Shown: piece after piece, positions 1 to 64,000 of the stretch
Layout: every line of letters begins with the position of its first letter
Numbering within the stretch: position 1 is the first letter of the stretch
Source of the DNA: Microtetraspora niveoalba
GTDB lineage: Bacteria; Actinomycetota; Actinomycetes; Streptosporangiales; Streptosporangiaceae
Length of the DNA: 64,000 bases
Assembly: GCF_001570405.1 (NCBI RefSeq)
Contig: NZ_BBYM01000040.1
Coordinates: 1 to 64,000, forward strand
Direction of reading: 5' to 3'
Notes under the pieces: generated by a model
What the model saw: the letters and a program-made list of their open reading frames with translations, nothing else
Database searches by the model: none
What the model was told of the DNA's origin: nothing
Program-made: the position numbers and the translations under genes

Positions 1-1101
1 GGCGGTGGTGGCGGCGATCCGCTCGACACGGGCGAGCAGGTCCCGGACGGCAGGCCGGGCCAACGCCGGGTCGGGCCAGTCACCCGCCCGGGCATCCACA
101 CACCCCGACTCACCATCAGGCAGAGCCTCCCGGTCCCCGCCCCCGCCGGGCTGCCCTGTTCGGTCTACGCCGGACTGAGCCTCCCGGCCCTGGTCCGGTC
201 GCTCACCGTCCCGCTGACCGCCCCGACCGCCGCGCCGGACAGAGGTAACCGCCGGCGGCTCATCAGCGCTGGGACGGCGGCCCTGCCAGATGCCATCCCA
301 GGCCGACAGACCACCATCGTCATCTTGCGGACACCGGGGCTCGTCCCGGTGCTCGTCGCGCTCGCGGGTTCCCGCCCCCGCCCCTGCGCCGGTCGTCCCG
401 CCATCGAGCACTGCGGCACCGGTTCCCCGCTCTGGAGCACCCGACCCAACGGCATCCAGGCCTGAGGAACCGAGCGCGCTGGTAGCGGGGCCGGTCGGTG
501 TTGACGGCCGCACTCCACGAGCCTGCCCCCGGCCTTCTACAGGCTCAGCGACGCCCATCAGCCGCCGTGCCCAGGACAACGCATCATCCCGCTCGCCACC
601 ATCAGACCTGGAAGTGCCGCCCGAGACCGGATCGAACAAGGACCAGCCCGGTGACGGCACACCGCCGCCCTGCCTACCGCTCTGCTTACCACCCGGCCTC
701 TCGTCAGGCGGCAAGGCCGACCGCATGGAGTCGAAAGGGCCGACGTCGGGAGAAGTGATGTCGCCGGGAGTGCGGGCGGGTGGGGCCGGAACAGGCGTAC
801 GAGTGCGGGCGCGGGGGCGGGTGCGATCGAGCAGCACAGCACCGTAGGAGTCACCACGGAAAGGGCGGGACCCGACCAGCGGCATGTGCCGCCCCTGTGC
901 ACCCCATCGAGCGAAGACCGACGACGACCCGCATGAGCGCACAGAAGGCGAATCACCGGAAGGTGAACCATCCGATCGGCGTGACAGCAGCACTCCACCC
1001 GAAACCCTCACCCGGATGCGCCTCCCCTCACGCTCCGACGGTCGATCCTCGAAAAGGATATCGCTCACACGTTCGATCTGCAACTGAGAGTAGTCACACA
1101 T
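1..1101 (-). CDS. Hypothetical low-complexity protein, 3' part outside window
   Basis: A minus-strand frame opens at an ATG at 1101 and stays open for 367 codons to the first base of the window, so the C-terminus lies outside. The sequence AAAAGG just before the ATG could be the ribosome binding site, although it is very close. The first 60 or so residues look ordered (start MCDYSQLQIERVSDILFEDR). A long Gly/Ser/Pro/Arg-rich, probably disordered stretch follows. The last visible residues, around ALARPAVRDLLARVERIAA, look helical and recall the beginning of DUF222/HNH proteins, but this is only an impression. Third-position GC is lower than in the neighbours, which suggests transferred or fast-evolving DNA. 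I do not recognise the function. Shorter plus-strand frames here are weaker alternatives. Confidence 0.45.
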   Translation of the reverse strand, partial: MCDYSQLQIERVSDILFEDRPSEREGRRIRVRVSGGVLLSRRSDGSPSGDSPSVRSCGSSSVFARWGAQGRHMPLVGSRPFRGDSYGAVLLDRTRPRARTRTPVPAPPARTPGDITSPDVGPFDSMRSALPPDERPGGKQSGRQGGGVPSPGWSLFDPVSGGTSRSDGGERDDALSWARRLMGVAEPVEGRGQARGVRPSTPTGPATSALGSSGLDAVGSGAPERGTGAAVLDGGTTGAGAGAGTRERDEHRDEPRCPQDDDGGLSAWDGIWQGRRPSADEPPAVTSVRRGGRGGQRDGERPDQGREAQSGVDRTGQPGGGGDREALPDGESGCVDARAGDWPDPALARPAVRDLLARVERIAATTA

Positions 1102-1338
1102 GTACCTTTTGTAGATAGGCTCTCGCATGCTGTTTCGACGTCTTTCGTGAGCCGCCGAGCGGTAAGGGGTCACCACACCGTGACCAGGTTGCGCAGGTGA
1201 AGGTCGAGCCGCCGGGCCAGACAGGGCGGATCACGCATAGTCACCAGGCCGGACGGAGCGGATCGTGCGCAGTTGCCGGGCGCGTTCGAGCGGGTGTGCC
1301 ACGGCAGGTGACAGAACGCTTCCACTCGGCGGGAGGCT

Positions 1339-1634
1339 CAGTCGGCCGGGCATCTCAGGCACGCACCGAGAGGATCAGCCGGCCGGGCGTCTCAGACACT
1401 CCGCAGAGGGCTCAGTCGGCTGGGCATCTCAGGCACGCACCGAGAGGATCAGCCGGCCGGATGTCTCAGACACTCCGCAGGGGGCCCAGTCGGCCGGGCG
1501 TCTCAAGCCCCCGCCAGGAGGATCAGCCAGCCGGGCGTCTCAGACACTCCGCAGAGGGCCCAGCCGTCCGGGCATCTCAAGCCCCCGCCAGGAGGATCAG
1601 CCGGCTGGGTGTCTCAGGCCATCCCGGTAGCGCT
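1339..1634. repeat. Tandem array of eight 37-bp repeats
   Basis: Eight head-to-tail units of exactly 37 bp begin at 1339, 1376, 1413, 1450, 1487, 1524, 1561 and 1598, the last one decayed. Each starts with a variant of CAGCCGGCCGGGCGTCTCA, followed by one of three alternating 18-bp endings (types with ACACTCCGCAGAGGG, GGCACGCACCGAGAGG or AGCCCCCGCCAGGAGG). The order is A-B-A-B-C-B-C-D, so expansion happened partly in 74-bp steps. There are no spacers, so it is not CRISPR. Because 37 is not a multiple of 3, the plus-strand frames crossing it are not believable genes. The last unit overlaps the 3' end of the AraC gene. The rest of 1102-1596 shows no gene. Confidence 0.85.
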
Positions 1635-2544
1635 GAGGGCTCACGCCGCGTTCCCGCTTGAAGGCCGTGCTCAGCGCGAACGCGGTGCCGTACCCCACCT
1701 GCCGGGCCACCGCCTCCAGTGTCGCGTCCGTCTCACGCAGCAGGTCGGCCGCCTGCGCCAGCCGCAGCCCGGTCAGGTAGGCCATCGGCGGCTCGCCGAC
1801 CAGTTTCCCGAACCGCTGCGCCAGTGCGGCGCGGGAGACCCCCGCCCGGCCCGCCAGCTCGGCGACCGTCCACGGATAGGCCGGTTCGGCGTGCAGCATC
1901 CGCAGCGCCGGCCCCACCACCGGGTCGCCGTGCGCCCGGTACCAGCCCGGGGCCCGCGCGTCCGGGCGGGAGAACCAGGTCCGCAGTACGGCGATCAGCA
2001 GCAGGTCCAGCAGGCGGTCGAGTACCACCTCCTGGCCCGGTTCGTCCTTGACGATCTCCCGGCCGAGCAGCGTGACCAGGGAGCCGTCCCAGGAGTCACC
2101 GCGCAGCACCAGCAGCGTGGGCAGCGCCGCCAGCAGCCGCTGGGTGACCGCGCCGCGCATCTGGTAGGTGCCGATGAGCATCACGGCCGAGCCGTCCGGG
2201 TCGTTTCCCCAGTTGCGCGTGCCGAGGTCCATCTCCGCCGACAGGCCGCGGCCGTCCGGTGTGGTGCAGACCTGCCCGGGATGGATCACGACCTGAGGCG
2301 CGGTCGCCGGGTCGTCGGCGACCGCGTAGTGGCCGGGCCCGCGCACGATGGCGACGTCGCCGGGGCCCACCCGTACGGGCCGGTCCCCGTCCGGGGTGAT
2401 CCACGCCTGGTCGCGCACCATCGCGACCAGGCACAGCGGCGCCTCGTCCTGGATCCGCACCGACCAGGGCGGACTCAGTGTCGCCCGCAGCAGGAAGGCC
2501 CCCCGCGCCCGGGGGCCGTCGAGGAGATCGGCCAGCGCGTCCAT
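1597..2544 (-). CDS. AraC-family regulator with Cupin_6 N-terminus
   Basis: This is a 315-residue transcription factor. Residues about 1-190 form the cupin-like sensor domain typical of the AraC/Cupin_6 group (MDALADLLDGPRARGAFLLR, then PPWSVRI and the GPGDVAIVRG turn). The last 100 residues carry the two helix-turn-helix motifs, visible as WTVAELAGRAGVSRAALAQRF and LEAVARQVGYGTAFALSTAF followed by GVSPQRYR. The ATG at 2544 fits the family start; longer frames upstream run antisense into the neighbour. It diverges from the NmrA-like gene at 2626 across 81 bp, and regulators of this type usually control the divergent neighbour. Its final codons lie in the 37-bp repeat array. Confidence 0.85.
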   Translation of the reverse strand: MDALADLLDGPRARGAFLLRATLSPPWSVRIQDEAPLCLVAMVRDQAWITPDGDRPVRVGPGDVAIVRGPGHYAVADDPATAPQVVIHPGQVCTTPDGRGLSAEMDLGTRNWGNDPDGSAVMLIGTYQMRGAVTQRLLAALPTLLVLRGDSWDGSLVTLLGREIVKDEPGQEVVLDRLLDLLLIAVLRTWFSRPDARAPGWYRAHGDPVVGPALRMLHAEPAYPWTVAELAGRAGVSRAALAQRFGKLVGEPPMAYLTGLRLAQAADLLRETDATLEAVARQVGYGTAFALSTAFKRERGVSPQRYRDGLRHPAG

Positions 2545-2625
2545 GCCCAGATCGTAGACGGCCGCACATGGGGTCGAGCTTCTCGACGATGTCGCGCCGG
2601 TCCGTCCACCGGTTGACTGATCACC

Positions 2626-3465
2626 ATGACGACGACAGCGAAGATCCTTGTGACGGGCGGGACGGGCAAGACCGGAAGGCGGGTCGCGCAGCGGCTGCGC
2701 GAAGTGGGAGTGCCGGTGCGCGTCGCCTCCCGTTCGGCCGCCGTCCCGTTCGACTGGGCCGACCGGTCGACCTGGACATCCGCCCTGCGGGGAGTCGAGG
2801 CCGCCTACCTGGCCTACGCGCCCGACCTGGCCGCGCCGGGCGCCCCCGAGACCATCGACGCGTTCACCCGGCAGGCCGCCCGCGCCGGGGTGCGCCGGCT
2901 GGTGCTGCTGTCCGGCCGCGGCGAGGAGGAGGCGCGCGCGTGCGAGCGGATCGTGCAGGATGCCGGCCCGGCCTGGACGGTCCTGCGCGCGAGCTGGTTC
3001 TGCCAGAACTTCAGCGAGGACTACCTTCTCGACCCGGTCCGCGGCGGCGTGGTCGTGCTGCCCACCGGGGACGTCCCCGAGCCGTTCGTGGACGCCGATG
3101 ACATCGCCGACGTGGCCGTGGCCGCGCTCACCGGCGACGGCCATCACGGCCGGGTCTACGAGCTCACCGGACCCCGCGCGCTCACCTTCGGCCAGGCGAT
3201 CGGCGAGATCGCGGCCGCCACCGGCCGTGAGATCCGCTTCATGCAGGTGCCGCTGCAGGCCTACACCGGCGAGCTGGCCCGCCAGGGTGTGCCGTCCGAG
3301 GTCGTGGAGCTGCTCGGGTACCTGTTCGGCACGGTGCTCGACGGCCGCAACGCCGTCCCCGCCGACGGGGTGCGGCAGGCGCTCGGCCGCGACCCCCGGG
3401 ACTTCGCCGCCTACGCCCGTGCCACCGCCGCCACCGGCGCCTGGACCGCGACGGAAGCGTCGTGA
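2626..3465 (+). CDS. NmrA-like NAD(P)-binding protein
   Basis: This 279-residue Rossmann protein opens with the dinucleotide-binding loop ILVTGGTGKTGRRVAQRL (GxxGxxG type). The pattern LVLLSGRGEEEARACERIVQ and the absence of a YxxxK catalytic pair place it with the atypical SDRs of the NmrA/azoreductase-like group, which act as NAD(P)H-dependent reductases or redox sensors. The substrate cannot be told. The next gene starts inside its stop codon (GTGA overlap at 3462-3465), so the two are translationally coupled. Together with the divergent AraC regulator they form a small unit common in actinomycetes. Confidence 0.85.
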   Translation: MTTTAKILVTGGTGKTGRRVAQRLREVGVPVRVASRSAAVPFDWADRSTWTSALRGVEAAYLAYAPDLAAPGAPETIDAFTRQAARAGVRRLVLLSGRGEEEARACERIVQDAGPAWTVLRASWFCQNFSEDYLLDPVRGGVVVLPTGDVPEPFVDADDIADVAVAALTGDGHHGRVYELTGPRALTFGQAIGEIAAATGREIRFMQVPLQAYTGELARQGVPSEVVELLGYLFGTVLDGRNAVPADGVRQALGRDPRDFAAYARATAATGAWTATEAS

Positions 3466-3962
3466 CGTACCTCGTGGCCGCCGTCCTGGCCGCCGTTTCC
3501 ATGCTCATGACCGCCGGGATGGCGGGCACCTTCTTCGGGTTCTCGGTCGGTGTGATGCCGGGACTGAACGCGGCGCCGGCCTCCTCCGCGATCGACGCGA
3601 TGAACGCCGTGAACGCCAAGATCCAGAATCCGGTGTTCCTGGCGGCGTTCGTCCTGGCCCCGGTCGCCGCCGCGGGGGCGGGCGCCCTGCTGCTGACCAC
3701 ACCTCACTCCGGCGCGGCCTGGCCGTTCTTCGCGGCGGCGGCGGTCTACACCGTCGGGGTGATCGTGGCCACGGCCGCGGTGAACGTGCCGATGAACAAC
3801 GCCCTGGCCGCGGCGGTCCCCGGCGACCTGGCCGAGGCCGCCCGGATCTGGTCGGACTACTCAGCCCGGTGGACCACCTGGAACACCGGCCGGGCCGTGG
3901 CCGGCGCGGTGAGCCTGCTGCTGATGGGCTACGGCGCCTACCGCTGGGGCCGGGGCTCCTGA
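3462..3962 (+). CDS. DUF1772 (anthrone oxygenase-like) membrane protein
   Basis: A 166-residue integral membrane protein starting at GTG 3462, inside the stop of the preceding gene. Four hydrophobic segments are visible, at about residues 1-25, 52-75, 85-105 and 145-162. The hallmark of the family lies between segments 3 and 4: the conserved NVPMNNAL turn, followed by a WSDYSARWTTWNTGR stretch. DUF1772 proteins are found beside NmrA-like reductases, and some relatives are described as anthrone oxygenases; the activity here is unknown. The 275 bp downstream are lower in GC, hold no gene, and must carry the promoter of the lanthipeptide operon. Confidence 0.82.
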   Translation: MTYLVAAVLAAVSMLMTAGMAGTFFGFSVGVMPGLNAAPASSAIDAMNAVNAKIQNPVFLAAFVLAPVAAAGAGALLLTTPHSGAAWPFFAAAAVYTVGVIVATAAVNVPMNNALAAAVPGDLAEAARIWSDYSARWTTWNTGRAVAGAVSLLLMGYGAYRWGRGS

Positions 3963-4237
3963 AAAGCGCATCGCTTCCCGGGGCCTCACCGGAGCATCCA
4001 GCAGGATCAGCCACATATAAGAACGAATTTCGGATTCCGGAAATCACAGACGGAGCGCCGGAAACCAAACAGACCGAAGCGCGAGACGGGACGAAAAAGG
4101 GCCGTGACCTCGCCATTTGACAGATCAGAACGGGCGCCGATGAAAAACGCACACATCATCGGTGAACGGTGTAACTAGACCCGGCACTCGCCCGTTCGCC
4201 ATCCTCTCTGTAGCAATAAACAGGGAGATGGCGGCAT

Positions 4238-6802
4238 ATGGATGACTACGAGCTCTACTGCCTGGCCGATTCGTTGTTCTATGACACCCCCGACCAGAAA
4301 AATGCTGAATCAACAGGTTTTTCGGTATTGTCGAGAGCGGTGCCGGCGGGTTGGCTCCATCAGGCGACGGACACGTGGATGTACTACACGCCGGCCGATG
4401 TCGCCGCTCTCCCCGAGCAGGGGTGGAAGATCCACGTGTCCGCCCGGCTGGCCGACGCGGAACGCGCCGTGCGTACGGTCTGGGACTACTGCGTGGCCGG
4501 GAACGTGGCCTTCAAGTTCCTTCGGAGCGAGTCCGTGCTGGTCATGGGCAACTCCAAGGCCGCGTCCCGCTCGTCAAGCGGCAAGCTGGTCACCATCTAC
4601 CCCCCGGACGAGACCCGGCTCGAGACCATCCTGACCGAGCTGGACGAGCTGCTGCGCGGGGTCGAGGGCCCGTACATCCTCAGCGACCTGCGGTACGGCG
4701 ACGGCCCGCTCTACGTGCGGTACGGCGGCTTCGCCGAGCGGCGCTGCCTGGACACGAGCGGCGAGATGGTGCTCGCCATCGAGGACGGCGAGGGCCGGCT
4801 CGTCCCCGACGTGCGCGGGTCCACCTTCGCGGTCCCGCCGTGGGTCGAGCTGCCCGCGTTCCTCGAACCCCACCTGACCGCGCGCAACGCCGTCACGATG
4901 GAGGGCCTGCCGTACGAGGTCGAGAGCGTGCTGCACTTCTCCAACGGCGGAGGCGTCTATCTCGGCCGGGACAGGGCGAGCGGGCGGCACGTCGTGCTGA
5001 AGGAGGCGCGGCCGCACGCCGGGCTCGACGCGGCCGGGCGCGACGCGGTCACCCGCCTGGATCACGAGCGGGACATCCTGCTGCGGCTCGCGGGCCTGGA
5101 CGCGGTGCCCGCCCTGCTCGACCACTTCACGGTCGGGGACCACCACTTCCTGGTCGAGGAGTTCGTCGACGGGAACCCGCTGCAGCGGCTCCTCGTCCAC
5201 CGCTATCCGCTCACGCGGACCGATCTCGCGCCCGACGCGCTGTCCGCGTACACGGAGTGGGCGCTGGACACGCTGACCCGGGTGGAGCTGGCGGTCGCCT
5301 CGCTGCACGGGCGCGGGGTGGTGTTCGGCGACCTCCACCCGAACAACATCCTCGTCACGGACGAGGACCGGGTGGTCCTGATCGACTTCGAGGTGGCCAC
5401 CTGGGCCGAGGACCGGGCCCGCCCGGCGCTCGGGCACCCGGCGTACGCCGCGCCGTCCGACCGGCTCGGCGTGGCGGGCGACGAGTACGCGCTGGCCTGT
5501 CTGCGGCTCGGCCTGTTCGCGCCGCAGACCACCATCATGGTGCCGATGCGTCCGGGCAAGGCGCGGCATCTGGCCCGGCTCGTCGCCGGCACGTTCCCCG
5601 TGCCCGCGGCGACCGTCGAGGACGCGGCCCGCACCATCGCGGGCGACCACGACATGGCGGAGCCGCCCGACCCCGGCCGGTGGCCGCCGATCCGCGACGC
5701 GCTGTGCCGTGCCGTGCTGGCCTCCGCCACCCCCGACCGGGACGACCGGCTCTTCCCGGGAGACGTGGCGCAGTTCCGTCCGGGCGGCGGGCTCGGCCTC
5801 GCGCACGGCGCGGCCGGGGTGCTGCACGCCCTGGCGGCGACGGGAGCGGGGCGGTTCCCCGACCACGAGGACTGGCTGCGCAAGCGCGCGGTCGCCCCCG
5901 AGCCCGGCAGCGCGCTCGGCTTCTACGACGGGCTGCACGGGGTCGCGCACGTCCTGGAGCGCCTCGGGCACCGCCAGGACGCCCTCGACGTCCTCGACAT
6001 CTGCCTCGGGGAGAGGTGGGAGGGGCTCGGGCCGGGCCTGTACTCGGGCCTGGCCGGCATCGGCCTGAACCTGCTGCACCTCGGCGAGGCGACCGGCGAG
6101 GCCGCGCTCCTCGACAGGGCGCGCGAGGTGGTCGGCGTGTGCGCCGAACGGCTCGGCGGCCCCGGCGACGTGCCGGACGTCAGCGGCGGCGCGAACCCCC
6201 GCGCGGGGCTGATGTTCGGCTCCTCCGGCCCGGCGCTGCTCTTCCTGCACGCGTACGAGCGGACCGGCGACGCCGGGCTGCTGGACCTGGCCGGGACGGC
6301 GCTGCGCCAGGATCTGCGGCGCTGCGTGCGGGCGGCGGACGGCTCGCTCCAGGTCAACCAGGGCTGGCGCCACCTGCCCTACCTGGACGAGGGATCGGTC
6401 GGCATCGCCCTGGTCCTGGCCCGGTATCTCTCCCACCGCCCGGACGAGGACCTCGCCCGCTCCCTGGACGATCTGCTGGCGGTCACCCGGTCCGCGTACT
6501 TCGTGCAACCGGGCCTGTTCACCGGCCGCGCGGGGGTGATCGCGGCGCTCGCGATGACCAGACGCTCGGATCCCGGGCTCGCCGCGCAGATCCGGGGGCT
6601 GCTCTGGCACATGCTCCCGTACGGCGAGGGCGTGGCGTTCCCCGGCGACGGGCTGCTGCGGCTCTCGATGGACTTCTCCACAGGAACGGCCGGCGTCCTG
6701 TTCGCCCTGGGCGCCGCGCTGCACGAGGAACCGGTGTTCCTCCCCTTCAGCCAGCCGCCTGGCCAGCGGCTCCCGTCCCAGCGATCAGGAAAGGAGGTGT
6801 AG
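4238..6802 (+). CDS. lanKC: Class III lanthipeptide synthetase LanKC
   Basis: This 854-residue enzyme phosphorylates Ser/Thr of a precursor peptide, eliminates phosphate and cyclises Cys onto the dehydro residues to give lanthionine or labionin. The N-terminal lyase domain (about 1-210) has the phosphate-binding signature NSKAASRSSSGKLVTIYP near 105-122. The kinase domain (about 225-460) has a Lys in VVLKEARP, the catalytic loop GDLHPNNIL near 365 and DFE near 382. The C-terminal cyclase (about 510-854) keeps the LanC-like barrel repeats (GLHGVAHVL, GLYSGLAGIGL, LFTGRAGVI) but shows no Cys-Cys-His zinc ligands, which separates class III from class IV. AGGGAG lies upstream of ATG 4238. The precursor gene begins 4 bases after its stop. 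Confidence 0.95.
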   Translation: MDDYELYCLADSLFYDTPDQKNAESTGFSVLSRAVPAGWLHQATDTWMYYTPADVAALPEQGWKIHVSARLADAERAVRTVWDYCVAGNVAFKFLRSESVLVMGNSKAASRSSSGKLVTIYPPDETRLETILTELDELLRGVEGPYILSDLRYGDGPLYVRYGGFAERRCLDTSGEMVLAIEDGEGRLVPDVRGSTFAVPPWVELPAFLEPHLTARNAVTMEGLPYEVESVLHFSNGGGVYLGRDRASGRHVVLKEARPHAGLDAAGRDAVTRLDHERDILLRLAGLDAVPALLDHFTVGDHHFLVEEFVDGNPLQRLLVHRYPLTRTDLAPDALSAYTEWALDTLTRVELAVASLHGRGVVFGDLHPNNILVTDEDRVVLIDFEVATWAEDRARPALGHPAYAAPSDRLGVAGDEYALACLRLGLFAPQTTIMVPMRPGKARHLARLVAGTFPVPAATVEDAARTIAGDHDMAEPPDPGRWPPIRDALCRAVLASATPDRDDRLFPGDVAQFRPGGGLGLAHGAAGVLHALAATGAGRFPDHEDWLRKRAVAPEPGSALGFYDGLHGVAHVLERLGHRQDALDVLDICLGERWEGLGPGLYSGLAGIGLNLLHLGEATGEAALLDRAREVVGVCAERLGGPGDVPDVSGGANPRAGLMFGSSGPALLFLHAYERTGDAGLLDLAGTALRQDLRRCVRAADGSLQVNQGWRHLPYLDEGSVGIALVLARYLSHRPDEDLARSLDDLLAVTRSAYFVQPGLFTGRAGVIAALAMTRRSDPGLAAQIRGLLWHMLPYGEGVAFPGDGLLRLSMDFSTGTAGVLFALGAALHEEPVFLPFSQPPGQRLPSQRSGKEV

Positions 6803-6806
6803 ACGA

Positions 6807-6935
6807 ATGGTTCTCCTCGATCTTCAGGGCATGGAGACCCCGGGTGGCGGTCACCACGGCGGCGGCAGCACGCTGACCGTGCTGACCTGCCAGTCCGGCC
6901 GCCCGAGCAACCTGAGCATCGCTCTGTGCCACTAG
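6807..6935 (+). CDS. lanA: AmfS/SapB-type class III lanthipeptide precursor
   Basis: A 42-residue peptide with a strong Shine-Dalgarno (AAGGAGGT, 6791-6798) inside the end of lanKC. The leader begins MVLLDLQGMETP, matching the L-x-D-L-Q and METP patterns of the AmfS and RamS leaders that LanKC enzymes recognise. A Gly/His linker (13-20) follows. The core, from about residue 21, contains two exact labionin/lanthionine motifs S/T-x2-S/T-x3-C: Ser21-Thr24-Cys28 and Ser34-Ser37-Cys41, so two rings are expected, as in SapB. Pro12 in the leader is a plausible site for the prolyl oligopeptidase encoded downstream; Pro33 sits between the rings. The stop is TAG at 6933-6935. Identification is by motif and position and is very likely right. 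Confidence 0.93.
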   Translation: MVLLDLQGMETPGGGHHGGGSTLTVLTCQSGRPSNLSIALCH

Positions 6936-6982
6936 AAGTGCCACGCGAAGTGTCACGAGAAGTGTCACGAGAAGTGCCCCGA
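6935..6982 (+). repeat. Four 12-bp direct repeats after the lanA stop
   Basis: Units of 12 bp at 6935, 6947, 6959 and 6971 read GAAGTGCCACGC, GAAGTGTCACGA, GAAGTGTCACGA and GAAGTGCCCCGA. They resemble the last codons of lanA (TGC CAC) and are in phase with its frame. Read through the TAG they would encode Lys-Cys-His-Ala/Glu repeats. They probably arose by duplication of the 3' end of the core region. Confidence 0.85.
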
Positions 6983-7001
6983 GAGATGCTGGTCATATGA
7001 C

Positions 7002-7055
7002 GGCCGCCGTCACGGCGGCCACCTCCGGGCCCCGGGCGTCACGCCCGGGGCCCGG
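7002..7055. terminator. Two consecutive perfect GC-rich hairpins
   Basis: The first hairpin has an 8-bp stem, GGCCGCCG (7002-7009) pairing with 7013-7020. The second has a 14-bp stem, CCGGGCCCCGGGCG (7025-7038) pairing with 7042-7055. Both have the loop TCA. There is no U-tract, as is usual in high-GC actinomycetes. They lie between the precursor and the exporter genes and probably end or attenuate the lanKC-lanA transcript and protect its 3' end. Confidence 0.75.
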
Positions 7056-7208
7056 CCCCCCTCACGCACCCCGCGATCCCCGCCCCGGCCGTACGCACCC
7101 ACGCGCATGACCCACGCGCGGAGCGCGCGGCGGCGGCCCATCTCAAGGACGTACACGCCGGACCGGACGGGCGTCGTGCCCGCTGAGCAGGCTCGATGAG
7201 GAGGACGG

Positions 7209-8966
7209 ATGGAGGCGGCAGACCGGCTGGTGGTCCGGACGATCCGGCACGGCGGGCCGTGGCTGCTCGTCCTGGCCGTGGCCTCCGTGGGCGGCTCGAT
7301 CCTCGAACTCGCCCTCCCGTACGTCGTCGGCCGGACCGTCGACGCGCTGGTAGCGGGCGGCCCCTCCGCCTCCCCCGCCGGGCCCGTCCCGGGGGCTTTC
7401 ACCGGCCCGGTCGCGGGCTGCGCCCTCGTTCTCGCTGGAGTCGTCGTCTGCGACAGCCTCCAGGTGTGGGCGGCCGGCGCGTCCGGCGCGTCCGCGTCGG
7501 CGTGGCTGCGCCGCCGCCTCGTCGCGCACGTGCTCGGCGCCGGTCCCGCGATGACCCGCCGCTTCCCGGAAGGCGACCTCACGACCAGGCTGGGCATGAA
7601 CGCCGAGGAGACCGGGCGTGCGCCCGAGGCCATCGTCACCGGCGCCTCCCTGCTGGTCCCCACGGTCGGCGGGCTGGTCGCCCTCGTCCTCATCGACCCG
7701 CTGCCCGCGGTCACCCTCGTCGCCGGGCTCGCGCTGATCGTGCTGGTCCTGCGCGCCTTCCTGCGGGACACGTCCGCGATCGTCGCCGCGTACCAGAGGG
7801 TGCAGGGCGACATCGCCGCCCGCCTGGTCGCCGCGCTGTCCGGCGCGCGCACGATCGCCGCCGCCGGGACGGCGGACGCGGAGATCGCACGGGTGCTCGC
7901 TCCGCTCCCCCGCCTGCGCGTGTACGGCATGGGCCTGTGGCGGGCGAACGCGCGCGCGGGCGTGCGGACCGGCGTCGTGGTGCCGCTGCTGGAGGTGGCG
8001 GTGCTCGTCGTCGGAGGGCTGCGGCTCGCCGGAGGCGATCTCACCGTCGGCGAGCTGTACGCGACGGCACGGTACGCGGTGCTCGGCGCCGGGCTCGGCT
8101 CGGCCCTCGGATATGTGGGGCGGCTGGCCCGGGCGCGGGCGGCGGCCGGACGCGTCGGCGAGCTCTCGCGTGAGCCCCGGCGCGCGTACGGGCGGCGCGA
8201 GCTGCCGCCCGGCCCGGGGAGGCTGGAGTTCCGGGGCGTCTCCGGAGCCGGGCTGCACGGTGTGGACGTCGTCATCCCGGGCGGCGCGGCGATCGCGGTG
8301 GTCGGCAGGTCCGGCTCCGGCAAGTCGGCGCTCGCCGCGCTCGCGGGGCGGCTCGCCGACCCGGCCGAGGGCGTCGTCCTCCTCGACGGCGTGCCGATGC
8401 CCGACCTCTCCCGTACGGCGCTGCGCCGGGCGGTCGGCCACGCGTTCGACCGGCCGGTCCTGGTGGGCGACACGGTCGGCGACGCGATCGGCCTCGGGAC
8501 TCCCGCCCCCGCTCGGGCCTCCGAGACGGCCTCCGGCCGGGCCGTCGTCGCGGCGGCGGCGCGGGCGGCGTGCGCCGACGCGTTCGTACGGCGGCTTCCC
8601 GGGGGCTACGCGACACCGCTCGCGCAGGCCCCGATGTCCGGCGGCGAGCGGCAGCGGATCGGGCTGGCCCGCGCCTTCGCCCAGGCGGCCCGCGTGCTGG
8701 TCCTGGACGACGCGACCTCCAGCCTGGACACCCTCACCGAACGCCGGGTCGCCGCCGCGCTGGCCGGGGAACTGCGCGGACGGACCAGGATCCTGACGAC
8801 CCACCGGGCGACGACGGCGGCCCGGGCGGACGCCGTGCTCTGGCTGGAGGACGGGCGGCTGCGCGGCTACGACCGCCACGAGGCGCTGTGGGCCGCGCAC
8901 CCCGGCTATCGGGCCGTTTTCCGGACCGACGTGCCGGCGGAGACGGCGGCCGAGGGGTGGGCATGA
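7209..8966 (+). CDS. ABC exporter subunit 1 (AmfA/AmfB-like), permease-ATPase
   Basis: A 585-residue half-transporter. The first 310 residues hold hydrophobic membrane segments of the ABC exporter fold. The ATPase domain has Walker A GRSGSGKS near residue 368, the signature MSGGERQR near 476, and Walker B VLVLDDATSSLD near 498, in which the usual catalytic Glu is Asp. This suggests a degenerate ATP site, as in heterodimeric exporters. There is no N-terminal C39 peptidase, so leader removal is separate. It is preceded by GAGGA and overlaps the second subunit by ATGA. It most likely exports the modified lanthipeptide, as AmfA/AmfB do in the AmfS system. Substrate is inferred from context. Confidence 0.88.
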   Translation: MEAADRLVVRTIRHGGPWLLVLAVASVGGSILELALPYVVGRTVDALVAGGPSASPAGPVPGAFTGPVAGCALVLAGVVVCDSLQVWAAGASGASASAWLRRRLVAHVLGAGPAMTRRFPEGDLTTRLGMNAEETGRAPEAIVTGASLLVPTVGGLVALVLIDPLPAVTLVAGLALIVLVLRAFLRDTSAIVAAYQRVQGDIAARLVAALSGARTIAAAGTADAEIARVLAPLPRLRVYGMGLWRANARAGVRTGVVVPLLEVAVLVVGGLRLAGGDLTVGELYATARYAVLGAGLGSALGYVGRLARARAAAGRVGELSREPRRAYGRRELPPGPGRLEFRGVSGAGLHGVDVVIPGGAAIAVVGRSGSGKSALAALAGRLADPAEGVVLLDGVPMPDLSRTALRRAVGHAFDRPVLVGDTVGDAIGLGTPAPARASETASGRAVVAAAARAACADAFVRRLPGGYATPLAQAPMSGGERQRIGLARAFAQAARVLVLDDATSSLDTLTERRVAAALAGELRGRTRILTTHRATTAARADAVLWLEDGRLRGYDRHEALWAAHPGYRAVFRTDVPAETAAEGWA

Positions 8967-10777
8967 TCTGGCGGGCGGTGACGCGGGAGCCTCGTCGGCT
9001 GGCACGGCTGGCGGGATGGTCTCTCGCGGAGACGCTGCCCTCCTTCCTGATCGGGCACGCGATCGCCCGGGCGATCGAGGACGGCTTCGCGGCGGGCAGG
9101 CCGGTGACGGGGCTGGTCTGGCTCGGGCTGCTCGGCGGCGCGTGGCTGGTGGCGGCGGTCGGGGCGCGGCAGTCCGTGCTGGCCGTCGCCGCGATCGCCG
9201 AGCCGTTCCGCGACGACCTGCTGTCCCGGGTGGTCGGCGGCACGCTGCGCACGGCCACGACGCCTCCCTGGCGGTCCGGCGCGGAGTCGGTCGCCCGCTC
9301 CACCCTCCAGGTCGAGCTGGCCAGGGACGCCTTCGCCGCCGTGATCACGGTGGTGCGCTCGTTCGCGTTCACCGTCGTGAGCGTCGTCCTGGGCATGGTC
9401 ACGCTCATGCCGGCCATGCTGCCGCTGGTGCTGCCGCCGTTCGCGGCCGGGCTGGCGCTCTTCCTGCTGTCGCTGCCCGCCATGGCGCGCAGGCAGCGGG
9501 CCTTCCTCATCGCCGACGAGCGCCTGGCGGAGTCGGTCGCGTCCATGGCGGGCGGCCTGCGTGACATCGTCGCCTGCGGCGCCGAGGTGCGGATCGCCGC
9601 CGAGGTCGGCGGCCGGATCGCGGCGCAGGCGGACGCGGCGCGGGCGGTCGCCCGCGTGATGGCCCTGCGCACGGTGTCGCTGGGCGTGGCGGGGTGGCTG
9701 CCCGTCCTGCTCGTGCTCGCGTACGGCCCCGGGCTCGGCGCGAGCGCCGGAGCGGTCGTCGGCACGCTCGCCTACGTCGTCCAGTCGCTCGGGCCGGCGC
9801 TGGGCGGGCTCGTCGAGGGGCTCGGCGTCAGCGGGGTGCGGCTGATGGCGTCCGTCGCCAGGATCCGCGAGACGGCCCCCACCCAGGAACCCGCCCAGGA
9901 ACCCGCTCAAGAACCCGCCCGGGAAACCGCGCCGGAACCCGCACCCGCGCACGGAGCCGCGCCTGACCTGGCTTCCACCGCGCGATCCGCCCCCGTCCAG
10001 AACCCCCCGGCACACCGCCCCGCCCCCACCACCGGATCGGCGCCGGGACGTGTCCGGCCGCGCGCGAACCGGGTCGAGCTGCGCGGCGTGACGTTCGCGT
10101 ACGGGCCGGGGGCGGCGCCGGTGGTGTCCGGCCTGGACCTGAGCCTGCCCGAGGACGCCCACCTCGCCGTGGTGGGGCCGAGCGGGCTCGGCAAGTCCAC
10201 GCTCGCGGCCCTGGTCACCGGCCTGCTCGCCCCGTCCTCGGGAGAGATCACGATCGGCGGTGTACGCGCCCGGGACGTCGCCCCGGCCGCCCGCGTGCTG
10301 ATCCCCCAGGAGGCGTACGTCTTCCACGGGACGCTCGGGGAGAACCTCACCTACCTCGCCCCCGCCTCCCCCGACGCCGTATGGAAAGCGATCGACGAGG
10401 TGGGGATGACGGAGCTGGCGTGTCGCCTCGGGGGGCGGCACGCCGAGGTCGACCCCGCGGCCCTGTCGGCGGGCGAGCGCCAGCTCATCGCGCTGACCAG
10501 GGCCTATCTGGCGCCGGCCCGCCTGGTGATCCTGGACGAGGCGACCTGCCATCTCGACCCGGCGGCGGAGGCGCGGGCCGAGGCGGCGTTCGCCCGGCGC
10601 GGGGGCGCTCTCGTCGTCGTCGCGCACCGGCTCACCTCGGCGCTGCGGGCCCGGCACGTGCTGCTCATGGACGGCACGCGGGTACGGCTCGGCACCCATG
10701 ACGAGCTGCTCGCCGTCTCACCGCTCTACCGCGATCTGATCGGCCAGTGGACCCCCGACGTGAAGCAGGTGTCATGA
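8963..10777 (+). CDS. ABC exporter subunit 2, permease-ATPase with Pro/Ala-rich linker
   Basis: This 604-residue half-transporter starts at ATG 8963, inside the stop of subunit 1. Membrane segments fill roughly residues 1-300. A low-complexity linker at about 305-366, built on repeated QEPAQEPAQEPA units, then joins the ATPase domain. The latter shows Walker A GPSGLGKST near 405, the signature LSAGERQL near 502 and Walker B LVILDEATCHLD with the canonical Glu, so it would supply the active ATP site for the heterodimer with subunit 1. The linker is unusually long. The end overlaps the peptidase gene start (ATGA), which puts exporter and peptidase on one transcript. Confidence 0.88.
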   Translation: MIWRAVTREPRRLARLAGWSLAETLPSFLIGHAIARAIEDGFAAGRPVTGLVWLGLLGGAWLVAAVGARQSVLAVAAIAEPFRDDLLSRVVGGTLRTATTPPWRSGAESVARSTLQVELARDAFAAVITVVRSFAFTVVSVVLGMVTLMPAMLPLVLPPFAAGLALFLLSLPAMARRQRAFLIADERLAESVASMAGGLRDIVACGAEVRIAAEVGGRIAAQADAARAVARVMALRTVSLGVAGWLPVLLVLAYGPGLGASAGAVVGTLAYVVQSLGPALGGLVEGLGVSGVRLMASVARIRETAPTQEPAQEPAQEPARETAPEPAPAHGAAPDLASTARSAPVQNPPAHRPAPTTGSAPGRVRPRANRVELRGVTFAYGPGAAPVVSGLDLSLPEDAHLAVVGPSGLGKSTLAALVTGLLAPSSGEITIGGVRARDVAPAARVLIPQEAYVFHGTLGENLTYLAPASPDAVWKAIDEVGMTELACRLGGRHAEVDPAALSAGERQLIALTRAYLAPARLVILDEATCHLDPAAEARAEAAFARRGGALVVVAHRLTSALRARHVLLMDGTRVRLGTHDELLAVSPLYRDLIGQWTPDVKQVS

Positions 10778-12822
10778 GATATCCCTATGTGGAGCGCCAG
10801 GCTGTCGTCGACCGGCTGCACGGCGTCGCCGTACCGGACCCCTACCGCCGGCTCGAGGACCCGGCCGACCCCGAGACGCGGAGGTGGCTGGCCGCGCAGG
10901 ACGACCTCTGGCGCGCGCACGCGGCCACGCTGCCCGGCCGGGCCCGGCTGTACACGCGGCTGGCCGAGCTGGCGGACGCGGGCACGGTCACCGCGCCGCT
11001 GTGGCGGGGCGAGCGGGCGTTCTTCCTGCGCCGTACGGCGGGGCAGGAGCACGCGGCGCTGCACGTCACCGGGCCCGGCCCGGCCGAGCAGCTGCTCCTC
11101 GACCCGTCGGTGATCGACCCCACCGGCCTGACCACGCTCGACGCGTGGCAGCCCGACCCGGACGGCGGCCTCCTGGCGTACCAGATCTCGCGCAGCGGGG
11201 ACGAGCGGTCCGAGCTGTACGTCATGGACGTGCGGACGCGCCGCGTCTTGGACGGCCCGATCGGCCCCTGCCGGTACTCCCCCGTCGCGTGGCTGCCGGG
11301 AGGGGCGGGGTTCTTCTACGTGCGGACCGAGCCGCGCGGGGTCTTCCTGCACCGTGCCGGCGTCCCGGACGTCCCGGTCCTCAGCCGGGAGGGGGTCGCC
11401 TCGTACGGGCTGGAGATCAGCGGGGACGGCCGCTGGCTGGTCGTCTCCGCGATGCGGGGACCGGGCAACGACCTGTGGCTGGCCGACCTGGCCGGGAGCC
11501 GTCCCGAGGAGCCGGACCTGCGGGTCGTGCAGGAGGGCGTGGACGCGAGGACCGCGCTCACCGTCGCCCGCGACGGCCGGATGTACGTGGTCACCGACCG
11601 GGACGCGCCCCGCGTCCGGTTGTGCGTGGGCGACCCGGCGCGGCCGGACGTGTGGAAGGACCTGGTCCCGGCCGACACCGATGCGGTCCTCGCGGACTTC
11701 GCGATCCTCGACGGGCTCGACAGGCTCGACGGGACCGGGCGGGGCTCCGGCCTGCTGCTCGTCACCCGGGTCAGGCAGGCGATCGGCGAGATCGGCGTCC
11801 ACGACCTCGGCACCGGGGAGCGGCTCGGCTCGGTGCCGCTGCCCGGCGCGGGATCCGTCGGCCCGCTGTCCGTACGGCACGGCCGCGAGGCGTGGTTCAC
11901 CTACACCGACCAGGTCACGCCGCCGGAGGTGTGGCGTTTCGACGGCCGCAAGGGCGAGACCGCGCCCTGGCCCGGCCCCGCCGCCCCGCCGCGAAGGGTC
12001 CGTACCGGTGACGGGGAGCCCCGGATCGAGAGCCACCGGCTGCACTGCGTGTCGGCCGACGGGACGCGGGTGCCGATGCTCGTCGTCGCGCGCGCCGGCC
12101 TGCACGGGCCGCGGCCCGCGATCCTGTACGGCTACGGCGGGTTCGGGGTCGCGCTGACGCCCGCGTACGCCGCCGACACCCTCGCGTGGACCGAGGCGGG
12201 CGGCGTGGTCGCGGTCGCCATGGTGCGCGGCGGCGGCGAGGAGGGCGAGGAGTGGCACCGCGCGGGGATGCTCGACCGCAAGCAGAACACCTTCGACGAC
12301 TTCGTCGCGGCGGCGGAGAAGCTGATCGCCGACGGCTGGACGACCCCGGACCGGCTCGGGATCTGGGGCGAGTCCAACGGCGGCCTGCTGGTGGGCGCCG
12401 TCCTGACCCAGCGCCCCGAGCTGTTCGCCGCCGCGGTCTGCTCGGCCCCGCTCCTCGACATGGTCCGCTATGAGCACTCAGGTCTCGGCGCGGCGTGGCG
12501 GGGCGAGTACGGCTCGGCCGCGGATCCGGAGCACTTCCGCTGCCTGCTGGGCTATTCGCCGTACCACCGGGTGCGCGAGGGGGTGGACTATCCGGCCACG
12601 CTGTTCACCGTCTCCGGCGGGGACACCCGCGTGGACCCCGCGCACGCGCGCAAGATGTGCGCCGCCCTCCAGTGGGCCACCGGGGGCGAGCGGCCCGTCC
12701 TGCTGCGCCACGAGGGCGACGTGGGTCACGGGGCCCGGGCGACCAGCCGGTCCACGGCCCTCGCCGCCGACACCCTCGCCTTCCTCGCCGCCCACACCGG
12801 GCTGTTCGCCCAAGAAGGCTAG
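10774..12822 (+). CDS. Prolyl oligopeptidase (S9A), probable leader peptidase
   Basis: A 682-residue cytosolic serine peptidase with no signal peptide. The family opening [20 protein letters not shown] and PYRRLEDP is present, then the beta-propeller, then the alpha/beta-hydrolase domain with nucleophile motif GESNGG (Ser near 534), Asp in GGDTRVDP (near 617) and His in GDVGHGAR (near 650). The start ATG 10774 overlaps the exporter stop. Prolyl oligopeptidases such as FlaP occur in some class III lanthipeptide clusters and cleave the leader after Pro. The precursor here has such a Pro at position 12. The role is inferred from that precedent and from the tight coupling. Confidence 0.9.
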
Positions 12823-12942
12823 TGCCCTGAGCCGCTGAAGCCCCATTCCACTCGCCGGAACACGTCGCGGGTCAGTCGGTCGCGAGCCATTCGCTTGACC
12901 GCGACGACCTCGGGGGCGTCGGATCGTGTTCCGGGCCGGCTC

Positions 12943-13410
12943 TCACCCGTCGTCCCGGTGACCCTGCGGGTGGCGGGGGCGCCTGGTGTCGACGTTGCCG
13001 GTCAAGGTGTTGAGGATGCCGGGGAGCTCCGCCACCGTTTCGGCGGGCAGGCCGGTCACGGTCTCCTCCGCCAGAGCGCACCACAGCCCCTTGACCTGGT
13101 CGGCCAGCGCCTTGCCGCTGTCGGTGAGTTCGACGATGCTGGCGCGCTTGTCGGAGGGGGCGGGCTTGCGGCGGATGTGACCGCTGGCTTCGAGCTTGCG
13201 GGTCATGAGCGTGACGCTGGGCGGCTCGCAGCCGAGCGCCTCGCTGAGCTGCGCCTGGATCATCGGGCCGGTCCGGTCGAGTTCGAGCAGGAGTGCCTCC
13301 TGGCCGGGGTGCAGGCCGAGCGGGGCCAGCAGCGCCGCGGCTCTGGCCCGGTGGCGCAGGCTCAGGAGGCGGATGGCCTGGTTGAGGGCGTCGGCTCGCT
13401 CGAAGTCCAT
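12943..13410 (-). CDS. MarR-family repressor
   Basis: A 155-residue winged-helix protein. The recognition region reads LSEALGCEPPSVTLMTRKLE, followed by the wing GHIRRKPAPSDKRASIVELT with the typical Asp-Lys-Arg of MarR. It diverges from the MFS exporter and Old Yellow Enzyme genes. The intervening 12-bp inverted repeat at 13427-13462 is the obvious operator, so it probably represses itself and the exporter and is released by a small toxic ligand. The 120 bp between its stop and the peptidase gene show no feature. Confidence 0.9.
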   Translation of the reverse strand: MDFERADALNQAIRLLSLRHRARAAALLAPLGLHPGQEALLLELDRTGPMIQAQLSEALGCEPPSVTLMTRKLEASGHIRRKPAPSDKRASIVELTDSGKALADQVKGLWCALAEETVTGLPAETVAELPGILNTLTGNVDTRRPRHPQGHRDDG

Positions 13411-13419
13411 GGGCTCTCC

Positions 13420-13462
13420 TTGACAGATTGGTTATGCGCATAACATTATCCGCATAACCAAT
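13420..13462 (+). promoter_or_regulatory. MarR operator overlapping a promoter
   Basis: Two perfect 12-bp arms, ATTGGTTATGCG (13427-13438) and CGCATAACCAAT (13451-13462), are separated by 12 bp. Within the left part the 14-mer GTTATGCGCATAAC (13431-13444) is itself a perfect palindrome. TTGACA at 13420-13425 and CATTAT at 13444-13449, spaced 18 bp, form a plus-strand promoter that repressor binding would cover. The site sits 17 bp from the marR start codon. Confidence 0.8.
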
Positions 13463-13487
13463 TCTACATGGCATCGAGGGAGCCGAC

Positions 13488-13690
13488 ATGACCGCGACGT
13501 TCGCCGTCATCCCCTGCTGCGACAGACACTGCGCACGCGCTCGCGCAGGCCGTCGCCGAGAGCGCCGCCTCGGCGGGGGCCGAGGACCTGGCGTGGGCCG
13601 AGACGTTCGCGGGCGACCGGAACGCCCGCGGAGTCACGGCCGTGACAACCTCCCGCATGGCGTCGGCGGCGGGCCGGCGAGGAGGAAGAA
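13488..13690 (+). pseudogene. WrbA-like flavodoxin/NAD(P)H:quinone oxidoreductase remnant
   Basis: The ATG at 13488 opens with MTATFAVI, as flavodoxin-like WrbA proteins begin. The frame then becomes nonsense, while another frame continues with TAHALAQAVAESAASAGAE and DLAWAETFAGDR, which matches the WrbA helix 1 and the DLxWADxxxFG region. At least one frameshift and a large deletion of the middle and C-terminal parts are needed to explain it. It lies between the MarR operator and the MFS gene and was probably the first gene of that operon. A quinone reductase would fit the oxidative-stress theme of the neighbours. Confidence 0.6.
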
Positions 13691-13693
13691 CTC

Positions 13694-15118
13694 ATGACGA
13701 GCACCGGTACCGCGACTCGGCGGGCCACGCCGCAGACCGGCCCCGCCTGGCTGGTCCTGTCGCTGGCGTGCGCCTGCCAGTTCATGGTGATCCTGGACGC
13801 GTCCATCGTTAACGTCGCCCTGCCCGCGGTCAGCGAGGACCTCGGCTTCACGCCCACCGGCCTGGCCTGGGTGGTGAACGGCTACCTGCTCACCTTCGCC
13901 GGCTTCATGCTGCTGGGCGGCCGCGCCGCAGACCTGTTCGGCCCCCGCCGGATGCTGGCCGCCGGACTGTTGTTGTTCTCCGCCGCGAGTCTGGCCGGCG
14001 GCCTGGCGACCGCTCCCGAGGTCCTGGTGGCGGCCCGCGTCGCGCAGGGCATCGGAGCCGCCATGCTGGCCCCGGCGACACTGTCCGTGATCAACACCTC
14101 CTTCATGGAGCCGAACGCGCGCGCCAGGGCGTTCGGCGCGTGGTCCGCCTCGGGCGGCGTGGGCGGGATGGTCGGCGCGGTCGCGGGCGGCGCCATCACC
14201 ACCGGCCTTTCGTGGCGGTGGGTCTTCCTGATCAACGTGCCGATCGGCGCGGTGCTGATCGCGGTGGCCATGATGTCGCTGGCCGCCACGCGGACCGGCC
14301 GGCGGGAATCGCTCGACCTCACCGGCGCGGCCTCGGGAACGGCGGGGCTGGCCGCGCTGATCTACGGAGTCATGCAGAGCGCCGACCATGGCTGGTCGTC
14401 CGGGCCGGTCGCCGGGCCGGTGGCGGCGGGCCTGCTCCTGCTCGTCGTCTTCATCGTGGTGGAGGCGCGTTTCGCCGACCGGCCGATGGTGCCGCTACGG
14501 CTGTTCAGGATCCGGGGGGTGGCCGTCGGCAACGCCATGCTGCTGCTGTTCGGCGGGATCTCCATCGCTATGTGGTACTTCACGTCGCTCTTCCTGCAGA
14601 ACGTACTCGGGTTCAGCGCGCTTCAGGCCGGGCTCGGGCAGACACCCGCGGCGGTGATGTTCATGCTGATCGCGCGATGGGCCGCCGCCCTGCTGCCGCG
14701 GACCGGGGTGCGCCCGCTGGTGCTGGCCGGCAGCGCCTGTTTCCTGGGCGGCTTCGGCTGGCTCGCCCAGGCCCACGCCGACAGCGGCTACGTCACCGGC
14801 GTGCTCGGGCCCACCCTGCTCATCGCGGCCGGCATCGGGCTGACCTTCCCCACCCTCATGGCCGCGGCGACCGCCGACGTTCCCGAGTCCGACGCGGGCA
14901 CCGTCGGCGGCCTGGCCCAGACCGCCAATCAGGTGGGCGGATCGGTGGGCCTGGCCGTACTCGCGACGGCCGCCGGCGCCAGAGCCGGGACGGGCGCCGG
15001 CGGGAGCTCCCCGGCCGCCCTCGCCGCCGGCTACGACCTGGTCTTCCTCATGGCGGCCGGGCTCGGCCTGGCCATCGCGGTGGTCAGCGTGCTGCTGCCC
15101 CGCCGCCGGCGCGGCTGA
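13694..15118 (+). CDS. MFS multidrug exporter, DHA2/EmrB-QacA type
   Basis: This 474-residue integral membrane protein has about 14 hydrophobic segments. Motif A-like text appears as LGGRAADLFGPRRML, the family opening as VILDASIVNVALPAV, and motif C-like GxxxGP/GGxxGG patterns around VGGMVGAVAGGAI. It exports a hydrophobic toxic compound using the proton gradient. AGGAGGAAGAACTC precedes ATG 13694, a good ribosome binding site. It lies directly downstream of the MarR operator and should be induced when MarR is released. Confidence 0.9.
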   Translation: MTSTGTATRRATPQTGPAWLVLSLACACQFMVILDASIVNVALPAVSEDLGFTPTGLAWVVNGYLLTFAGFMLLGGRAADLFGPRRMLAAGLLLFSAASLAGGLATAPEVLVAARVAQGIGAAMLAPATLSVINTSFMEPNARARAFGAWSASGGVGGMVGAVAGGAITTGLSWRWVFLINVPIGAVLIAVAMMSLAATRTGRRESLDLTGAASGTAGLAALIYGVMQSADHGWSSGPVAGPVAAGLLLLVVFIVVEARFADRPMVPLRLFRIRGVAVGNAMLLLFGGISIAMWYFTSLFLQNVLGFSALQAGLGQTPAAVMFMLIARWAAALLPRTGVRPLVLAGSACFLGGFGWLAQAHADSGYVTGVLGPTLLIAAGIGLTFPTLMAAATADVPESDAGTVGGLAQTANQVGGSVGLAVLATAAGARAGTGAGGSSPAALAAGYDLVFLMAAGLGLAIAVVSVLLPRRRRG

Positions 15119-15223
15119 CCCGCCCGCCCAGCCGCGTATCCACTCCCCGCAACCTCACGTCCGCGTACGACCTCACGTGACACCGAGAGTTCCTCCGGTG
15201 AACCGAAGAAGAAGGAAACACCT

Positions 15224-16288
15224 ATGACCAGCGCATTCGACCCGATCACCGTCGGCGGCACACGACTCGCCAACCGGATAGCCATGGCGCCGATGACCCG
15301 CAGCCGCGCCCACGGTGGGCTGGTGACGGAACTGACCGCGGAGTACTACGCGCAGCGCGCCTCCGCGGGACTGATCATCACGGAGGGCACTCAGCCGTCG
15401 GTGACGGGCCAGGGGTATCCGTTCACCCCCGGCCTGCACTCCGGCGAGCAGGTCGCCGCCTGGCGCAAAGTGACCGACGCGGTGCACGCCGAGGGCGGCA
15501 AGATCTTCGCGCAACTGTTGCACACCGGCCGGATCGGCCACCCCTCGCTGCTGCCCGACGGCCTGGTCCCGGTCGCGCCGTCGCCGGTCGCCGCGCGGGG
15601 ACAGGTGTTCACCCCCGAGGGCATGAAGGACTTCGTCACCCCACGCGAGCTGAAGGCGACCGAGATCGAGCAGACCGTCGCCGACTACGCGAGCGCCGCC
15701 CGCAACGCCATCGAGGCGGGCTTCGACGGTGTGGAACTGCACGGCGCCAACGGCTATCTGATCCACCAGTTCCTCGCCCCCAACACCAACCGGCGCACCG
15801 ACGGCTGGGGCGGCTCGGTCGAGGGGCGCATCCGGTTCGCCGTGGAGGTCGTCTCGGCGGTCGCCTCCGCGATCGGCGCCGCCCGCACCGGCCTGCGGCT
15901 GTCACCCGGAACGACGAACAACGACATCCACGAACCCGACCCGCACCCCGTCTACCAGGCGCTCGTGGAGCGGACGGCCGCCCTGGACCTGGCGTATCTG
16001 CACGTCATGGAGGCCGGCCACCGGGATCTGACGCACACCATGCGGCGGCGATTCCCCGGCGCCTTCATCCTCAACCCGCACACCGGAACCCGCCCGACCG
16101 GTCCTGAGGAACTCGCGCTGATCCACGACGGGACCGCGGACCTGATCGCTTTCGGGCAGCTCTTCCTCGCCAACCCCGACCTGCCCCGCCGCCTGGCGAC
16201 CGGCGCCCCTCTCAACACCGCGGACCCGGCCACCTTCTACGGCGGCGACGCGGCCGGCTACACCGACTACCCGGCGCTGCCCGCCTGA
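15224..16288 (+). CDS. Old Yellow Enzyme family ene-reductase
   Basis: A 354-residue FMN-dependent TIM barrel. Visible signatures are LANRIAMAPMTRSRA at the N-terminus, AEGGKIFAQLLHTGRI, the active-site pair in GFDGVELHGANGYLIHQFL (His-Gly-Ala-Asn), NRRTDGWGGSVEGR, and the phosphate-binding end DLIAFGQLFLANPDLPRRL. Members such as NemA reduce activated alkenes, maleimides and nitro compounds with NADPH. With MarR and MFS it forms an electrophile or quinone defence unit. GAAGGAAACACC precedes the ATG; 105 bp separate it from the MFS gene. Confidence 0.92.
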   Translation: MTSAFDPITVGGTRLANRIAMAPMTRSRAHGGLVTELTAEYYAQRASAGLIITEGTQPSVTGQGYPFTPGLHSGEQVAAWRKVTDAVHAEGGKIFAQLLHTGRIGHPSLLPDGLVPVAPSPVAARGQVFTPEGMKDFVTPRELKATEIEQTVADYASAARNAIEAGFDGVELHGANGYLIHQFLAPNTNRRTDGWGGSVEGRIRFAVEVVSAVASAIGAARTGLRLSPGTTNNDIHEPDPHPVYQALVERTAALDLAYLHVMEAGHRDLTHTMRRRFPGAFILNPHTGTRPTGPEELALIHDGTADLIAFGQLFLANPDLPRRLATGAPLNTADPATFYGGDAAGYTDYPALPA

Positions 16289-16365
16289 CCACCACGCGGG
16301 CTCCTCGCGCCGAGTGGCGGGGACCTGTCGCAGGTGGTCGGCCCAGAGGGGATCGAGAGGGCCGC

Positions 16366-16424
16366 GGGGTTCGGCCGGGGATTCGGCCGGGGATTCGGCC
16401 GGGGATTCGGCCGGGGGTTCGGCC
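16366..16424. repeat. 12-bp direct repeats (GGGGATTCGGCC)
   Basis: About five copies of GGGGATTCGGCC with small changes lie between the ene-reductase (ends 16288) and the acyl carrier protein gene (ends 16437, minus strand). The stretch 16289-16436 holds no convincing gene. Convergent transcripts meet here. Confidence 0.8.
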
Positions 16425-16436
16425 GCACCGGGCGGT

Positions 16437-16793
16437 TCAGGCCGTGGCGGCCGGCCGTTCCGGGGGCGCGCTCACCCGGCCACCGGCCAGAAGTTCGGTG
16501 AGGTGGGCGGCGAGGGCGTCGACCGTCGGGCGGTCCCAGGTCAGCGTCGGCTCGACCAGCAGGCCGACGGTCTCTTCGATGTCGACGCACAGGCCGAGCG
16601 CGTGGATCGACTCCCACCCGTAGGCGCGGAGCTTGACCCCCGGATCGATCTCGGCGGGAGACCGTTCGAGGTAGTGGGCCACCCGCTCGGTCAGCCACCG
16701 GCGCACATCATTGCCGGAACGGTCGGAACGGTCGGAACGGTCGGGGTGGTCGGGGTGGTCGGACACGGCTCTCCCTGATCGGTTCTCCGGCAT
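16437..16793 (-). CDS. Stand-alone acyl carrier protein
   Basis: A 118-residue protein with a PP-binding domain at about 27-105. The attachment site is Ser62 in YGWESIHALGL, close to the usual (D/E)S-x2-(A/M)-L pattern. The N-terminal tail DHPDHPDRSDRSDRSG comes from 9-bp repeats and is probably disordered. The ATG follows directly on the stop codon of the acyl-AMP ligase gene, so the two are coupled. The carrier should receive the acyl chain from that ligase as a phosphopantetheine thioester. A phosphopantetheinyl transferase is not present in the window. Confidence 0.85.
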   Translation of the reverse strand: MPENRSGRAVSDHPDHPDRSDRSDRSGNDVRRWLTERVAHYLERSPAEIDPGVKLRAYGWESIHALGLCVDIEETVGLLVEPTLTWDRPTVDALAAHLTELLAGGRVSAPPERPAATA

Positions 16794-18452
16794 TCACGGA
16801 ACGGTTTCCAGCAGGTCGTGCAGCGCGGGGTCCACCTCGGCGTGCAGCGGCGTGAGGCTCCCGCCGAGGAACAGGTCCCTCATGTGACGGCGGCGGAGCT
16901 TGCCGCTGGTGGTCTGCCGCACCACGCCACGGGCCACCAGCAGCAGGCTCAGCGGGACGGCGAACTCCCTCGACACCAGATCCATGACCTGCTCGGCCGT
17001 CTCACCGAGGTACGCCGAGCCTCCTCGGCGTACCTCCTGGACGAGGACGACGTGTTCCCCGCCGTCGGAGCGGCGGACGCCGAAGGCGGCGCTCCGGCCG
17101 GCGACGGGGTTCGCCCGGGACGCCGCCTCCTCCAGATCCTGCGGATAGAGGTTGCGGCCGTTGACGACGATGACGTCCTTGATCCGCCCTGTCACATAGA
17201 GCTGCCCGTCCAGGAGGAACCCCAGGTCGCCCGTGCGCAACCAGCGGCCCCCGCCCGCGCGGAAGGTGGCCCGGGTCTCCTCGGGGCGACCCCGGTACCC
17301 GAGGGCCACGCTCGGGCCCGCCACCCAGATCTCCCCGATCCCGCCGTCGGGCACGGGGACGCAGCCGTCCGGGTCGACGATCCGCAGGTCGAGCCCGGCG
17401 GCCGGGCCGCACGCCACCAGGGGAACTCCTGCGGGGTCGGGAATCGCCTCGTGCCGTTCCAGCGCGGAGGGGTCGAACCCGCGTACGGTCACGTCCTGCC
17501 CTCGCGGCACGCAGCTGACCATCAGGGTGCACTCCGCGAGGCCGTAACCGGGATTCCACGTGGTCGGGCGGAAGCCGGCGGGCGCGAATCTGCGCTCGAA
17601 GCCGGCGAGCGTGGCGGCTTTGATCGGCTCGGCTCCGCTGAGGGCCATGGCCAGGGTGGACAGGTCGAGGCCGGCGAGTTGCTCGTCGGTGACCCGGCGG
17701 GTGCACCAGGAGTATCCGAAGTCTGGAGAAACGGTCCAGTCCGCGCCGTACCGGCTGATCAGTTCCAGCCAGCGCACAGGCCGCGCGACGAACGCGTTCG
17801 GCGACATGAACACGAGGTCGGCGCCCGTGTGGAGCGCTTGCAGTTGGAGGCCGACCAGGCCCATGTCGTGGTAGTGGGGCAGCCATCCGGCCAGCCGTCG
17901 TGGCGGTTTCCCCGCCGCGAGGGCCCGGAACAACCCCAGGTTGTGCAGCAGGTTGCCGTGCGAGACCTCGACACCGCGAGGTTCGCTCGTCGAACCGGAG
18001 GTGTACTGCAGGTACGCGACGGTGTCACCGCCCAGGGCCGGCGGGGCCCAGGCGCCGGGATCGGCGGAGGGAACGACGACGCGGGCCCCGAGGTCGGAGA
18101 GTCCGGACGCGTGCGCGGCATCGGTCAGGACCAGGCCGGCGCCCGCGTCGCGCAGCAATGCCCGCACACGCCTCATGTGAGGGGCGCCCGCGTCCGGCAG
18201 CGGCGCGGGGATCGCCGGCACCCGGGCGTAGAGGCAGCCGAGGAACGCGACGGTGAAGTCGAGCCCGGCCGGATAGAGCAGCAACGCCGGCTGGTCGGTC
18301 ACGCCGAGTCCGGTGAGCCACACGGCGACGGCACGGGCTCGCCGATCCAGCTCGGTGAAAGTGAGCCGGATCGGCTCACCGTTGTCCTGGACGAAGACCA
18401 TCTGCCGCTCGGCGCTGAGGCGGCCCCGGATGTGCGCCACGAAATCGGTCAT
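16794..18452 (-). CDS. Fatty acyl-AMP ligase (FadD32/FAAL type)
   Basis: A 552-residue adenylate-forming enzyme. Core motifs in order are YTSGSTSEPRGVEVSHGN (P-loop, A3), WLPHYHDMGLVG, GYGLAECTLMVS (A5), GEIWVAGPSVALGYRG, RTGDLGFLLDGQLYVTGR (A7/A8) and the end TTSGKLRRRHMRD. The HYHDMGLVG text and the VTVRGFDPSALERHEA insertion are typical of FAALs, which make acyl-adenylates for transfer to an acyl carrier protein rather than to CoA. ATG 18452 overlaps the stop of the reductase gene (ATGA). The longer frame starting at 18479 is unlikely. The chain length used is unknown. Confidence 0.92.
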   Translation of the reverse strand: MTDFVAHIRGRLSAERQMVFVQDNGEPIRLTFTELDRRARAVAVWLTGLGVTDQPALLLYPAGLDFTVAFLGCLYARVPAIPAPLPDAGAPHMRRVRALLRDAGAGLVLTDAAHASGLSDLGARVVVPSADPGAWAPPALGGDTVAYLQYTSGSTSEPRGVEVSHGNLLHNLGLFRALAAGKPPRRLAGWLPHYHDMGLVGLQLQALHTGADLVFMSPNAFVARPVRWLELISRYGADWTVSPDFGYSWCTRRVTDEQLAGLDLSTLAMALSGAEPIKAATLAGFERRFAPAGFRPTTWNPGYGLAECTLMVSCVPRGQDVTVRGFDPSALERHEAIPDPAGVPLVACGPAAGLDLRIVDPDGCVPVPDGGIGEIWVAGPSVALGYRGRPEETRATFRAGGGRWLRTGDLGFLLDGQLYVTGRIKDVIVVNGRNLYPQDLEEAASRANPVAGRSAAFGVRRSDGGEHVVLVQEVRRGGSAYLGETAEQVMDLVSREFAVPLSLLLVARGVVRQTTSGKLRRRHMRDLFLGGSLTPLHAEVDPALHDLLETVP

Positions 18453-19510
18453 TCCGGCAGCCCCTCGCGCACGTACCACGAGACCAGCCGGTCGAGGACC
18501 TCGGCGGTGACGGCCGGCGGCGCCGCCAGGTCGCGCCAGGCGAAGTCATAACGGTGGCGGAAGTAGGTCGCGGTGTATTTGGCCCGCATGTTGACCACCG
18601 CCTCGAACCGGTTGAAGGGCACGTCCCGGATCTGCTCCGGCGTGGCCGGGACGAGCTCGATCGGCAGCCGGGCGTTGACCACCTCGAACAGATCGCGTAC
18701 GGGGACGGTCCGCCCGTTCACCACGTGGAGGATCGGACGGTCGAGATCCGCGGCGGCGAGCGAAAGCAGTCTGGAGACCGTCGTGTCGATGGGGGTCAGG
18801 TGGAGATCGGCGTCCGGATGGCAGGGCAGGCGGACCCGTTCGCCGGGGTTGCGCCGGGCGAAGAAGGCCATCACCCGGAGGAAGTCGTACAGGCCGTAGT
18901 CGGTGAGCGCGCGGCCGGTGCGGGAGTGGCCGACCATCACGCCCAGCCTGGCCACCAGAACGGCGCCCTCGCCGGCCGACCGCGACGATGCCAGCGCGAT
19001 CTCCGCTTCACGTTTGGAGTACTCGTAGAAGTTCCGGAACCTGTCCGGCGAAGCGGGCACGGGCCAGTCCTCGGGCACCGGGCCTTCCGTGTCGAGCCCG
19101 CACTGGTAGGCCGTGCCGATGTGGATGTAGCGCGACCCAGGACGGGCCCGCCGCTCGTAGGTGGCCAGGGCGTTCGCGGAACCCGCCACGTTCACGTCCA
19201 GCAGTTCCGCCTCGCGGCGGGGGAAGAAGGTGACGAGCGCCGCGGTGTGCCAGTAGGTGCAGGGCTCGGCGAAGACCTCGGCCACCGGAAGGCCGAGGTC
19301 CGGCTCGTCCAGCGCCAGCCGGCGCACCCGGAGCCGGTGCGCCGGAGACTCGTCGAAGCCGAGGCAGCGCAGCGCGTCCGCGACCCGGCGGCGCACCACC
19401 TCCGCGGAGGCGCGGGCCAGGGCGATCACCTCGTCGCCCCGGGCCAGCAGGGCGCCGATCAGATGGGAACCCACGAACCCGTTGGCTCCGTCGACCACCT
19501 GAACATTCAC
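18449..19510 (-). CDS. Thioester reductase-like NAD(P)-dependent protein
   Basis: This 353-residue extended short-chain reductase of the male-sterility/NAD_binding_4 group has the Rossmann loop GANGFVGSHLIGALLARG, the catalytic YxxxK in FYEYSKREAE, and a C-terminal part DRLVSWYVREGLPE. In lipopeptide and carboxylic acid reductase systems, related domains release an acyl-carrier thioester as aldehyde or alcohol with NADPH. It is first in the minus-strand unit reductase-ligase-carrier, which suggests reductive release of an acyl chain as the pathway end. That pathway is inferred. It diverges from the EF-hand gene across 75 bp. Confidence 0.85.
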   Translation of the reverse strand: MNVQVVDGANGFVGSHLIGALLARGDEVIALARASAEVVRRRVADALRCLGFDESPAHRLRVRRLALDEPDLGLPVAEVFAEPCTYWHTAALVTFFPRREAELLDVNVAGSANALATYERRARPGSRYIHIGTAYQCGLDTEGPVPEDWPVPASPDRFRNFYEYSKREAEIALASSRSAGEGAVLVARLGVMVGHSRTGRALTDYGLYDFLRVMAFFARRNPGERVRLPCHPDADLHLTPIDTTVSRLLSLAAADLDRPILHVVNGRTVPVRDLFEVVNARLPIELVPATPEQIRDVPFNRFEAVVNMRAKYTATYFRHRYDFAWRDLAAPPAVTAEVLDRLVSWYVREGLPE

Positions 19511-19585
19511 CGCAGAACCTTCCCATCGGAGGTAACGGAACGTAAAGTATCAGCCACATTCCGTGGTCGAAACTCAGGAGAGTTC

Positions 19586-20149
19586 ATGCTCAATGACCTG
19601 CAGCTGCGCAAGATGGCCCATCTCTTCGCACTCCTGGACGTGGACGACGACCGGGTCATCGACAAGATGGACTACACCGCCTCGGCCGACCGGCTGGTGA
19701 ACGCGTTCGGCTTCGCGCCGGGCTCGGCCGAGTCGCGGCGGGTCCGGGAGCGGTACGCGAGGCTGTGGGACGAGGTGACGCTCCCCATGGACATCGACGG
19801 AGACGAACGCGTCGATCTCACCGAGTTCACCGCCGGGTTCGACCAGTTCGTCACGCAGCCCGACGAGGGCTACCGCAGGCATGTCGCGCCGGTCGCCGAC
19901 GCGTTCTACGACCTGATGGACACCGACGGGGACGGACGGATCACCCGGACCGAGTACCTCCGTATGGCCGGAAGCGCGTTCCGGATGTCGGAGGCGAACA
20001 GCCTCTCCGCGTTCGAGCGTCTCGACCTGGACGGCAACGGCTCGCTGAGCAGGCAGGAACTGCACATCGCGAACGAGCAGTTCTTCCGCAGCCCCGACCC
20101 GGACGCCCACGGCAACTGGCTGTTCGGCCCGCTCCCGCCGCGGGGCTGA
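19586..20149 (+). CDS. Four-EF-hand calcium-binding protein (calerythrin-like)
   Basis: A 187-residue acidic, soluble protein with four EF-hand loops: DVDDDRVIDKMD, DIDGDERVDLTE, DTDGDGRITRTE and DLDGNGSLSRQE. Loops 2 to 4 have full Asp/Asn/Glu ligand sets; loop 1 ends in Asp instead of Glu. The arrangement resembles the calerythrin/sarcoplasmic calcium-binding group seen in actinomycetes, which buffer or sense calcium. CAGGAG at 19575-19580 is the ribosome binding site. It diverges from the acyl cassette and may share its promoter region; any functional tie is unknown. Confidence 0.92.
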   Translation: MLNDLQLRKMAHLFALLDVDDDRVIDKMDYTASADRLVNAFGFAPGSAESRRVRERYARLWDEVTLPMDIDGDERVDLTEFTAGFDQFVTQPDEGYRRHVAPVADAFYDLMDTDGDGRITRTEYLRMAGSAFRMSEANSLSAFERLDLDGNGSLSRQELHIANEQFFRSPDPDAHGNWLFGPLPPRG

Positions 20150-20168
20150 ACCGCCGGGACGCTCCGGT

Positions 20169-20194
20169 CCGTACGGCGCGGCCCCGCCGTACGG
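20169..20194. terminator. Bidirectional hairpin terminator
   Basis: A perfect 10-bp stem, CCGTACGGCG (20169-20178) with CGCCGTACGG (20185-20194), has a 6-base loop. It lies between the convergent EF-hand gene and response regulator gene. Confidence 0.7.
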
Positions 20195-20217
20195 GCCGGG
20201 ATGTACGGGCCGGGACG

Positions 20218-20910
20218 TCAGCGGGGGTCGGCGGCGCCGCCGGCGGCGGACCGTCCGGTCAGGGACGGGTAGCGGACCCTCGCGAGGTCGCCGCCCGTCT
20301 CCGGCCACAGCCAGCCGTGCTCCAGCGAGATCCTGATCGCCTCGACGCGGGTGCGGGCGCCGACCTTCGGGAGAATGCGGCACAGGTAGTTCCGTACGGT
20401 GCCGGGCGAGAGATAGAGCCGGTCGGCGATCTCGGTCACCGTGGATCCCTCGGCGGCGACCTGGAGCACGTCCAGTTCGCGCGAGGTGAGCGGGTTCTCC
20501 GGGGCGTTGAGCGCGGCGAGGGCCAGTTCCGGGTCGATCACCCGTTCCCCGCGGGCCACCCTGCGTACGCAGTCGACGAACTGCTGGGCCGAGGCGTCCT
20601 TGACCATGAAGCCGCTCGCCTTCGCCCCGAGCGCCCGACGCAGCGCCGCGGGGGTGCCGCGGCCGGTGAGGATCACGGTTCTGCATTCGGGCATCCGTTC
20701 GTGCAGCTCGGACGCGGCCGTCAGGCCGTCCACGCAGGGGAGGTGGATGTCGATGAGCGCGACGTCGGGACGGCTCTCGCGGGCCAGCGCGACGATCTCG
20801 CCGCCCTGGCCGGTCTCGGCGACGACCTCCAGGTCGTCCTCCTTGGAGAGCAACGCCACGAGGGCCGATCGGACGAGGTGCATGTTCTCCGCTAGCAGTA
20901 GACGGATCAA
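20218..20910 (-). CDS. Orphan NarL/LuxR-type response regulator
   Basis: A 230-residue regulator. The receiver begins IRLLLAENMHLVRSALVALL; the phosphoacceptor Asp is in VALIDIHLP and the conserved Lys in GFMVKDA, but the usual acidic pair is Glu-Asn (LAEN). The C-terminal LuxR helix-turn-helix reads LTSRELDVLQVAAEG, then VTEIADRLYLSPGTVRNYL. I place the start at TTG 20910, because AAGGAG lies 7 bases before it and the protein then begins exactly at the receiver domain; the longer frame from 20973 adds an Arg-rich tail. No sensor kinase gene is nearby. Such orphan regulators include RamR/AmfR of SapB-type clusters, so a link to the lanthipeptide genes is possible but unproven. Confidence 0.85.
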   Translation of the reverse strand: MIRLLLAENMHLVRSALVALLSKEDDLEVVAETGQGGEIVALARESRPDVALIDIHLPCVDGLTAASELHERMPECRTVILTGRGTPAALRRALGAKASGFMVKDASAQQFVDCVRRVARGERVIDPELALAALNAPENPLTSRELDVLQVAAEGSTVTEIADRLYLSPGTVRNYLCRILPKVGARTRVEAIRISLEHGWLWPETGGDLARVRYPSLTGRSAAGGAADPR

Positions 20911-21482
20911 GCCCGTTCTCCTTATGCGCCTTCGCGAGGTCGGTTGCACGCGTTTTCTCCCCCCGGCCCGCACAGCTTTGCCGGCCCTCCGGGGGCCACC
21001 CCCACTCCTTTCGGAAATATAGCGTTACCGTATGCCAGGGCATTGAAATATCGCGATCTAGCCGGATTGTTTCTCCAGCCCCACCAAGATCAGACGCTGG
21101 GACGCTCGCACCGGTTTACCGGTGGATGGGACCATTCCCGCACATCGGCGCCACCGTGACCCGTTGATCCACGCCACCATCCAACAGACTCGGACAATTC
21201 ACACTCAATTCCACAAACCACAGAGAGCGGGATATATCTGCGTTTATGCCGCTATTTCAGCGGCAATTTGGAACTCCAGAGCGCGTGTCCCCCGCGTGAA
21301 TTCCGCCCGGCGCAATACGACCACCGGGCCCTCGCGCGGCCCCGTACGAACCCGCGAGGGCCCGGTGATCGGCCCTTCTCCGCACCGTGCCGGCCGAGCC
21401 GGACGCCGCCCGCGCGGCGCCTTCGCCGCGGCCGTCCGGGCCTTCCCCGCCACGATCCGCGGCGGCTCGGCCGCGCGCTCTC
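20911..21482. other. Intergenic region without recognised gene
   Basis: About 570 bp between the response regulator start and the C45 gene end. The part 21010-21290 is clearly lower in GC than its surroundings (AT-rich words such as GAAATATAGCG and GGGATATATCTGCG) and shows no convincing frame. The right end carries the terminator listed separately. It may hold promoter elements of the response regulator. Confidence 0.5.
21323..21366 (-). terminator. Hairpin terminator of the importer operon
   Basis: A perfect 14-bp stem, ACCGGGCCCTCGCG (21323-21336) with CGCGAGGGCCCGGT (21353-21366), has a 16-base loop. It lies 117 bp beyond the stop of the last operon gene on the minus strand. Confidence 0.75.
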
Positions 21483-22628
21483 TCAGCCGGGGGTGACCGT
21501 CGTCCAGGTGGACGGGCGGGCCGAGCAGGGGGTGCCGTCGTGCAGCATGAGGCGGCCCGCTCCGGGCTCGACCACGATCGTGGCCAGGGACGCCCAGCGC
21601 GTCCCGAGCCGTCCGTCGGCGGGCGCGTGGCAGCAGACCTCCGCGCCGTCGCCCGGGTGGGCGGTGAGCAGCGCGGCGAGGTCGCCCGCGTCGTCGAAGG
21701 GGTGTCCGTCCCGGATCCTCCCGGCGAGCAGGCGTTCCCGGTCGTACGTCTCCGGCTCGGCCCTCCCCCGGAACTCGCCCTCCGCGAGCGCCGGGGCGAC
21801 GAAGTGGTTGGTGTGCACGAGCCAGCCCGCACCATCGGAGCCGCCGACACCGTCGGAGCCGCCCTGATCGTCCGAGCCGTGCGGGCCCTCCGGGGTGACC
21901 GGGCCCGGCGGGATCACGGCGGCGCCCGCCGGGCTCAGCTCGACGCACGCCGCCCGGTCCGCCGTCACGACGGTCACGACGGTGGAGGCGGACACCGGCG
22001 CGGCGGTCAGGATGGCGACCGCCTCCGCGTACGACCGCGCGCCGCCGAGGACCCTGCGCGCGACGAGGTGCACCGGCACGCCGTCGGCGCCGTCGTCCAC
22101 GTGTCCGAGGATGTTGAACAGCACGCCGACCCCGGCCTCGTTGAGGCCGATCTTCGCCAGGATGCCGTGCTCGGTGATGCCGGTGAAGGCCACCTCGTCG
22201 CCGCGTACGGTCTGGACGTGCCAGCCGTCGGCCAGCTCCTCGTGCCAGTCCCACGTCTGTCCGCCGAGGGTGCGGTCGCCGACGCGCACCACGGTCGAGC
22301 ACTCCCCCGCGCGCGGCGTCCCCGCCACGGCGAGGATCTCGGTGCGCGCGTTGAGCGCGGCGGCGACCCACAGCGGCACGCCCGCGCCGTCGGCGACGCC
22401 CTCGATCTCGGCGGCCAGCTCGGGCGCCCACGCGCGCGTGGCCGCGAGGGTCCGCAGAGCGAGCGCCGGCACGTCGAGCGTCACGCCCCGGGCCGCCGCG
22501 GCGACCTCGAAGAGCTGCGAGTACGTGCGCCACCCCCGCGCGATCTCGGGGGCGAGCCTCCGCCCGCGCTCGTGCCCGCGTCGCCTCGGGTCGGTCTCCT
22601 CGACCAGCAGGTGCGTACGGGAGGTCAC
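21483..22628 (-). CDS. C45 family autoproteolytic acyltransferase/hydrolase
   Basis: A 381-residue Ntn-hydrolase of the acyl-CoA:6-aminopenicillanate acyltransferase (AAT) family. The predicted self-cleavage and nucleophile site is Gly-Glu-Cys110 in AGECSTVVR; the following LGGQTWDWH and LNEAGVGVLFNILG text and the WLVHTNHFV block are family landmarks. Fungal AAT swaps penicillin side chains, while bacterial relatives mostly hydrolyse or transfer N-acyl groups. GTG 22628 overlaps the stop of the upstream ATPase gene (GTGA), so it is the last gene of the importer operon. It probably acts on an imported N-acylated amino acid, peptide or lactam. No signal peptide is seen, so it is cytosolic. Confidence 0.85.
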   Translation of the reverse strand: MTSRTHLLVEETDPRRRGHERGRRLAPEIARGWRTYSQLFEVAAAARGVTLDVPALALRTLAATRAWAPELAAEIEGVADGAGVPLWVAAALNARTEILAVAGTPRAGECSTVVRVGDRTLGGQTWDWHEELADGWHVQTVRGDEVAFTGITEHGILAKIGLNEAGVGVLFNILGHVDDGADGVPVHLVARRVLGGARSYAEAVAILTAAPVSASTVVTVVTADRAACVELSPAGAAVIPPGPVTPEGPHGSDDQGGSDGVGGSDGAGWLVHTNHFVAPALAEGEFRGRAEPETYDRERLLAGRIRDGHPFDDAGDLAALLTAHPGDGAEVCCHAPADGRLGTRWASLATIVVEPGAGRLMLHDGTPCSARPSTWTTVTPG

Positions 22629-23467
22629 GCCTCCACCTCCCGGACGTCCGCGTCGCCGGAGAGCCGGGGCCGCCATCCCGGCCTGGGCGCGCTGTCGCGC
22701 AACAGCACGGTGTAGGGGTGTCGCGGATGGTCGAGCACCTGGTCGGTGCTCCCCCGTTCGACGATCCGGCCCTGCCGCATGACGACGACCTCCTCGCTCA
22801 CCTGCCGGACGACGGACAGGTCATGGGTGATGAACAGGTATGTGAGCCGGCGGTCCCGCCGGATCTCGGCCAGCAGGTTGAGGACCTGCGCCTGCACGGA
22901 CACGTCCAGCGCGGCGACGGCCTCGTCCAGGACGATGACGCGCGGCTCCGCGGCGAGGGCCCGCGCGATGGCGACCCGCTGCTGCTGGCCGCCGCTGAGC
23001 TCGCCGGGCAGCGCCCGCGCGTGCGCGGGCCGCAGGCCGACCTGGCCGAGGAGCTCCTCGATCCGGCGGCGCGCCTCGGCCCCGGTGACCCGGTGGTGGA
23101 CGGCCAGGACCTCCCCGATGGCCGCCTCGACGGTGCGGCGGCGGTTCAGCGAGCCGTTCGGGTCCTGGAAGACCATCTGGATGTCGCGGGCACGGGCCCG
23201 CCGCTCGGCACGACGCGGCCGCCGTGCCACGGGACGGCCGGCCAGGACGACGTCTCCGCTGTCCGCGCTTTCGAGCCCGACCAGGACGCGGGCGAGGGTG
23301 GTCTTGCCCGAGCCCGACTCGCCGACGACGGCGAGGCAGCTCCCGTCGGCGACGGTGAGGCTGACGTCGTCGAGCGCGTGGACGGTGCGGCGGGAGCCGC
23401 CCCGGCCGACGTCGAACCGTTTGCACAGCCCGCTGATCTCGATGACGTTCTCCGCGGTGGCGTTCAC
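22625..23467 (-). CDS. Peptide ABC importer ATPase (DppF/OppF-like)
   Basis: A 280-residue ATP-binding subunit: Walker A GESGSGKTT, Q-loop QMVFQDPNGSLNRRRT, signature LSGGQQQRVAIARAL, Walker B VIVLDEAVAALD and the switch His in FITHDLSVV. The Q-loop and the tail HPRHPYTVLLRDS are typical of the dipeptide/oligopeptide (DppF) class. It begins at GTG 23467 inside the stop of the partner ATPase. With the two permeases and the lipoprotein it forms a complete importer. Confidence 0.92.
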   Translation of the reverse strand: MNATAENVIEISGLCKRFDVGRGGSRRTVHALDDVSLTVADGSCLAVVGESGSGKTTLARVLVGLESADSGDVVLAGRPVARRPRRAERRARARDIQMVFQDPNGSLNRRRTVEAAIGEVLAVHHRVTGAEARRRIEELLGQVGLRPAHARALPGELSGGQQQRVAIARALAAEPRVIVLDEAVAALDVSVQAQVLNLLAEIRRDRRLTYLFITHDLSVVRQVSEEVVVMRQGRIVERGSTDQVLDHPRHPYTVLLRDSAPRPGWRPRLSGDADVREVEA

Positions 23468-24489
23468 GCCCGCACCTCCGTTTCACCTTCGCCGCCCGGC
23501 GTGCCCGCGGGTGCACCCGCCAGCTCGGCGGCGAGCTCTCCGGCACGCAGGCAGCGGGTGGCGCGTCCGGCGTCGTGGACCAGCGCGGGTTCGTCCCGCT
23601 CGCACCGCGGCTCCGCCCACGGGCAGCGGGCCGCGAACGCGCAGCCTCCCTCCACCTCGTACGCGGCGACGGGCCGGCCGGGGATGACGGGAAGCTCCAC
23701 CGCCCTCGCGGTGATGCTCGGCCGCGAGTCGAGCAGCAGCCGCGTGTACGGGTGCCGCGGGGCGGCGTGGAGCTGCTCGGGCGTGGCGATCTCGACGATC
23801 TCCCCCGCGTACATCACGGCGATCCGGTCGCAGACGGCGGACGCGAGTTCGAGGTCGTGGGTGACGAAGAGCATGGCCATCCCGTGCTCGCGGCGCTGCC
23901 GGTCGAGGATCGCCATGACCTCGGACTGGGTGGTGACGTCGAGCGCCGTGGTGGGCTCGTCGGCGAGCAGCAGCCGGGGCGTGCTCGCCACCGCGGCGGC
24001 GATGACGACGCGCTGCAGCATCCCGCCGGAGAGCTGGTGCGGATAGGACGCCATGCAGCGGTCCACATCCGTGATCCCGACCCGCGCGAGGAGGTCGCGC
24101 GCCCGGCGGGTGGCCTCCTCGGCGCTCTCACCGCGCGCGTCCCGGAGCCCTTCGACGAGGTAGCGGGAGACGCGGAGCACCGGGTTCAACGCGGCCCGCG
24201 GGTTCTGGCTGATCATCGTGACGGCTTCGGCGCGCACCCGGCGCAGCGCGGCGGCGCCGAGCGTCCGCACGTCCTCGCCGTCGAGCAGCACCCGCCCGGT
24301 CACCCGGGCGCCGGCCGGCTCGGTGCGCAGGACGGTGCGCAGCGTCATCGACTTGCCCGACCCGGACTCGCCGACGAGGCCGAGGGCCTCGCCGGGGGCG
24401 AGGGACAGCGAGACGCCCCGCAGGAGTGACCGGTCGCCGCGCCTGGAGGGCAGGTCGAGACGGACGTCGTCGAGTTCGAGGACGTTCAC
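23464..24489 (-). CDS. Peptide ABC importer ATPase (DppD/OppD-like)
   Basis: A 341-residue ATP-binding subunit with Walker A GESGSGKSMT, Q-loop MISQNPRAALNP, signature LSGGMLQRVVIAAA, Walker B LLLADEPTTALDVT and the switch His in VTHDLELA. The C-terminal oligopeptide-transporter extension is present, with three Cys in CAFAARCPWAEPRC; in related DppD proteins this Cys-rich region can bind an iron-sulfur cluster. It starts at GTG 24489, overlapping the permease stop, and overlaps the second ATPase at its end. Confidence 0.92.
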   Translation of the reverse strand: MNVLELDDVRLDLPSRRGDRSLLRGVSLSLAPGEALGLVGESGSGKSMTLRTVLRTEPAGARVTGRVLLDGEDVRTLGAAALRRVRAEAVTMISQNPRAALNPVLRVSRYLVEGLRDARGESAEEATRRARDLLARVGITDVDRCMASYPHQLSGGMLQRVVIAAAVASTPRLLLADEPTTALDVTTQSEVMAILDRQRREHGMAMLFVTHDLELASAVCDRIAVMYAGEIVEIATPEQLHAAPRHPYTRLLLDSRPSITARAVELPVIPGRPVAAYEVEGGCAFAARCPWAEPRCERDEPALVHDAGRATRCLRAGELAAELAGAPAGTPGGEGETEVRA

Positions 24490-25352
24490 GCCCGGCCACC
24501 CGCCTTCCGGCCGCCGAGCCGCTCACCGATCACGCTGAACGCGGCGACGGCGACGACGATGCACACGCCGGCCAGCACGCTCTGCTCCGGGTGGCCCTGG
24601 AGCAGCGAGTCCTTCCCCTGCGACACCATCAGCCCCCAGTCGGCGGTCGGGGGCTGGACGCCGAGGCCGAGGAACGACAACGCGGCGAGGTCGATCATCG
24701 CGTACCCGAAGTTGATCGCGGCGCCGGTGAGGATCTGCGGCGCGATGTTGGGCAGGATGTGCCGCACGCTGACGACGAGCCCGGACAACCCCTGCAACTC
24801 CGCCGCCTGGACGTACGCGAGCCGCCGTTCGCGCAGGGCGACGCTGCGCAGCACGCGGGCGGTGTAGGGGACGTACGCGACGGCGAGGGCGACGGTGGCC
24901 TGCCCGAGACCGGTCCCGAACACCGCGACGGCGAGGATCGCCAGCAGCAGGTTCGGGAAGGCGAACAGCAGGTCGAGCACCCGGCCGACGAGCGCGTCGA
25001 CGTACCTGCCGAACCAGGCGGCGACGAGCGCGAGCAGCGCGCCGCCCGTCCCGGCGAGCAGCACGACGACGGCGGCGCCGAGCAGGCTGGTCCGCGCGCC
25101 GTACAGCAGGCGGGCGAGCAGGTCGCGGCCGGACTGGTCGGTGCCGAGCAGGTGCTCGGCGCTCGGGCCCTGGTAGCGCTCGAGGACGCTGCCCACGGCC
25201 GGGTCGTGGGATGTGATCAACGGGGCGCACAGCGCGGCCACCGTGATCAGCGCGACGACCGCGAGCGCGGCGATGCCCAGCGGGCCGAGCCGCTCGGCCA
25301 GGTCGCCGCCGCGCCGCCGTACGGCCGGGCGTGCGAGGGTCTGCGCGGTCAC
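24486..25352 (-). CDS. Peptide ABC importer permease (DppC-like)
   Basis: A 288-residue inner-membrane permease with six hydrophobic segments. The N-terminal cytoplasmic part is followed by LITSHDPAVGSV and HLLGTDQSGRDLLARLLYGARTS in short view, the classic DppC signature, and the EAA-type loop for ATPase contact occurs around YVQAAELQGLSGL. GTG 25352 overlaps the stop of the DppB-like gene. It forms the channel with that partner. Confidence 0.92.
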   Translation of the reverse strand: MTAQTLARPAVRRRGGDLAERLGPLGIAALAVVALITVAALCAPLITSHDPAVGSVLERYQGPSAEHLLGTDQSGRDLLARLLYGARTSLLGAAVVVLLAGTGGALLALVAAWFGRYVDALVGRVLDLLFAFPNLLLAILAVAVFGTGLGQATVALAVAYVPYTARVLRSVALRERRLAYVQAAELQGLSGLVVSVRHILPNIAPQILTGAAINFGYAMIDLAALSFLGLGVQPPTADWGLMVSQGKDSLLQGHPEQSVLAGVCIVVAVAAFSVIGERLGGRKAGGRA

Positions 25353-26299
25353 GCGCTCTCACCTCCGAGTTGGACGCGCGGGTCGATCACCGCGTAGAGG
25401 ATGTCGATCACCAGGTTGACCACCCCGAAGACCGCGACCAGCAGGAGCGCGACCGCCTGTACGACGGCGAAGTCCTTCTGCTGGACCGAGTTGATGAGCA
25501 TGGCTCCGACGCCGTCGAGGGTGAAGGCGTGCTCGACGACGGCGGCCCCGGCGACGAGGGCGGCGATGTTCACGCCGACGATCGTGGTGACGGGCAGCAT
25601 GGCGTTCCGGAGGATGTGCCGGCGCGCCACGACCCGCCACGGGACGCCGCGCGCCAGCGCGACGGAGACGTGCTCGGCCTCGCGTTCCTCCACAACGGCG
25701 GTGCGGGTGATGCGGGCGACCACCGCGGCGGCCGGGAGCGCGAGCGCCACGGCGGGCAGCGTCAGGTGTTCGACGCGGCCCGCGAACCCGGATCCGGCCC
25801 CGAAGACGGGGAACCAGCCGAGCGTCACGGAGAAGACGCTCATGAGCAGGACGGCGGCGAAGAACGTGGGGACGGCGAAGCCGACGCTCGACCCGAGCAG
25901 CACGCCGGTGTCGAACGCCCCGCCCCGCAGCCCGGCGAGCGCTCCGGCCACGACGCCGAAGACCACGATCAGCACGGCGGCGTACAGGGTCAGCCAGAGG
26001 GTCGTCGGGATGCGGGACGCCAGGAGCGAGGCGACGTCCTGGCGGGTGGTGAGCGACTCGCCGAGGTCGCCGGTGAGCACGCCGCCGAGCCAGTTCCAGT
26101 AGCGGATCAGGAACGGGTCGTCCAGGCCGTACTGCGCCCGGATGGAGGCGAGGACCTCGGGGCTGACGGTCCGTCCCTGGACGAGGAAACTCTCGGGCGT
26201 GCCGGGTGCGGCGTACATCGCCGAGAAGACGAGGAAGCTGGAGATGAGGAGGGTGGCGGCCAGCGCGCCGAGCCGCCGGAGTACGAAGCGCAGCAACAA
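25349..26299 (-). CDS. Peptide ABC importer permease (DppB-like)
   Basis: A 316-residue permease that begins LRFVLRRLGALAATLLISSF, as DppB proteins do, with six membrane segments. The periplasmic loop has DPFLIRYWNWLGGVLTGDLG, and the EAA loop lies near ARGVPWRVVARRHILRNA. The start is read as TTG 26299 (or the next TTG at 26296) with GGAGG just upstream; no ATG fits. It lies 53 bp downstream of the binding-protein gene, the only real gap in the operon, and overlaps the DppC-like gene. Confidence 0.9.
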   Translation of the reverse strand: MLLRFVLRRLGALAATLLISSFLVFSAMYAAPGTPESFLVQGRTVSPEVLASIRAQYGLDDPFLIRYWNWLGGVLTGDLGESLTTRQDVASLLASRIPTTLWLTLYAAVLIVVFGVVAGALAGLRGGAFDTGVLLGSSVGFAVPTFFAAVLLMSVFSVTLGWFPVFGAGSGFAGRVEHLTLPAVALALPAAAVVARITRTAVVEEREAEHVSVALARGVPWRVVARRHILRNAMLPVTTIVGVNIAALVAGAAVVEHAFTLDGVGAMLINSVQQKDFAVVQAVALLLVAVFGVVNLVIDILYAVIDPRVQLGGESA

Positions 26300-26352
26300 C
26301 GCCTCCGATCAGGAGGTGGGGGGCGCGTCGCCGCGCCCCGGGTCGGTCATGG

Positions 26353-27987
26353 TCACGCCGCGCCGAGGTCGGCGGCCCAGGGGTAGTAGAGGTAGACGAA
26401 CGAGGCCGGGACCCCGGTGATCCCCTTGCGGAGGAACAGCCTGACCGACGGCGCGACGATCGGGATCCAGGGCATGCGCTCGGTCACCTTCGCCTGCAGC
26501 TCCGCGACGATCTTGGCCCGCTCGGTCTCGTCCAGCGTTCCGGCGGCCTGCTCGATGAGGCGCTGCGTCTCCGGGTCGGAGTGCCCGTCGAAGTTCTGCG
26601 ACCCGCCCTCGGCGGCGATCGTGCGCAGGAAGGCGAGCGGGTCGGGGACGTCCATGTAGTTGGTCGTCATGAACCCGTCGTATCCGGCGCGCGCCTTGGC
26701 GTCGGAGAAGAACGCCCCGTACTGCGCGCTCGGGACGCCCTTGGGCTGGATGGTGAGGCCGAGCTCGCGGGCGGCGTTGGACATCTCGGACAGGATGTCG
26801 GCGTAGAACTGACGCTCGCTCGGGTAGGCGACGGTGATCGTGGCGTTCCCGAGGTCGGCTCCCGCGATGAGCTTCTTCGCCTCGTCGAGGTTCTTCTTCG
26901 TGTCCGGCAGGGCGTCGTACGCGGGACCGAACACACCGTCCCCGTACGTCCAGCCGCCGCGCGGCACGAGCGACCGGGGCACCTGGGCGGTGCCGGCGAA
27001 CACGGTCGCCGCGATGGCCTCCCGGTCGGTGGCGAGCGCGAGCGCGCGGCGCACCGCCGGGTCGCCGAGCGGGCCGCTCCCGGTGCTGATGACGGCGACC
27101 AGCTGCAGGGATTTACCCAGGTACAGCGTGCCGTTGGCGGAGTTCGAGAGCCGGTCCACCGCGTCGATCGGCACGTCGTACGAGCCGTCGATGGCGTTGG
27201 TCTCCAGGGCGCTCGCGATCGCGCCGGGGTCGACGATGAACCGCAGGTCGACCTGCTTCGTCCTGGCCCGCCGCGACGCGTCCCAGTACGCGTCGTTGCG
27301 CAGCATGGTGATCGAGGACCCCTTCTGCCACGCCGAGAACGTGTAGGGGCCGGTGCACATGACGCCGCCCTCGGGGGTGCCGTACTTGCCGCCCGCCTTC
27401 TCGCGCTGCGCGCGCTGCACGACCACGCCGATCGGGGTGGCCATGTACGAGTTGAGCGTGGCGTCCGGCTTCTTCAGGGTGACGGTGACCTCGTGGTCGC
27501 CGGTCTTCTCGACGCTCGTCATGTTGCCGGTGATCTGGTCGGAGGCCCAGTAGCTGCCCTCCTTGGGGTCGAGGTGGCGGCGCAGGCTGAAGACGACGTC
27601 GTCGGCGGTCATCGGCTGTCCGTCCCAGAAGCGCACGTCGTCCCGCAGGGTGAACACCCAGGTCTTCTGGTCCTTCGTCTCCACCTTCTCGGCGAGGTTG
27701 GGCTTCACCGTGTAGTCGGGGTCCAGCCGCGTCAGCCCCTCGCAGAGGTTCGCGACGACGGTGTTCTCGGGGTAGTTGAACGCCTTGATCGGGTCCAGTG
27801 ACGCGGGCTCGCCGAAGGGCAGGTTCCAGGTCGCCTTGTCGAGGTCCCGCTGCGCGGCGGGGGTGGTCACCAGGAGGTCGTCGAGCTTACGGTCGGCCGC
27901 CTTCGGGGTGGCCGGGGCACCGCCGCCGCACGCGGCGAGCCCGAGGCTCAGCGAGGCGGCCAGCGCCGCCTTCGCGCAGATACGCAT
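26353..27987 (-). CDS. Peptide-type ABC substrate-binding lipoprotein (SBP_bac_5)
   Basis: A 544-residue extracellular lipoprotein. The signal sequence ends in the lipobox LAAC with Cys20, so it is anchored outside the membrane. The family signature follows: EPASLDPIKAFNYPENTVVANLCEGL, split here as EPASLDPIKA and NLCEGLTRLDPDY, then WTFTLR-like WVFTLRDDVRFWDGQPMTADD in part. It captures a peptide or peptide-like ligand for the two permeases. ATG 27987 has GGAGAACGAG before it; the longer frame to 28071 has no signal peptide at its start. It is first in the operon and diverges from the lacI gene across a palindromic operator. Confidence 0.92.
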   Translation of the reverse strand: MRICAKAALAASLSLGLAACGGGAPATPKAADRKLDDLLVTTPAAQRDLDKATWNLPFGEPASLDPIKAFNYPENTVVANLCEGLTRLDPDYTVKPNLAEKVETKDQKTWVFTLRDDVRFWDGQPMTADDVVFSLRRHLDPKEGSYWASDQITGNMTSVEKTGDHEVTVTLKKPDATLNSYMATPIGVVVQRAQREKAGGKYGTPEGGVMCTGPYTFSAWQKGSSITMLRNDAYWDASRRARTKQVDLRFIVDPGAIASALETNAIDGSYDVPIDAVDRLSNSANGTLYLGKSLQLVAVISTGSGPLGDPAVRRALALATDREAIAATVFAGTAQVPRSLVPRGGWTYGDGVFGPAYDALPDTKKNLDEAKKLIAGADLGNATITVAYPSERQFYADILSEMSNAARELGLTIQPKGVPSAQYGAFFSDAKARAGYDGFMTTNYMDVPDPLAFLRTIAAEGGSQNFDGHSDPETQRLIEQAAGTLDETERAKIVAELQAKVTERMPWIPIVAPSVRLFLRKGITGVPASFVYLYYPWAADLGAA

Positions 27988-28070
27988 CTCGTTCTCCGAA
28001 CTCGGGGGGAGTGAACCCGTTGGGGCCGTTTGAGCAGGCCATGGGCGCGATAGGCAGCGACCATACAGCA

Positions 28071-28095
28071 CAAAACGTTTTAGAAAAAGGTTTTG
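28071..28095. promoter_or_regulatory. LacI-type operator, divergent promoter
   Basis: AAAACGTTTT (28072-28081) is a perfect 10-bp palindrome with the central CG typical of LacI/GalR operators. The wider CAAAAC (28071-28076) and GTTTTG (28090-28095) also form an inverted pair. It is the only AT-rich spot between the lipoprotein gene (27987) and the regulator gene (28114), so it should control both. Confidence 0.75.
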
Positions 28096-28113
28096 TGTCG
28101 TAGCATGTTCCGT

Positions 28114-29148
28114 ATGTCCGAGCAGGGATCACCCCCCTCCCGACCGACGATCCGGGATGTCGCGCGGGAAGCGGGCGTCTCCGTCACGACGGTGTCCCAT
28201 GCGCTGAACGGCAAGGGGACCGCGTCCGAGGCCACGCGGCAGCGCGTCCTCGCGGTCGCCGACCGCCTCGCGTACCGCGCCCACCCCATGGCCCGCGGGC
28301 TCCGCCAGGGACGCACCGGCGTCCTCGGGCTCGACATGCGCCCCCTCGACGCGATCGGGTCGTACCTGCCGGAGGGCGTCGACTACTTCATGCGGTTCGC
28401 CGGCGCGGCCGCGGTGACCGCGCTCGACCACGGCCTCGGGCTCATGCTCGTGCCCGACCTGACGCGTTCGGACATCCCGCAGTACGCCCACGGGGTGGAC
28501 GGCTACGTCGTCGGCGACCCGGTGCGCGACGACCCGGTCCTCACCCGGCTGATCGACGCCTCGGTGCCGGTCGTCACCGTGGGGCGCGATCCCGGGCGGC
28601 CCGCGTTCACCGACTGGGTGGGGCCGGACGACCTGTACGAGACGAAACGTGTCCTCGACCTGCTGCGGTCGCGCGGCGCCGAGCGCATCGCCCTCCTGGC
28701 CGGCACCGACGACAACGCGTGGAACGTCGACTCCGAGAAGGCGTACCGGTCGTGGGCGCGGCGCCACGGGATGCCGGCCCGCGTCCTGCACATCCCGGAG
28801 GCGGCCGGGGAGGACGGCGGCGCCGACGCCGCCCGGCGGCTGCTGAAGGGCAGGCAGCCGCGACCGGACGCGATCTACTGCCAGACCGGGCGGCACGCGG
28901 CGGGCGTCCTCGCGGAGGCGCACCGGCTCGACCTGTCCGTCCCGGGCGACCTGCTCATCGCCGCCGGTTCCGACGCGCAGCAGACACGCCACGCGACACC
29001 GGCGATCACGGCCCTCGATCTCGTGCCCGAGGAGTCGGGCAAGGCGGCCGTCGAGCTGCTCATCGCGCGCCTGGCGGGCGACACCCGGCCCGGACCGATC
29101 ATCCTGCCCGCCGAGCTGCGGACGCGCGCCTCCACCGGAGACGCCTGA
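28114..29148 (+). CDS. LacI/GalR-family regulator
   Basis: About 344 residues from ATG 28114. The N-terminal DNA-binding part reads TIRDVAREAGVSVTTVSHAL, followed by the hinge helix region with AYRAHPMARGLRQGRTGVLG. The ligand-binding part follows with GVDGYVVGDPVRDDP and DLLIAAGSDAQQTRH. In-frame starts at TTG 28093 and ATG 28105 are possible, but the later ATG leaves the standard short tail before the helix-turn-helix. No good Shine-Dalgarno is visible, so the message may have a very short leader. It probably represses the divergent importer/C45 operon through the palindrome at 28071. Confidence 0.9.
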   Translation: MSEQGSPPSRPTIRDVAREAGVSVTTVSHALNGKGTASEATRQRVLAVADRLAYRAHPMARGLRQGRTGVLGLDMRPLDAIGSYLPEGVDYFMRFAGAAAVTALDHGLGLMLVPDLTRSDIPQYAHGVDGYVVGDPVRDDPVLTRLIDASVPVVTVGRDPGRPAFTDWVGPDDLYETKRVLDLLRSRGAERIALLAGTDDNAWNVDSEKAYRSWARRHGMPARVLHIPEAAGEDGGADAARRLLKGRQPRPDAIYCQTGRHAAGVLAEAHRLDLSVPGDLLIAAGSDAQQTRHATPAITALDLVPEESGKAAVELLIARLAGDTRPGPIILPAELRTRASTGDA

Positions 29149-29244
29149 GCCGGCGCCGCCTGGTCCCGGCGTCGGTCGTCATCCTGCCGATATCCGCCTG
29201 GGACCGCATCACCCCCGACCAGCCCGCCGCCGACGCCGCGCGAT

Positions 29245-29272
29245 GATCGCCCCCATGGTCACGGGGGCGATC
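29245..29272. terminator. Bidirectional hairpin terminator
   Basis: A perfect 10-bp stem, GATCGCCCCC (29245-29254) with GGGGGCGATC (29263-29272), has an 8-base loop. It separates the convergent lacI and iminopeptidase genes. A second GC-rich inverted repeat (GGGCCC-ACG-GGCCC) follows near 29282. Confidence 0.72.
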
Positions 29273-29327
29273 GTGGCGCGCGGGCCCACGGGCCCGGGAC
29301 ACGCGTCACGGGACACGTCAGGGGTGT

Positions 29328-30284
29328 TCAGGGCCGGAAGCGGTCGGTGGCGTCGATCAGGCGGTGGCGGATGCCCGGTTCCGAGCCGCCGTGGCCCGCG
29401 TCCTCGACGATGTGGAACTCTGCCTCGGGCCAGGCCCGGTGCAGGTCCCACGCCTGGTCGGGCGGGGTCTTCATGTCGTAGCGGCCGTTGACGATCACGG
29501 CGGGAATGTGCCGGATGCGGTCGACGCCCGCCAGGAGGCCCTCCTCCGGGAGGAAGCCGCCGTTGCTGATGTAGTGGTGGGTGATGCGGGCGAAGGCGAG
29601 GATGTCGGCGTCGCCCAACTCCGGCGGATCGACGGGGAGCAGGGTGTTGGCCGCGAACTCCCAGCCCATCCAGGCGCGGGCCGCGGGGAGGTGAACCGCG
29701 GGGTCCGGATCGTCGATGCGGCGGCCGTACGCGCCGAGCAGGTCGTGCCGCTCGGCGCCGGGGATCGCGTCGCGGAACGCCGCCCACTCGGCCGGGAAGA
29801 GACGGGCGGCTCCAGTGGGAGTGAACCCCCAGGTCTCGTCGGACGGGCGGACGAGGTAGATGCCGCGCATCACCAGTTCGGTGACGCGGCCCGGGTGGGC
29901 CTGGGCGTACGAGAGGGCGAGGGTGCTGCCCCAGCTTCCGCCGAAGACCAGCCAGCGGTCGATGGAGAGATGTTCGCGGAGCCGTTCCATGTCGGCGACC
30001 AGATGCGGGGTGGTGTTGCGCTCCAGCGAGACCCGCCGGTCCCCGGCGCTCGGCCGGCTGGCGCCGCAGTTGCGCTGGTCGAACAGCACGATCCGGTACG
30101 CGGCCGGATCGAAGAAGCGCCGGAAACCGGGCAGGAGGCCGCCGCCGGGGCCGCCGTGCAGGAAGACGGCGGGTTTGCCGGCGGGATCGCCGCAGATCTC
30201 CCAGTAGATCTCATTGCCGTCGCCGACGTCGAGCAGGCCGGACTCGTGCGGCTCGATCGGGGGATAGAACTCCTTCAGACCCAT
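29328..30284 (-). CDS. pip: Proline iminopeptidase (S33)
   Basis: A 318-residue cytosolic alpha/beta-hydrolase. The family text is nearly complete: FLHGGPGGG (oxyanion region), IVLFDQRNCGASRPS, and the nucleophile motif GGSWGSTLALSYAQ with Ser in GGSWGS. The acid and His lie in VNGRYDMKTPP and EDAGHGGSE. It removes N-terminal proline from peptides. ATG 30284 fits the usual MGLKEFYPPIEP start. It is monocistronic; no direct link to the peptide importer next door is shown, although both concern peptides. Confidence 0.92.
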   Translation of the reverse strand: MGLKEFYPPIEPHESGLLDVGDGNEIYWEICGDPAGKPAVFLHGGPGGGLLPGFRRFFDPAAYRIVLFDQRNCGASRPSAGDRRVSLERNTTPHLVADMERLREHLSIDRWLVFGGSWGSTLALSYAQAHPGRVTELVMRGIYLVRPSDETWGFTPTGAARLFPAEWAAFRDAIPGAERHDLLGAYGRRIDDPDPAVHLPAARAWMGWEFAANTLLPVDPPELGDADILAFARITHHYISNGGFLPEEGLLAGVDRIRHIPAVIVNGRYDMKTPPDQAWDLHRAWPEAEFHIVEDAGHGGSEPGIRHRLIDATDRFRP

Positions 30285-30415
30285 GCGATCAAGTAGACCA
30301 CCGCGTCGCCGGACGAATAAGTCCTAAGTCTGCCGGCGGCATCACGAGTTCATCGGGAGTGCGTCCGCAAGCCGACGAAGGCTGCTCATGACGGGGCCGG
30401 GGTCCGGAAGCCGCG

Positions 30416-31018
30416 CTAGGTTCGGCGGCACGGCCGTACCGATTCAGAGTTTCCATCGTGTAGGGCACAGCCGTGCACGATGACCTGAACCACGTCTTGG
30501 ATCACGTCCCTGCTGGCGGTCCCTGGCGGCGCAGTGACCAGGGTGAACAGCGCACCCCCGTAGAGCGCGATCAGTGCGGGGATCTTCTCGCGTGGGATGG
30601 AGAGGTCGAGTTTGTCGTGGTGCCCGGCGGTGATCTGCAACGACGCATCCTGCAGGCCCGCGAGCGCCGAGGCGAGCAGCGGCCGACGCGAGGCCTCAAG
30701 TTGTAGTTCGAAGATCGCCAGATAGCGGTTGCGCAGCGTGGTCGCTGCTGTGAGCAGAGATTCCGTCCACAGGTCGACCAGCGTCGTGGGCTGCTCGGTG
30801 GCCCGGTCGGTGTCGGCGTGATGCAGCTCGACGATGCGCTCGGCGGCGGCCACCAGCAGCGCTTCCCGGCTGCGGAAGTAGTTCGAGGCCGTTCCCGGCG
30901 GAAGGTCTGCCTCCTTCTCCACCGCGCGGTGGGTCAGCCCATGCACGCCCGAGGACGCCAGCAGCTCGATGGCGGCATCGGTCAGGGCTCGGCGACGGGC
31001 CGGATTGGTAGGCGGCAT
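30416..31018 (-). CDS. TetR-family repressor
   Basis: A 200-residue regulator. The N-terminal helix-turn-helix reads LTDAAIELLASSGVHGLTHR followed by AVEKEADLPPGTASNYFRSR, the typical TetR pattern; the rest is the helical ligand domain (TetR_C_6-like, with LEASRRPLLASAL). It diverges from the FAD monooxygenase gene, and the 12-bp palindrome in between is the probable operator. It likely responds to the monooxygenase substrate. Confidence 0.9.
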   Translation of the reverse strand: MPPTNPARRRALTDAAIELLASSGVHGLTHRAVEKEADLPPGTASNYFRSREALLVAAAERIVELHHADTDRATEQPTTLVDLWTESLLTAATTLRNRYLAIFELQLEASRRPLLASALAGLQDASLQITAGHHDKLDLSIPREKIPALIALYGGALFTLVTAPPGTASRDVIQDVVQVIVHGCALHDGNSESVRPCRRT

Positions 31019-31038
31019 GCGGCCATGCTACCAATATG

Positions 31039-31050
31039 CGTACTAGTACG
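31039..31050. promoter_or_regulatory. Probable TetR operator palindrome
   Basis: CGTACTAGTACG is a perfect 12-bp palindrome in the 59-bp region between the divergent tetR (start 31018) and FAD monooxygenase (start 31078) genes. Its position fits repression of both. Confidence 0.65.
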
Positions 31051-31077
31051 ATCGTAGTGAATCAGCGAGGAGGTCTC

Positions 31078-32223
31078 ATGAGGATCGTGGTCGTCGGTGC
31101 CGGCCTCGGAGGAGTGGCGGCGGCAGTGGGGCTGCATCGCCTGGGCCACGAGGTAACGCTCTTCGAACGGAGCGCCGAACTCCGGGAGGCGGGCACTGGA
31201 ATCGTGGTCATGCCCAACGGACTCCGCGCGCTCGACACACTGGGACTGGCTGAAGACGTTCGCGGGCACGTCTTGCCCGCCGCCCGCGCGGGATTGCGGG
31301 ACTGGCGCGGACGGCCGCTGCTGGTGACCGACGCGATCCAGGCGCAGCAGGAGGTCGGGACACCCGCCATCATCGACAGGGCGGAACTGCACCGCGCGCT
31401 ACGCGCCCCGCTGCCCGCCGACCTGGTGCGAACCGCGACCCCGGTCGAGCGCCTGGAGCCCGACCCCACCGGGGTAACCGTGATCAGCGACGGCAAGCCC
31501 GTCGCGAGAGCGGACGCCGTGATCGCGGCCGACGGCATCGGCAGCAAGCTGCGCGGGCAACTCTTCCCTGGCCACTCTGGACTGCGGCGGACCGGCCGGA
31601 TGGACCTGCGCGGCATGCTTCCCCGTCCTGCCGGCCTGAATACGGACCTGCTCGCCAGCCAGTTGGTCGACCGCCGCAGCGGGGCGATGTTCGGCCTGTT
31701 CCCCGTCGGCGAGAACCGCCTGTACTGGTTCACCGACTCCGTCCTGCGCGGCACGCCGCCCGGCGCGGACGACGCACGCCGGCAGATGTTGTCCCTGATG
31801 GCCGACTGGCACCCCCTCGTCACGGCGCTGATCGAGGCCACCCCGCCCGCCGACATCTACGTCGACCCGATCACCCGCCTGGCCGAACCCCTGCCCTCGT
31901 TCGCGGTCGGCAGGATCGCGTTCCTCGGCGATGCCGCGCACGCCATGCCACCCGACCTCGGCCAGGGCGCCAGCCAAGCCTTCGAAGACGCGGCCGCACT
32001 GACCCGCCACCTGACCGGCGCCGAGCCGGCGGACGTCGCCCAGCGGCTCCTGCGCTACGACGCCGAGCGCAGGCCCAGAGCCAACCGCATGATGCGGGCG
32101 GCGTCCCGGCAATCGCGGCTGACCTCCCAGATCGGCGTCGCCGCGTGGCTTCGCGACGCGTTGCTGCGCGCCGTACCGTCCCGGATCGCCACCCGGCAGC
32201 TTGCCGCCCTCTGGCACGCCTGA
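31078..32223 (+). CDS. FAD-dependent aromatic monooxygenase
   Basis: A 381-residue flavoprotein of the p-hydroxybenzoate hydroxylase fold. The ADP-binding motif is VVGAGLGGVAAAVGLHRLG at the very start, the DG motif is VIAADGIGSKLR, and the second FAD motif is GRIAFLGDAAHAMPPDLGQG. It hydroxylates a small aromatic or polyketide-like substrate using NAD(P)H and oxygen; the substrate is unknown. GAGGAGG lies 5-10 bases before ATG 31078, whereas upstream in-frame starts lie in the operator region. Control by the divergent TetR is likely. Confidence 0.9.
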   Translation: MRIVVVGAGLGGVAAAVGLHRLGHEVTLFERSAELREAGTGIVVMPNGLRALDTLGLAEDVRGHVLPAARAGLRDWRGRPLLVTDAIQAQQEVGTPAIIDRAELHRALRAPLPADLVRTATPVERLEPDPTGVTVISDGKPVARADAVIAADGIGSKLRGQLFPGHSGLRRTGRMDLRGMLPRPAGLNTDLLASQLVDRRSGAMFGLFPVGENRLYWFTDSVLRGTPPGADDARRQMLSLMADWHPLVTALIEATPPADIYVDPITRLAEPLPSFAVGRIAFLGDAAHAMPPDLGQGASQAFEDAAALTRHLTGAEPADVAQRLLRYDAERRPRANRMMRAASRQSRLTSQIGVAAWLRDALLRAVPSRIATRQLAALWHA

Positions 32224-32382
32224 TCAGTGGTCGCGGGCGATCAGTGATCGGGTGACGGGCCGGCCGGTGTGGCGGTCGTGCCAGATGGCGGCGGTCAGGG
32301 CCAGGATGCGCTGGGCGATGCGGGCTCCGTGGAGTTCCAGGTCGAACTGGCCCTTAAGAGTGTCGTTGAGGGACTCGCTCGT
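32224..32382 (-). pseudogene. IS982-type transposase C-terminal fragment
   Basis: On the minus strand the frame reads ESLNDTLKGQFDLELHGAR, then IAQRILALTAAIWHD and RPVTRSLIARDH, ending at TGA 32226-32224. This is the conserved C-terminal block of IS982/DDE transposases. The first 80 percent of the gene is absent. The fragment is in the same frame as the binding-protein gene and begins immediately after that gene's TAG, so an old insertion or deletion joined them. No inverted repeat is recognisable. Confidence 0.75.
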
Positions 32383-33390
32383 CTAGCTCTCCGGGAGCAC
32401 GTCGAAATCGACGACCTGCTCGGGAGTCAGTCCGGCCGGGATGGCACCCGCCTCGGTGAGAATCTTGATGTTCGCCTCGACCCTGGTCTTGTCGACGGCG
32501 CCGATCGTGGCGCCCTGCGGCGCGACGTAGGGGGCCATCGCCTCGACCTCGGCCGCGGCCACCGCCGGATCCTGCGTGGGCTGGTACTTCTTGAGGATCT
32601 CGCCGGTCTCCTCCGGGTGGGCGATGGAGTACTCCAGTCCCTTGAACAGCGCCGCGCCGAACTTCCTGACCAGTTCGGGCTTGTCCCGGGCCACCTCGCC
32701 GGAGGCCAGCAGCGCGTTGCCGTACAGGTCGGGCAGGACCTCGCCGTAGGGGAGGATGACGGCCTTCCTCCCCTGCGCGGCCTTCTCGATGAGCGAGCGG
32801 CCGACGACGAACTGGCCGATCGCGTCGACCTGGCCGCTCCCGAGCAGTTGCGGCAGCGCGGGCGGGGCGGACGGGACGAACCTGACCTTGGACGCGTCGA
32901 CGCCGGCGGCTCCGGCGTAGACCGGGAAGGTCACCTGGACGGTGGAGCCCGGCTGGTCGCCGACGGTCTTGCCCTCCAGGTCCTTCGGCTCGGCGATGCC
33001 GCCGCCCTCCAGCGAGATGATCGCGGCCAACGACCTCTGGTGCACCATGCCGACCGTGGTGACGGGCAGCTTCTCCTTGGCCACGGTGATCAGGACGGCG
33101 GTGAAGTCGCCGACGCCGAAGTCGGCCCTGTCGCCGGCCAGCAGCTTCATCACATCGACCGTGCCGCTGCCCGGCTTGATCTCGACGTCGAGCCCGGCTT
33201 CCTTGAAGTAGCCCTTCTCCTGGGCTACGTACGCGTAGGCGTCGCGGCCGAAGGTGTTGAACGACGTCAGATAGCGGACCGTCTCCACGGAGGCGGCGGC
33301 CTTGTCTTCACTGTCGCCTCCACCACCGCACGCGGCCAGCAGCATGACTCCGGCGATCCCGGCGGCACGGACGAACCGGGCGACCTTCAT
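32383..33390 (-). CDS. NMT1/SsuA-like ABC substrate-binding lipoprotein
   Basis: A 335-residue lipoprotein with a signal sequence ending in the lipobox LLAAC (Cys21) followed by a Gly-rich linker. The mature part shows the NMT1/THI5-like pattern: VRYLTSFNTFGRDAYAYVAQ, KGYFKEAGLDVEI, and LLAGDRADFGVGDF. Relatives bind sulfonates, pyrimidine precursors or other small organics. AAAGGAGA precedes ATG 33390. No permease or ATPase gene lies next to it in the window, so its transporter partners were lost (an IS982 stump follows directly) or lie elsewhere. Confidence 0.88.
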   Translation of the reverse strand: MKVARFVRAAGIAGVMLLAACGGGGDSEDKAAASVETVRYLTSFNTFGRDAYAYVAQEKGYFKEAGLDVEIKPGSGTVDVMKLLAGDRADFGVGDFTAVLITVAKEKLPVTTVGMVHQRSLAAIISLEGGGIAEPKDLEGKTVGDQPGSTVQVTFPVYAGAAGVDASKVRFVPSAPPALPQLLGSGQVDAIGQFVVGRSLIEKAAQGRKAVILPYGEVLPDLYGNALLASGEVARDKPELVRKFGAALFKGLEYSIAHPEETGEILKKYQPTQDPAVAAAEVEAMAPYVAPQGATIGAVDKTRVEANIKILTEAGAIPAGLTPEQVVDFDVLPES

Positions 33391-34056
33391 CGATTCTCCT
33401 TTCGCAGGCCCCAGCACAGAAGAAGGGGGTCCGTGCCGGCGACCGCTCTGCGCGAGGCCGCGGGCCGGATTCCGGCTTCGACGGGTGAGTGTTCCGCTGA
33501 CGCGGCTAATCGGGTGGTTGACAGATAACGTCGTCACGTGAACGGCGTCACGTGTTGTCGGGGCCGATCAGGAGGCCGACGTAAAGGCTTGGTCCGAAAT
33601 TCTCATCCATCGGAGACCGAAGCTCAAGCCTTGTTCCTCGCGGAATCCTCCGGAAGGATTGTCCTTCACGACCGATCGCGGGCCAACGGAGCCGCCCCCT
33701 CAACAAAACCCGGACATTCCACCAGGTCAATCGCACTTCGGCGAAAGCGAACCGCCGACGATCCACTGAGCCGTACAACCGGCGCCGACGCCCGGACCGC
33801 CGCCGGGCCGGGACCGGCGCGAACAAGGTGCACCCGAATCCGAATTGTCCACCCGGGCATATCCGCGACCGGCCGTCGGGCGCGCACCTCCACGAACCGC
33901 CGTTTGACACATCGTAATAACTTGCTCACCTCTGACATGTCAACCTCATAGTGATAACAATCTTTTCCCGGACATCACGCCGTTTTCGCGGCGTGGCGAT
34001 CCGGGGCCGGGCCAATGGCGATCGAACCGTTGTGAGACCTGGAGGTGCGTCCCCTC
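33391..34056. other. Divergent intergenic region with two CACGTG sites
   Basis: 666 bp between the divergent binding-protein and P450 genes. CACGTG occurs at 33535-33540 and 33549-33554, in the repeated context GTCACGTG, 14 bp apart. TTGACA at 33518-33523 may be a -35 element. The part 33880-33970 is lower in GC. The frames across this region show no codon bias or familiar motif, so I see no gene. Confidence 0.45.
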
Positions 34057-35307
34057 ATGAGCGGTTGCCCGATGCACTTCGACCCGCTCTCCGCGGAGCA
34101 GATCGCGGACCCGTATCCGATCTACGCCCGGCTGCGCCGCGAGGCCCCGGTCTTCTACGACGAGGCGCACGACCTGTGGATCGTCACTCGGTACGACCAC
34201 GTGCTCGCGGTCGTACGCGACACTGAGACCTTCTCCTCCGAGAACGCGGTCCGCGCCTCCGTGAAACCGCTTCCGCGGCCGGTGCTCGACGTGCTCGCCA
34301 CCGGCCGCCCCTTGACGCCGACGCTCACCGACAGCGACGGGGACGTTCACAGGAGACTCCGCCTGCTGGTGAGCAAGGCGTTCACCCCCAAGCGCGCCGC
34401 TCAGATGGAGGGCCGCGTCCGGGAGACCGTCGACGCCCTCATCGACGAGTTCGTCCACGAGGGCCGCACGGACATCATCGAGAAGTTCGCGTGGCACCTC
34501 CCGTTGATCACCATCACCGACATCCTCGATGTCCCCCGCGAGGACGCACCCTCGCTGCATCGCTGGAGCGTGAGCTGGCTGCGCCTCATGCAGGCGACCG
34601 ACGGCGTCGAGGAACTGGTCGCCCGCGCGGAGGACGTCGTGGCGATGCAGCGCTATTTCATGGACAGGATCCAAGCGCGGGTGGACGAGGAGGGCGACGA
34701 CTTCATGCCGGCGCTCCTGCGCGCCCGTACGGCCGACGGCCGGCCCCTCACGGTCGAGGAGGCCATGCGCGTGTCGGTCAATCTCATCATCGCCGGGCAC
34801 GTGACCGTCACCCGCAGCATCGGCAACGGTCTCACCACGCTGCTGGCGCACCCGGACCAGCTCGACGCGGTCATGCGCGACCCGGACCTGGTCCCGGCCA
34901 TGGTGGAGGAGATCCTGCGCTACGAGTCGCCCGCGCAGGGCCTCTTCCGCACGGTACGCGCGGACACCGTCCTCGGTGGGGTGGAGATCCCGGCGGGTGC
35001 GCGCCTGATGCTCCACTGGGCGTCGGCGAACCGCGATGAGAAGGCGTTCTCCAACCCCGGCGTCTTCGATGTCACCCGCGAACCCCCGGCCGCCCACGTC
35101 GCCTTCGGCAAGGGAGTCCACGCCTGCCTGGGCGCCCCTCTCGCCCGCCTGCAGTTGAAGATCGCGCTGCCCCGGCTGTTCGAGCGGTTGCCGAACCTGC
35201 GCGTCGCCGCAAGTGAGGGCGCCGCCGTACGCGACACCATCTTCTTCGCGCGCGGGTTCACGAAGCTCGACGTCGAATGGGACGTGAGGGAGCCCTCGTC
35301 CGGTTGA
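34057..35307 (+). CDS. Cytochrome P450 (bacterial class I)
   Basis: A 416-residue soluble P450. The heme-binding loop is AFGKGVHACLGAPLAR with the ligand Cys near residue 358; ExxR is in EEILRYESP; the I-helix reads IIAGHVTVTRS, where the common AGxET-T pattern has Val in place of Glu. It needs a ferredoxin and a reductase, which are not in the window. ATG 34057 has GGAGGT 10 bases upstream, which favours it over GTG 34045. The substrate is unknown; the altered I-helix triad may signal unusual oxygen activation. Confidence 0.92.
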   Translation: MSGCPMHFDPLSAEQIADPYPIYARLRREAPVFYDEAHDLWIVTRYDHVLAVVRDTETFSSENAVRASVKPLPRPVLDVLATGRPLTPTLTDSDGDVHRRLRLLVSKAFTPKRAAQMEGRVRETVDALIDEFVHEGRTDIIEKFAWHLPLITITDILDVPREDAPSLHRWSVSWLRLMQATDGVEELVARAEDVVAMQRYFMDRIQARVDEEGDDFMPALLRARTADGRPLTVEEAMRVSVNLIIAGHVTVTRSIGNGLTTLLAHPDQLDAVMRDPDLVPAMVEEILRYESPAQGLFRTVRADTVLGGVEIPAGARLMLHWASANRDEKAFSNPGVFDVTREPPAAHVAFGKGVHACLGAPLARLQLKIALPRLFERLPNLRVAASEGAAVRDTIFFARGFTKLDVEWDVREPSSG

Positions 35308-35456
35308 CCCTCGACGTCTCCCCCGCTCCGACTGGGGGAAGGCCGGATCTCCCGGTGCTCCGCTCGACGCGGTCGCCGGCGTAAGGCGGTGCGCCGTCGG
35401 GTGCGAGATCGCGGTACGGCCGAAAGTGTCGGAGCGGCTGGCTAGTTTCCCGCGGC

Positions 35457-36437
35457 ATGGATCACTGGGACGAGATCAGGAAGCTGATCGTGGCACGGCG
35501 CGCCGACCGGCTCGCCGAGAAGGTCACGGCGCTGGACCACGAGGGCCGCAAGGAGGTCGCGGCCCGGCTGCCGGAACTGCTGAAGGAGTTGCGCGGCCGG
35601 TTCGACCGGTGGGACGACGGCCTGGCCCTGCTTCGCGCGACCGGCGTCGTACCGCCGCGGCACGATCCGCTGGTGGCCGGCTGGGTGGACCGCGAGCCGT
35701 CGCGCCTCGGCGCCGACCCGCTGCTCGACCACCTGCTGCCGCGCCTGTTCGAGGCCGAGGGCGTGGGCCGGGTGCTCCAGTGGGAGAGGGCCTGCCGCTG
35801 GTCGACCAGATGCTCGGCGTTCCCCGGCACCGGGCCGGGGCCGAGCACCTCGAATGGTGGCCCTCGATGTTGCCCTCGCACCGCGAGGTCGCCGCCGCGC
35901 ACCTCATGCCGTACGTGCTGAACCGTTCCCGGGGCGACCGGGTCGAGCTGGAGCAGGCCCGGGATCTCGCCCGGGCCGAGGGGCCCGCCGGAGCGGCGTT
36001 CGCGGCGGTGCTCGCCCGCGTCCTGGGCGACCCGCACATGCCCGATTCGGTCGATGTGCTGCTGGAGGTCGCCGCGCGGGAGGAGCTGCCCGCGGTGGAG
36101 ATCGGCCGCCAGGCCGGCCTCCTCGTGGCCAGTGGCGAGGTCCGCATGATCGACATGATCGCCGCGCTCGACGCCGCGGCCAGGCGGGGCGCTCCCGCCC
36201 AGGTGTGGCGGATCGCCGCCTCGGCGCTGCCCACGTTGCTGCCCGCCCCGGGTGAGCGCCCGCGCAACGGCCTGGCGAGGTTCGTCACGCTCGCCGTCAC
36301 GGTCGCCGAGTGGTGCGGCGCGCGGCGAGATCCCCGAGGTGCGCGACATGGCCGCCCGCAAGGGGAGCAGCCTGTTGCTCCGCGAGATCCGCCGGCGGCA
36401 CGACCGGCTCACCGACCGCACCGGCGAGGAAGGATGA
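35457..36437 (+). pseudogene. DUF6493-family gene broken by two frameshifts
   Basis: The first segment starts at ATG 35457 (MDHWDEIRKLIVARRADRLA) and is read in one frame until about 35785. The protein then continues in another frame (EHLEWWPSMLPSHREVAAAH, QVWRIAASALPTLLPAPGER) until about 36310, and returns to the original frame (RGEIPEVRDMAARKGSSLLL) to its TGA near 36437. The two shifts compensate, leaving about 326 codons. DUF6493 proteins are usually much longer, so the middle is probably deleted as well. The combination suggests decay, although two sequencing errors remain possible. Confidence 0.65.
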
Positions 36438-36465
36438 TCACGCTGATCGGCTTCTGACCGCGGAC

Positions 36466-37935
36466 TCAGCAGCGGTTGCCGGACCGGTGGCCGGCCGCTC
36501 TGGCGATGTTCCGCGGCATACGACCGAAGATCAGGCCGTGGAACGGGGTGATGGCCCACCAGTACAGGTGGCCGAGCAGGCCGTGGGGATGGAAGATCGC
36601 CCGCTGGCCGTACACGGTGCGTCCGTCATCCTCATGGCAGGTCAGCTCCAGCCACGCCGGCCCGGGCAGCCGCATCTCGGCGCGCAACCGCAGCAGGGAA
36701 CCGGGCACGATCTCTTCGACCCGCCAGAAGTCGAGGGCGTCGCCGACCCGGAGCCGGTGCGGGTCGCGCCTGCCTCTGCGCAGGCCGACGCCGCCCAGGA
36801 GACGGTCGAGGAAACCGCGGATCCGCCACGCGACAGGCAGGGAGTACCACCCGTTGTCGCCGCCGATGCCTTCGATCACCCGCCACAGCGTCTCCGGTTT
36901 CGCGTGGACGATCGTGTGCCGCTCGTCGACGTAAAGGCTGCCGCCGGCCCAGTCGGGGTCGGTCGGCAGGGGGTCGCTGGGAGCACCGGGGGTCGAGGCC
37001 GACGACCATCGGGTGGCGACGTCCGCTTCCTTGATCCGGTGGAGGGCGAGTTCGACCGCCTGCTCGAACCCGACCAGCCCCTCGGGAGGGTCCGGGACGT
37101 AGCGGGCGATGTCGTGCTCCCGGCAGACCGTCTCGTTGCGGAGCGACTCGACCAGAGGCCGGGCGACACCCGCGGGGACCGGGGTGACCAGCCCGACCCA
37201 GTAGCTCGACAAGCGCGGGGTCAGCAGCGGCACCGGGAGGATCAGCCGGGGAGGCAGGCCCGCTACGGCGGCGTACCCACGCATCATGTCCCCGTAAGTC
37301 AGGACATCGGGGCCGCCGATGTCGAACTGCCGGTGTACCTCGTGCGGCAACTCGGCGCACCGTACGAGGTAGCGGAGTACGTCCCGGATCGCGATCGGCT
37401 GCGTCCGGGTGCGCACCCAGTGGGGAGTGATCATGACGGGCAGCCGTTCGGTGAGATGGCGCAGCATCTCGAACGACGCCGATCCGGAGCCGATGACCAC
37501 CGCCGCGCGGAGCGCGACCGTGGGGACGCCGGAGTCGAGCAGGATCCGAGCCACCTCGCCTCTGGAGCGCATGTGCGGGGACGGGTCGCTGACCGGGGTG
37601 AGGCCGCCGAGGTACACGATGCGGCGTACGGCCGCGTCCTTGGCGGCCGCCGCGAACGCGGTGACCGCCGCCCGGTCCTTCCCTGCGAAGCCGCGTCCGG
37701 AGCCCATCGTGTGGATCAGGTAGTAGGCGACGTCGATGCCGTCGAGGACCGCCCTGGTCCGTTCGGGATCCGTCGCGTCGGCTTCGCCGATCTCCACGTC
37801 CCCGCGCCAGGTCTGGTCGCGCAGCCGGTCCGGGGAGCGGACCATGCAGCGCACGCGGTAGCCGGCGTCGAGCAACTCCGGCACCAGCCTCCCGCCGATG
37901 TAGCCCGTGGCCCCGGTCACCAGACATCGGGTCAT
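36466..37935 (-). CDS. NAD(P)-binding reductase with DUF2867 domain
   Basis: A 489-residue two-domain protein. Residues 1-300 are an atypical extended SDR: CLVTGATGYIGGRLVPELLD at the N-terminus, then VAYYLIHTMGSG and IVYLGGLTP. Residues about 330-480 are DUF2867 (WRVIEGIGGDNGWYSLPVAW, LLRLRAEMRLPGPAWLEL, and PFHGLIFGRMPRNIAR). Members of this pair are regularly found in light- and B12-regulated (LitR/CarH) gene groups together with photolyase and the DUF523-DUF1722 protein, as here. The enzymatic reaction is not known. Confidence 0.88.
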   Translation of the reverse strand: MTRCLVTGATGYIGGRLVPELLDAGYRVRCMVRSPDRLRDQTWRGDVEIGEADATDPERTRAVLDGIDVAYYLIHTMGSGRGFAGKDRAAVTAFAAAAKDAAVRRIVYLGGLTPVSDPSPHMRSRGEVARILLDSGVPTVALRAAVVIGSGSASFEMLRHLTERLPVMITPHWVRTRTQPIAIRDVLRYLVRCAELPHEVHRQFDIGGPDVLTYGDMMRGYAAVAGLPPRLILPVPLLTPRLSSYWVGLVTPVPAGVARPLVESLRNETVCREHDIARYVPDPPEGLVGFEQAVELALHRIKEADVATRWSSASTPGAPSDPLPTDPDWAGGSLYVDERHTIVHAKPETLWRVIEGIGGDNGWYSLPVAWRIRGFLDRLLGGVGLRRGRRDPHRLRVGDALDFWRVEEIVPGSLLRLRAEMRLPGPAWLELTCHEDDGRTVYGQRAIFHPHGLLGHLYWWAITPFHGLIFGRMPRNIARAAGHRSGNRC

Positions 37936-38057
37936 CCGGCTCCCCCCTCAACGTCCACGTCGGTCACCGTCCCCCCGGACGCGTACGTCCCCGGGACGGG
38001 CGTCTTCACCATGAAAGCCTCCGCGTCGCGATGTCCTGTCCGCCCCGCCGTAACAGG

Positions 38058-39038
38058 TCAGGATGGAACGTGGTTGCGCAGCCCCAGCTCGTGCGGATAA
38101 GGCGAGAGGTACGTCTGCGCACGCAGATAGGCGGCCGCCGCGCCCCGGGCGTGGTGCCGCAGCAGGGCGATCGGCACGCTCAACGCCACCAGATGGACCT
38201 GGTACTCGTGGATGACCTCCACGAGGTCGGCCCTGCGGACCGGGTCGAGGTGGTCGCTCACCATGCCGAGGCAGTGATGCAGCACGTTGACGTTGCGCCC
38301 GATGGTCGCGCGCGCGGCCAGGGCCGTCCGGAACTCGTCGGCGTAGAGGGCGACGAGCCGGTCCCCGCCGCGAACGCCGGCACACGCCACCAGCCGGCCC
38401 ATCCTGCCGTAGGCCGCCGGATCGTGCGCGAGGATCTGCATCTTGTGGCGGGAGTGGAAGGCCACGAGGACGTCGGGACGGACCCCGTCCCGGAGGAGCG
38501 CGCGCAGCCGCGCGTGCGCGAAGATCCGCTCGAGGAACACCTCACGGAGCACGTCGTCGTGCAGCCGTCCCTCGTCCTCCACGGGCAGGAGCGGGTGCGC
38601 GTCGATGATCTCGGCGGCGAACACGCCCCGATTGCGCCGGTCGGCGGCCGCGTCACCCGCGTAGACGGGGATGCCGTGGATGCCGCAGCTCGGGCTCTTC
38701 GACTTGAAGACGTAGCCGTCCACGTCGAGGGTGGCCGCCTTCGCGGCTCCCAGAGACGTCATCGGCTCGGTGAGGTCCTTCCGGGTCTTCCTGGTGACCA
38801 GGCGCGGACCGCCGGGAGCCCGTTCGAGTCGAAGCGTCTCGCGCGGCGTACCGAGGCCGATCGCGATTTCCGGGCAGGTCGGAACCCAATCCACGAACTC
38901 CGACAGCGGTCCGGCGAGGAGACGGTCCCGGCTGTGCCCCCCGTTGAACCGTACGGGCTCGCCGAGCAGGCAGCTCGACACCGCCACACGCGGCCTGGCG
39001 TGGGCGATGCATGTATCGATGTTCGGGTGAACGTCCAT
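38058..39038 (-). CDS. DUF523-DUF1722 protein
   Basis: A 326-residue protein. The N-terminal DUF523 domain (about 1-150) shows VAVSSCLLGEPVRFNGGHSR and KSKSPSCGIHG with conserved Cys; related TudS enzymes hold an iron-sulfur cluster and desulfurise thiouracil. The C-terminal DUF1722 (about 190-320) has FHSRHKMQILAHDP. The same fusion is common beside photolyase and B12-dependent MerR regulators. It lies 34 bp downstream of the ECF sigma factor gene and may share its transcript. Confidence 0.9.
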   Translation of the reverse strand: MDVHPNIDTCIAHARPRVAVSSCLLGEPVRFNGGHSRDRLLAGPLSEFVDWVPTCPEIAIGLGTPRETLRLERAPGGPRLVTRKTRKDLTEPMTSLGAAKAATLDVDGYVFKSKSPSCGIHGIPVYAGDAAADRRNRGVFAAEIIDAHPLLPVEDEGRLHDDVLREVFLERIFAHARLRALLRDGVRPDVLVAFHSRHKMQILAHDPAAYGRMGRLVACAGVRGGDRLVALYADEFRTALAARATIGRNVNVLHHCLGMVSDHLDPVRRADLVEVIHEYQVHLVALSVPIALLRHHARGAAAAYLRAQTYLSPYPHELGLRNHVPS

Positions 39039-39072
39039 CTCGGCTCTTCGTTCAGGTAGTCGGTTCGCTGTT

Positions 39073-39615
39073 TCACGACGCCGCGGATCGCAGGAGCGCG
39101 GAGAGGCGGTGCAGGCCCCGCGACGTACGGGCCTTGACGGTGCCGAGCGGGATCCGCAGGCATTCGGCGATCTCCCGCTGACTCAGCTCGCCGTAATACG
39201 CCAGCTCGATGGCCTGCCGCTGGGACGCCGGAAGTTCCGCCAGGGCCCGGCGGATCAGGTCGCGGTCGGCGATGTGGTCGCCGGCCGCGCGGCCGTCGCA
39301 CCCGACCGGCTCCGCGACGGCGTCGATCGGCACGGTGCGCGGCGCGCGGGCGCGCAGGTGGTCGATCGCCCGCTTGTGGGCGATGCCCAGCAGCCAGGCG
39401 GCCATGCTTCTGGCGGGGTCGAACCGATGCCGGGAGCGCCACACCTCGCCGAACACGACCTGCGCCACGTCCTCCACGTCCTGCGCGGGGACCAGCCGCC
39501 GCAGGTGGGAGAGGACCAGGGCCCCGTACGCCCGGTAGCACTCACCGAGCGCCTCGGGTTCGCCGTCGGCGAGGCGAGCCCCCATGCCGCGGGGAGTCCC
39601 CATCGCGTCGTCCAT
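39073..39615 (-). CDS. ECF RNA polymerase sigma factor (LitS-like)
   Basis: A 180-residue sigma factor. Region 2 includes DVEDVAQVVFGEVWRSRHRF followed by SMAAWLLGIAHKRAIDHLR; region 4 reads LPASQRQAIELAYYGELSQ then REIAECLRIPLGTVKARTSR. No anti-sigma factor gene lies next to it. Its position between the DUF523-DUF1722 gene and the LitR-like gene matches the litS-litR pairs of Streptomyces, in which LitR represses the sigma gene in the dark and LitS then drives photolyase and other light-induced genes. That role is assigned by neighbourhood. Confidence 0.88.
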   Translation of the reverse strand: MDDAMGTPRGMGARLADGEPEALGECYRAYGALVLSHLRRLVPAQDVEDVAQVVFGEVWRSRHRFDPARSMAAWLLGIAHKRAIDHLRARAPRTVPIDAVAEPVGCDGRAAGDHIADRDLIRRALAELPASQRQAIELAYYGELSQREIAECLRIPLGTVKARTSRGLHRLSALLRSAAS

Positions 39616-39679
39616 GAGCCCTCCGTTTTCGGCCGTACTCGCCGTGATCGGGCGGCCACCGGCAGAAAACCATTCAAAA

Positions 39680-39691
39680 CCTATTCATAGG
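39680..39691. promoter_or_regulatory. Small inverted repeat before the sigma factor gene
   Basis: CCTATTCATAGG has 5-bp arms and a 2-bp spacer and lies 65 bp upstream of the sigma factor ATG, in the only AT-rich part of the 130-bp gap. It is a candidate LitR or sigma-dependent control site; nothing in the sequence proves it. Confidence 0.35.
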
Positions 39692-39745
39692 TCGGCTCAC
39701 GTAGCGGTTCAACCCGCTGCCGAGAAGGATGCGTCCAAAAACCGG

Positions 39746-40750
39746 TCAAGTCAGCGCGGCCATGACCTGGGCGACCGCCTCACGAAAGGTGCTCACCCTG
39801 ATCACGTGGGACGGAAGCCCGTCCCACCAGCCGGGACCGCCGACGATGACCCGGCTGGACGGACGCTGCCTCGGCAGTGCGGCCAGCGGGGCGGGATCAC
39901 CGGTCTCGCGCCGTTGCGACCAGACGACGACAGCCACAGGGTTGAGCCGGCGGATGGCCGCGGCGAGCGCGGAAGAGGGCGTCCTGGCACCGAGCATCCG
40001 CGTCTCCACGCCGCGTTCCGAGGAAAGCGCCGCGGCCAGCGCGTGAATCGGAAGGCTGTGCTGCTCGTCCTCGGCGCACGCGAGCAGGACCGGACGCGGA
40101 TGGACCGGCCGCACCGGCCTTGCGGACAGGGCGTTGAGCGCCGCCATCAGCCTGTCGGTGAACAGGTGCTCGACCTCGACGCCCCGCCCGGTCTCCGCCT
40201 GCCTGCGACAGATCGTGGCGAACACCGGCAGTGCGAGCCGATGCCACATCCACTCGACTCCGTACCGGTCCAGGGCCGCCCCGACGGCCTCCGCGACGGC
40301 ATGGGCGTCCAGCGCCGCCGCCGCGCCCATCAGCCGGGCCGCCGTCGGAATCCCTTCACCCCGCGTGCCCCGCTCCTCCACCTCCCCCGGCCCGGCGGCA
40401 CGCTCTGCGGGATGCCCCGACGCGCGCTCGACCGCGACGGCCGGAAACGATCGCACCGACTCCTGCTGTGCGGCCTGCCGCAGTGCCAGCGCGAGCCTGG
40501 CCGCGTCCGCGGGCATGTGACCGGAGCGGACCAGGCGGCTCATCTCCCTCAGGCATCGCAGATCGGCGGGGCTGTAACGCCGGTGGCCGCCGGGGCTGCG
40601 GCCGCTCGCGCCGATGCCGTACCGGAGGTTCCAGGTGCGCAGCGTGGGGATCGGCACGCCGACCATGCGGGAGACGGCGCCGATGCCGTACCCGTGCTCG
40701 ATGACCGGCACGCCCTCGGTCTCCGGTGTCCGCCGCTTGTCCTCGTCCAT
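39746..40750 (-). CDS. litR: MerR-type, B12-binding photosensory repressor (LitR/CarH-like)
   Basis: A 334-residue regulator. The MerR helix-turn-helix is GYGIGAVSRMVGVPIPTLRT followed by YSPADLRCLREMSRLV. The middle helical domain carries VEVEHLFTDRL, where the Glu-His pair of B12 sensors is kept but the Trp normally found ten residues earlier is Gln. The C-terminal cobalamin-binding domain has the lower-ligand region ACAEDEQHSLPIHALAAAL. In the dark such proteins bind adenosylcobalamin and repress; light splits the cofactor and relieves repression. It diverges from the photolyase gene. ATG 40750 gives a standard length. Confidence 0.85.
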   Translation of the reverse strand: MDEDKRRTPETEGVPVIEHGYGIGAVSRMVGVPIPTLRTWNLRYGIGASGRSPGGHRRYSPADLRCLREMSRLVRSGHMPADAARLALALRQAAQQESVRSFPAVAVERASGHPAERAAGPGEVEERGTRGEGIPTAARLMGAAAALDAHAVAEAVGAALDRYGVEWMWHRLALPVFATICRRQAETGRGVEVEHLFTDRLMAALNALSARPVRPVHPRPVLLACAEDEQHSLPIHALAAALSSERGVETRMLGARTPSSALAAAIRRLNPVAVVVWSQRRETGDPAPLAALPRQRPSSRVIVGGPGWWDGLPSHVIRVSTFREAVAQVMAALT

Positions 40751-40777
40751 CGCTCCGCACCGTGCCGTCGCCGCTCC

Positions 40778-40801
40778 AGGGTGCCCTCTACAGAGCACCC
40801 T
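40778..40801. promoter_or_regulatory. Inverted repeat between litR and photolyase
   Basis: AGGGTGC (40778-40784) and GCACCCT (40795-40801) are perfect 7-bp arms 10 bp apart, in the 123-bp divergent region. Position and symmetry make it a candidate operator for the LitR-like protein. Confidence 0.45.
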
Positions 40802-40873
40802 CCACCACTCGATTCGCGAGACGCCGCCGGATCGGATGCAACCGCCGTCCCGTCCACCCCGAATGCTCTCTCG

Positions 40874-42142
40874 ATGGACACCGTGATTGTGCTGTTCACC
40901 CGGGATCTGCGCGTGCGCGACCACCCGGCCCTGTCCGCCGCCTGCGACCGCGGTGGTCGCGTGGTGCCGCTGTTCGTACTGGATCCCGAGGTGCCCGCCG
41001 GCCACCGGACCGGTTTCCTGCTCGACTGCCTGGCCGATCTGCGTGAGTCGCTCCGGGCCCTGCGCGGAGACCTGTTCCTCCGGCGAGGCGACGTGGTGAC
41101 CGAGACGATGCGCCTGGCCGGCGAGGTGGGGGCCGATGCGATATACGCGAGTTCCGACGTCAGCGAGCTCGGCCGCAGGCGCGAGCGCCGACTCGCGGGC
41201 GAGCGGGTCGACCTCCGTCTCTTCCCCGGCCTGACGGTCGTACCTCCCGGCGCGCTGCGGCCGTCGGGCGGTGGGGACCACTACCGGGTCTTCACGCCCT
41301 ACTGGCGAGCCTGGGCCGGCGGGGCACGCCGCGCGGTGCTGCCGGCGCCGTCCCGCGTCCCGGCGCCGCCGGGCCTGGTCGCGGGCGACCTGCCCGCGCA
41401 CGCGTCGCGCCCCGTTCTGAAAGGCGGCGAGACGGCGGCCCGCGCACGCCTGGACGTCTGGCTGCGGCAGGGACTGAACGGCTACGCCGAGGGGCGCGAT
41501 GACCTGGCGGGTGACCGCACCTCGCGGTTGAGCCCGTACCTGCGCTTCGGATGCGTCTCCCCTCTGGAACTCGCGGACCTGGCGGGCTCCGAGCCCGAGT
41601 TCGTCCGGCAGCTCTGCTGGCGCGACTTCTTCCACCAGGTGACTCTGGCGTTCCCGAGGATCAACCGCGACGACTACCGGTCACGCCCCCGGCGATGGCG
41701 GGACGCCCCGGACGCGGTGAGCGCGTGGAAGGCGGGCACGACGGGCGTCCCGATCGTGGACGCGGGCATGCGGCAGCTTCTCGCCGAGGGGTGGATGCAC
41801 AACCGGGCACGGATGATCGTGGCCGACTACCTCGTCAACCACCTGGGCGTGGACTGGCGGGTGGGGGCCGCGCACTTCTTCGACCTGCTGCTCGACGGCG
41901 ACGTCGCGAACAACTCCGGCAACTGGCAGTGGGTCGCCGGCACCGGCAACTCCACCCGGCCCGGCCGCGTGTTGAACCCGGTCCGGCAGGCGAGGCGGTT
42001 CGACCCCGACGCCGCGTACATCCGCAGGTACGTCCCGGAGCTGGCCGGCCGGCCCGCGGCCGAGGCCCGCGAGCCCTGGCGCCTGTCCCGGAGGGTCTCC
42101 GGCTATCCCGCCCCGCTCGATCCTGTCGATCGAAGGCGGTGA
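40874..42142 (+). CDS. phr: Deoxyribodipyrimidine photolyase
   Basis: A 422-residue flavoprotein that splits UV-induced pyrimidine dimers with blue light. The N-terminal antenna domain begins VIVLFTRDLRVRDHPALSAA. The FAD domain has DRTSRLSPYLRFGCVSP, QLCWRDFFHQV, GTTGVPIVDAGMRQL, GWMHNRARMIVADYL and GDVANNSGNWQWVAGTG, all close to the class I CPD consensus. ATG 40874 is the first start matching the family. Light induction through the divergent LitR-like repressor is likely. Confidence 0.95.
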   Translation: MDTVIVLFTRDLRVRDHPALSAACDRGGRVVPLFVLDPEVPAGHRTGFLLDCLADLRESLRALRGDLFLRRGDVVTETMRLAGEVGADAIYASSDVSELGRRRERRLAGERVDLRLFPGLTVVPPGALRPSGGGDHYRVFTPYWRAWAGGARRAVLPAPSRVPAPPGLVAGDLPAHASRPVLKGGETAARARLDVWLRQGLNGYAEGRDDLAGDRTSRLSPYLRFGCVSPLELADLAGSEPEFVRQLCWRDFFHQVTLAFPRINRDDYRSRPRRWRDAPDAVSAWKAGTTGVPIVDAGMRQLLAEGWMHNRARMIVADYLVNHLGVDWRVGAAHFFDLLLDGDVANNSGNWQWVAGTGNSTRPGRVLNPVRQARRFDPDAAYIRRYVPELAGRPAAEAREPWRLSRRVSGYPAPLDPVDRRR

Positions 42143-42168
42143 GACCCGCGCGAAGAGGAGGATCCGCC

Positions 42169-42930
42169 CTATTTGCCGACCGCGGTCCAACCGCCGTCCA
42201 CCGGCATGCAGACACCGGTGGAGAACGTGGCGTCGAGCAACAGGAACTCGATCGCCGCGGCCATCTCGTCCGGGGAGCACAGGCGTCCCAGTGGTGTGCG
42301 CGCCTGGGTGGCGGTCACGTCGTATCCCTGATCGATCATCTCTTGGACCATCGGGGTCAGCGTGTGCCCCGGCGCGACGCTGTTGACGCGGATCCCGAGC
42401 GGGGCCCACTCGATCGCCAAATTCTGGGTCAGCTGCATCACGGCGGCCTTCGCGGCACCGTAGTCCGCCTGGTCCGCCCACCCCCGATAGGCCGTGGTGG
42501 AGGAGACGGTCACGATGGACCCCCGCTCCGGCCGGTCGCCACTCCGGGCGCCGTCTTCCGGCAACCCGGCGACGAGAGCCCGCGCCGCGACCAGGGTCCC
42601 GACCAGATGGACGTCGAGCACCCGCCGGTACGCGTCCAGGTCGAGCTCCAAGGCGGGTTTGTACTGCCCTCGGATGCCGTGACTGGTCACCAGCCGCGTC
42701 GGGGCTCCTGCCGTCCGTGCCGCCGTCGCCAGGGCCGCGCGCACGTCCGGCTCCCGCGTGACGTCCACGTCGAAAGCCTGCAGCGTGCCCTCAGGCAGGT
42801 CATCGACGTTCGTCGCGGTCGCTCGTATGTCCAGGATGGTCACGGCCAGCCCGCGGTTGATCAGCCGCCGCACTACGGCGAGGCCGATCCCGCTACCGCC
42901 GCCCGTGACGACCGCGTGTTCTCTGGGCAT
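42169..42930 (-). CDS. Short-chain dehydrogenase/reductase
   Basis: A 253-residue classical SDR: cofactor loop VVTGGGSGIGLAVVRRL, Asp after strand 2 (TILDIRA) suggesting NAD preference, catalytic Ser in VTVSSTTAYRG and YxxxK in ADYGAAKAAVMQ. The end has SPDEMAAAIEFLLLDATFST and VPVDGG-like MPVDGG. The substrate is unknown. ATG 42930 is preferred over the upstream frame start. It converges with photolyase with a 26-bp gap and has its own promoter about 185 bp upstream. Confidence 0.9.
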   Translation of the reverse strand: MPREHAVVTGGGSGIGLAVVRRLINRGLAVTILDIRATATNVDDLPEGTLQAFDVDVTREPDVRAALATAARTAGAPTRLVTSHGIRGQYKPALELDLDAYRRVLDVHLVGTLVAARALVAGLPEDGARSGDRPERGSIVTVSSTTAYRGWADQADYGAAKAAVMQLTQNLAIEWAPLGIRVNSVAPGHTLTPMVQEMIDQGYDVTATQARTPLGRLCSPDEMAAAIEFLLLDATFSTGVCMPVDGGWTAVGK

Positions 42931-43114
42931 GGACACCGTCTCTCGCGAAGTGCTGATCTGCCAGACGGAGATCAACTGTTCGCCCGCTCACCTGACGCAC
43001 CCGTCGCCGAGGGCCGTGTCCGGACGAATCATCCGCCGGTCACGGGACGGGCCGAGGGACGGAGGGGGGCGGCAGCGTGTAACCCGAACGACCGCTCGGC
43101 CACTCTGCCTGTGC

Positions 43115-43143
43115 AGGATAGACGGGTGTCGCTTTTCAAGCAA
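43115..43143 (-). promoter_or_regulatory. Sigma-70-like promoter for the SDR gene
   Basis: On the minus strand TTGCTT (43143-43138) and TATCCT (43120-43115) are spaced exactly 17 bp. It overlaps the inverted pair CAAG/CTTG (43137-43150). The 304-bp stretch 42931-43234 contains no other feature. Confidence 0.45.
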
Positions 43144-43234
43144 ACACTTGTTAGGGAGCTTGCGAAGTTCAGGACCGCCGCGTCACTGGTCGTGAATCAG
43201 CCGGGCGGCCAGGCTCGTGCAGCCCGGAACCGGC

Positions 43235-43789
43235 CTACTCGTACAGGCCGGCGGCACGTCCTGGCTTCCGCGCCGTCTCGGGACTCACGTAGTAGTGCAA
43301 CAAAGCGTGTTCGCCCGCCGCGTTCAGCCAGTCGGCGCGGGCGCTCACGACACGTCGCCATCCGGCACTCTCGTACAGAGCGATGGCCGCGTGGCTGTCG
43401 TCCGACACGTCGAGTATGAGAGACATCCCCAGGTTGGCCGCCTCCTTGCGGGCCACCTCGAGGAGCCGGGCGGCCTGCCCGTGGCCTCGCCGCCGAGGGG
43501 TGACGAAGAGCCGGGTGATCGATCCGACCGGCGCGGCCGGCGTGCCGAGGGCCTCGGCGAGGGACGGTTCAAGCGTTGCCGCGTCAAGTTGCGAGAGCCC
43601 CACGTGTCCGACCACGTCACGCCCTTCGACCGCCACCCATGCCTCAACCAGGCGGGACGGCGTCAGCCATCGCGCGGGATCGGCGGGCCAGTCCACCGGG
43701 TAGCGATCGCACGCATGCACGGCGGCGAGGGCGTCGACGCACGCGGGCAGATCCTCGGCGGTTCTCCGACGGATCGAGGGCGTCTCCAT
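43235..43789 (-). CDS. GNAT-family N-acetyltransferase
   Basis: A 184-residue acetyltransferase. The acetyl-CoA binding motif A is ITRLFVTPRRRGHGQAARLL with the RRxGHG turn, followed by AIALYESAGWRRV (motif B). The N-terminal half (AVHACDRYPVDWPADPARWL) is shared with actinobacterial GNAT proteins of unknown substrate. ATG 43789 is chosen because it lies just before the domain; the 5' end sits 54 bp from the divergent hypothetical gene. Confidence 0.85.
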   Translation of the reverse strand: METPSIRRRTAEDLPACVDALAAVHACDRYPVDWPADPARWLTPSRLVEAWVAVEGRDVVGHVGLSQLDAATLEPSLAEALGTPAAPVGSITRLFVTPRRRGHGQAARLLEVARKEAANLGMSLILDVSDDSHAAIALYESAGWRRVVSARADWLNAAGEHALLHYYVSPETARKPGRAAGLYE

Positions 43790-43843
43790 CCCGGTGATTG
43801 TATTCGCGGACCGTAGGAACCTTCCGGCGGGCACTCTGGTCTC

Positions 43844-44476
43844 ATGAGCGATCAACCGCGTCCGGTGGAACTCTCGCCCGAGCTCAGGAATCGTCTGGCT
43901 GAGCTGAGAGGCGATCTCCTGTGGGGCCGCCTCTCGGGGACCGCGCCGGAGGCAGGCCGGCTCGCCTGCGAACTGATCGAAGCGGGCCTGGACTCTCCAG
44001 CGGTATGGGAACTGGCGGGGCACACGTTGTCCATCGGATCGATGACCGAAGTCGAGCCGCTCGTCCGCGAGGTGCTGGCGGAGAGCGGCTTCCCACCCAT
44101 CGATGTCCAGCGCACACCATGGGACGTCGCCCGCGATGTGGCGCAGGGAATAGCCGAGGGCTCCCTCCCCATCGGCAAGGGTGCGGACTTCCTGATCCTC
44201 GAACTCAGGGACAAGTGCGACGGCCCCGAGGAGATCTTCTGGCTGATGGTGCTCATCGACGACTGGCAGGACGTGCAGGCAGCTCCGGGGGCGAGCAGTC
44301 GTATCCGATGGAGCAGCTCCACGGGCGCGTTCCGGGCACGGAGCCGGGCAGGGGCGTTCCGGATCAGCCAGGCCGTCAACTCGATACGCGTCTCATCCTC
44401 GTCCTCCCAGGTTTCCCAGGGGAGCTGGTCTCCCAGTAAGTCGTACTCCCAGTGCGCCACCGCTTGGGCCAGGTGA
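43844..44476 (+). CDS. Conserved hypothetical protein, 3' end replaced
   Basis: The frame encodes 210 residues, but only about the first 143 (to IFWLMVLIDDWQD, base 44272) look like a normal protein: MSDQPRPVELSPELRNRLAE, SIGSMTEVEPLVREVLAESG, LPIGKGADFLILELRDK. Beyond that the frame runs antisense through the 3' part of the opposing gene and is rich in Ser and Arg. I take this as a gene truncated by a deletion that joined two tail-to-tail genes. Function not recognised. Confidence 0.55.
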   Translation: MSDQPRPVELSPELRNRLAELRGDLLWGRLSGTAPEAGRLACELIEAGLDSPAVWELAGHTLSIGSMTEVEPLVREVLAESGFPPIDVQRTPWDVARDVAQGIAEGSLPIGKGADFLILELRDKCDGPEEIFWLMVLIDDWQDVQAAPGASSRIRWSSSTGAFRARSRAGAFRISQAVNSIRVSSSSSQVSQGSWSPSKSYSQCATAWAR

Positions 44477-44997
44477 TGGTCCGCCGCGCCGGACGTCTGC
44501 GCTTCCCAGACGTGCAGCCAGGGGCTGAGTGCGGCAGAGGCTTCGTTGCACAGTACGAGGACTTCGTGCGCGGGCACAGCGGGATCCGGGTCGATGAGAG
44601 TGTGGGCCCACCAGACGTTCAGGAATTCCCAGACCGCTGCAACCTGCTCGTCAGGCCACTGCTGCCACTGGCCGCGAGCGAATGAACGTCCGACCTCCTC
44701 CATTCCGAAGAGCGGCTCGACGAGGCCGTCGACGAGAGCCCTCGACAATTGGGGCAGGACACGGCGCAACACCGATGCATGGTCATTCCAGTCGCCGACC
44801 CGCCAGGCGCGGTGTAGAAGATCAAGGTCCAGCTCTACGTCCGGTACCTTCAACCGCGCGAGCTCTTCCGCGCTACCCCAGTGGCACTCACAGTTGTGCT
44901 CATCAGGACGGGCCGTCATGCCATGGAAGGTGTCGGCCATGCGGTTCAACGCGGCGTCGAGACGGATTCGCGCTGGCGTCTGGTCAATGTTCATCAT
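43852..44997 (-). CDS. Hypothetical protein, 3' end replaced
   Basis: The frame has 381 codons, but only the part from 44997 to about 44280 (some 238 residues, ending near HRIRLLAPGA) looks real: MNIDQTPARIRLDAALNRMA, HNCECHWGSAEELARL, FARGQWQQWPDEQVAAVWEF, PWETWEDEDETRIELTAWLI. The remaining 140 codons are antisense to the opposing gene. It is Trp- and acid-rich, soluble and of unknown function. Either ATG 44997 or the next codon (44994) can start it. The break point matches that of the plus-strand gene. Confidence 0.5.
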   Translation of the reverse strand: MMNIDQTPARIRLDAALNRMADTFHGMTARPDEHNCECHWGSAEELARLKVPDVELDLDLLHRAWRVGDWNDHASVLRRVLPQLSRALVDGLVEPLFGMEEVGRSFARGQWQQWPDEQVAAVWEFLNVWWAHTLIDPDPAVPAHEVLVLCNEASAALSPWLHVWEAQTSGAADHHLAQAVAHWEYDLLGDQLPWETWEDEDETRIELTAWLIRNAPARLRARNAPVELLHRIRLLAPGAACTSCQSSMSTISQKISSGPSHLSLSSRIRKSAPLPMGREPSAIPCATSRATSHGVRWTSMGGKPLSASTSRTSGSTSVIDPMDNVCPASSHTAGESRPASISSQASRPASGAVPERRPHRRSPLSSARRFLSSGESSTGRG

Positions 44998-45054
44998 GGG
45001 CGTTCGCCTTCAAGACTTCGATGACTTGCGCAGTCCGAAGATCGCTACTTTAGT

Positions 45055-45190
45055 GAGCTCCGTGCTCCCGGGCTGACGAGCGGGCCGGTCAGCGCGAGCT
45101 CGCCCGCCGAGCGGCCGCCACGGGTGGGCCCCTGCCCGCAGTAGTGCCGCGACCGCGTCGCGGTGGCCCCGGCGGACCGCCATGGCGCTG
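45055..45190 (-). pseudogene. Ankyrin-repeat gene fragment
   Basis: On the minus strand AVRRGHRDAVAALLRAGAHP is a near-perfect ankyrin helix pair. It continues as WRPLGG and then, after a frame change, as SAGELALTGPL. Too little is left for a functional protein. The stretch 44998-45342 otherwise holds only the fucosidase promoter region. Confidence 0.5.
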
Positions 45191-45342
45191 GAACACGGCG
45201 GCGGGTGGAGCACGCTCGCAGAGCCGACAACGGTGCTTCCGCTGTTGATGCCAGACATCGGATGAATGTGCGTCCACCCCTTGCCGTCAGAATGAAGATC
45301 GAGCTACCTTTCCTCCAATCTCTCCCTCGTTTTGGAGTGGTC

Positions 45343-47532
45343 ATGGCTCGCTTACGTCGACTTCTCGCCGCCTCCATGCTCACTGTCGTCGGATGTATCT
45401 CCTCTCCCGCTCAGGCATCAACGGACGGCCCCTACGAGCCGACCGTCGAATCACTGAACAGCCATCCGACCCCCAAGTGGTTCAACGACGACAAATTCGG
45501 CATCTTCGTCCATTGGGGCGCGTACTCCGTCCCAGCGTGGGGCCCCCGCGGCAGTTACGCCGAGTGGTACTGGTACTACATGAACTCCCCCGGTAACGAG
45601 ACCAACCGCTACCACCGGGCGACCTACGGGGAGGACTTCCCCTACGACCGCTTCGCCGAGCAGTGGAAGGCCGAGAAGTTCGACGCCGCCGACTGGGTCA
45701 AGCTCTTCAACGACGCCGGGGCCAAGTACTTCGTCCTCACCTCCAAGCACCACGAGGGCGTCGCCCTGTGGGACAGCAAGGTGAGCGAGCGCGACACCAT
45801 GGCGCTGGGCCCGAAGCGTGACCTGGCGAAGGAGCTGTTCACCGCGGCACGCGCCGACGGGAAATTGCGCGGGGGCTTCTACTACTCGCTCATGGAGTGG
45901 TACAACCCGCTGTTCACCGGCCAGCCGGCGACCAACCCGTACACCGGCCGGCCCGTGCCGTACACCGGGGCTCCGCAGAGCGGCGACTACGTCAAGGACT
46001 ACATGCTTCCGCAGCTGCACGAGCTGATCGATGGCTACGACCCCGACATCCTGTGGTGCGACGGCCAGTGGGACCGCTCGGCCGCCCAGTGGCAGACCGC
46101 GGGAGTGATCGCCGACTACTACAACAAGGCGCTCAAGAACGGCAAGGAGGTGGCGGTCGCCAACCGGTGCAAGATCGAGAGTGGCGCGCTGGAGAGCCAC
46201 GAGCTGGACTTCCAGACGCCCGAGTACTCCGTCAAGCCGGACATCGATCCAGTCAAGTGGGAGTCCAGCCGCGGCATCGCGCACTCCTACGGCTTCAATC
46301 AGAACGAGCCCGTCGAGGACTATCTGACCTCCGACCAGCTAGTGGACTCCTTCGTGGACATCGTCAGCAAGAACGGCAACCTGCTGCTGGATGTGGGTCC
46401 GAAGGCCGACGGCACCATCCCCGACGTACAGCGGGAGCGGCTGCTGGACATGGGCGCCTGGCTGAAGGTCAACGGCGAGGCCATGTACGGCACCACGTAC
46501 TGGACGCGCGCCGAGGAGAAGGGCGGTCCGGACGACGTCCGGTACACCGTCAAGGACGGCGTCCTTTACGCGACCGCGCTGAAGTGGCCGGGAGAACAGC
46601 TCACCTTGGGCGCGGACGTGCCGGTAGGCCCCGGAACGCGGATCACGCTGCTCGGCTCCGACGGCGCCTCGTTGCCGTGGCAGCGCGACGAGCAGGGTCG
46701 GGTGGTCGTCACCACCCCCGCAGAGACCGGGCGGTACGCCTACTCCTTCAAGATCGAGACGCCCGGTGTGTCGGCCCTGCCGCGCTTCGCCACTGACCTC
46801 CCTGAGCATGTGCAGGCCGGTGAGAGCTTCACCGGCAAGGTGACCGTCACCAACCCCGCCTCCAAGCCGCTGCGCCAGGCCTCGCTGGCCCTCACCGCGC
46901 CCCAGGGCTGGACGGTGACCCCGGCGAGTACCCAGATCGGCCACCTGGCGGCCGGGGCGAGCGCCGAGGTGCCCGTCACCGTGACCGTGCCGAGCGGGGC
47001 CGAGCCTGCCGCGCTGCGGATTCAGGCGACGCTCAAGACGGGCCGGCTCCGCGCGCCGTACTCGATCCCTGTCTCGGTGGTCCTGCCCAACCTGGCGCAG
47101 GGCAAGCCGGCCACCCAGCAGAGCACCGGCTACGACGCTCCGGCCTCCCGGGCCGTGGACGGCAACACCGACGGCGCCTTCTGGAACGGTTCGGTCAGCC
47201 ACACCGCGGAGCCGGCCAAGGAGGCGTGGTGGCAGGTCGATCTGGGGGCCTCGGCCAGCCTGGACAGCGTGGAGATCTGGAACCGCACCGACTGCTGCGC
47301 TGACCGATTGCGGGACTACTGGGTGATCTCCTCCGAGCAGCCGATCACGGCAGACGGCCTGGAAGCGGCCCGCACCGCGCCGGGCGTGACCGCCGTGCAC
47401 GTGCAAGAGCAGGCCGGGCGGCCCAGCACGATCAAACTGCCCGCCGGCGCGTCCGGCCGGTACGTGCGCATCCAGCTCTCCTCGGGCACCGACCCGCTGA
47501 CCCTGGCCGAGGTGCGGGTGAGAGGCCGCTAA
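45343..47532 (+). CDS. Secreted alpha-L-fucosidase (GH29) with NEW3 and F5/8C domains
   Basis: A 729-residue exported enzyme that releases terminal fucose from glycans. The signal peptide MARLRRLLAASMLTVVGCIS may end at VVGC as a lipobox or at AQA-S. GH29 follows: WFNDDKFGIFVHWGAYSVPA, YFVLTSKHHEGVALWDS, and DILWCDGQWD with the nucleophile Asp near 240. Next is a NEW3/NPCBM-associated beta-sandwich (about 480-585; ESFTGKVTVTNPASKPLRQA). The C-terminal F5/8C or CBM32/47-like domain (about 590-729) starts NLAQGKPATQQSTGYDAPAS and ends RYVRIQLSSG. TTTGGAG precedes ATG 45343; the longer frame from 45163 has no signal peptide. Confidence 0.93.
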   Translation: MARLRRLLAASMLTVVGCISSPAQASTDGPYEPTVESLNSHPTPKWFNDDKFGIFVHWGAYSVPAWGPRGSYAEWYWYYMNSPGNETNRYHRATYGEDFPYDRFAEQWKAEKFDAADWVKLFNDAGAKYFVLTSKHHEGVALWDSKVSERDTMALGPKRDLAKELFTAARADGKLRGGFYYSLMEWYNPLFTGQPATNPYTGRPVPYTGAPQSGDYVKDYMLPQLHELIDGYDPDILWCDGQWDRSAAQWQTAGVIADYYNKALKNGKEVAVANRCKIESGALESHELDFQTPEYSVKPDIDPVKWESSRGIAHSYGFNQNEPVEDYLTSDQLVDSFVDIVSKNGNLLLDVGPKADGTIPDVQRERLLDMGAWLKVNGEAMYGTTYWTRAEEKGGPDDVRYTVKDGVLYATALKWPGEQLTLGADVPVGPGTRITLLGSDGASLPWQRDEQGRVVVTTPAETGRYAYSFKIETPGVSALPRFATDLPEHVQAGESFTGKVTVTNPASKPLRQASLALTAPQGWTVTPASTQIGHLAAGASAEVPVTVTVPSGAEPAALRIQATLKTGRLRAPYSIPVSVVLPNLAQGKPATQQSTGYDAPASRAVDGNTDGAFWNGSVSHTAEPAKEAWWQVDLGASASLDSVEIWNRTDCCADRLRDYWVISSEQPITADGLEAARTAPGVTAVHVQEQAGRPSTIKLPAGASGRYVRIQLSSGTDPLTLAEVRVRGR

Positions 47533-47550
47533 CGCAGGCAGGAAGCACAA

Positions 47551-47598
47551 GGCGCCGATCGCCGTGGTCCGCTCGTCATGAGCGCGGTGATCGGCGCC
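47551..47598 (+). terminator. Long-loop hairpin after the fucosidase gene
   Basis: GGCGCCGATC (47551-47560) pairs perfectly with GATCGGCGCC (47589-47598) around a 28-base loop that has some further self-complementarity. It lies 19 bp beyond the stop codon. Confidence 0.5.
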
Positions 47599-47719
47599 GG
47601 TGCGCGCAACGGCGACGGAGAGAACCTGCAGGAGGATGCGCCCGCCCAGCTCGCCTCCCGTTCGGCATCCCGGCAGACGAAAAGGAGTGGGCTGAGGGCT
47701 CAGTTTCGAGAGCGGGGGG

Positions 47720-47763
47720 CGTGATGAGGGCCGACGGATCCTGGATCCGTCGGTCCCATCACG
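47720..47763. terminator. Bidirectional terminator hairpin
   Basis: The inner stem CCGACGGATCC pairs with GGATCCGTCGG around a single base. Outer bases CGTGATG and CATCACG extend the stem to about 20 bp with a small bulge. It lies between the convergent fucosidase and aldehyde dehydrogenase genes. Confidence 0.75.
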
Positions 47764-47774
47764 CGGCGGCGCTG

Positions 47775-49136
47775 TCAGTCCGCGACGAAGAACATCCGCT
47801 TGTTGACGAACTCGTCCATGCCGAGGGGACCGAGCTCGCGGCCGAACCCGGAGCGCTTCACCCCGCCGAACGGAACTTCTGCGCCTTCACCGGCAGGGGT
47901 GTTCACGTTCGACATCCCGGTCTCGAGCCGCGAGGCCAGGGATGTGGCGCGATCCACGTCGGTGCTGAACACCGCGCCACCCAGTCCGTACTGCGTGTCG
48001 TTCGCCAGCTCCAGGGCCTCCTCGTCGCTGCCGACCTTGTAGACCACGGCGACCGGCCCGAACAGCTCTTCGCTGTAGGCCCGCATGTCCGGGGTGACAC
48101 CCGTGAGGACGGCAGGCGAGTAGTACGCCGACGGCGCCTCACTGAGCACACCGCCGGCATGCAGTGTCGCTCCCTTGCTGACCGCGTCGTCGACCTGGGC
48201 CGCGAGCGTCTCCGCGGCCGCCCGAGATGACATCGGGGCGTATGACCCCGGCTCGATCGCGAGCGCCTTCCGGGTGAGCTCCGAGACGAAGTCATCGTAG
48301 ATGTCATGCATCACGATCATGCGCTTGTTGGAGTTGCAGGCCTGGCCCATGTTGTACATGCGGGTGCCCCACGCGGTCTCCGCCGCCTCCGCGACGTCGT
48401 CGCTGTCGAGGATCACGTAAGGGTCCGAGCCGCCCAGCTCGAGCACGCACTTCTTCAGATGCTTCCCCGCGAGCGACGCGACGATCGCACCGGCCCGCTC
48501 GGATCCGGTCAGCGAGACGCCCTGCACCCGCGGGTCGGCGATGATCGTCTCGATCTGCTCGTGGGTCGCGAACAGGTTGACGTACACCCCCTCCGGCACG
48601 CCGGCGTCCTTCATGATCTGTTCGACTGCGAGCGCCGACCTCGGCACCGACTCGGCGTGCTTGAGGATGATCGTGTTGCCCAGCATCAGGTTGGGCGCCG
48701 CGAAACGGGCGATCTGGTAGTACGGGAAATTCCACGGCATGATCCCGAGCAGAGCACCGATCGGCAGTTTCTGCACGACGGCCTTTCCGCCTGCGAACGT
48801 CTTGATCGGCTGGTCCGCGGCGAGCGTCGGGCCCTCGGTCGCGAAGTAGTCGAAGATCGCCTGGCAGAACTCGACCTCTCCCACTCCCTCCGAGACCGGC
48901 TTGCCCATCTCCTGGGCCGCGATCGCGGCGAGCTCGTCCGCACGCTCGGCGAACAGTGCTCCGATCTTGCTGACGATCTCGGCACGTCGGGTGATCGGGA
49001 CGTCCTTCCACGTCGCGTACGCCGCAGCGGCGGCCGTCAGCGCGGCCTCGACGTCTGCGTCGGTCGCCGGCTCGAAGGTCTCGACGACCTCGCCCGTCGC
49101 CGGGTCGGTCACCTGGTAGGAGGGACTGGTGCTCAT
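47775..49136 (-). CDS. NAD(P)-dependent aldehyde dehydrogenase (succinate-semialdehyde type)
   Basis: A 453-residue ALDH. Landmarks are GIMPWNFPYYQIARFAAPNL, the Glu base in KKCVLELGGSDPYVILD, the nucleophile Cys in YNMGQACNSNKR, and EELFGPVAVVYKV. The short N-terminus and the QACNSNKR variant match the NAD-dependent succinate-semialdehyde dehydrogenase group (Sad/GabD-like). It oxidises a semialdehyde to the acid. Just upstream lies the stump of an amine oxidase gene, which would have supplied such aldehydes. TCCCGACAGGAGAACGACG-type sequence with AGGAG precedes ATG 49136. Confidence 0.9.
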   Translation of the reverse strand: MSTSPSYQVTDPATGEVVETFEPATDADVEAALTAAAAAYATWKDVPITRRAEIVSKIGALFAERADELAAIAAQEMGKPVSEGVGEVEFCQAIFDYFATEGPTLAADQPIKTFAGGKAVVQKLPIGALLGIMPWNFPYYQIARFAAPNLMLGNTIILKHAESVPRSALAVEQIMKDAGVPEGVYVNLFATHEQIETIIADPRVQGVSLTGSERAGAIVASLAGKHLKKCVLELGGSDPYVILDSDDVAEAAETAWGTRMYNMGQACNSNKRMIVMHDIYDDFVSELTRKALAIEPGSYAPMSSRAAAETLAAQVDDAVSKGATLHAGGVLSEAPSAYYSPAVLTGVTPDMRAYSEELFGPVAVVYKVGSDEEALELANDTQYGLGGAVFSTDVDRATSLASRLETGMSNVNTPAGEGAEVPFGGVKRSGFGRELGPLGMDEFVNKRMFFVAD

Positions 49137-49346
49137 CGTCGTTCTCCTGTCGGGAGTGGTTCAGCCGGTGCCGGGTCGGGCACCGATTGTGAGTGTCGGC
49201 GGTGCGGAGCTGTGCGCCGACGCGTCCGCCCCTCGCTCGCCCGGTCGCTCTCGAAGGAGACAACAAGGTCGAGCGCCTCGAGCCCGAAGTACGGGGCGAC
49301 GGCAGCCCTGCAGATGTTCACAGTGCGCCTCGGGTGACAGGGGTCG

Positions 49347-49465
49347 TCATGGCGTCGGCCGCCGTACGGCTCGCGGCCCGGCTTCGATCATGTCGATCAG
49401 AGCTGTCTGGTCTGGGGGGACCCACTGGCCGCTGAGTTCGAACGTCGCTCCGCCGATCTCTTCGG
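49347..49465 (-). pseudogene. Flavin amine oxidase fragment
   Basis: The minus-strand frame between a stop near 49470 and TGA at 49349-49347 reads EEIGGATFELSGQWVPPDQT and ALIDMIEAG. This matches the GGxWVGPxQ region of flavin monoamine oxidases (residues 60-90 of a normal protein). Nothing else of the gene is left. The remainder of 49137-49516 shows no gene. Confidence 0.45.
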
Positions 49466-49516
49466 TTCAGAGACTACCGTCGGTGCGTTCGTGTGCTTCA
49501 ACCACGGTGCGAGACC

Positions 49517-49735
49517 TCAGAGCTTGCCGACCCGCGGGGCCAGGATGGTGGCGGTCTTGGCGATGGTCTTGTTGTCGGTCGCGAGGCCCGGGGTACGGTC
49601 GGTGTGGATCGCCATGATGACGGGAGCGGCGTTCTTCTCGGGCCAGATGACGGCGATGTCGTTCCCGCCGCCCAATCCGTCGGAGTTGGTGCCGGTCTTG
49701 TTGAAGCGCTCCGCCTTCGGCGGAGGCTCGGATGT
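49517..49735 (-). pseudogene. Class A beta-lactamase C-terminal fragment
   Basis: Read on the minus strand, the frame gives ERFNKTGTNSDGLGGGNDIA, VIWPEKNAAPVIMAIHTDR, then TKTATILAPRVGKL-like text ending in TGA at 49519-49517. KTGT is the KTG triad of class A beta-lactamases, and the rest fits the last 65 residues of the fold. The catalytic Ser and SDN parts are missing, so it is inactive. The cut end abuts the IS3 remnant. Confidence 0.75.
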
Positions 49736-49798
49736 GCCCCACCTTTCGTGAAGTCACTTTGGTTGACTTGCATGCCTGGAACCTCAAGAGAGGTCAGC

Positions 49799-50105
49799 AT
49801 GCCCAGGAGCTATCCCCCGGGTTCCGCCGTAAAGTCCTCGACCTGCTGAAGGCCGGCCGGACGGTGCAACAGGTCGCCGAGGTCCGTCCGGACTACCCGA
49901 CCGAGTGGACCGCGATCAACGCGGTCGCTGCGAAGCTCTGCATCGGCACCGCCGGGACGCTGCGCAAATGCGTCCGCCAAGCCCAGATCGACGAAGGCAC
50001 ACGACCAGGCACCACCAGCGATGAATCGGCCGAGTTGAAGCGGCTGCGACGGGAGAACGCCGAACTCCGCCGGGCGAATGAGGTCCTGAAAGCCGCCTCG
50101 GTTTG
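49799..50105 (+). pseudogene. Chimeric IS3-family orfA remnant
   Basis: ATG 49799 opens with MPRSYPP, then one base is missing and the next frame continues FRRKVLDLLKAGRTVQQVAE, the start of one IS3-type OrfA. Without any gap it runs into EVRPDYPTEWTAINAVAAKL and SAELKRLRRENAELRRANE, the helix-turn-helix end and leucine zipper of a different IS3 OrfA. The reading ends at KAAS, where OrfB should begin. Two insertion sequences appear to have recombined. No OrfB or terminal repeat is seen. Confidence 0.7.
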
Positions 50106-50553
50106 TTCGCGTGGGGGCCGATTCGTCCTATGCCTCGATGATGACGTCGGCGCAGTGAGTGTCGAGATTGTTAAGAATCATCACACCGTTCGGGCTGGTC
50201 GAGATGAACCTGCTCGACAGAGGGGCAGATCATGCGACGGAGTGCCGCCGGTCCCATAGGCGTCCATCAGCATGAACGTGTGATAGATGACGGGCACTCG
50301 AAGGGCCCGTCTCACGCGCCTCATGTTCCTTCCCTTCGATCGGTCGTAAAGGACCCTGAACAGGCGTGAGCATATTTCCCTCAACGGCGGATGATCACCA
50401 CAGTCGAGCCAATGTTCCGCAGGACCGTTTGGGAGCCGAACCTGACCGCCTCGACCTCAATATGGCCAAGCTCGGGCTGAATCTCAGCCACACGCTCGAC
50501 TACGATTTCATCGAGGATGAGATTGCGCCTGCGCTCGCGCCGGAGGCATTCCG
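50106..50553. other. Decayed region with one small possible ORF
   Basis: Apart from the small frame listed separately, this stretch shows only short unrelated coding-like scraps, such as FISTSPNGVMILNNLDTHCA on the minus strand ending at a TAG near 50134. GC content is lower than in the window as a whole. It is probably leftover island DNA. Confidence 0.35.
50181..50324 (-). CDS. Possible small protein, 47 residues
   Basis: ATG 50324 has a purine-rich ribosome binding site (GGGAAGGAAC) directly upstream. The product begins MRRVRRALRVPVIYHTFMLM and is basic at the N-terminus with a polar C-terminus. A shift of frame near its end would continue into the FISTSPNGVM scrap, so it may be the 5' part of a broken gene. 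I do not recognise it. Confidence 0.25.
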   Translation of the reverse strand: MRRVRRALRVPVIYHTFMLMDAYGTGGTPSHDLPLCRAGSSRPARTV

Positions 50554-50730
50554 TCAATGGGCCGTGAGGCATGGGCAGGTGCCGTCGCGGTGCTTGTGGT
50601 CGTAGTAGCGGGGATGGCCGCAGCAGCAGACGCTTGTCCATATGCGTTCGGGATCGGTGGACTGCTGGGGTTCGGCACCGCAAGCCGGACAGGCTGAGGG
50701 CTCGTCAGCGGAAGGCGCCGGGTCATCCAT
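50554..50730 (-). CDS. Small Cys/His-rich, probably zinc-binding protein
   Basis: A 58-residue protein from ATG 50730. Cysteines come as C-x2-C at 14-17, then a cluster CCCGHP at 35-40, then His45 and His47 in YDHKHRDG and C-x-C at 52-54. Seven Cys and four His in 58 residues point to a zinc ribbon or knuckle. No Shine-Dalgarno stands out. The neighbours are remnants, but the intact motif spacing suggests the gene is still functional. Function unknown. Confidence 0.5.
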   Translation of the reverse strand: MDDPAPSADEPSACPACGAEPQQSTDPERIWTSVCCCGHPRYYDHKHRDGTCPCLTAH

Positions 50731-50910
50731 ATTGGCACTGTACGTGCGGCATCGGCCGGCGGTACTGCGCCTACCCAGATGATTGTGGGCGGGACCAGGA
50801 ACGAGCCTGAACCTACAAATTAAAGACGTCGATTCGATCGAGGCCCGCGGCTCCGACCTGCGGGTGCGGTGTCCGTGGACGTTCGCCGAGTTCCGTACTC
50901 GTTCGCTCTC

Positions 50911-50937
50911 TTGGCTGTACTCGTGGCTGTACAGCCA
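50911..50937. promoter_or_regulatory. Palindrome with adjacent direct copy
   Basis: TGGCTGTACAGCCA (50924-50937) is a perfect 14-bp palindrome; TTGGCTGTAC (50911-50920) just before it is a direct copy of its left half. It lies in the 376-bp gap 50731-51106, which otherwise holds no gene. A regulator binding site is possible. Confidence 0.35.
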
Positions 50938-51106
50938 GAGAACTATCAGCCTGGGAAGTCTTTCGAGATCGTGCGGCCTGATCTGCGAAAACATCGACTT
51001 AGGCGTATGCCGGTTGAGCACGGTTAAGTCTCCATGACTACCCGCTGATCGCCGCCCGACCGGACACACAACGGGCAGGTTGGCCTACACGTGTGAAAAT
51101 CATCGC

Positions 51107-51721
51107 GTGAAGACGAATTCACCGTTGCCCGTGGTAATCCTCGGCGCGGCCCTGTTGGTCGTGGTGGCCGCGATCACGACAGTGGCGATCGTGCTCAGTG
51201 CGTCTCAGCGGCCTGCGAGTCACCAGGCGGCGCCATCCCTGGCGCCCGCGCCCAGTACGGGCCTGGCGCCATCCCCAGACAGCGCGAGACTGGCCGACGC
51301 TCAGCCCGAGGGGTCGGCGCGAGAAGACGCTCTTGAGGAAGAGGAGGTTCTCGGTCCACGTGAGGCCGCAGGGACGGCCTGGCCTCTCAAGATCGGGCAG
51401 GCGACGCGTGACGCTCTCGCCCATGCGGCAAGCGCCTCCGGCCCGTCTGGTCAGGCAACCCACGTGGCCACCGGCGGCACCATCTACTACGGCATTGTCT
51501 ACGGTGATACCAAGGCCGCCGACGTGTATCACGCCATCGCGCTCCTGAACGACGGCATCCACAACTGGGCTCGCCAGGATGGCGCGGAATGGCGGTACGA
51601 AGGCGTCTACGATGCGCGCGTGTGTGTGCCTCCGGTGCCCGCTCGCCTGTACATGGCCTGGGGCTTTGTCTTCAACACCGAGTCGCCGGGCGCACCTCCC
51701 CATACCGCCTGTCCCCGATGA
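51107..51721 (+). CDS. Single-pass membrane-anchored protein, unknown function
   Basis: About 204 residues from GTG 51107. A hydrophobic segment at about 6-34 (LPVVILGAALLVVVAAITTV) anchors it in the membrane, a Pro/Ala/Ser-rich linker follows (35-75), and the C-terminal part (about 85-204) seems folded and outside: ATGGTIYYGIVYGDTKAADV, YHAIALLNDGIHNWARQD. TTG 51080 is an alternative start adding nine residues; neither start has a good ribosome binding site. Not recognised. Confidence 0.6.
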   Translation: MKTNSPLPVVILGAALLVVVAAITTVAIVLSASQRPASHQAAPSLAPAPSTGLAPSPDSARLADAQPEGSAREDALEEEEVLGPREAAGTAWPLKIGQATRDALAHAASASGPSGQATHVATGGTIYYGIVYGDTKAADVYHAIALLNDGIHNWARQDGAEWRYEGVYDARVCVPPVPARLYMAWGFVFNTESPGAPPHTACPR

Positions 51722-51986
51722 CACCAGCTCCATGAATTTCGTCTGTCGGGATCGGACCAGTGAGCTCTTCGATGTGAAGCAACTGGAGCGGGTACTCGGT
51801 CAGCTGTCCCTGACCTGGCTGGCCCTTCGTTCGTGGAGTGGGTGACGGGAATCGAATCCGCGCTGTCAGCTTGGGAATTGCATGGATCACGGCCCGTAGA
51901 GCGGCTGACCTGCGCGTGGGGCCGGTCATGAGTGACCGTGGTTGGCCCCTCGTCGCCCTGCTTAATGCCCGCTGATGGCCCGGCGG

Positions 51987-52265
51987 TCACTTGTCCCACT
52001 CATTGTGATCGAGCACGAGGTTCATCGAACCAGTCGTTAGTTGTCCTGCTGATGCTTCTAGATGGAAGTGCGCGCTCAAGGGCGTATCGGACTCGGAAAG
52101 CATGAGAAGGAGTTCAGCAAGAGAGCGGAGTGCGATCTTGTCGCCCTCTATCACGACCTCGTTGTCGTATGCCCGGACGGTCAGTTGGTGATCTATTGGC
52201 CATGATCGCGGAGTTCTGTAGTCGCGGCCGGATACGGGAATGCGTGTGGTTGGAGGTTTGGCCAC
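51987..52265 (-). CDS. Imm32-like small protein
   Basis: The C-terminal 60 residues look like a folded small protein: LTVRAYDNEVVIEGDKIALR, SLAELLLMLSESDTPLSAHF and SMNLVLDHNEWDK. This pattern (strand, V-x-I-E-G-D, helix, H-x-H, ending in an L-I/V-L strand) resembles the immunity protein 32 family found in polymorphic toxin loci and as stand-alone actinobacterial proteins. The start is uncertain: GTG 52265 gives 92 residues, while the open frame reaches 52481. No toxin gene is adjacent. The 265 bp between 51722 and 51986 contain nothing recognised. Confidence 0.45.
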   Translation of the reverse strand: MAKPPTTRIPVSGRDYRTPRSWPIDHQLTVRAYDNEVVIEGDKIALRSLAELLLMLSESDTPLSAHFHLEASAGQLTTGSMNLVLDHNEWDK

Positions 52266-52341
52266 GTCGGGACGATCGTTCACGCGATCAGTGTCCACGG
52301 TTATGCGCCCACGCACACGACCGCCCGACTGATCATCCCGT

Positions 52342-53095
52342 ATGCCGTCGACCCGCCCGCAGGGGAAGCGGAACAGGGCCAGAGGGTCAAGGCGGAGCGC
52401 CCCACGGACGAACGACCTTGCCCCCTGGCCCCGCGTCTTGGTGAACCCGGCCCAGGCTCGGGAACTCCTCGTCGCCGTCACCTACTTCGTGCGGTCGCGC
52501 GGGTCGATGCTGGCGGCCATGTTCGCCTGCATGTACTTCGGCGGCCTTCGACCGGCGAGGCGGGCGGACTCCGCGAGAAGGACTGTCACCTTCCCAAAGA
52601 CGGCTCGGGTCTGCTCACGCTGGAAAAGACCGCACCGCAGAGCAATAAGCGGTTCACCGACTCCGGCAAGGGGCATGACGAGCGCGGCCTGAAGCACCGA
52701 GACGAGAAGATCACCCGGCCGGTACCCATTCCTCCGGAACTGGTGGGCATCCTCCGCGACCATATCGGCCGGTACGGCGTCGGCGACGATGGGCGACTGT
52801 TTCGGACCAGGACAGGCGACGTGATCTCCGGCTCGGCCTACGCGAAGATCTGGAAGGAAACTCGAACCTACGCGCTCGCGCCCGACCAGGTCGACTCTCC
52901 CCTGGCGGCCCGGCCGTACGACCTGCGACACGCGGCCGTCTCGCTCTGGCTGAACGCCGGGGTTTGCATTCATCCCGCAGACGTCCGGAGGCCGGCCCTC
53001 GACCTGCGGCAACGTCAGCGATTCCATCCCGCGTATATCCCGTGATCAGTGACAAACGGTGGCTCTCGGTGGCCTACGGCTGCATGGACGGCACA
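52342..53095 (+). pseudogene. Phage-type integrase (tyrosine recombinase) remnant
   Basis: The first frame gives VLVNPAQARELLVAVTYFVR and MLAAMFACMYFGGLRPA. After a frameshift near 52560 it continues GLREKDCHLPKDGSGLLTLE, PVPIPPELVGILRDHIGRYG and RPYDLRHAAVSLWLNAGV with the catalytic Arg-His. A second disruption follows, and only scraps such as SVAYGCMDG remain of the part with the catalytic Tyr. It is therefore inactive. It ends 55 bp from the 3' end of tRNA-Arg, where an integrase of a tRNA-targeting element is expected. Confidence 0.8.
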
Positions 53096-53112
53096 TGTCG
53101 TACCAAAGCAAA

Positions 53113-53143
53113 AGACCAGGTCACACGGGATGTGGCCTGGTCT
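53113..53143 (-). terminator. Intrinsic terminator of tRNA-Arg
   Basis: AGACCAGGTCACA (53113-53125) and TGTGGCCTGGTCT (53131-53143) form a 13-bp stem with one G-T wobble and a 5-base loop. On the minus strand it is followed by a T-rich run (TTTTGCTTTGG), a rare case here of a classical terminator. Confidence 0.8.
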
Positions 53144-53149
53144 GGAGAG

Positions 53150-53223
53150 CGCGCCCTGAGGGATTCGAACCCCCGACCGTCGGATTAGAAGTCCGATGCT
53201 CTATCCGGCTGAGCTAAGGGCGC
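53150..53223 (-). tRNA. tRNA-Arg (anticodon TCT)
   Basis: A complete cloverleaf on the minus strand: acceptor GCGCCCT pairs with AGGGCGC, the D-arm contains AGCTCAGCCGGAT, the anticodon arm is TCGGA-CTTCTAA-TCCGA with anticodon TCT, and the T-loop is TTCGAAT. The discriminator is G and no CCA is encoded. It reads AGA codons. The 3' end adjoins the integrase remnant, so it was probably an attachment site. Confidence 0.95.
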
Positions 53224-53318
53224 TGGATTTATGGGATTGACCAGCACTTTTGCTGACCATGGCATAAGGTAGCATAGCCGCACACCGATGAAACAGCATC
53301 GGATTTGGAGCAACCCCG

Positions 53319-54320
53319 ATGGGTAGATCCCCACTCCTCCGCGACCTCATGCCTTCATGGAGGCTGGCGCTCGAAAGCGAGCAGCTCGCCGCGGGAACGA
53401 TCACCAGCTACCTCCACTCGGCAAGGCTGCTCACCGAGTACTTGGCTAAGCATGACATGCCTCAGCAGATCTCCAAGATCCGGGCGAAGCACATGGGCGC
53501 CTTCTTCGCCGCGCGCCTGCACGGCTGCTGGCTGGACGAGGAGCGTCTCCGGCCCTGCCCCTGTGGAGATCTCACCAGCCGCAGTGCCGGGGACACGCAC
53601 AAGCACTTCCGTAACCTGCGGATCCTGTTCAACTGGCTGATCGACGAGGACGAGTTGGACGGCCCGTCTCCGATGGCCGGCCTCGCACCGCCCAAGGTCG
53701 TCGCGCGCCCAGCCGAGCCCCTCAACGAGGACGAGCTGCGGCTGATGCTCATGACCTGCTCGGGCAGCACCTTCATCGACCGGCGCGACACCGCGATCAT
53801 GCGCGTCCTGCTCGACAACGGGGTACGCGGCGCCGATCTGGCCGGGCTGCGCTACCACCCCGAGGACGACGAGCTCACCGACGTGTTCCTGAGCCGGCAC
53901 GCGCTGCGGATCCGGCTCAAGGAGGGCCGGACGCGGATGGCGCCCATCGGCCGCAAGACGGCGGCCGCGATCGACCGCTACATCCGCGCCCGCGCCCGGC
54001 ACGCCCACGCGGGCAGCCCCTGGCTCTGGCTGCCCGAGCGCGGCCGTACGGCGGCCGGGGGCGATCGTCGGCTGACGACGACGGGCATCCTGCAGATGCT
54101 CAAGCGCCGGGCCGGACAGGCGGGCATCCCCGGCGTGGACACCCATCGGTTCCGGACGACCATGGCGGCGTCGTTCCTGGACGCCGGAGGGGATCCGCTC
54201 GACCTGATGTGCGTGGGCGGGTGGAACTCCCTGGCGACGGTTCAGCGCTACACCGCAGCGAGCGCCGAACGCCGTGCCCGGGAGGCGCACGCTCGCCTCT
54301 CCCCCGGCGACCGCATCTGA
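53319..54320 (+). CDS. Tyrosine recombinase/integrase
   Basis: A 333-residue, apparently intact recombinase. The N-terminal SAM-like core-binding domain (about 10-115) includes LAAGTITSYLHSARLLTEYL. The catalytic domain has Arg in NGVRGADLAGLRY, His-x-x-Arg in DTHRFRTTMAASFL, a Gly-Gly-Trp in CVGGWNSLATVQRYT and the nucleophile Tyr in the same block. TTTGGAG lies 8 bases before ATG 53319. It resembles XerC/phage integrases more than the decayed integrase on the other side of the tRNA. Element cargo is not visible to its right. Confidence 0.9.
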   Translation: MGRSPLLRDLMPSWRLALESEQLAAGTITSYLHSARLLTEYLAKHDMPQQISKIRAKHMGAFFAARLHGCWLDEERLRPCPCGDLTSRSAGDTHKHFRNLRILFNWLIDEDELDGPSPMAGLAPPKVVARPAEPLNEDELRLMLMTCSGSTFIDRRDTAIMRVLLDNGVRGADLAGLRYHPEDDELTDVFLSRHALRIRLKEGRTRMAPIGRKTAAAIDRYIRARARHAHAGSPWLWLPERGRTAAGGDRRLTTTGILQMLKRRAGQAGIPGVDTHRFRTTMAASFLDAGGDPLDLMCVGGWNSLATVQRYTAASAERRAREAHARLSPGDRI

Positions 54321-54365
54321 CCGGGCCGGGCGGGGGCGGCCGGGGACGTCGGGCACCATGGAGGA

Positions 54366-55391
54366 ATGACTCGGGCGGTAGGCGAAGAATCGGACGTCAT
54401 GTCGGTGAAGCTCCCTGACTTCGACGGTGCTCCCATCGCCGTCGGCACGGTGCGGCCCCACCTCGGCGGCGCTCCCGCCGACGCCACACACCCCGACATC
54501 GCCACCACACACCGCGACACCGACGGCGCTCACGCCGCCGTACACCCGGGTGGCTTCGAGGGGGTGTTCGGCGAGCACTTCCGCCTGCTGGCCGACCTCG
54601 TCGCGGACGGCGACGTGGTGGTCCTGAGCGGGGCCGGGATCTCCACCGAATCCGGAATCCCGGACTATCGCGGAGAAAGCGGTCGCCGGCGGCAGGCCGA
54701 CCCGATGACGTACCAGACCTTCGTCGGCAGCGCGGCGGCCCGGAGGCGATATTGGGCGCGCAGCCACCTGGGCTGGCGGCACATCGCCCGCGCCGCCCCC
54801 AACGCCGGCCACCGCGCGGTGACCGGGCTGCAGGAACGCGGGCTGGTCACCGGCATCATCACGCAGAACGTCGACGGCCTGCACCAGTCCTCCGGCGCGC
54901 GGGACGTGATCGAACTGCACGGCAGCCTCGACCGCGTGCGCTGCCTCGCCTGCGGCGTACGCACCCCTCGGCAGGCGCTGGACGAGCGCCTGCGGGCGGC
55001 CAACCCCGGCTGGCACGCCCGGGTCGGCGTGATCAACCCGGACGGCGACGCCGTGATCGCCGACGACCGCATCGACGCCTTCCGGGTCGTGGACTGCCAC
55101 GGCTGCGGCGGCGTGCTCAAGCCGGACGTGATCTTCTTCGGGGAGAACGTGCCCCGCCCCCGGGTCGAGGACTGCTACGCGCTGGTCGAGCGCGCCGGCA
55201 TGCTGCTGGTTCTCGGCTCGTCGCTGACCGTGATGTCCGGTTACCGGTTCGTACGGCACGCCGCGGAGCGCGACATTCCGATCGCGATCATCAATCGGGG
55301 CCCCACGCGAGGGGACACCGACGCGCTGCTGACCTTCGACGTCCCTCTCGGTGCCACCCTCGCCGCGCTGCTCACCCATCTCGGCCCGTGA
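54366..55391 (+). CDS. Sir2-family NAD-dependent protein deacylase
   Basis: A 341-residue sirtuin. The first 70 residues form a His/Ala/Asp-rich extension. The core follows: VVVLSGAGISTESGIPDYRG, ITQNVDGLHQSSG, catalytic His in IELHGSLDRV, zinc ligands in RCLACG and DCHGCGG, then LKPDVIFFGENVPRPRV and LVLGSSLTVMSGYRFV. It removes acyl groups from lysine using NAD. About 55 residues separate the two Cys pairs, longer than in CobB. It lies 45 bp downstream of the integrase. Confidence 0.93.
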   Translation: MTRAVGEESDVMSVKLPDFDGAPIAVGTVRPHLGGAPADATHPDIATTHRDTDGAHAAVHPGGFEGVFGEHFRLLADLVADGDVVVLSGAGISTESGIPDYRGESGRRRQADPMTYQTFVGSAAARRRYWARSHLGWRHIARAAPNAGHRAVTGLQERGLVTGIITQNVDGLHQSSGARDVIELHGSLDRVRCLACGVRTPRQALDERLRAANPGWHARVGVINPDGDAVIADDRIDAFRVVDCHGCGGVLKPDVIFFGENVPRPRVEDCYALVERAGMLLVLGSSLTVMSGYRFVRHAAERDIPIAIINRGPTRGDTDALLTFDVPLGATLAALLTHLGP

Positions 55392-55430
55392 GGGTCGACC
55401 TCTCCCCGAAGCCCACTGCCCGGGGGGAGG

Positions 55431-56747
55431 TCAGCCGCCACGGCCCGCGTCGCGGCCGTCTCTGTGTACGGCGCGGCGCTGCTGGACGTACAGCCCGGCC
55501 GAGACCAGCGCGCCGACCAGCAGGAGGACGACGGCCAGGCCGTACACGGGCAGGTAGCGGCCGTCGAACATCGACCGCGTGACGTCCACCTCGCTCGCGT
55601 TGACGCCGAGGAAGGCGAGGATCAGGCCGACCGGCACGGCGAGCGTGGACACGGCCCCGATGGCGGCGGTCCAGCGCAGCCTGCGGTCCTCGTCGGCGCG
55701 CCGTTCCCGGCTCTCGATCGCGGTGAGTTCGGCGGCGATGGCGCGTTCGAGCCGCCGCAACATCCGGGCGACCGTCTCGGCCTTGTCCACCAGTCCCATC
55801 ACCGAGTAAAGCGCGTCGTGGTAGCCGGCCACGGGCAACGAGGGGACGAGCATCCCGAGGTCGGCCGTCGCCTCGACGCTGTAGCTGAGGTCCAGCTCCA
55901 TGTCCCCGAGCCGGTCGCTGAGCCGTTCCAGCGTCTCGCGCCGCGCGTGCGTGCCCTGTCCCTCGCGGTCGCGCCCGCGGAAGGTGCCCACCGCCGAGTA
56001 GGCCGCCGACCGGATCTCCCTCAGCCGCGCCGCGCCGGCCACACCCTGGACCGCGGACAGGAAGACGAGGTTCTCCACGTGCTCCCGCTGGCCGCCCAGG
56101 ATGCTGACGTACGGTCCGACCGCGGCCACGGTCTCCGTCCTGCGGTTCAGCTCGGCCGGATAGGTGATCGTGTCGAACTCGCCGCGGCGCGGGAGGTCGC
56201 CGCGGTGGACCACGCGCCGCACGATCTCGTCGCACCGCGCCGCGGAGATGGCCGGCGCGAAGACGATCTGGTGCCGTTCGGGGAGGAAGTCGCCCTCCAC
56301 GCCGAGCGCCTCGGCGGCCAGCGCCTCGACGGCCCGCCCGTCCGCCCGCACGTCGAGGTGGTAGCAGTCCTCCAGCAGATCCACCGTGCGACCCGGCCCG
56401 CAGCGCACGTCGAGGCCGAGTACGGCCACGATCTGCCCGGAGGGGACCGCGAGCAGCCACAGCCGGGCCGCGGTCAGCAGCCGCGGGTGGTTCCAGCGCC
56501 GTACGGCGACGCGGTCGTGGTCGAGGTCGATCAGGTGGACCACGCGCGGCATCTGCGCCGCCGCCCCGGCCAGGTGCCGCTCCAGCCGCCCGAGCCGCAG
56601 ATACGTCCCGGGCGGCTCCGAGGGGACGCCCTCCGGGAGGTGCCACGGCGTGGCGTAGATGTTCGCCAGCCACACGTGGTCGCGGCGTGCGGGCGGCTCG
56701 AAGAGCTCTCCGTCGGTGGAGTGCCGCCCGGAACGGATGCCGGTCAC
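55431..56747 (-). CDS. CorA-like membrane protein
   Basis: A 438-residue protein from GTG 56747. The long N-terminal part is soluble. A coiled-coil-like stretch (MARMLRRLERAIAAELTAIE) leads into two membrane segments near the C-terminus (STLAVPVGLILAFLGVNASE and LPVYGLAVVLLLVGALVSAG). Helical stalk, two final segments and a GVN turn between them recall the CorA metal channel, whose signature is GMN. The match is loose and the substrate uncertain. It converges with the sirtuin gene. Confidence 0.6.
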   Translation of the reverse strand: MTGIRSGRHSTDGELFEPPARRDHVWLANIYATPWHLPEGVPSEPPGTYLRLGRLERHLAGAAAQMPRVVHLIDLDHDRVAVRRWNHPRLLTAARLWLLAVPSGQIVAVLGLDVRCGPGRTVDLLEDCYHLDVRADGRAVEALAAEALGVEGDFLPERHQIVFAPAISAARCDEIVRRVVHRGDLPRRGEFDTITYPAELNRRTETVAAVGPYVSILGGQREHVENLVFLSAVQGVAGAARLREIRSAAYSAVGTFRGRDREGQGTHARRETLERLSDRLGDMELDLSYSVEATADLGMLVPSLPVAGYHDALYSVMGLVDKAETVARMLRRLERAIAAELTAIESRERRADEDRRLRWTAAIGAVSTLAVPVGLILAFLGVNASEVDVTRSMFDGRYLPVYGLAVVLLLVGALVSAGLYVQQRRAVHRDGRDAGRGG

Positions 56748-56842
56748 CGTCTCGACCCTCCTCGCGCCGGACCGGCCCCGGAGTCCGGCCCCTTCTCAAT
56801 CATCGACGCGGACGGCGGTTCCGCGGCCCGGACCGCGGTCCG

Positions 56843-58714
56843 TCAGTCCTCCTTCGTGTTGACGTGGATGACCGCGAACTTGGTGGCCACGGACGTCCAC
56901 GGCATGATCATGACGGCGCCGTCCCGTTCGAACACCCGCGCCCGTTCGCCGTCGGTGCCGTACTTCTGGGGCAGTTCGGCGACCTCCTTCGCGGCACCGG
57001 TGGCGGCGTCGAGGCGGATCAGCCGGGGCGCCAGGTCACGCCGATCGCCCACCTCCAGCGCGAGCAGGCCCTGGTCGTCGGCGCGTACGTAGGTGAGCAT
57101 CGTGTCCTGCGTGCCCGACGACTGCCACACCTGCTTTCCGGTGGCGAGATCGAAGGCCAGCGCCTTGTTCACCGAGCGCAGCTTCCCCGGCACGTTCTCC
57201 GGGAAGGTGGCGAGATAGAGCCGGCCGCCGTGTACGGCGTACCTGCGCTGTTCGAGGACGCCGTCGATGAAGGCGACGGTGTTCATCGCGAGCATGTCCA
57301 CCTTGCCGGTCTTGATCTCGACCGGCTTCCCGGCCTTGCCGTCGAGGACGGTGAACACGTTCCCGTCGCCCTCCTCGCGCCGGATGATCGTCGGGTCCGC
57401 CGACAACACGGAGCCCATCAGGCCCACGTCGCCGATCTTGCGGCTCCACACGCCCTTGCCGGTGGCGGCGTCGACCACCGCGACGACGGTGCTCTGCCCC
57501 TTGACGTAGCACGTCATCAGGACGGCCACCTGGTCGCCGTTCGCGTTGACGTCCTTGAAGCTGCAGCCCAGGTCCGCCTTCACGCCCCACACCCGCCGTC
57601 CGTCCGAGAGGCGGTAGGCGTACAGGCCGTCGCCCACGTACAGGACGGCCATGCCGCCCGCGCTCATGATCCGCGGGACGAGTCGCGAGTTGGCGAGCCG
57701 GGGCTTCTCCGCCGGGATCTTGATCTTCCAGGTGAGCTTGCCCGTGGCGGTGTCCAGTCCGGCCAGGTGATCGCACAGGTGGGCGGTGCCGTACGCGATG
57801 GCGCCCTTGCCGCCGGTCAGTTCGGGGGTCGCGCCGCACAGCTCCTCACCGGGAGTGGGGATGCCCCAGGCGCGCGAGCCCGACTTCAGGTCGTACGCGA
57901 GCAGGCCGTCCCGCTGGGCGCGGACGACCGCGCTGTCGGTCAGCCAGCCCGCGTAGGCGAAGCCCGAGGTGAAGTCCATGCTGTTCGCGTTCGGCAGCGG
58001 CACGTCCCAGGTCCCACCGGCGCCGCCGCCTGCGGCCCCGCCCGCGTCGCCCGACGCGTCCGAGCCGCCTCTCGCGACGAACCACGCGGTGCCGCCGCCG
58101 ACCGCCAGCAGCACCGCCAGGCCGAGCGCGACGAACAGCGCCGTCATGCCCTTCCCCCTGGGCGGCCGGGACGGCGTCGGCTGCGGCGGATATCCCGGCG
58201 GCGCCTGCTGCGGGTACGCGGGCAGGGTCTGCTGCGGGTAGGGCGGCTGCGCCTGCCCCGCCACCTGCTGCGGGTACGGCTGCTGCGGATGGCCGTACGG
58301 CGGCTGCTGGGGGTAGGCGTTCTGCGGATGGCCGTACGGCGGCTGCTGGGGAGGGGACTGCTGGGGATGGACTCCCTGCTGGGGATATCCCGGCTGCTGG
58401 GGGTACGGCTGCCACGGCTGACCGGGCGGCGTCTGCCGAGGGTCTGCGGTCCCCTGGGGATAGGACGGCTCGGCCCCCATCGACTGCCCCGGCGGCTGCG
58501 GGAAGGGCGACTGGTACGCCGCGTACGGTCCCGTCGGCTGTCCCGTCGGCTGTCCCGGTTGCGGGTACGCCGGCCGACCGTCCGCGGGCTGTCCCGGCTG
58601 AGAGTGCGACGACCGGGGGTCCGCCGGATCACCCTGTTGCCCCGCGTACGGCGGGCCCCATGGCGGCGGGGCGGGCCTGTCGCCGTACGGGTCCCCGGTG
58701 TGCTGTTCGCTCAT
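56843..58714 (-). CDS. Pro/Gln-rich membrane-anchored PQQ-like beta-propeller protein
   Basis: A 623-residue protein. Residues 1-190 are low complexity, full of YPQQPPYGHPQ-type repeats. A membrane segment follows (ALFVALGLAVLLAVGGGTAW), and the remainder (about 235-623) is an exported PQQ_2-type propeller with repeated blades such as GLLAYDLKSGSRAWGIP and VDAATGKGVWSRKIGD. There is no kinase domain, although similar propellers hang on Ser/Thr kinases in actinomycetes. It ends 15 bp from the neighbour upstream of it and is probably cotranscribed. Role unknown, perhaps envelope sensing. Confidence 0.8.
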   Translation of the reverse strand: MSEQHTGDPYGDRPAPPPWGPPYAGQQGDPADPRSSHSQPGQPADGRPAYPQPGQPTGQPTGPYAAYQSPFPQPPGQSMGAEPSYPQGTADPRQTPPGQPWQPYPQQPGYPQQGVHPQQSPPQQPPYGHPQNAYPQQPPYGHPQQPYPQQVAGQAQPPYPQQTLPAYPQQAPPGYPPQPTPSRPPRGKGMTALFVALGLAVLLAVGGGTAWFVARGGSDASGDAGGAAGGGAGGTWDVPLPNANSMDFTSGFAYAGWLTDSAVVRAQRDGLLAYDLKSGSRAWGIPTPGEELCGATPELTGGKGAIAYGTAHLCDHLAGLDTATGKLTWKIKIPAEKPRLANSRLVPRIMSAGGMAVLYVGDGLYAYRLSDGRRVWGVKADLGCSFKDVNANGDQVAVLMTCYVKGQSTVVAVVDAATGKGVWSRKIGDVGLMGSVLSADPTIIRREEGDGNVFTVLDGKAGKPVEIKTGKVDMLAMNTVAFIDGVLEQRRYAVHGGRLYLATFPENVPGKLRSVNKALAFDLATGKQVWQSSGTQDTMLTYVRADDQGLLALEVGDRRDLAPRLIRLDAATGAAKEVAELPQKYGTDGERARVFERDGAVMIMPWTSVATKFAVIHVNTKED

Positions 58715-58728
58715 GTCCGTTCCCCCGA

Positions 58729-60459
58729 TCAGGCGAGCAGGCGGCGGACGTAGCTCGCCCACTGCCGCTCGAAGTCCGTCTTGCTCACGCCCAGCGCCCG
58801 GAACAGCGCCGCCTCGCTCTCGTCCCCGTTCGCCCGGTAGGCGGCGACCACGCCCGCGACCAGCTTCCGGTCGCCGTACCGCTCGGCGATGTGCCGCATG
58901 GCGAGGTGGCCCATGAGGTAGTTGACGTTGGTCATGCCCTTGTAGTCCCAGAAGACGTTGTCGGGCAGCTTGCCGTTGAAGGGCTGGGCGAGCTGTCCGG
59001 CCACGTAGGCGCGGCCCTCCGGCAGGCGCCGGTTCCGGCTGATCGGCTGGTCGCGGCCGGCGACGTACTCGGCGAAGCCCTCGACGATCCAGTTCGCCTT
59101 GCCGAAGAGGGAGAAGTCCGCGCTGTCCAGTCCCGCGATGAGCGAGTGCGCCAGCTCGTGCCTGCTGATCTCGGCGATGCCCGCCGCGTCGTCGAAGAAC
59201 GACGACGTGGTGTCCATGACGACGCGGGTGCCGCCGATCTTGACGGCGTCTCCCGCCGCGCCCCAGCTCGGCATCCCGATGGAGACGCCCGCCTCCGTCG
59301 CCTTCTCCTTGCGGAAAAGGTTGCCGAGCTGCGCCTTCCCCTGCGCGAGCGCGACCACGAACCCGGCGGGCACCGGGGCGTTCGGGTCGCCGTTGCGCTT
59401 CCAGTACGCGAGGTCGGCCGCGGCCGCGGCGGCGACGACCGGGGCGACGCGCCGGGCCAGGGCGGCGTCCTGCGGCCGGGCGAGGACGACGTTGCCGCCC
59501 GCCTTGACCACCGTGACGTCCGGCCAGATGTCCCACGGCCCGGGATAGTAGACCGTCTTGGAACCCTCACCGTTCAGCATGGCGGGCGAGGCGCCGCCGA
59601 CCTTCGTGACGACCAGGGGCGCGTCGGCCGACGCCTTCTCGATGGTCCAGCGGTACCACTCCGACACCGGCCGCAGGTCGATGCCCGCGAAGCGGTGGAC
59701 GAAGGCGACGTCCTGGGTGAACTTCACCCCTCGCCCGAAGCTGTCCTCGACGCGGCCGTCACGGCGCAGCACCTTGTAGGACACCTCGCTGAACGGCATC
59801 TTGCGCAGGTTGGCGAAGACCCTGGTCTGGGCGCGGATCAGCGCGGCGTTCTTCGGGTCGAAGATCGAAGTGAACGCGGCGGTGTCGCCCGCGGCCAGCG
59901 CCTTGCTGTGGCCCTCCACCAGCGCGGTGATCTCGTCGTCGGTGACGACGGTCGTGGCGGGGTCGCCGGTCTTGCCCTTGGCCTGCTCCTGGGCCTGGCC
60001 GGTTCCCTGCCCGTCGCCGCTGTCACGCAGCACCAGGCCCACGCCCGCCCCGACGGCGACGACCAGTACGAGGGACACCACGCCGAGGATCACCCACAGC
60101 CCGGGCCCGCGCCTGCGCTCCGGCGGTGGCGGCGGGGGCGCGCCCGGCCCCTGCCAGGGCTGCCACGGTGATCCGAACCGCTCCTGCGGAGGGCCGGGCG
60201 GCGGTCCCGGCTGCGGTCCCCACGGGGACGGGCCCTGCGGCAGCCCGGGATACGCGGGTCCCGGTAGCGGCGGCCCAGGTTGCGGCGGCCCAGGTTGCGG
60301 CGACCCAGGTTGCGGCGACCCAGGTTGCGCGCCCGACGGTGCATGGCCGTACGGCGGCTGCGGGCCGCCCTGTGGAGGACCCGGCGGCGGCCCCTGTGGC
60401 GACCCCTGCCACTGAGGCGACCCTGGCTGGTACCCCTGGTGATAACCGGGCTCCGTCAT
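58729..60459 (-). CDS. Pro/Gly-rich membrane-anchored protein with HExxH metallopeptidase-like domain
   Basis: A 576-residue protein. Residues 1-125 are low complexity (repeated GSPQPGPPQPG from 15-bp DNA repeats near 60265-60340). One membrane segment (LWVILGVVSLVLVVAVGAGV) follows, and the C-terminal 420 residues are external. These hold EISRHELAHSLIAGL, a gluzincin HExxH, and WIVEGFAEYVAG 20 residues later with a possible third ligand Glu, as in peptidase MA-like proteins. ATG 60459 is chosen over GTG 60462. It shares architecture with the propeller gene downstream and probably its operon. Confidence 0.75.
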   Translation of the reverse strand: MTEPGYHQGYQPGSPQWQGSPQGPPPGPPQGGPQPPYGHAPSGAQPGSPQPGSPQPGPPQPGPPLPGPAYPGLPQGPSPWGPQPGPPPGPPQERFGSPWQPWQGPGAPPPPPPERRRGPGLWVILGVVSLVLVVAVGAGVGLVLRDSGDGQGTGQAQEQAKGKTGDPATTVVTDDEITALVEGHSKALAAGDTAAFTSIFDPKNAALIRAQTRVFANLRKMPFSEVSYKVLRRDGRVEDSFGRGVKFTQDVAFVHRFAGIDLRPVSEWYRWTIEKASADAPLVVTKVGGASPAMLNGEGSKTVYYPGPWDIWPDVTVVKAGGNVVLARPQDAALARRVAPVVAAAAAADLAYWKRNGDPNAPVPAGFVVALAQGKAQLGNLFRKEKATEAGVSIGMPSWGAAGDAVKIGGTRVVMDTTSSFFDDAAGIAEISRHELAHSLIAGLDSADFSLFGKANWIVEGFAEYVAGRDQPISRNRRLPEGRAYVAGQLAQPFNGKLPDNVFWDYKGMTNVNYLMGHLAMRHIAERYGDRKLVAGVVAAYRANGDESEAALFRALGVSKTDFERQWASYVRRLLA

Positions 60460-60804
60460 CACTCACGCCCCGTTGACGGTCGTACGTTACAAAGGGCAAA
60501 GAGCGTATCAGTAGCCCCTAAACCGGATTGATCGGATGAGTCGCGAAGGACGATCTCGTCACTCCTTGCCGACGAACAGCAAGTGGACCGTTCTGTCGCC
60601 CACATGGCCTTTCGCCCACCTGGGCCGGGTCAGCCCGAGTGTCCTCGCGAGCCGGAAACGTCCGATGGCCAGCCGGGATCCGGCGGCCAGAGCGGAGTGG
60701 TCTGCCCCGTTCGCACGGACATATCGGAGAGTTCACCGCCCGTGCGGGTGATCGCGCATACCGTTCGATTACGGTTCGAGCTGTTCGAGCTACGGTGGAG
60801 CGTT

Positions 60805-61770
60805 ATGACCGAGTCGAGTGCTGAGTCGAGTGCTGAGTTGAGTGCTGAGTCGGACGCTGAGTCGCGGGCGGAGTCGCGGGTGGAGGAGATCCGCCGGGTG
60901 ACGGCGTTCTGGCGCGGTCTCGGCCTCCCGGGGCTGATCGACGTCCACACGCATTTCATGCCGGAACGGGTGCTCACCAAGGTCTGGGCGTACTTCGACG
61001 CCGTCGGCCCGCTGACCGGGCGGGCCTGGCCGATCACGTACCGGCTGGAGGAGGACGAGCGGGTCGCGCGGCTGCGGTCCTTCGGCGTCCTGGCCTTCAC
61101 CTCGATGCTCTATCCGCACAAGCCGTCCATGGCGGCCTGGCTGAACGGCTGGGCCGCCGACTTCGCCGGGCGCACCCCCGGCTGCCTGCGCACCGCGACG
61201 TTCTTCCCCGAGCCCGGCGTCACCCGGTACGTCGCCGAGGCGGTCGAGTCGGGCGCCCGGGTGTTCAAGGCGCACCTCCAGGTGGGGGCGTACGACCCGG
61301 CCGACCCGCTCCTGGACGACGTGTGGGGCCTGCTCGCGGAGGCCGGCGTCCCCGTCGTCGCGCACTGCGGCTCCGGCCCGGCCCCCGGGCGGCACACCGG
61401 TCCGGGGCCGATCGGCGCCGTCCTCGCCCGCCATCCCCGGCTGCGGCTGATCGTCGCGCACATGGGGCTGCCGGAGTACTCCGAGTTCCTCGACCTGGCC
61501 GCCGGCCACCCGCACGTCCACCTGGACACCACGATGGCCTTCACCACCTTCACCGAGGAGGCGACGCCGTTCCCGCGGAGCGAGCTGCCCCGGCTGATCG
61601 ACCTGGGGGACCGGATCCTGTTCGGCAGCGACTTCCCGAACATCCCCTATCCGTACGCGCACGCCCTCGACGCCCTCGCCCGGCTCGACCTCGGCGACGA
61701 CTGGCTGCGCGCGGTCTGCCACGACAACGCCGCCCGCCTCTTCCCGGCTACACCCGGGCCGCGATCCTGA
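60805..61770 (+). CDS. Amidohydrolase (amidohydro-rel, TIM barrel)
   Basis: A 321-residue metal-dependent hydrolase or decarboxylase. After a repeat-derived Glu/Ser-rich tail (SSAESSAELSAESDAESR, from 12-bp DNA repeats) the barrel begins GLIDVHTHFMP (metal-binding His-x-His), continues with FKAHLQVGAYDP and VPVVAHCGSG, and ends with the metal Asp in ILFGSDFPNIPYPY. It belongs to the ACMSD/amidohydrolase 2 group; substrate unknown. GGTGGAG precedes ATG 60805, so I reject the 74-codon longer frame. Its 3' end overlaps the convergent AAA+ gene by 23 bp. Confidence 0.88.
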   Translation: MTESSAESSAELSAESDAESRAESRVEEIRRVTAFWRGLGLPGLIDVHTHFMPERVLTKVWAYFDAVGPLTGRAWPITYRLEEDERVARLRSFGVLAFTSMLYPHKPSMAAWLNGWAADFAGRTPGCLRTATFFPEPGVTRYVAEAVESGARVFKAHLQVGAYDPADPLLDDVWGLLAEAGVPVVAHCGSGPAPGRHTGPGPIGAVLARHPRLRLIVAHMGLPEYSEFLDLAAGHPHVHLDTTMAFTTFTEEATPFPRSELPRLIDLGDRILFGSDFPNIPYPYAHALDALARLDLGDDWLRAVCHDNAARLFPATPGPRS

Positions 61771-63028
61771 GGTCGCGTTCGAAAGCGGCGACGTCCTCGT
61801 CCGTCAGCGTGCCGCGCGTGCTCCCGATCGCGTCCAGGTAGTCGTCCGTGAGCCGGGCGGGGCCGGGGTCGTGCCCGGGGGCGAGGTGGCGTTCGAACGC
61901 GGCCTGCGCCGCCGTACGGGCCGCGTAGTCGATGTCGGCGGGGGTGAAGCGGGCGCTCGCCTCCACCAGCACGTTGAGATCGACCTGGGGCAGGCGGTCC
62001 GGGCCGATGTAACGCGCCCACATGGCACGCCGCGCCACCGCGTCCGGCGGGCCGACGGGGATCAGGTAGTCGAACCGGCCCGGCCGCAGGAAGGCCGGGT
62101 CGAGGCTGCCGACCGCGTTGGTCGCGCAGATCAGCAGCCGCCGCCCGCGCCTTCGGAAGACCGGGATCAGCTTGAGCAGCTCGTTGGTGATCCGGTGGGC
62201 GTTCGAGGCCGGGTCGCGCCGCTGCGAGGCGATCTCCTCCGCCTCGTCGAAGAACAGGACCACCTGCTCCAGATGCTCGACCTGCGAGAAGAGCTGCCGG
62301 AGCCCGCCCGCCACACCGAGCGGGTCCCCGGCGAGCTGGTACGGGAAGACCTCGACGAACGGCCACCGCAGCCGGGACGCGACCGCCCGGGCGAACGTCG
62401 TCTTCCCGGTGCCGGGCGGCCCGAACAGGATGACCGCGCGCGGCGGCTCCAGCCCGTAGCGCGCGGCGACGTCCCGGTGCTCGAGCGGCATCACCAGGCG
62501 GCGCTCGATCAGCGCCTTCTCCGCCTCCATGCCCGCGATCGCGTCCCACAGGCGCGGACCGGGGACGGCGCCGCCGAGCTGGTCGAGGATCGTGACCTCC
62601 GCTTTGTCCAGCGGGAGCTGCTTCTCGAAATAGCTCACGTCCGGCCGGTGGGCGTACCCGGAGTTGAGGAACGCGCTCTCGCCGACCTCGCTGGACGGCA
62701 GCAGCGCGCCGATGCGGCGCACCCCGAGCCGGGCCAGGCGCTCCTCCAGCGCGGACAGCAGGGCCGACCCGACACCCCGATGCCGCCACTCCCGGGCTAT
62801 GGCGATCTTGAGCACCCAGGCCCGGTCCTCCCCGGCCGAGGACACCGCCAGCCCGACGATCTGGGCGCCGACGACCGCGACGACGGCGGGGGCGCCGCGC
62901 CCGAGCAGGCCGATCCCCTCCGACAGCGTCACTATCGGCTCCGCAGGGGTGTCCCGTGAGTCCTCCCAGACCCTGACCACCTGGTCCAGGTCCGTTTCCT
63001 TCAGATCACGAAGATGCCAGGGAGCCAT
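61748..63028 (-). CDS. GNAT acetyltransferase-AAA+ ATPase fusion
   Basis: A 426-residue protein. Residues 1-145 are a GNAT domain (LKIAIAREWRHRGVGSALLS with the RxxGxG acetyl-CoA turn, then GESAFLNSGY). Residues about 160-426 are an AAA+ ATPase: WDAIAGMEAEKALIERRLVM, Walker A FGPPGTGKTT, Walker B VVLFFDEAEEIAS, and the second region of homology NAVGSLDPAFLRPGRFD, as in FtsH/ARC-type unfoldases. ATG 63028 begins just before the GNAT domain. The fusion suggests ATP-driven remodelling tied to acetylation; the target is unknown. Confidence 0.88.
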   Translation of the reverse strand: MAPWHLRDLKETDLDQVVRVWEDSRDTPAEPIVTLSEGIGLLGRGAPAVVAVVGAQIVGLAVSSAGEDRAWVLKIAIAREWRHRGVGSALLSALEERLARLGVRRIGALLPSSEVGESAFLNSGYAHRPDVSYFEKQLPLDKAEVTILDQLGGAVPGPRLWDAIAGMEAEKALIERRLVMPLEHRDVAARYGLEPPRAVILFGPPGTGKTTFARAVASRLRWPFVEVFPYQLAGDPLGVAGGLRQLFSQVEHLEQVVLFFDEAEEIASQRRDPASNAHRITNELLKLIPVFRRRGRRLLICATNAVGSLDPAFLRPGRFDYLIPVGPPDAVARRAMWARYIGPDRLPQVDLNVLVEASARFTPADIDYAARTAAQAAFERHLAPGHDPGPARLTDDYLDAIGSTRGTLTDEDVAAFERDLRIAARV

Positions 63029-63554
63029 CCACGTCCTCCCGTTCCAGTTGCGATGAATGCCGATCCGGCTCGAACGAAGCCCCACCCACCACGACGAAGC
63101 CCGCACAGGTCGTGACGAGGCCCGCTGAGGCCCCACGAAACCCGCTGAGGCCCCATCCGGCTCCGGTGAAACCCCGCCCGCCGCGGCGAAGCACGTTCGA
63201 ATTGCGATGAATGCCGCACCCTTCCCCCCGCCGCAGCGGCGAAACGCGGAGTGACCGGCCTCACGGGCGGCCGGGGGCGCCGCCTGGCGGCCCGTCCCCG
63301 GACATCGCTCCCAGTCGGCGAATCCGCCGGTCAGAGCACCGGCGCCTCGAGGGTGCGCCCGGGGAGAGCGGTGTCCGGCGTGGTGCGTCACAAGGCGGCG
63401 GAGGAACCTGCGGCGGAGCCACGGGCGGCATTCCCGGGGCCCGCCGAGACTCCACGCCCGCGAGGAGTTCTCACGGGGCGACGACACCACGAGGTGCCGC
63501 GCTGAGCGACGCGACGACGCGGAGATCGCCGGTCGGAGCGTTAAGTTGTGCCGC
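63029..63554. repeat. Gene-free region with short direct repeats
   Basis: TTGCGATGAATGCCG occurs twice, at 63048-63062 and 63202-63216. Between the copies CCCGCTGAGGCCCCA is repeated and several CGAAGCCC-like words recur. No frame here resembles a protein. The promoters of the GNAT-AAA+ gene (minus) and the aldo/keto reductase gene (plus) must lie inside. Confidence 0.6.
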
Positions 63555-64000
63555 ATGGACGTACGAGCGCTTCGCCCGCTGGGCCGTACCCGCCTGATGA
63601 CGACGCCGATCGGCCTCGGGCTGGCCGCGGTCGGCCGCCCCGCCTACATCACGCTCGGCCGGGCCGAGGATCTCGGCGCGGACCGCAGCGTCGACGCGAT
63701 GCGGGCGCGAGCGTGGGCCGTGCTCGACGCCGCCTGGGAAGCCGGGGTGCGCTACTTCGACGCCGCCCGCTCGTACGGCCTGGCCGAGGAGTTCCTCGCC
63801 GGATGGCTGCACGAGCGAGGCATCGCGCCGGGCGCCGCGACGATCGGGTCCAAGTGGGGCTACGCGTACGTCGGCGGCTGGCGGATGGACGCCGACGACC
63901 ACGAGGTGAAGGAGCTGTCGGCGGGACGGCTGCGCCGCCAGATCGAGGAGACCCGTGCCCTGCTCGGCGAGCACCTCTCGCTCTACCAGATCCACTCGGC
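63555..64000 (+). CDS. Aldo/keto reductase, 3' part outside window
   Basis: The ATG at 63555 opens a frame that runs to the last base, 148 complete codons. It begins MDVRALRPLGRTRLMTTPIG; the active-site Asp and Tyr appear in VRYFDAARSYGLAEEFL, the Lys in IGSKWGYAYVGGW, and the His region begins with LYQIHS at the edge. This is the first half of an NADPH-dependent oxidoreductase of the AKR superfamily (L-galactose dehydrogenase-like subgroup). No clear Shine-Dalgarno is seen before the ATG, so the message may be leaderless. Confidence 0.9.
   Translation, partial: MDVRALRPLGRTRLMTTPIGLGLAAVGRPAYITLGRAEDLGADRSVDAMRARAWAVLDAAWEAGVRYFDAARSYGLAEEFLAGWLHERGIAPGAATIGSKWGYAYVGGWRMDADDHEVKELSAGRLRRQIEETRALLGEHLSLYQIHS

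What the first reader, a model, noticed from the sequence alone, without database searches (positions are those of the whole stretch)
16437..20149. Minimal activate-carry-reduce lipid cassette opposite a calcium-binding protein
A free acyl-AMP ligase, a free carrier protein and a thioester reductase-like protein are coupled by overlapping codons. Together they could turn a free fatty acid into an aldehyde or alcohol without a polyketide or peptide synthetase. The divergent four-EF-hand protein is an odd partner.
Basis: inference. Interest (0 to 1): 0.55.

Follow-up and report, generated by a model that had tools for sequence, protein, structure and literature searches.

The report
Four-gene acyl-reduction module with calcium-binding protein
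Some soil actinobacteria carry a tiny self-contained gene set that probably turns a fatty acid into an aldehyde, always paired with a calcium-binding protein whose structural relatives include holders of small greasy molecules, which hints at calcium-controlled handling of the product.

Summary
On the minus strand lie a thioester-reductase-like SDR (TR, 18449-19510), a fatty-acyl-AMP-ligase-like enzyme (FAAL, 16794-18452) and a free carrier protein (ACP, 16437-16766 or -16793). On the plus strand, 75 bp away and divergent, lies a four-EF-hand protein (EFH, 19586-20149). The same four genes in the same arrangement occur in 25 of 25 genomes found with a TR at least 60% identical: 12 Streptosporangiaceae, 13 Pseudonocardiaceae. 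EFH is the best conserved member (71% mean identity between the families; TR 62, FAAL 60, ACP 52). Apart from common transporter and regulator families, flanking genes are shared only within a genus, so this is a self-contained module. Best reading: a split, CAR/TamA-TamH-like activate-carry-reduce pathway to an aldehyde (or alcohol). The EFH model has the sarcoplasmic-Ca-protein/photoprotein fold (as coelenterazine-binding and okadaic-acid-binding proteins do), and some paralogues neighbour terpene, acyl-CoA or FAAL genes. I therefore propose that EFH is a Ca2+-responsive binder of the lipid substrate or product; a plain Ca2+ sensor is a serious rival. No activity was tested. The searches listed found no published account of the module. 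New variant of a known kind.

The parts
19586..20149 (+). EFH: four-EF-hand protein, 187 aa, of the calerythrin / sarcoplasmic Ca-binding protein type
   Evidence: Pfam EF-hand; AlphaFold model pLDDT 90.7; best fold matches juvenile hormone diol kinase 7pjd Z 24, calexcitin Z 23, coelenterazine-binding protein Z 20; present in 25 of 25 modules
19637..19672 (+). EF-hand loop 1 (DVDDDRVIDKMD); positions 1,3,5,9,12 invariant
   Evidence: 25 of 25 orthologues; coordinates checked
19790..19825 (+). EF-hand loop 2 (DIDGDERVDLTE)
   Evidence: positions 1,5,12 invariant in 25 of 25, position 3 D (21) or N (4)
19919..19954 (+). EF-hand loop 3 (DTDGDGRITRTE), canonical
   Evidence: positions 1,3,5,12 invariant in 25 of 25
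20024..20059 (+). EF-hand loop 4 (DLDGNGSLSRQE), canonical
   Evidence: positions 1,5,12 invariant in 25 of 25, position 3 D (23) or N (2)
20111..20131 (+). C-terminal tail motif GNWLFGP, resembling the tail of Bombyx juvenile hormone diol kinase (GNYIFG)
   Evidence: GNW-x-FGP kept in 25 of 25; aligned to 7pjd; coordinates
19511..19585 (.). 75-bp divergent intergenic region with a ribosome-binding-site-like stretch on each side and a short conserved core; presumably holds both promoters
   Evidence: alignment of 25 intergenic regions; promoter role inferred
18449..19510 (-). TR: thioester-reductase-like extended SDR, 353 aa, GTG start; T133, Y162 and K166 stand where MxaA has the Thr, Tyr and Lys of the SDR triad
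   Evidence: PF07993 77.2 bits over cut-off 20.1; best PDB match MxaA 4u7w E 2.7e-13 with these residues and GHSRTG aligned; invariant in the alignments; that they are catalytic is recalled
16794..18452 (-). FAAL-like acyl-AMP ligase, 552 aa, ATG start overlapping the TR stop
   Evidence: PF00501 183.8 bits; best PDB matches 7r7f E 7e-107, FadD23, FadD32, 3pbk
16437..16793 (-). ACP: free carrier protein, 118 aa from ATG 16793 or 109 aa from the likelier GTG 16766; phosphopantetheine Ser codon at 16608-16610
   Evidence: PF00550 33.6 bits over cut-off 20.8; Ser invariant in 25 of 25; GTG and Ser checked

Best explanation
A sporadically distributed, self-contained four-gene pathway. FAAL uses ATP to make an acyl-AMP from a free (fatty) carboxylic acid and loads it on the phosphopantetheine arm of the dedicated ACP (holo-ACP made by a transferase encoded elsewhere). 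TR binds the acyl-ACP and, with NAD(P)H, releases it as an aldehyde (possibly on to the alcohol). It works like a carboxylic acid reductase or TamA-TamH taken apart into separate proteins. EFH, divergent from the same short intergenic region, is made together with the enzymes; it binds Ca2+ and, by its fold and by the neighbours of its paralogues, most likely binds the lipophilic substrate or aldehyde and holds it or hands it over in a Ca2+-dependent way. Shown: gene order, conservation, intact motifs, predicted EFH fold. Inferred: every enzymatic step, the shared promoter, the EFH ligand and the role of Ca2+.
For: Same four genes in 25 of 25 modules, gap 71-85 bp, TR-FAAL overlap in 24 of 25. 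EFH more conserved than the enzymes; pairwise distances of the four genes correlate, r 0.86-0.98 overall, 0.71-0.90 within families. No flanking gene but common transporter and regulator families is shared across genera. FAAL. ACP Ser invariant. TR motifs and MxaA alignment; a TR relative (44% identical) in G320 lies beside NRPS genes, which fits a lineage that handles carrier-bound substrates. EFH fold. Several proteins of this fold bind small molecules (passages of PMC5754374, and PMC9917264). Precedent for the chemistry: TamA + TamH turn C12 acid into C12 aldehyde and on to the amine (passages of PMC9594044).
Against: No assay. The NCBIfam thioester-reductase model gives 72.4 bits against a cut-off of 213.35, FAAL subfamily cut-offs are not reached, and one model named long-chain-fatty-acid--CoA ligase (NF005850) scores 303.0 bits, close to the FAAL models. 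The AlphaFold model of TR was poor (pLDDT 55) and was not used. Nereis SCP and calerythrin share the EFH fold and are not shown here to bind a lipid; no ligand cavity was computed. Regulators (histidine kinase, LuxR type) are also among the neighbours of EFH paralogues. Nothing in the module uses the aldehyde further.
Confidence: 0.5

Rival explanations
1. Same enzymatic pathway, but EFH is only a Ca2+ sensor or buffer that switches the enzymes on or off by protein-protein contact, and binds no lipid.
For: All four Ca loops conserved in 25 of 25; the Streptomyces coelicolor calcium-binding protein 3aka/3akb, linked to calcium-mediated regulation in its entry title, has the same fold at Z 17.5-18.3; histidine kinase (3) and LuxR-type (2) genes are among 114 paralogue neighbours scanned.
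Against: The best fold matches include small-molecule binders, and several paralogues lie beside terpenoid and acyl genes; this is circumstantial.
Confidence: 0.33
2. The SDR is not a thioester reductase but modifies the acyl chain on ACP (for example a keto reduction), and the acyl group leaves in another way.
For: Epimerase (56.3 bits) is not far below NAD_binding_4 (77.2); TIGR01746 cut-off not reached.
Against: Thioester-reductase model and MxaA structure are the best matches, with the GHSRTG region and the Thr, Tyr and Lys aligned.
Confidence: 0.1
3. The module makes a starter or side chain for a synthetase encoded elsewhere in the genome.
For: All 19 genomes examined hold 9 to 53 condensation-domain matches; Sinosporangium has NRPS pieces about 7 kb from the module and M. 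fusca condensation domains about 34 kb away on the same contig.
Against: No synthetase is shared next to the module across genera in the flanks held; in Microbispora catharanthi most flanking genes scanned look like housekeeping genes.
Confidence: 0.05
4. Chance neighbours in one genome.
For: None found.
Against: Arrangement kept in 25 of 25 genomes of two families with different flanks.
Confidence: 0.01

Closest known systems
TamA-TamH of tambjamine YP1 biosynthesis (Pseudoalteromonas tunicata; PMC9594044, passages seen)
   Same: A fatty acid is adenylated, loaded on an ACP and reduced to the aldehyde without a PKS/NRPS step
   Different: TamA fuses ligase and ACP; TamH fuses a transaminase to a reductase related to acyl-ACP reductases with a putative catalytic Cys; part of a larger alkaloid cluster. 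Here the parts are separate, the reductase has the SDR Tyr/Lys, and an EF-hand protein belongs to the set
Carboxylic acid reductase, CAR (recalled)
   Same: Adenylation, carrier and reductase activities in one path from acid to aldehyde
   Different: CAR is one polypeptide; here three, with a FAAL-type ligase
Stand-alone FAAL + ACP pairs such as JamA-JamB (PMC11837247, passages seen)
   Same: Free FAAL beside its own ACP
   Different: Those feed PKS/NRPS lines; no word beginning with 'reductase' was found in the main text of that review (words such as ketoreductase are not counted)
MxaA thioester reductase (PDB 4u7w)
   Same: Best PDB sequence match of TR; Thr, Tyr, Lys align
   Different: MxaA TR is a domain of an NRPS (recalled); here the TR is free
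Calerythrin / sarcoplasmic Ca-binding proteins, juvenile hormone diol kinase 7pjd, coelenterazine-binding protein 2hps, okadaic acid binding protein 4wri
   Same: Fold over nearly the whole chain (Z 24.0 to 14.3) and, for 7pjd, the C-terminal tail
   Different: None is known to me as partner of an acyl-reduction cassette; the ligand of EFH, if any, is unknown

Membership tests
Fatty acyl-AMP ligase (FAAL) | Adenylate-forming core, closer to FAALs than to CoA ligases | tested here: met
   7r7f 7e-107 (listed as polyketide synthase; that it is a FAAL domain is recalled), FadD23 5e-80, 3pbk Fatty Acyl-Adenylate Ligase 2e-68; malonyl-CoA synthetase 4fuq only 2.8e-23. FAAL-named models 282-359 bits; against it, NF005850, named CoA ligase, 303.0, the next CoA-ligase model 139.4
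Fatty acyl-AMP ligase (FAAL) | Curated NCBIfam cut-off of a named FAAL subfamily | tested here: not met
   NF004509 358.9 of 775, NF006624 355.6 of 600; these are cut-offs for subfamilies, not for the whole family
Fatty acyl-AMP ligase (FAAL) | FAAL-specific insertion and CoA rejection (described in PMC8460268, passages) | tested here: inconclusive
   Alignment to 7r7f runs through the region without a large gap; no structure made; CoA rejection needs an assay
Phosphopantetheine carrier protein | PF00550 over cut-off and conserved Ser | tested here: met
   33.6 against 20.8 bits; Ser in 25 of 25
Thioester reductase (R domain) | NAD_binding_4 domain with Thr-Tyr-Lys and the GxSxTG region (motifs recalled) | tested here: met
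Thioester reductase (R domain) | NCBIfam TIGR01746 curated cut-off | tested here: not met
   72.4 of 213.35 bits; Lentzea orthologue 69.8
Thioester reductase (R domain) | Reduces a carrier-bound acyl thioester | not testable with these tools
   Needs an enzyme assay
Carboxylic acid reductase (CAR) | Adenylation, carrier and reductase in one polypeptide | tested here: not met
   Three separate genes in 25 of 25; so it may work like a CAR but is not one
TamA-TamH | Transaminase fused to the reductase | tested here: not met
   TR is 353 aa and matches SDR-type families only
SCP/calerythrin-type EF-hand proteins | Four EF-hand fold of the SCP type | tested here: met
SCP/calerythrin-type EF-hand proteins | Ca2+ binding | not testable with these tools
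   Loop residues conserved; binding needs an experiment
Small-molecule-binding EF-hand proteins (CBP, OABP2, photoproteins) | Internal cavity occupied by a lipophilic ligand | not tested
   Fold similarity only; no cavity computed

The most novel reading that the evidence does not exclude
EFH is a bacterial counterpart of the coelenterazine-binding protein: a Ca2+-gated carrier that captures the fatty aldehyde (or its acid) made by a dedicated split reductase, shields the cell from it, and gives it up to the next partner when Ca2+ rises. It would be one branch of a wider actinobacterial family of calcium-controlled lipophile carriers paired with terpene synthases, acyl-CoA oxidases and FAALs.
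Probability: 0.28. Interest if true: 0.75.

Novelty: new variant of a known kind. Interest (0 to 1): 0.56.

Why it matters
It would be a minimal route from acid to aldehyde with separate, easily studied parts. It also gives bacterial calerythrin-type EF-hand proteins, whose role is to my knowledge largely unknown, a concrete metabolic partner, so that a calcium effect on lipid metabolism in bacteria becomes testable with four small proteins.

Tried and rejected
A mycobactin-type side-chain set (MbtM ligase + MbtL carrier) was considered and dropped: the MbtM model scores only 231.9 of 621 bits and no further gene is conserved beside the module.

Plasmid spread: no TR match at E 1e-20 in 72,556 plasmid records.

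The structure of TR was predicted with mean pLDDT 55 and not used for any fold search.

The MFS, old-yellow-enzyme, MarR, C45 acyltransferase, ABC importer and LuxR-type regulator genes around the window module were considered as parts and rejected: none is a conserved companion. MFS, ABC ATPase and LacI-type relatives do occur near some other modules (clusters c17, c18, c22), at varying places. The LuxR-type gene near the M. glauca module is 30% identical.

PKS/NRPS in the flanks: one search lists only 25 of 143 Pfam families and one search lists only part of its matches, so neither alone excludes a synthetase. (tblastn with KS, A and C domains, positive controls included, in the whole window and the 15-20 kb loci held; L073 holds less on one side) is the test used. 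It found NRPS pieces in Sinosporangium (L007 18142-19887), a free KS 5-8 kb away in 4 Microbispora genomes (L066=L020, L024, L022, L025) and a second ANL enzyme in Saccharothrix tamanrassetensis (L072 15219-16430); the other adenylation hits are the modules' own FAAL or the control. Further out, condensation domains lie about 34 kb from the M. fusca module.

EFH paralogue survey: 60 loci were fetched from the more than 100 matches, mostly from the top of the list, not at random. 119 nearest neighbours were picked and 114 scanned: I left out six (one each of L096, L116, L139 and L113, both of L097) and put in L113:7428-8843, an ORF that overlaps the EFH call. 84 genes four places away served as control. 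The loci are not phylogenetically independent, so the counts are suggestive only. HMMs of TR and ACP hit 0 of 60 of these loci, FAAL hit 1 of 60 (L148).

Papers: searches. None of the listings named an EF-hand gene with a FAAL-ACP-reductase set (one search listed 25 of 109 papers, 8 of 10, 8 of 41). The library holds only open-licence papers. Seen as passages: PMC11837247, PMC8460268, PMC9594044, PMC9917264, PMC5754374; all others as search listings with starts of abstracts.

Full report
What is there. The window lies on a 77-kb contig of an 8.47-Mb genome, in the same genus as genomes whose contigs match Microtetraspora fusca and M. glauca in length. Between 16437 and 20149 lie four genes. 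ACP (PF00550, 33.6 bits), FAAL (PF00501, 183.8 bits) and TR (NAD_binding_4, 77.2 bits) are on the minus strand in the order TR-FAAL-ACP; EFH (EF-hand families) is on the plus strand, divergent from TR with 75 bp between the start codons. TR and FAAL overlap by ATGA. FAAL and ACP do not overlap: an ATG abuts the FAAL stop (TGAATG), and a GTG 27 nt further in, preceded by GGGAGA, gives a start close to that of relatives.

Is it a unit? TR searched in 297 genomes of the order: 12 have a TR 83% or more identical (the window's own included), two more have distant ones (44% and 35%). EFH searched with the same settings: 97 of 297 have some relative at E 1e-20, but only those 12 have one at 83% or more; the next best is 45%. 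A pattern-based scan of the 84,980-species collection gave 17 loci: nine from Microtetraspora, Microbispora and Sinosporangium, seven from Lentzea, Allokutzneria, Umezawaea and Saccharothrix, and one unrelated 31% match. Taxonomy: Microtetraspora in Streptosporangiales/Streptosporangiaceae, Lentzea and Saccharothrix in Pseudonocardiales/Pseudonocardiaceae (the other genera recalled). A search of the family around Lentzea gave 12 of 297. A sample of 394 genomes of the class gave 3 at E 1e-40, all in the window's family. Together 25 distinct genomes carry a TR at least 60% identical, and 25 of 25 carry EFH, TR, FAAL and ACP in the same arrangement; EFH-TR gap 71-85 bp; TR-FAAL overlap 4 nt in 24 of 25 (the exception, G683, has an early stop in TR); the ACP start codon was not resolved in 3. 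Mean identity between the two families: EFH 71.3, TR 62.3, FAAL 59.9, ACP 51.7%. Pairwise distances of the genes correlate. The intergenic region keeps ribosome-binding-site-like stretches on both sides and a short core. One same-genus genome (G001) lacks TR, so the module is not a fixed part of the genus.

Is it part of something larger? Clustering of 286 predicted ORFs (module and flanks) in 19 genomes: besides the four module genes, ORFs shared across genera are MFS (c17), ABC ATPase (c18) and LacI-type (c22) families and ORFs antisense to the module; the rest is confined to Microbispora, Microtetraspora or Lentzea. Pfam on 102 flanking ORFs of 12 contexts shows transporters, hydrolases and regulators as the commonest families, with 25 of 143 families listed. 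tblastn with KS, A and C domains found NRPS pieces near 1 of 25 modules and a free KS 5-8 kb off in 4 Microbispora genomes; in M. catharanthi the genes between include MoxR, DUF58 and VWA genes and a methyltransferase. No KS lies on the window's contig (43 of 43 matches listed). TR has no match among 72,556 plasmid records.

The enzymes. FAAL: the best solved structures are FAAL-type (7r7f 7e-107, FadD23, FadD32, 3pbk), against 2.8e-23 for malonyl-CoA synthetase. In NCBIfam the FAAL models lead, but one model named CoA ligase (NF005850) reaches 303.0 bits and no subfamily cut-off is met. ACP: the Ser in the G-x-[D/E]-S motif is invariant in 25. TR: best PDB match MxaA (2.7e-13), with Thr133, Tyr162, Lys166 and the GHSRTG region aligned and the three residues invariant; it stays below the curated TIGR01746 cut-off (72.4 of 213.35 bits). 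Its nearest relative outside the module found (G320, 44%) lies beside genes with A, PCP and C domains. Reduction of an acyl-ACP is inferred.

EFH. All four Ca loops keep positions 1, 5 and 12 in 25 of 25; position 3 is D or, in a few, N. The model (17 sequences; best pLDDT 90.7, the five models 69.8-90.7) matches juvenile hormone diol kinase 7pjd (Z 24.0, rmsd 2.0, 181 aligned), calexcitin (Z about 23), Nereis SCP (22.4), coelenterazine-binding protein (20.2), the S. [quoted passage not shown] the calmodulin rows shown are at 12.7 or less (Foldseek order). A review passage notes that OABP2, berovin, CBP and calexcitin share a fold and bind small molecules (PMC5754374); for CBP, Ca2+ exposes the coelenterazine cavity and the ligand is used in a complex with luciferase (PMC9917264). 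A shared fold does not show a shared function.

EFH paralogues. Of 60 paralogue loci, 6 lie beside a terpene synthase (L113, L122, L128, L130, L136, L154), 5 beside acyl-CoA oxidase/dehydrogenase-type genes (L098, L100, L103, L104, L111; L101 as well by clustering), 3 beside a molybdopterin oxidoreductase (87-89% alike, so not independent), 1 beside a FAAL (L148, convergent, 54 bp) and 1 beside an acyltransferase-carrier gene (L114). BLAST with one terpene synthase, acyl-CoA oxidase, acyl-CoA dehydrogenase and molybdopterin query found none among 84 control genes four places away; terpene synthase is not among the families listed for the control (25 of 91 shown). Glutamine synthetase (4 of 114), histidine kinase (3) and LuxR-type (2) genes appear too. 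This is a lead, not proof.

Mechanism. FAAL activates an acid, ACP carries it, TR releases it as an aldehyde; TamA-TamH shows that this chemistry works on C12 acid (PMC9594044, passages). EFH is probably co-expressed and, I propose, holds or delivers the lipophilic partner under Ca2+ control (about 0.5 for the whole picture; the enzymatic half alone about 0.75; EFH as an integral part about 0.95; these are judgements).

Novelty. The parts are known kinds. A free FAAL + ACP + TR set with a constant EF-hand partner, kept in two orders outside any conserved synthetase cluster, I did not find described in the searches named under Tried and rejected; the 2025 FAAL review shows no word beginning with 'reductase' in its main text. 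Hence a new variant of a known kind.

Noticed in passing
L095-L154 (60 loci of EFH paralogues): Calerythrin-type EF-hand genes lie beside terpene synthases (6 of 60 loci), acyl-CoA oxidase/dehydrogenase-type genes (5), a FAAL (L148) and an acyltransferase-carrier gene (L114).
   Followed up: partly
window 4238-6802 (+): RamC-like lanthipeptide synthetase (RamC_N, kinase, LANC-like).
   Followed up: no
window 16715-16762: Two 9-bp tandem arrays inside the N-terminus of this ACP; the repeat peptide DHPDHPDRSDRSDRS is absent from the other 24 orthologues aligned.
   Followed up: partly
window 16360-16425: 12-bp tandem array (GGCCGGGGATTC, 5.4 copies) just downstream of the ACP stop.
   Followed up: no
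window 21483-28071 (-): C45-type autoproteolytic acyltransferase/hydrolase, two ABC ATPases, two unscanned genes that I take for permeases, and a family-5 solute-binding protein: looks like a peptide uptake operon.
   Followed up: no
window 20218-20973 (-): NarL-type response regulator convergent with EFH; not conserved with the module.
   Followed up: partly
G683 (L094): TR of this module has an in-frame TGA and ends about 9 residues earlier than its relatives.
   Followed up: no
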